Source: a bacterium
GTDB taxonomy: Bacteria; CSSED10-310; JAJRTK01
Reading direction: 5' to 3'
Assembly (NCBI GenBank): GCA_024278345.1
Contig: JAJRTK010000360.1
Span: 1-12,373 of the forward strand
Length of the DNA stretch: 12,373 nucleotides
The position numbers and the translations under genes are program-made. The first letter of the stretch is position 1; each line of letters opens with the position of its first letter. The notes under the pieces are model-generated. The model made no database searches and was not told where the DNA came from. It was given only the letters and a program-made list of their open reading frames with translations. Shown piece after piece: positions 1-12,373 of this stretch.

Positions 1-46
1 CCTCAGCGTAGTTCTACCACGCCACCGGTGCCTGCCTGCCGTCGGA

Positions 47-82
47 CTCGTCGGCGGCGCGCCTGCGCCGCCTCGCGACGAG
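47..82 (+). terminator. Strong GC stem-loop, possibly the end of an upstream transcript
   Basis: GGCGGCGC (53-60) pairs perfectly with GCGCCGCC (65-72) around a GCCT loop. The stem continues as CTCGTC (47-52) with GACGAG (77-82) after a four-base bulge on the 3' side, giving 14 base pairs. No long T-run follows (the next bases are ATTTGATG), so it is not a canonical intrinsic terminator. It could end or stabilise a transcript entering from the left. Confidence 0.4.
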
Positions 83-153
83 ATTTGATGAGATATCCGG
101 GTCTAAGTGGAACCCCCAAACAAACCATTGATTTTGGCCAGGGACTCTTGCAT

Positions 154-173
154 TCTACTAAATTTGGAGTAGA
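154..173. promoter_or_regulatory. Candidate operator dyad upstream of the alpha subunit gene
   Basis: TCTACT (154-159) and AGTAGA (168-173) form a 6+6 inverted repeat with an 8-base AT-rich centre in otherwise GC-rich DNA. Twenty base pairs with two-fold symmetry is the usual size of an operator for a dimeric regulator. No regulator gene sits next to it, so the binding partner is unknown. Confidence 0.3.
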
Positions 174-226
174 TCTGGAGCGTAGCCATGGGGTGAAACC
201 TCCTGTTAAATTGTGGGGAAATTCGC

Positions 227-253
227 TTCACTGGCCAATTCACTACTGGTCAA
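227..253 (+). repeat. Imperfect tandem direct repeat beside the candidate -35 box
   Basis: TTCACTGGCCAA (227-238) is followed immediately by TTCACTACTGGTCAA (239-253). Apart from a three-base insertion the two copies differ at one position. The second copy overlaps the proposed -35 element (247-252), which fits a site for an activator or repressor binding in tandem. Confidence 0.4.
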
Positions 254-276
254 GTGCTTCACATTGCCCCTATATT
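247..276 (+). promoter_or_regulatory. Candidate sigma70 promoter for the alpha/beta subunit pair
   Basis: TGGTCA (247-252, 4/6 to the -35 consensus), an 18-base spacer and TATATT (271-276, 5/6 to the -10 consensus). The predicted start near 283 leaves a leader of roughly 48 bases before the GTG at 331. The -35 box is weak, which suggests a need for an activator. Confidence 0.4.
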
Positions 277-330
277 GGACACCGCGACCGCTGAGGAACT
301 CCCTTTGGCAATTGCTTCTGGAGGTGCCGC

Positions 331-2784
331 GTGAACGATTCCTACGGAGTCATCGGGAAACCTACCCGACGAGTGGATGCCCGAGGCAAAGTCCTGGGTC
401 AAACAAGTTTCGCCGACGACCTGTCGATGCCGGGAATGCTCCACTGCAAACTGCTCCGATCTCCCAAACCCCACGCGCGGATTCTTTCCATCGACACGAC
501 CCGGGCCCGGGAGGCGGAGGGCGTCCAACTGGTACTTACGGGGCGGGAAATGCCCATTTCGTTCGGCGTGCTTCCGGTGAGCCAGGACGAGCATGCGCTC
601 TGCCCCGAAGTGGCGCGTTTCGTCGGTGATCCCGTAGCTGCGGTCGTGGCTCGAACCGAAGAACAAGCCGCCGATGCCCTCCAACTCATCGAGGTGGGAT
701 ACGGAGAACTGCCAGTCATCCGGACGCCTCTGGAAGCCCTGAGGCCCACCGAGCATCCCATCCACGATTATGGCGTTCGCGGCAACATCCACAAGCTGGT
801 CTCCCTCCGGTTTGGTGACACAGCGGCGGCCTTCGAGGAGGCGGACCACCTTTTCGAGGATCTCTTTTTCTACGAGGGGAACACTCACCTGCCCCTGGAG
901 CAACACGCGACCCTGGCGGCGCTGGAGCCCGACGGAAAGCTGATCGTCCATTCCAGCACCCAGACGCCGCACTACCTTCACAAAGCCCTTGCACGGGTCT
1001 TGGAGATCTCCCCGGGCCGGATTCGGGTGGTGGCGACGCCCAACGGAGGCGGATTCGGCGGAAAGACCGACCCCTTCAACCACGAGATCGTCGTGGCGAA
1101 GGCTGCCCTGCTCACGGGGAGGCCGGTGAAGATCTGTCTGACGCGCCTGGAAGTCTTTTACTGCCACCGCGGCCGGCATCCGGTGCTGCTCTCTCTCAAG
1201 ACCGGGGTCAAGTCAGATGGTACCCTGACGGGGATGGAGCTCAAGACCCTATTGGACGGCGGCGCTTACGGATCTTACGGGGTTGCCAGCACCTTCTACA
1301 CCGGTGCCTTGCAGACGGTCACCTACACGCTGCCACGCTACTTCTTCCGCGGTGCGCGAACTTTCACGAACAAGCCTCCCTGTGGGCCGAAACGAGGCCA
1401 CGGTACGCCGCAGCCCCGGTTTGGCCAAGAAGTGCAGCTCGACAAAATCGCCTGCAAATTGGCGATCGATCCGGCCGATTTGCGCCTCCAGCAGCTTGTC
1501 GAGGCGGGGGATCTCACCGCCAACTGGCTAGAGGTTCCCAGTATTGGACTTCGCCAGTGCATCGAGAAAGTCGTTGACGGATCCGGTTGGCGGGATCGCC
1601 GCGGAAAGCTGCCGGAAGGCCGTGGCCTGGGGCTCGCCTGTTCCTCCTACCTCAGTGGGGCAGGCCTTCCCATCTATTGGAACCGGATGCCCCATTCCGG
1701 CGTGCAACTACTTCTGGACCGTGGCGGCGGCGTGACGGCCTTCTGTGGAGCGACGGAAGTGGGGCAGGGCTCGGATCACGTGCTGGCGGCCTGTGTCGCC
1801 GAGGTTCTGGGCCTTCAGCCGGATGACATCCGGCTGGTGACGGGGGATACGGGTCTGGCGCCGGTGGATTTGGGTTCCTACTCCAGCCGCGTCACCTTGA
1901 TGATGGGAAACGCGGCCATCGAGGCGGCGACGAAAGCCCGGGATCTTTTGGCGGAGGCCGTGGCGGCGAAGCTGGAGTCCTCCGTGGCTGGGATCCTTTT
2001 CTCCGGCGGCCGGGTCCTGGACCGGGATAAACCGGAAACCAGTATGCCTTTCGCCGCCGCTGTCGTGGCGGCGGAATCGAAGTTCGGCACCATCGGAACC
2101 GTCGGTTCCTACACGCCGCCGCGGGCTCCGGGCCGCTACAAGGGAGCCGGCGTCGGGCCGTCGCCCACTTATTCCTACAGTGCGGCCATCGTGGAGGTGG
2201 AAGCCGACTCTCTCACCGGCGAATTTCGCGTGGTAAAAGTCTGGATCGCCCACGATATCGGGCAATGTATCAACCCCACTCTGGTCCGTGGCCAGGTGGA
2301 AGGCGGCGTCTATATGGGCCTCGGGGAGGCCCTCATGGAGGAACAGACCTTCCGTGCTCCTCCGCGGCGGCTCTCCAATGCCCTCCTTCACAAGGCGCCC
2401 TCATTCCTTGAATACAAGAGCCTCACTCCACTGGAGATGCCCGACGTGGAGGTCTACTTGGTGGAAGAACCCGATTCCCGCGGGCCGTTCGGGGCCAAGG
2501 AAGTGGGGCAGGGACCGCTCCTGCCCATCATGCCGGCCGTGGCCAATGCCCTCTTCGACGCCATCGGCGTTCGCATCGACGCGCTCCCCATCACGCCCGA
2601 TAAGATCTGCAAGGCCCTGGACCGGAAGGCGCGGGGCGCGGAGCCCAGATTCGGGCCGGATCGGTTCCCTGAAATCGATTGGCCGGATCCCTTGGAGATC
2701 CCGCCACCCTGGGAAGGCGGCGACGGCCGCGCCCTTGGCCAAGCCCCAAGCCGCCCGAAAACCACTGGAGGCAACCGATCATGA
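331..2784 (+). CDS. hcrA: 4-hydroxybenzoyl-CoA reductase-like alpha subunit, molybdopterin-binding (xanthine dehydrogenase family)
   Basis: 817 residues. In this family the subunit carries molybdopterin cytosine dinucleotide; the Thauera enzyme reductively removes the hydroxyl of 4-hydroxybenzoyl-CoA during anaerobic aromatic degradation. The GTG start at 331 has GGAGGT (320-325) five bases upstream. The N-terminal third holds the a/b hammerhead domain (about 15-125, with FVGDPVAAVVA). Cofactor-binding signatures follow: EQH at 190-192, NGGGFGGK at 238-245, PPCGPKRGHGT around R355, then a GQGS loop and the DLGSYSSRVT segment. The C-terminal FGAKEVGQGPL is the active-site loop, where Gln727 replaces the usual Glu. 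A proline-rich tail (PEIDWPDP, PPWEGGDG) makes it about 50 residues longer than the Thauera alpha subunit. Its TGA overlaps the ATG of the beta gene. The family is certain; the substrate is inferred mainly from the beta subunit and could be another aromatic acyl-CoA. Confidence 0.85.
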   Translation: MNDSYGVIGKPTRRVDARGKVLGQTSFADDLSMPGMLHCKLLRSPKPHARILSIDTTRAREAEGVQLVLTGREMPISFGVLPVSQDEHALCPEVARFVGDPVAAVVARTEEQAADALQLIEVGYGELPVIRTPLEALRPTEHPIHDYGVRGNIHKLVSLRFGDTAAAFEEADHLFEDLFFYEGNTHLPLEQHATLAALEPDGKLIVHSSTQTPHYLHKALARVLEISPGRIRVVATPNGGGFGGKTDPFNHEIVVAKAALLTGRPVKICLTRLEVFYCHRGRHPVLLSLKTGVKSDGTLTGMELKTLLDGGAYGSYGVASTFYTGALQTVTYTLPRYFFRGARTFTNKPPCGPKRGHGTPQPRFGQEVQLDKIACKLAIDPADLRLQQLVEAGDLTANWLEVPSIGLRQCIEKVVDGSGWRDRRGKLPEGRGLGLACSSYLSGAGLPIYWNRMPHSGVQLLLDRGGGVTAFCGATEVGQGSDHVLAACVAEVLGLQPDDIRLVTGDTGLAPVDLGSYSSRVTLMMGNAAIEAATKARDLLAEAVAAKLESSVAGILFSGGRVLDRDKPETSMPFAAAVVAAESKFGTIGTVGSYTPPRAPGRYKGAGVGPSPTYSYSAAIVEVEADSLTGEFRVVKVWIAHDIGQCINPTLVRGQVEGGVYMGLGEALMEEQTFRAPPRRLSNALLHKAPSFLEYKSLTPLEMPDVEVYLVEEPDSRGPFGAKEVGQGPLLPIMPAVANALFDAIGVRIDALPITPDKICKALDRKARGAEPRFGPDRFPEIDWPDPLEIPPPWEGGDGRALGQAPSRPKTTGGNRS

Positions 2785-3764
2785 TGAGGCTTCCAAAATT
2801 CCGTTACCTTGGCGCCAAGAGCCTGAAAGAGGCGCTCCAGGCCCTGGGGAGTGTTGGGCCGGAGGGGCGCGCCGTCGCCGGAGGCACGGATCTTCTGCCC
2901 AATATGAAGCGGCGGCAGCAGCAGCCGAAACTGTTGGTGGGGCTCCGGCAGGTACCCGAGCTTCAGAGCCTGTCGGGCGAATCCGGCGGTTCCCTTGGGC
3001 TGGGGGCATGCCTGACCCTGAGTGAAATCGCAGGGAACGCCGCCCTCCAAGACGACTACGCCGCCTTGAGTCTTGCCGCCCGAGCGGTGGCGACTCCGGC
3101 GCTTCGGAACATGGGGACCCTGGGAGGCAACCTCTGCCTTGACACCCGGTGCAACTACTACTGCCAGGATCAGGAATGGCGGGAGGCCCTGGGCTACTGC
3201 ATGAAAAAAGATGGCTCCATCTGCTGGGTGGCGCCGTCCAGTCCCCGCTGTTGGGCTGTCTCGTCGTGCGACACGGCGCCAGCCGCTATCGCCCTGGGTG
3301 CCCGGGTGCGGTTGGCCTCGGCTTCCGGTAGAAGGGAGATAGACCTTTCGGACCTCTACCTGGACGACGGGATCCGGTATCTTTCCCTGGAACCGGGCGA
3401 GCTGGTGGAGGGAATTTTGCTCCCGCCGGCGCAAGGTTGGGTGAGCACCTATCGCAAGATCCGGCGGAGGGGCAGCATCGACTTCCCCATCCTGTCGGTG
3501 GCCGCCGCCCTGAAGTTGGATGGCGGAGTGGTGGAAAAAGCCCGGATCGTTTTCGGTGCCGTGGGTTCCCGCCCGAAGCAGGCCAAGGAAGCCGCCGCCT
3601 TCCTTGGGGGAGAAAGGCTCACGGCGGAATCCATCGAGGAGGCAGCCAGGCTCGCGGCGAAGGCGGCCCGGCCCTTGGACAATACCGACGGCGGTCTGAG
3701 CTGGCGGAAGCGCATAGCCCAAGCCACCGTCGTCCGTGCTCTGGAGGAGATCCTTCGGGGTTGA
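2781..3764 (+). CDS. hcrB: 4-hydroxybenzoyl-CoA reductase-like beta subunit, FAD and [4Fe-4S]-binding
   Basis: 327 residues, close to the roughly 324 of Thauera HcrB. The start is the ATG at 2781 because it overlaps the alpha-subunit TGA (ATGA) and GGAGG lies at 2767-2771; an in-frame ATG follows at 2784. An upstream in-frame extension would lie inside the alpha gene. FAD-binding motifs are AGGTDLLPNM near residue 35 and TPALRNMGTLGGNLCLDTR around residues 104-123. The diagnostic feature is an inserted cysteine-rich loop: C124, C140, C148 and C157 have the same 16/8/9 spacing as the four [4Fe-4S] ligands of HcrB, a cluster that ordinary xanthine dehydrogenase FAD subunits lack. C119, C128 and C163 are extra. 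The C-terminal half is the CO dehydrogenase flavoprotein C-terminal fold. It should pass electrons between FAD, [4Fe-4S] and a gamma [2Fe-2S] subunit, which is not encoded nearby. Confidence 0.88.
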   Translation: MMRLPKFRYLGAKSLKEALQALGSVGPEGRAVAGGTDLLPNMKRRQQQPKLLVGLRQVPELQSLSGESGGSLGLGACLTLSEIAGNAALQDDYAALSLAARAVATPALRNMGTLGGNLCLDTRCNYYCQDQEWREALGYCMKKDGSICWVAPSSPRCWAVSSCDTAPAAIALGARVRLASASGRREIDLSDLYLDDGIRYLSLEPGELVEGILLPPAQGWVSTYRKIRRRGSIDFPILSVAAALKLDGGVVEKARIVFGAVGSRPKQAKEAAAFLGGERLTAESIEEAARLAAKAARPLDNTDGGLSWRKRIAQATVVRALEEILRG

Positions 3765-3805
3765 TCCGGCTGGTCATCGGTGGTCGGCGGAGCCGACTCT
3801 CCGTT

Positions 3806-3820
3806 ATGGCCCGCGGCCAT
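3806..3820 (+). terminator. Weak hairpin after the beta subunit gene
   Basis: ATGGCC (3806-3811) pairs with GGCCAT (3815-3820) around CGC, followed by TCTCTT. It begins 41 bases after the beta-subunit stop, between convergent genes, so it may contribute to termination. The T-tract is interrupted and the loop is tight. The rest of the 212-base convergent gap (3765-3976) shows only minor inverted repeats, such as CGGT/ACCG at 3842-3853. Confidence 0.3.
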
Positions 3821-3976
3821 TCTCTTCGCTACGCTCCGGCTCGGTGGGCACCGGTCATTGTGTCGGCCACCTGATGGGGCAGAGCCGCCCTCGGCAGTGT
3901 AAAAGGCCATTTCATCGCAGTCGGGGTGATTGCGCCCTCCTTGTCTGGTTTCTGGACCGGTACGATGACCAAGGCC

Positions 3977-4471
3977 CTATTGGTCGGGCATTCTTTCTAC
4001 CGGTGCTTCCAGGCACAACCTGGCGGCGGGCCGAAAACCGGCCCTTCGGAAAAAGTGGAGCAGCTCTTCTTGATCCCATTCCACTTGGGTCTGGACTGTC
4101 TCGATGTGGAGGGCCCGGAGGTGCATCTTGAGCTGCCGCATCAGGGCGCGCCCTACGCCGCGGTTGGCGAAGTCTCTGGCCACTCCTATGGAGTCTAGGA
4201 TTGCCACGGGCTCTGGAATCCCGAATTCCCCGTAGTAGAGGCGACCGAGCAAAAACCCGGCGGGTTCTCCCTCCACCCGAGCACCAAGAGAAATGCGGAG
4301 CCCTGTATCGCTCTGAGCCTGTTGGAGCTTGACGTGGTAGAATTCTCGCCGGTTCTGGCCGGTGTGTTCTCGGTCAATGCTCACGATCCAATCCAGGTCC
4401 TTCCCGCTCAGCGTGGAGATCTCCACCTCGTCTCGTTCCAAGACTTTGGATTCCATCTCTTGGGCGCCCAT
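3977..4471 (-). CDS. GNAT family N-acetyltransferase
   Basis: 164 residues, the normal size for a single-domain GNAT. These enzymes transfer an acetyl group from acetyl-CoA to an amine of a small molecule or protein; the substrate cannot be read from sequence. Motif A is clear: LDSIGVARDFANRGVGRAL, containing the RGxGxA pyrophosphate-binding loop, follows a beta strand (PVAILDSIGV). Downstream, QTQVEWDQEELLHFFRRAGF is the usual motif B region with the aromatic/glycine end. The N-terminal part (EVEISTLSGKDLDWIVSIDREH) matches the first strand and helix of the fold. The start at 4471 is supported by AAGGAG (- strand, 4479-4484) seven bases upstream. It is divergent from the di-iron gene and convergent with the beta-subunit gene, so it is probably a single-gene unit unrelated to the reductase. 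Confidence 0.8.
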   Translation of the reverse strand: MGAQEMESKVLERDEVEISTLSGKDLDWIVSIDREHTGQNRREFYHVKLQQAQSDTGLRISLGARVEGEPAGFLLGRLYYGEFGIPEPVAILDSIGVARDFANRGVGRALMRQLKMHLRALHIETVQTQVEWDQEELLHFFRRAGFRPAARLCLEAPVERMPDQ

Positions 4472-4783
4472 GGTTTTTCTCCTTGATCGTCGTCTAGCCG
4501 GGGGTTTACTCTTCTACCCAAACGCGCTCGTAAGAGCCCGTCTGGAGAAGCGATGCTAGCGCAGCGGCTCCATCGAGGTAAAGTGGGGGGCAGTGGAGCC
4601 CCTCATTGATTTGGCACTGGAGGCATGGATGACCTATCGTAGAAAAGAGTAAGATCGATGCTGGGCGGCGGGGTGCCTTTTCATCCGGTGGGTGAGCAGC
4701 GGGAGCGGCTGCGACTGATGCGAACGGAACACAACAAAAAGGCTAAGGATCCCCTAGATGAACAGGGGAGAGGTGGAGGCAGC
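4472..4783. other. Divergent intergenic region between the GNAT and di-iron genes
   Basis: 312 bases without a supported gene. It must hold the promoters of both flanking genes. For the + strand a candidate is TTGGCA (4611-4616), 18 bases, TATCGT (4635-4640). The di-iron frame stays open back to an ATG at 4658, but the encoded extension is charged and low in family-like sequence, and that ATG lacks a good ribosome site. If transcription starts near 4647, the transcript has a leader of roughly 135 bases. A short CGATG/CATCG inverted repeat spans 4551-4575. No clear - strand promoter was identified. Confidence 0.5.
4611..4640 (+). promoter_or_regulatory. Candidate promoter for the di-iron gene
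   Basis: TTGGCA (5/6 to the -35 consensus), an 18-base spacer and TATCGT (4/6 to the -10 consensus) on the + strand upstream of the di-iron gene. It is plausible by position and spacing only. Confidence 0.3.
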
Positions 4784-5932
4784 ATGATTGAGAATAAACT
4801 GAAGATCAGTCACCGGGCGGCGGTGGTGAACCATTGGCTCGAGGAGATGACCAACAAGGTGGTGCGCTCTTACGATGGGGTGATGGGCATGGTGCGCCTC
4901 GGTGGCCGGAAGGCGAAGTACGATGACTCCAATTACGAGTTTATCGGCGGTCCCAGGGATCGGCTCCGGGCCCGGCACTACGACAAGAGCTTGAGGCTGC
5001 TCTGGAAGGCGGAGGAGCATGCTCCGTGGTCGAGTTTCCGGGACTGCACGTCGGTGGAACGAGCCGTGTTGGAACAGGCTCTCAAGACGATGACCAAGGA
5101 AGAGCAAGATGCGCGGCGGCGGCTGGTTTCCAAGGAGTTCAAAGAGCTTCTGGACGAGAGCTATACCCGTCGTGAAAAAGAGGCGATCGTCTCGATCCTG
5201 AGTGCCATTGGCCATGGAGAAGCCTATGCCTGGCTTGTTTCCGCGGAGCTTCTGGGCGAGGTCCAGAGCACGGGAGGAAAAGCGGCCTGCACCCTTCAAG
5301 TGCTGGAGGAAGCGAAGCATTTCGTCGTGCTCCGGGAGCTTTTGCAGGCGTTCGACGTTCCCATTCCTCGGCAGTCGGCTTGGGAATACCTGCTTCTGGA
5401 GCAGGTTTTCAAGGCGGACGGTTTGGAAAAGTTCTTTGGGATGAACGTGCTGGTGGAGGGCATCGCGCTGAGCATTTTCGGGATGCTGAGCGAAATGCCG
5501 GGCTTGGATATCCTTCGGCTGTTCCACCTGGACGAATCGCGGCACACGGCGCTGCCCATGAATTACTTCAAGGAGTTTCCCTTGAGCGTGTGGCAGAAGC
5601 ACAACCCAGTGGCGCGGCTTGGGCGGCTGAAGCTTGTGCTGCCCGCGGTGCCGCTCATCTTCCTGCTGGAAGAGGATTTGGCCGAGCTTGGGATCGACGT
5701 GTTCGAGTTCGGCGGCTCGGTGCTCCGGAAGATCGGCTATTTGGCGGAAAGGGCGGGTTTCTACCTTCCCATTCCTAGCTGGCTCTTCGTCAGCTTGCTC
5801 AACAGCCTGTTCAATGTCTATTGTAGGGCTACGCGCCCTGATTACGAGTATCGGAACTACGCCGTTGCCGAAACCACGAGGGGCAAGCGGGAACAAGAAG
5901 TCGAAGCGGAGATTTTCGGAGCTCCAGCCTGA
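4784..5932 (+). CDS. Ferritin-like di-iron carboxylate protein of unknown substrate
   Basis: 382 residues from the ATG at 4784, chosen because GGAGG sits at 4775-4779; an in-frame ATG at 4658 would add 42 residues of unlikely sequence. The protein shows the complete two-fold ligand pattern of a four-helix-bundle di-iron enzyme: Glu146 (HGEAY), Glu176/His179 (EEAKH), Glu225 (VLVEGIAL) and Glu251/His254 (DESRH). The spacings of 30 and 26 residues match paired bundle helices. Ferritin-like enzymes of this kind activate O2 for oxidation, desaturation or N-oxygenation, or store or sense iron. The length, nearly twice a ferritin, and the long hydrophobic C-terminal helices (from about residue 285, KLVLPAVPLIFLL and SWLFVSLLNSLFNVYC) point to an oxygenase-like enzyme that may touch membrane or lipid. 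I cannot name the subfamily. It lies 72 bases upstream of the kinase gene on the same strand. Confidence 0.72.
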   Translation: MIENKLKISHRAAVVNHWLEEMTNKVVRSYDGVMGMVRLGGRKAKYDDSNYEFIGGPRDRLRARHYDKSLRLLWKAEEHAPWSSFRDCTSVERAVLEQALKTMTKEEQDARRRLVSKEFKELLDESYTRREKEAIVSILSAIGHGEAYAWLVSAELLGEVQSTGGKAACTLQVLEEAKHFVVLRELLQAFDVPIPRQSAWEYLLLEQVFKADGLEKFFGMNVLVEGIALSIFGMLSEMPGLDILRLFHLDESRHTALPMNYFKEFPLSVWQKHNPVARLGRLKLVLPAVPLIFLLEEDLAELGIDVFEFGGSVLRKIGYLAERAGFYLPIPSWLFVSLLNSLFNVYCRATRPDYEYRNYAVAETTRGKREQEVEAEIFGAPA

Positions 5933-5961
5933 GATCCAGGAGGCGTCGCTCCTTGCGGATC
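5933..5961 (+). other. Stem-loop directly after the di-iron stop codon
   Basis: GATCC-AGGAG (5933-5942) pairs with CTCCT (5949-5953) and GGATC (5957-5961), giving ten base pairs with a 6-base loop and a TGC bulge. It begins at the first base after the TGA. No T-tract follows at once, so it looks more like a partial terminator or a 3'-end stabiliser that sets the expression ratio of the di-iron and kinase genes. Confidence 0.35.
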
Positions 5962-6004
5962 CACCGCGAAAGGACTTTTCTTGGCAGGAGACGCGGCGTT
6001 GGCC

Positions 6005-7936
6005 ATGTTTCGCGTAGTCGTCCTTCGGGGCGAGGACAAGGGAAAATCGACGCTCTTCGGAGTGGGGCAGATCACCATCGGGCGTGACCCGCTGGCCGAT
6101 TTTCGGCTGTTTGACACGATGGTGAGCCGTTTTCACGGCGTGATCGATTTCGACGGGCGTTCGGCCTTTCGCTATCGCGACCTCAAGAGTGCCAACGGGA
6201 GCTTCGTGCGCATCGATTCTGGGCACCCTTCCATCGGCGAAATGGAAGGCGGTGCGGGGGTGGCCTTCCTGGAACAGGCGGAGCTTGCCGTGGGCCGGAG
6301 TCTTCTCAAACTCCAGGTCGTTGATCAGGATGCCACGACCGGCGAGCCCGAAGTCCAGCCCTCCTTGGCGGGCTTGGCGAAAAGCACCGGCCCACCGCCT
6401 GTTTTCTCGAACCTCGACGAAACGCCTCCGGAAAAGCTTGAGGTGGCTGAAAAACACGCGGCTCCACCTGAGAAAAACGGGGGATCAACACCAGCCCGTT
6501 CTCTTGTGGACTCGGGGGCTTTTCACGATCTCGGATCGCGCCTCGACACCCTTTTGAGCACCACGGCCAGGCTGAGCCGCAACCTCGAGCTGGAGCCGCT
6601 CCTTCAGGATATCGTCAAGAACGTCATCGAATTCATGAAGTCGGGCCGTGGCGTACTGCTCCTGGCCAATTCCGACGGAGCGCCCACCCCCAGAATCGCT
6701 CAAGACCGAAGCGGACATGCTATCGACCTGGAGACGCTCAAGCTCAGCCAGACGACGATCCAGAAGGTCTGGTCCTCGGGAGAATCGATCTGTGTGGCCG
6801 ATTTGGCCGCTGCCCCCGGCTACCAAGAAGAAGACAGCATCGTCGAGCTGGGCCTCAAGTCGATCCTCTGTGTGCCGCTCCGGGTGGAAGAAGATCTGTT
6901 GGGTCTGCTCTACGTCGATCAGAGGTATTCCGCGCACTCCAACTACACCGACGGTGACCTGGCTTTTCTGGATGCGTTGGCCAGCCATGCGGCCATGGCT
7001 CTATACCATTCCCAGATCCACGACAAGCTTCGCCGCTCCTACGCGGACCTCAAGGCTTCGAGAAACGAGCTGGAACAGGCTTACAAACAGCTCCAAGAGC
7101 TGCAGGAAGGGCTTGTTTCCTCGGAAAAGATGGCCGCTCTGGGAGAACTTGCCGTCAGTATCACCCACGAGCTGGCGCAGCCTTTGACCCTGGTGGTTTT
7201 CCACGGAGACCTGGCGCTCAGGGAACTCCACAAGGATGGAGAGGGCGTCGATCTGGAGAAAATGAGGTCCAGATGGAAAGATGTCCACCATGCCGGCCAT
7301 CTCATGACCGAGATCGTCCAAAACGTCTCGCTCTACTCAAGACGTTCCGCCCAAACGACCTCCCGGTTTCCATTGGGTGAAGCCGTGGAAAAAGCCGTGC
7401 AGCTCGTTAAGCATCTCTACCATCGCCTGGCTGTGCGCCTGGTCGTGGAACCAGAATCCCTCGGGGAAGTCATCGCGGATCCAAACCAGTTGACGCAGGT
7501 CTTTGTCAACCTCCTGGCCAATGCGGCGGACGCCCTGAAAACCACGTCCAACGCGGAAGTCCGGGTCTTTGGGGAGATCGATCCCTCCAACCAGGACCGC
7601 ATCATCTTTGTCAAGGACAACGGCCCGGGAGTCTCTGAAGAAAACCGCCCCCGGATTTTCCACAGGTTTTTTACCACCAAGCCTCCAGGCAAGGGAACCG
7701 GCCTGGGATTGAGCATCGTCCGTCAGATCGTGGAAGGCCACAATGGTTCCATCCAATTGATGGAGCAAAATGGACCCGGAACGACTTTCGCCCTCCGCTT
7801 CCCCTCTCCAGAAGCCACGGAGCGTGAAGCAAAACAGATATCGAGGGCAATGATTTCCCTGCCTCCCGGGAATTCACCGTCGTCCAAGGTGGACTGGAAG
7901 CTCGCTGATTTCCTCAAAGAGTTCGAAGCATCTTGA
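6005..7936 (+). CDS. FHA-GAF sensor histidine kinase
   Basis: 643 residues from the ATG at 6005. A GGAG at 5987-5990 sits 8 bases before an in-frame TTG (5999) and 14 before the ATG, so the TTG may be the true start; another TTG lies at 5981. Domains in order: FHA (about 1-95; IGRDP, VSRFH and SANGSF, the phosphothreonine-binding signature); a Pro/Glu-rich linker (about 100-165); GAF (about 175-345); a coiled coil (about 345-375); a HisKA-type dimerisation helix with His388 in [10 protein letters not shown]; and a HATPase with N box N502/N506, G1 DNGPG (538-542) and G2 GKGTGLGLS (562-570). All residues needed for ATP binding and autophosphorylation are present. There is no receiver or transmembrane segment, so it is probably cytoplasmic. 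No response regulator is encoded nearby. The FHA domain suggests crosstalk with a Ser/Thr kinase. Confidence 0.88.
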
Positions 7937-7940
7937 GGTC

Positions 7941-7969
7941 TTGACAGACGGGCATTCTGGTCTTACAAC
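7941..7969 (+). promoter_or_regulatory. Sigma70-type promoter of the FadR-like regulator gene
   Basis: A perfect TTGACA (7941-7946), a 17-base spacer and TACAAC (7964-7969, 4/6 to the -10 consensus). The expected transcription start, about seven bases further on, lies inside the dyad at 7970-7980. The ribosome site before the ATG at 8009 is weak (CGGGA, 7996-8000). The promoter starts five bases after the kinase stop codon. Confidence 0.6.
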
Positions 7970-7980
7970 TGGTCCGACCA
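7967..7980. promoter_or_regulatory. FadR-type operator
   Basis: AACTGGTCCGACCA contains the perfect dyad TGGTC-C-GACCA (7970-7980). This matches the core recognised by E. coli FadR (TGGTCnGACC) and the general TGGTnnnACCA pattern of the FadR subfamily. It abuts the -10 box and covers the predicted start of transcription, so binding should repress the regulator's own operon. A second CTGGTC half-site lies 12 bases upstream (7957-7962), in the promoter spacer. Confidence 0.65.
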
Positions 7981-8008
7981 CCCGACAACAGACCACGGGA
8001 TCTCCTGA

Positions 8009-8725
8009 ATGTTCGCGCCCATCAAAAAGCAGAAAGTCGCCGAGCAGGTGGCCGCATCCCTGCGGGGGGCCATCCTTTCGGGGCGGCTCAAGCCCTCGGA
8101 TGCCGTGCCTTCGGAGCGCGTTCTTGCCGAACGGTTCGACGTCAACCGGTCCAGTATCCGCGAAGCGCTGCTTCGGCTGGAGAGCTGGGGGCTCATCGAG
8201 ATCCGCCAGGGTGAGGCGACTCGGGTGAAAAACTTCCTGGAATCGGGGGGGCTCCAGCTTCTCCCCTACCTTATTGCGCCAGACGGCGAGCTTGATCTTC
8301 CGCTTCTGGCCGACCTTTTGGAGATCCGCGTGATGCTCTTGGGGTGGACGGCCGAGCAGGCGGCCCAAAAGTGCTCGCCGGAGGATATTTCGGGGCTCAT
8401 GGAGATCATTAGCCGCTTGGAGGATCCAGGAGCCTCCCCGGAGACGCGGCAAAAGCTGGACTACGATTTCTTCGAGCGCCTTGTGGCGACAACCAAGAAC
8501 CGTGTCCTCATCTTTTTGAGCAATGCCATCCGCGATGTCTACATGCAGCAGCGCGGCCTCTTCATGACCTTTTACCAAGACGATGTGTTCGATCCGCGGT
8601 ATTATCGGGCCGTGGTGGAGGCGCTGGCCGCGGGCGACCCCTTGGGCGCAGGCCAGGCAATGCGTCTCCAGGCCGCGGTCTTCGATGCCGGCTGGTGGAG
8701 CACTTCTGGAGCCGAAACGACATGA
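8009..8725 (+). CDS. FadR-like GntR-family transcriptional regulator
   Basis: 238 residues; E. coli FadR has 239. The N-terminal winged helix (about 1-75) has the GntR pattern SERVLAERFDVNRSSIREAL. Arg37, Arg47 and Arg51 align, with a constant offset of two, with FadR Arg35, Arg45 and Arg49, which contact DNA. The wing (RQGEATRVKNFLES) also follows FadR's HGKPTKVNNFWET. The helical effector domain lacks the Asp/His metal set of FCD regulators: where FCD proteins have D-x-x-x-H, this one reads LDYDFFERL, like FadR's LDYNIFRGL. It therefore resembles the acyl-CoA-binding FadR_C type. Together with the FadR-like operator this implies repression released by a long-chain acyl-CoA or similar ligand. 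FadR proper is known mainly from gammaproteobacteria, so orthology is uncertain. Its TGA overlaps the ATG of the lipocalin-like gene. Confidence 0.82.
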   Translation: MFAPIKKQKVAEQVAASLRGAILSGRLKPSDAVPSERVLAERFDVNRSSIREALLRLESWGLIEIRQGEATRVKNFLESGGLQLLPYLIAPDGELDLPLLADLLEIRVMLLGWTAEQAAQKCSPEDISGLMEIISRLEDPGASPETRQKLDYDFFERLVATTKNRVLIFLSNAIRDVYMQQRGLFMTFYQDDVFDPRYYRAVVEALAAGDPLGAGQAMRLQAAVFDAGWWSTSGAETT

Positions 8726-9804
8726 TGGAGCGTTTTCTTTCCAAGACACCGCTGGTGGGGCGCTGGTTCGGCCAAGGCGCCCGATCGGCAAGAACGGCCA
8801 ACAGCCTCAGGTTCGATTCCCGTGCCGTGAAGGGCCACGTGGAAAGCTACTTTCTGCGGGCCAATCACCCCAGTTTGCCGAAAGCGATTTGGCTCAAGGC
8901 AACGATCCTCTCCAGGCCGAAGGGCGCCACCGCGGATGCCTGGTGCATCGTTTTCGACGGTGAGCGTGGTCGGACGTGGGCTCACCGCGAGACGGTCTGG
9001 ATGGGCCAAACTCGATTCGAAGACGGCGCCAGCGGTGGACTTTTCGCCAGCATCGCCGGGTGTGACTTCGATTTCGGAAGCCCCGGAGGCGCCAAGGGCC
9101 AGATGCAAGGACCCGACGGGCATTGCTCCTGGGATCTGGCCTGGGTCGCCCCCGAATCCCCTTTGGCCCGCGAACTCTGCATCTATCCCTATGAGGCGAT
9201 GGTCGAGGGTCCATTTCCGCGTTCCAAGCTTCTGACTCCCTATCCCTATCTACGGTTTTCTGGGCGTGTGGAGTGCTTCGGGGAGGCGATGGATTTGGAC
9301 GGCTGGCACGGAATGCAGGGTCACAACTGGGGCCGCGAGCACGCCTGGGAATATGCTTGGGGCCAGTGTCTCTTTCCAGGCGCTACGGGAAAACCCCACT
9401 GCATGGTGGAAGGATTTACGGGCCGTATACGGGTGGCAGGGGTGGTGAGCCCCAGGATGTCGGCCATGGTGATCCGGCGGGGAGACCGTGCGTACCGGTT
9501 CGACGGGATCTTCGATTTTTGGCGGCAGCGCTCCGAGATCGGCCAGACCAGTTGGACGCTCCACCTTTCGGGGCGTGACGGCGAAGCCCTTCTTGTCATG
9601 GTTGCCGATCCCTCTCTCATGGTCTGCCTGGGCTACCAGAACCCGGATCGCCGGATTTCTTATTGCCTGAACAGCAAGCTTGCCCGGGTCCACCTTCGGG
9701 TCAACCCCAGGAACGACGATGCATTCCAGTGCCAAAGCGAAGATGGCGGTGCTCTGGAGTTCCTTCGCAACGACCCCGACCCCCGTTTCCACCGGGTTGT
9801 CTGA
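8722..9804 (+). CDS. Lipocalin-like protein of the CrtC/AttH/tocopherol-cyclase type
   Basis: 360 residues. The start at 8722 is chosen because ATGA overlaps the regulator's stop and TGGAG lies ten bases upstream; an in-frame ATG at 8695 would overlap the regulator by 31 bases. No signal peptide or membrane segment is visible. The sequence is rich in alternating beta strands and aromatic residues. Its hallmark is GMQGHNWGREHAWEYAWGQC (HNWG at 201-204, His207), which resembles the NWG...W..QC core of tocopherol cyclase and the related segment of CrtC and AttH-like proteins. YRFDGIFDFW followed by SWTLHLSG continues the resemblance. These double-barrel proteins bind or cyclise/hydrate isoprenoid or other hydrophobic chains. 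I infer binding or modification of a lipid; no specific reaction can be assigned. Coupling to a FadR-like regulator and the GMC oxidase downstream supports a role in lipid metabolism. Confidence 0.65.
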   Translation: MMERFLSKTPLVGRWFGQGARSARTANSLRFDSRAVKGHVESYFLRANHPSLPKAIWLKATILSRPKGATADAWCIVFDGERGRTWAHRETVWMGQTRFEDGASGGLFASIAGCDFDFGSPGGAKGQMQGPDGHCSWDLAWVAPESPLARELCIYPYEAMVEGPFPRSKLLTPYPYLRFSGRVECFGEAMDLDGWHGMQGHNWGREHAWEYAWGQCLFPGATGKPHCMVEGFTGRIRVAGVVSPRMSAMVIRRGDRAYRFDGIFDFWRQRSEIGQTSWTLHLSGRDGEALLVMVADPSLMVCLGYQNPDRRISYCLNSKLARVHLRVNPRNDDAFQCQSEDGGALEFLRNDPDPRFHRVV

Positions 9805-9817
9805 CAAACGAAACCTC

Positions 9818-9828
9818 CGGTGGGACCA
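9818..9828. promoter_or_regulatory. Degenerate FadR-like site
   Basis: CGGTGGGACCA keeps the GGTnnnACCA core of the operator at 7970-7980 but differs at two of its ten fixed positions. It begins 14 bases after the stop of the lipocalin-like gene and 175 bases before the GMC start. It may place the GMC gene under the same regulator, or be a chance match. Confidence 0.25.
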
Positions 9829-9952
9829 ACAGTCAACTTTGTCAAAAAGAACTGCCAGAAATCTCTTTATCTACCAAAAACGCTTTTTTTTTGAGTTGTC
9901 TTCCGCTCCCATCGCTCGCATCCGCTGCGCGCTAGTCGCCTTTCATCGCCTG

Positions 9953-9980
9953 CGGGACCGGGCTTCGTTCCCCTGTCCCG
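9953..9980 (+). other. Stable stem-loop just upstream of the GMC ribosome site
   Basis: CGGGAC (9953-9958) pairs with GTCCCG (9975-9980) and GGG (9960-9962) with CCC (9971-9973), around an 8-base loop and one C/T mismatch. It ends ten bases before the AAGGA ribosome site (9991-9995). No T-run follows, so a leader structure affecting stability or translation is likelier than a terminator. Confidence 0.4.
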
Positions 9981-10002
9981 TGACACCACGAAGGAATTAG
10001 AC

Positions 10003-12373
10003 ATGGGTGTTTCCTTTTTCGAGACGATGCGCGGCTCCCTCCGGGACACCGAGGGAATCGAGCATCCCGTGGAGTTCCAGATCAAAGCCGAAGCGACTCG
10101 GCTCTCCAGTTTTCTCTGGAGCGGAGAAGCTCGGATCACGGGGGTGATCAATGCCGCTCCATGGGCCGATGAAGCGGCATTGGAAGGCGTGATCCGGGTC
10201 TCTCCCTTGGTCGAGCGGTCGATCTCCTATTCTTTCCGGTTCATGAACGAAGACCAGGAAGAATTTGAGCTCTCCGGCGCCAAGTCCATCACTCCGTTTC
10301 ATCCTCTTCGGTCCTTCACGGAGCTCCAGGCAACACTCCGAAAGATCGATGTGGAAGAGCCGCTCGGCTCAGGAGAACTGTACTTCCATTGGAAGGACTT
10401 GCCCCAATTTTTGGCATCTTGGTGGCCCGGTGCCCGAATCGCCCAGTACGACCTGGAGGTCCCCCCCCCAGAAACTCTAGGCGAAGAGGGGCTCTTCGGG
10501 ACGGTTCTGGAAGAAACCCTCCGTGCCGTGGTGGAGGCGGCTTTCGAAAAAGGGAGATTCGTTCCGGCCGGGGACGAGCTGACCCTCCAGGCCGCTCGGC
10601 AGCTCCTGTCCGAAGCGCCATCAGGCCTCATCCAGGGCTACTCCGCTTCTCTCCGATGGATCGATGCAGCGGCCTGGAAAAGCCACGGCCAGCGGTTCGC
10701 GGCGCTGGACCTCCCCACAAGACAGGCACTGCTGTGCGACCTTGTGGAGCCGGGAACCAGCCTCACGGATCAGATCCGATCTTGGATGACCCGACTGGTG
10801 CTCCTGCCCATCAAGGCCGTCCATTTCGACCGAGCCGATTACCTCGAGGCCCTGGGCCATCCCAAGCTGGCGGCGCCACAGCCTGAGGCTCCCCCGAGCT
10901 ACCTTTCCCAGGTGACCCGGGCCGAGGATCTCGATCCCATCACCGAGATCCGGGCAGATGTCGTCATCGTCGGAACCGGAGCCGGCGGAGCTCCGTTGGC
11001 TCTGGAGCTGGCGCGCTCCGGCCTGGCCGTAGCCATGATCGAGGAGGGCAGCTTCAAGAGTCGCCAGGACTTTTTCGGGAGCCCGTTGACCCGGATCGAG
11101 TCCCTGTGGCGGAATCGAGGAATCACCCTCATCGTCGGCACGCCCATTACCATCCCCACTGGCCGGGTCGTGGGAGGCACCACCACCATCAATTCCGGCA
11201 CCTGCTACCCCACTCCGGATCCGGTCCTCAGGATCTGGCGCCACGACCTTGGCTACCCCGGAGAATTCGAGCCGGATGAATACCATGATTACTCGGAGCG
11301 AGTAGCCGCCGCACTGGAAGTGGCGCCGGCGGGAGAAACGGAGCTCGGTGGAGTTGGGGCGGTCCTCCAGCGCGGAGCCAGAGCCCTTGGCCTGGAACGA
11401 ACGGCGCTTCCAAGGAACGCGCCCGGATGCTCCGCCGCCGGGGTTTGCGTCTTCGGTTGTCCCGATGGCGCAAAAAAATCGGCCGACGTGGCTTTTGTGC
11501 CCGGGGCGCTGAAACTAGGAGCCGCCTTGTTCACGGGGCTTCCCGTGACCCGCATCCTGATGCGGGGCAAGCGAGCCGTGGCCGTGGAGGCCAGGGGAGC
11601 GGATCGATTCGGCGCTTCCAAGGTGCTCCGGATCTTTGCCGAGCGGATCGTGCTTTCCTGCGGCAGCCTTCACACGCCTCTTCTTCTTAGGGACAACGGG
11701 ATCCATCTCCCCGGGCTTGGCAAAAACCTCTCGGTCCACCCGGGCATGGGACTCATCGCCAAGATGCCCGAAGACCTCCAGCCATGGGCCGCCATTCCCC
11801 AGGGCTGCGGCATAGAAGGGCACGGTATCGAAGGCATACGATACGAAGGATTTTACTTGCCGCCACAGCTCTTTGCGCCATCCCTGCCCATGGCCGGAGC
11901 CGAACTGACCCATTGGATGGACGACTTTCATCGCCTGGCCCAGTTCGGATTCATGGTGAAAGACGAAAGCCTGGGCAGTGTGCATCGAGGCCCCGGAGGC
12001 CGTCCTCTCATCCGGTACAAGATCTCCCAGCGGAGCCTCCACCGGATCAAGCGAGGCTCCGCACTCCTGTCCGAGCTCTTCCTCCGGGCCGGAGCCCTGG
12101 AAGTCCTCACCGGTATGGCGGGACGCCCTATCGTCCGCACCATCGACGAGGCCCGGTCACTCCGAACCATGCCCCTGGCCGCCTACGACTTGCAGCTCCT
12201 GGGCGCACACCCCCTGGGCACCTGCGCCATGGGCAGCGATCCCAAGCGGGCGGTGGTCGATTTCGACCACCGCGTCTTCGGGACCGAGAACCTCCACGTC
12301 GTCGATGGGAGCAACGTCCCAACTTCCCTGGGCGTCAACCCGCAGATGACTATTATGGCCTTCGCCCTCCGCG
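10003..12373 (+). CDS. GMC family FAD-dependent oxidoreductase, long-chain alcohol oxidase-like, with N-terminal extension (partial at the 3' edge)
   Basis: 790 codons without a stop, cut by the window end. The ATG at 10003 has AAGGA (9991-9995) seven bases upstream. Residues 1 to about 155 form a beta-rich domain (FFETMRGSL, ELSGAKSI) not usual in GMC enzymes. Residues about 170-310 are helical and resemble the N-terminal region of fatty alcohol oxidases and the gluconate 2-dehydrogenase subunit 3 fold. The catalytic part begins with VVIVGTGAGGAP (G324, G326, G329), followed by GRVVGGTTTINSG (387-399) and the Cys segment C476/C482/C486 (GCSAAGVCVFGCPDGAKKS). Next come LSCGSLHTP and the active-site pair His736 (AHPLGTC) and Asn779 (SLGVNPQMT). 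Such enzymes oxidise an alcohol to an aldehyde or ketone using FAD. The Cys/GCPxGAK segment and helical region favour long-chain alcohol or sterol-like substrates; the exact one is inferred. Only a few C-terminal residues should be missing. Confidence 0.85.
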   Translation, partial: MGVSFFETMRGSLRDTEGIEHPVEFQIKAEATRLSSFLWSGEARITGVINAAPWADEAALEGVIRVSPLVERSISYSFRFMNEDQEEFELSGAKSITPFHPLRSFTELQATLRKIDVEEPLGSGELYFHWKDLPQFLASWWPGARIAQYDLEVPPPETLGEEGLFGTVLEETLRAVVEAAFEKGRFVPAGDELTLQAARQLLSEAPSGLIQGYSASLRWIDAAAWKSHGQRFAALDLPTRQALLCDLVEPGTSLTDQIRSWMTRLVLLPIKAVHFDRADYLEALGHPKLAAPQPEAPPSYLSQVTRAEDLDPITEIRADVVIVGTGAGGAPLALELARSGLAVAMIEEGSFKSRQDFFGSPLTRIESLWRNRGITLIVGTPITIPTGRVVGGTTTINSGTCYPTPDPVLRIWRHDLGYPGEFEPDEYHDYSERVAAALEVAPAGETELGGVGAVLQRGARALGLERTALPRNAPGCSAAGVCVFGCPDGAKKSADVAFVPGALKLGAALFTGLPVTRILMRGKRAVAVEARGADRFGASKVLRIFAERIVLSCGSLHTPLLLRDNGIHLPGLGKNLSVHPGMGLIAKMPEDLQPWAAIPQGCGIEGHGIEGIRYEGFYLPPQLFAPSLPMAGAELTHWMDDFHRLAQFGFMVKDESLGSVHRGPGGRPLIRYKISQRSLHRIKRGSALLSELFLRAGALEVLTGMAGRPIVRTIDEARSLRTMPLAAYDLQLLGAHPLGTCAMGSDPKRAVVDFDHRVFGTENLHVVDGSNVPTSLGVNPQMTIMAFALR

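Follow-up and report, generated by a model that had tools for sequence, protein, structure and literature searches.

A distinct, uncharacterised clade of predicted ferritin-like di-metal oxygenases related to AurF, R2lox, and ADO

The locus and its neighbouring genes

The window (the whole stretch of DNA analysed here, 12,373 nucleotides) carries on its forward strand a gene that translates cleanly into a protein of 382 residues, P0001, preceded by genes for molybdenum hydroxylase subunits and followed by genes for a lipocalin-like protein and a GMC oxidoreductase (Table 1). An alternative in-frame start at 4658 would extend the protein to 424 residues. The N-termini of the orthologues correspond instead to the methionine at 4784, with the consensus MxFxKLPxNxRA in a 60-protein alignment, and we rely on these starts, together with the GGAGG ahead of the gene, in assigning the start of P0001 to 4784 rather than 4658.

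Table 1. Coordinates of the genes and sequence features discussed in the text
Feature	Position	Strand	Description or basis
Molybdenum hydroxylase, large and FAD subunits	331..3764	+	most like 4-hydroxybenzoyl-CoA reductase
GGAGG, Shine-Dalgarno-like sequence	4775..4779	+	4 nt 5' of ATG; read directly from sequence
Predicted di-metal oxygenase gene	4784..5932	+	382 aa (P0001); clean translation
N-terminal box R-x2-HYDKSLRLLWKAE...PWSSFRD...E, codons 62-92	4967..5059	+	orthologue alignment and profile comparison
Proposed ligand E146 codon (GHGEAYAW; helix 129-157)	5219..5221	+	invariant 60/60; helix in model
Proposed ligands E176 and H179 codons (EEAKH; helix 163-189)	5309..5320	+	invariant 60/60; helix in model
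Proposed ligand E225 codon (LVEGIAL; helix 214-235)	5456..5458	+	invariant 60/60; helix in model
Proposed ligands E251 and H254 codons (FHLDESRH; helix 244-264)	5534..5545	+	invariant 60/60; helix in model
C-terminal hydrophobic helices, codons 276-350	5609..5833	+	predicted part of bundle; no evident transmembrane segment
Lipocalin-like protein	8722..9804	+	no Pfam match
GMC oxidoreductase	10003..12372	+	cut by contig end

We surveyed the neighbours of the oxygenase gene at 62 loci with a purpose-written gene caller, which recovered the window's own genes correctly. The only clearly recurrent neighbour was a TetR regulator whose C-terminal domain is of the BetI type. It adjoins the oxygenase gene in 19 of 62 loci compared with 3 of 311 genes further away (a background of ~1%), a contrast somewhat inflated because 17 of these regulators had gone into the profile. 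In 12 loci it immediately precedes the oxygenase gene on the same strand, separated from it by 3-34 nt, in five it lies directly downstream, and in two it is divergent; AraC regulators adjoin or lie near the oxygenase gene in several other loci. The window has no adjacent TetR gene, and its genome gives only weak, generic-strength matches to the profile of linked TetR proteins. Other neighbours vary widely across the 62 loci, with acyl-CoA-type genes only scattered among them, and for this reason context does not fix the substrate.

An earlier sequence-only reading of this DNA had contrasted the O2-dependent enzyme it proposed with a typically anaerobic reductase encoded upstream. This contrast is not established, because both subunits of the window's molybdenum hydroxylase score below the curated cut-offs for 4-hydroxybenzoyl-CoA reductase (757 vs 995 and 292 vs 405 bits). 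Like the [4Fe-4S]-bearing type, the window's FAD subunit contains a Cys-rich insert, and no gene for a [2Fe-2S] subunit was seen on the window's contig. At one other locus (L043:1156-6393), a related set lies directly upstream of the oxygenase gene on the same strand, with large and FAD subunits 45% and 37% identical to those of the window, and also includes a [2Fe-2S] subunit and an FeS-assembly protein; this arrangement, found at 2 of 62 loci, possibly reflects chance. Nor do the lipocalin-like and GMC genes, whose co-occurrence the same reading had suggested checking, form a conserved association: each gave one weak match in 62 loci. A protein 31% identical to the window's lipocalin-like protein, encoded at L023 (6707-7720), weakly resembles tocopherol cyclase, and the GMC oxidoreductase is longer by ~300 residues at its N-terminus.

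Conservation, metal-site ligands, and predicted fold

When a single genome per species was scanned, 63 loci encoding relatives were recovered, most of them 52-66% identical over almost their entire length, in Myxococcota, Spirochaetota, Gammaproteobacteria, Dadabacteria, and Bdellovibrionota-type and other MAGs. Whole-genome tests found one near-full-length copy per positive genome, with the exception of the genome behind L062, where a second, diverged paralogue (L088:588-1775) is 35% identical to P0001 and keeps the ligand motifs. The gene is patchily distributed—present in 15 of 188 Myxococcota genomes, 3 of 100 Spirochaetota genomes, and 2 of 8 genomes of the window's own phylum—and this patchiness, combined with high identity across phyla, suggests that it may have spread horizontally. 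No relatives were confirmed on viral contigs, and in the literature we found no paper describing the family.

An alignment of 60 orthologues, 50-65% identical (A1), contains more than 60 invariant positions. Among these are all six residues that had been proposed from the sequence as ligands of a ferritin-like di-iron site—E146, E176, H179, E225, E251, and H254—and since each is found at its named position in 60/60 orthologues, the pattern is not due to chance. Also invariant are H144, Q172, E175, R184, N221, F247, H248, D250, and R253, and the N-terminal box (codons 62-92) ranks among the most conserved segments. The ligands are spaced 30/46/26 in P0001, and the family carries the motifs EExxH and FHxDExxH. 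Two His and four carboxylates are found in the majority of di-iron hydroxylases, sites with three His and four carboxylates are largely confined to AurF-type N-oxygenases, and CylC halogenases carry QExxH and HxxDExxH (PMC12101540). The seventh ligand of AurF is a third His, placed four residues ahead of the final Glu. It is absent from the P0001 family, in which this position, one turn before E251, is F247 in 60/60 orthologues and the invariant H248 lies one residue past it; the CylC signature is likewise absent, with E175 and F247 at the diagnostic positions in 60/60. With Phe in place of the third His and no halogenase signature, what remains is a hydroxylase-type set of two His and four carboxylates, as read from the alignment, pointing to C-H oxidation.

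An AlphaFold2 model of P0001 calculated with A1 (pLDDT 83.5, pTM 0.84) agrees with an AlphaFold model of a second orthologue, L004 (pLDDT 83.5, pTM 0.82). Each of the six ligands of P0001 sits in a confidently predicted helix, and the four ligand helices follow the same order as in ferritin-like oxygenases. In comparisons with VIA-align 2, aldehyde-deformylating oxygenase (ADO) was the top match to the P0001 model (Z 19.6, 2.9 Å over 209 aligned residues), followed by soluble methane monooxygenase (sMMO) hydroxylase (Z 18.6) and R2-like proteins (Z 18.5); ADO again came first for the L004 model, with R2 and sMMO just below. Foldseek returned no match to the P0001 model at E ≤ 0.001 (best E 0.056), and because its E-values are weak, the fold assignment rests on the Z-scores, the order of the ligands, and the profile comparison described below. 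From this combination of alignment and model, a predicted ferritin-like four-helix bundle carrying E, ExxH, E, and ExxH in that order is well supported, and the fold match implies that the six ligands would converge. The conserved N-terminal segment is predicted with low confidence in both models (residues 55-102 in P0001 and 53-90 in L004), and the models consequently do not define the substrate pocket.

The long hydrophobic C-terminal helices of P0001 had earlier been taken to indicate an enzyme at the membrane edge. This region does contain hydrophobic stretches, at 276-302, with a Kyte-Doolittle 19-residue mean reaching 1.57, but the peak for the whole protein, 1.78, falls in the E225 ligand helix (217-235). 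The membrane-edge placement finds no support in the model, where residues ~271-360 are predicted with pLDDT 92-96 and the alignment with ADO extends to residue ~340. Membrane association of P0001 is not supported by hydropathy either, as no 19-residue segment is evidently transmembrane; a simpler reading is that the C-terminal hydrophobicity would belong to a hydrophobic core or substrate tunnel.

Placement among known di-metal proteins

In line with the sequence-only reading, which could name no family for it, P0001 had no match among Pfam and NCBIfam models (E ≤ 1) or among PDB sequences (E ≤ 10), and searches of the 60 orthologues against Pfam, NCBIfam, and PDB sequences gave nothing significant. 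None of the 60 passes the cut-off of the AurF model PF11583, and only one matches it at all (E 0.035). Genomes carrying the oxygenase gene also carry distant paralogues—up to five AurF-like proteins per genome (L089, L091-L101, L067)—most of which, among those tested, score below the Pfam AurF cut-off, and which make up an under-described group of di-metal proteins. Plasmid records yielded only distant, unannotated AurF-like proteins; in one such record, that of Tistrella mobilis plasmid pTM3 (L070:2756-5604), the AurF-like protein has as encoded neighbours a TetR regulator and a ferritin-fold protein resembling PaaA/PaaC.

The distant paralogues and three plasmid-borne relatives were gathered into an alignment of 13 AurF-like proteins (A4), two of which pass the PF11583 cut-off. 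Comparison of A1 with A4 by hhalign gave a probability of 99.4% (E 8e-22), with all six ligands aligned and the N-terminal HYDKSLRLLWKAE stretch aligned to an LYxKxKxxxWD motif (LWKAE/Wd). A combined profile of orthologues and AurF-like relatives retrieved R2lox first from the PDB (7qbk, E 3.9e-12), with the VlmB homologue 6d9f and ADO among the lower matches; when the R2lox structures 7qbk and 6qrz were aligned through this profile, both showed the E, EExxH, VEG, and DExRH motifs. The N-terminal box of P0001 corresponds to the motif LYxxxKxxxWd found in AurF-like proteins and in R2lox. In a tree, the orthologues and the paralogue L088 split from all other rows on a long branch with support of 100/100, although long branches make any finer placement unsure.

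Judged from profiles and models together, the P0001 family is a distinct, uncharacterised clade in the superfamily that includes AurF/VlmB-type N-oxygenases, R2lox, and ADO; the AurF- and R2-like clans, among those that the sequence-only reading had recommended for a search, were the right place to look. The suggestion of an O2-dependent oxygenase also holds up at the level of class: invariant ligands, structure matches to oxygenases and R2 proteins, and the AurF-like profile match make the prediction of a ferritin-like di-metal oxygenase well supported. Its metals are probably Fe/Fe, with Mn/Fe a possible alternative.

Proposed function and competing explanations

We propose, with middling confidence, that P0001 is a soluble, ferritin-fold, O2-activating di-metal oxygenase, often under TetR control, that oxidises C-H bonds of a hydrophobic, probably fatty-acyl, substrate. 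The four helices would carry the two-His/four-carboxylate site, with E146 and E176/H179 contributed by the first pair of helices and E225 and E251/H254 by the other pair; E175 and D250 would probably serve the two site histidines as second-sphere acceptors. By analogy with the superfamily, the reduced di-metal centre would bind O2 to form a peroxo or higher-valent intermediate that oxidises the bound substrate, by hydroxylation or desaturation. The oxygenase would act as a single polypeptide, and because no partner gene recurs, we infer that its electrons come from general carriers of the cell, either ferredoxin or flavoprotein. A hydrophobic, acyl-type substrate is the weakest step of the proposal; it may be indicated by the fatty acid bound by R2lox (PMC6399176), the alkane hydroxylation reported for Geobacillus R2lox (PMC10867098), the palmitate with which ADO was crystallised in one of the structure matches (4kvq), and the scattered acyl-CoA-type neighbours. 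The TetR gene adjoining the oxygenase in ~30% of loci suggests that substrate or product induces expression.

Among the relatives that Pfam assigns to a family, those nearest in sequence belong to PF11583, the p-aminobenzoate N-oxygenase (AurF) family, and this family, with its VlmB-type relatives, shares with P0001 a homology detected by profile comparison, six common ligands, and an N-terminal Y...K...W motif, while a VlmB homologue also surfaced in the combined-profile search. Even so, P0001 is unlikely to be an N-oxygenase like AurF, CmlI, or VlmB that takes part in a small biosynthetic step by oxidising an amine or hydrazine: the family lies wholly outside the PF11583 cut-off, the third His of the AurF motif HxxxExxH is replaced throughout by F247 with the invariant H248 next to it, and no consistent biosynthetic cluster lies beside the gene. 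The CylC/NocO dimetal halogenases resemble the P0001 family in their AurF-like fold class and E/H-rich site (PMC12101540), from which it departs in having EExxH and FHxDExxH rather than the halogenase motifs in every orthologue. We consider it quite unlikely that P0001 is an enzyme like ADO (PF11266), converting a fatty aldehyde to a hydrocarbon or shorter product, despite the rank of ADO as top structure match for both models. The ligand spacing of P0001 does resemble that of ADO, but identity is ~13-14%, there is no PF11266 match (E ≤ 1), P0001 has ~120 additional N-terminal residues, and the Z-score of ADO is nearly tied with those of sMMO and R2, within ~1 unit; an untargeted look at the neighbours noticed no recurrent acyl-ACP reductase.

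The hydroxylases of the sMMO and phenol hydroxylase type (PF02332) share the fold and the two-His/four-Glu set with P0001, which is by comparison a single short chain: none of the genes of a multicomponent monooxygenase (beta/gamma subunits, reductase, effector protein) is found in the window, and across the 62 loci no partner operon is conserved. R2lox (R2-like ligand-binding oxidase), a protein with a Mn/Fe cofactor and a Tyr-Val ether cross-link, has the EEAKH, VEG, and DESRH motifs and the same ligand set, and ranked first when PDB sequences were searched with the combined profile. This would suit a non-catalytic or self-modifying R2lox/R2-like metalloprotein, such as a metal-radical/cross-link protein or a partner in a regulatory complex, but we hold that explanation to be very unlikely; the orthologues alone give no direct sequence match to R2lox, P0001 does not match the R2 model PF00268, and its patchy, accessory distribution and TetR linkage better fit catabolic or modifying enzymes. 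As for a storage or detoxifying ferritin-like protein, the four-helix bundle and Glu/His site are held in common, and yet the idea is scarcely credible: P0001 matches no Pfam ferritin family and none is among the families listed for its orthologues, the 50 listed best structure matches are all oxygenases and R2 proteins, and the protein differs both in its conserved N-terminal box and, as had been noted from the sequence, in its length (382 aa vs 160-180 aa for a single bundle).

Ferritin-fold di-metal enzymes have repeatedly turned out to catalyse new reactions, including N-oxidation, azoxy formation, halogenation, and alkane formation. The C-H-oxidising oxygenase proposed here belongs to a well-conserved, cross-phylum clade without any Pfam or NCBIfam model, and its frequent occurrence in a two-gene cassette with its own TetR makes the inducer, and so the pathway, experimentally reachable. 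More tentatively, P0001 may be the first representative of a functional subfamily that is new: an oxygenase acting alone and induced through TetR, distinguished by its unusual conserved N-terminal box and by H248, an additional histidine in a shifted position close to the metal site. Such an enzyme would carry out an undescribed lipid or acyl oxidation in Myxococcota, Spirochaetota, and other environmental bacteria.
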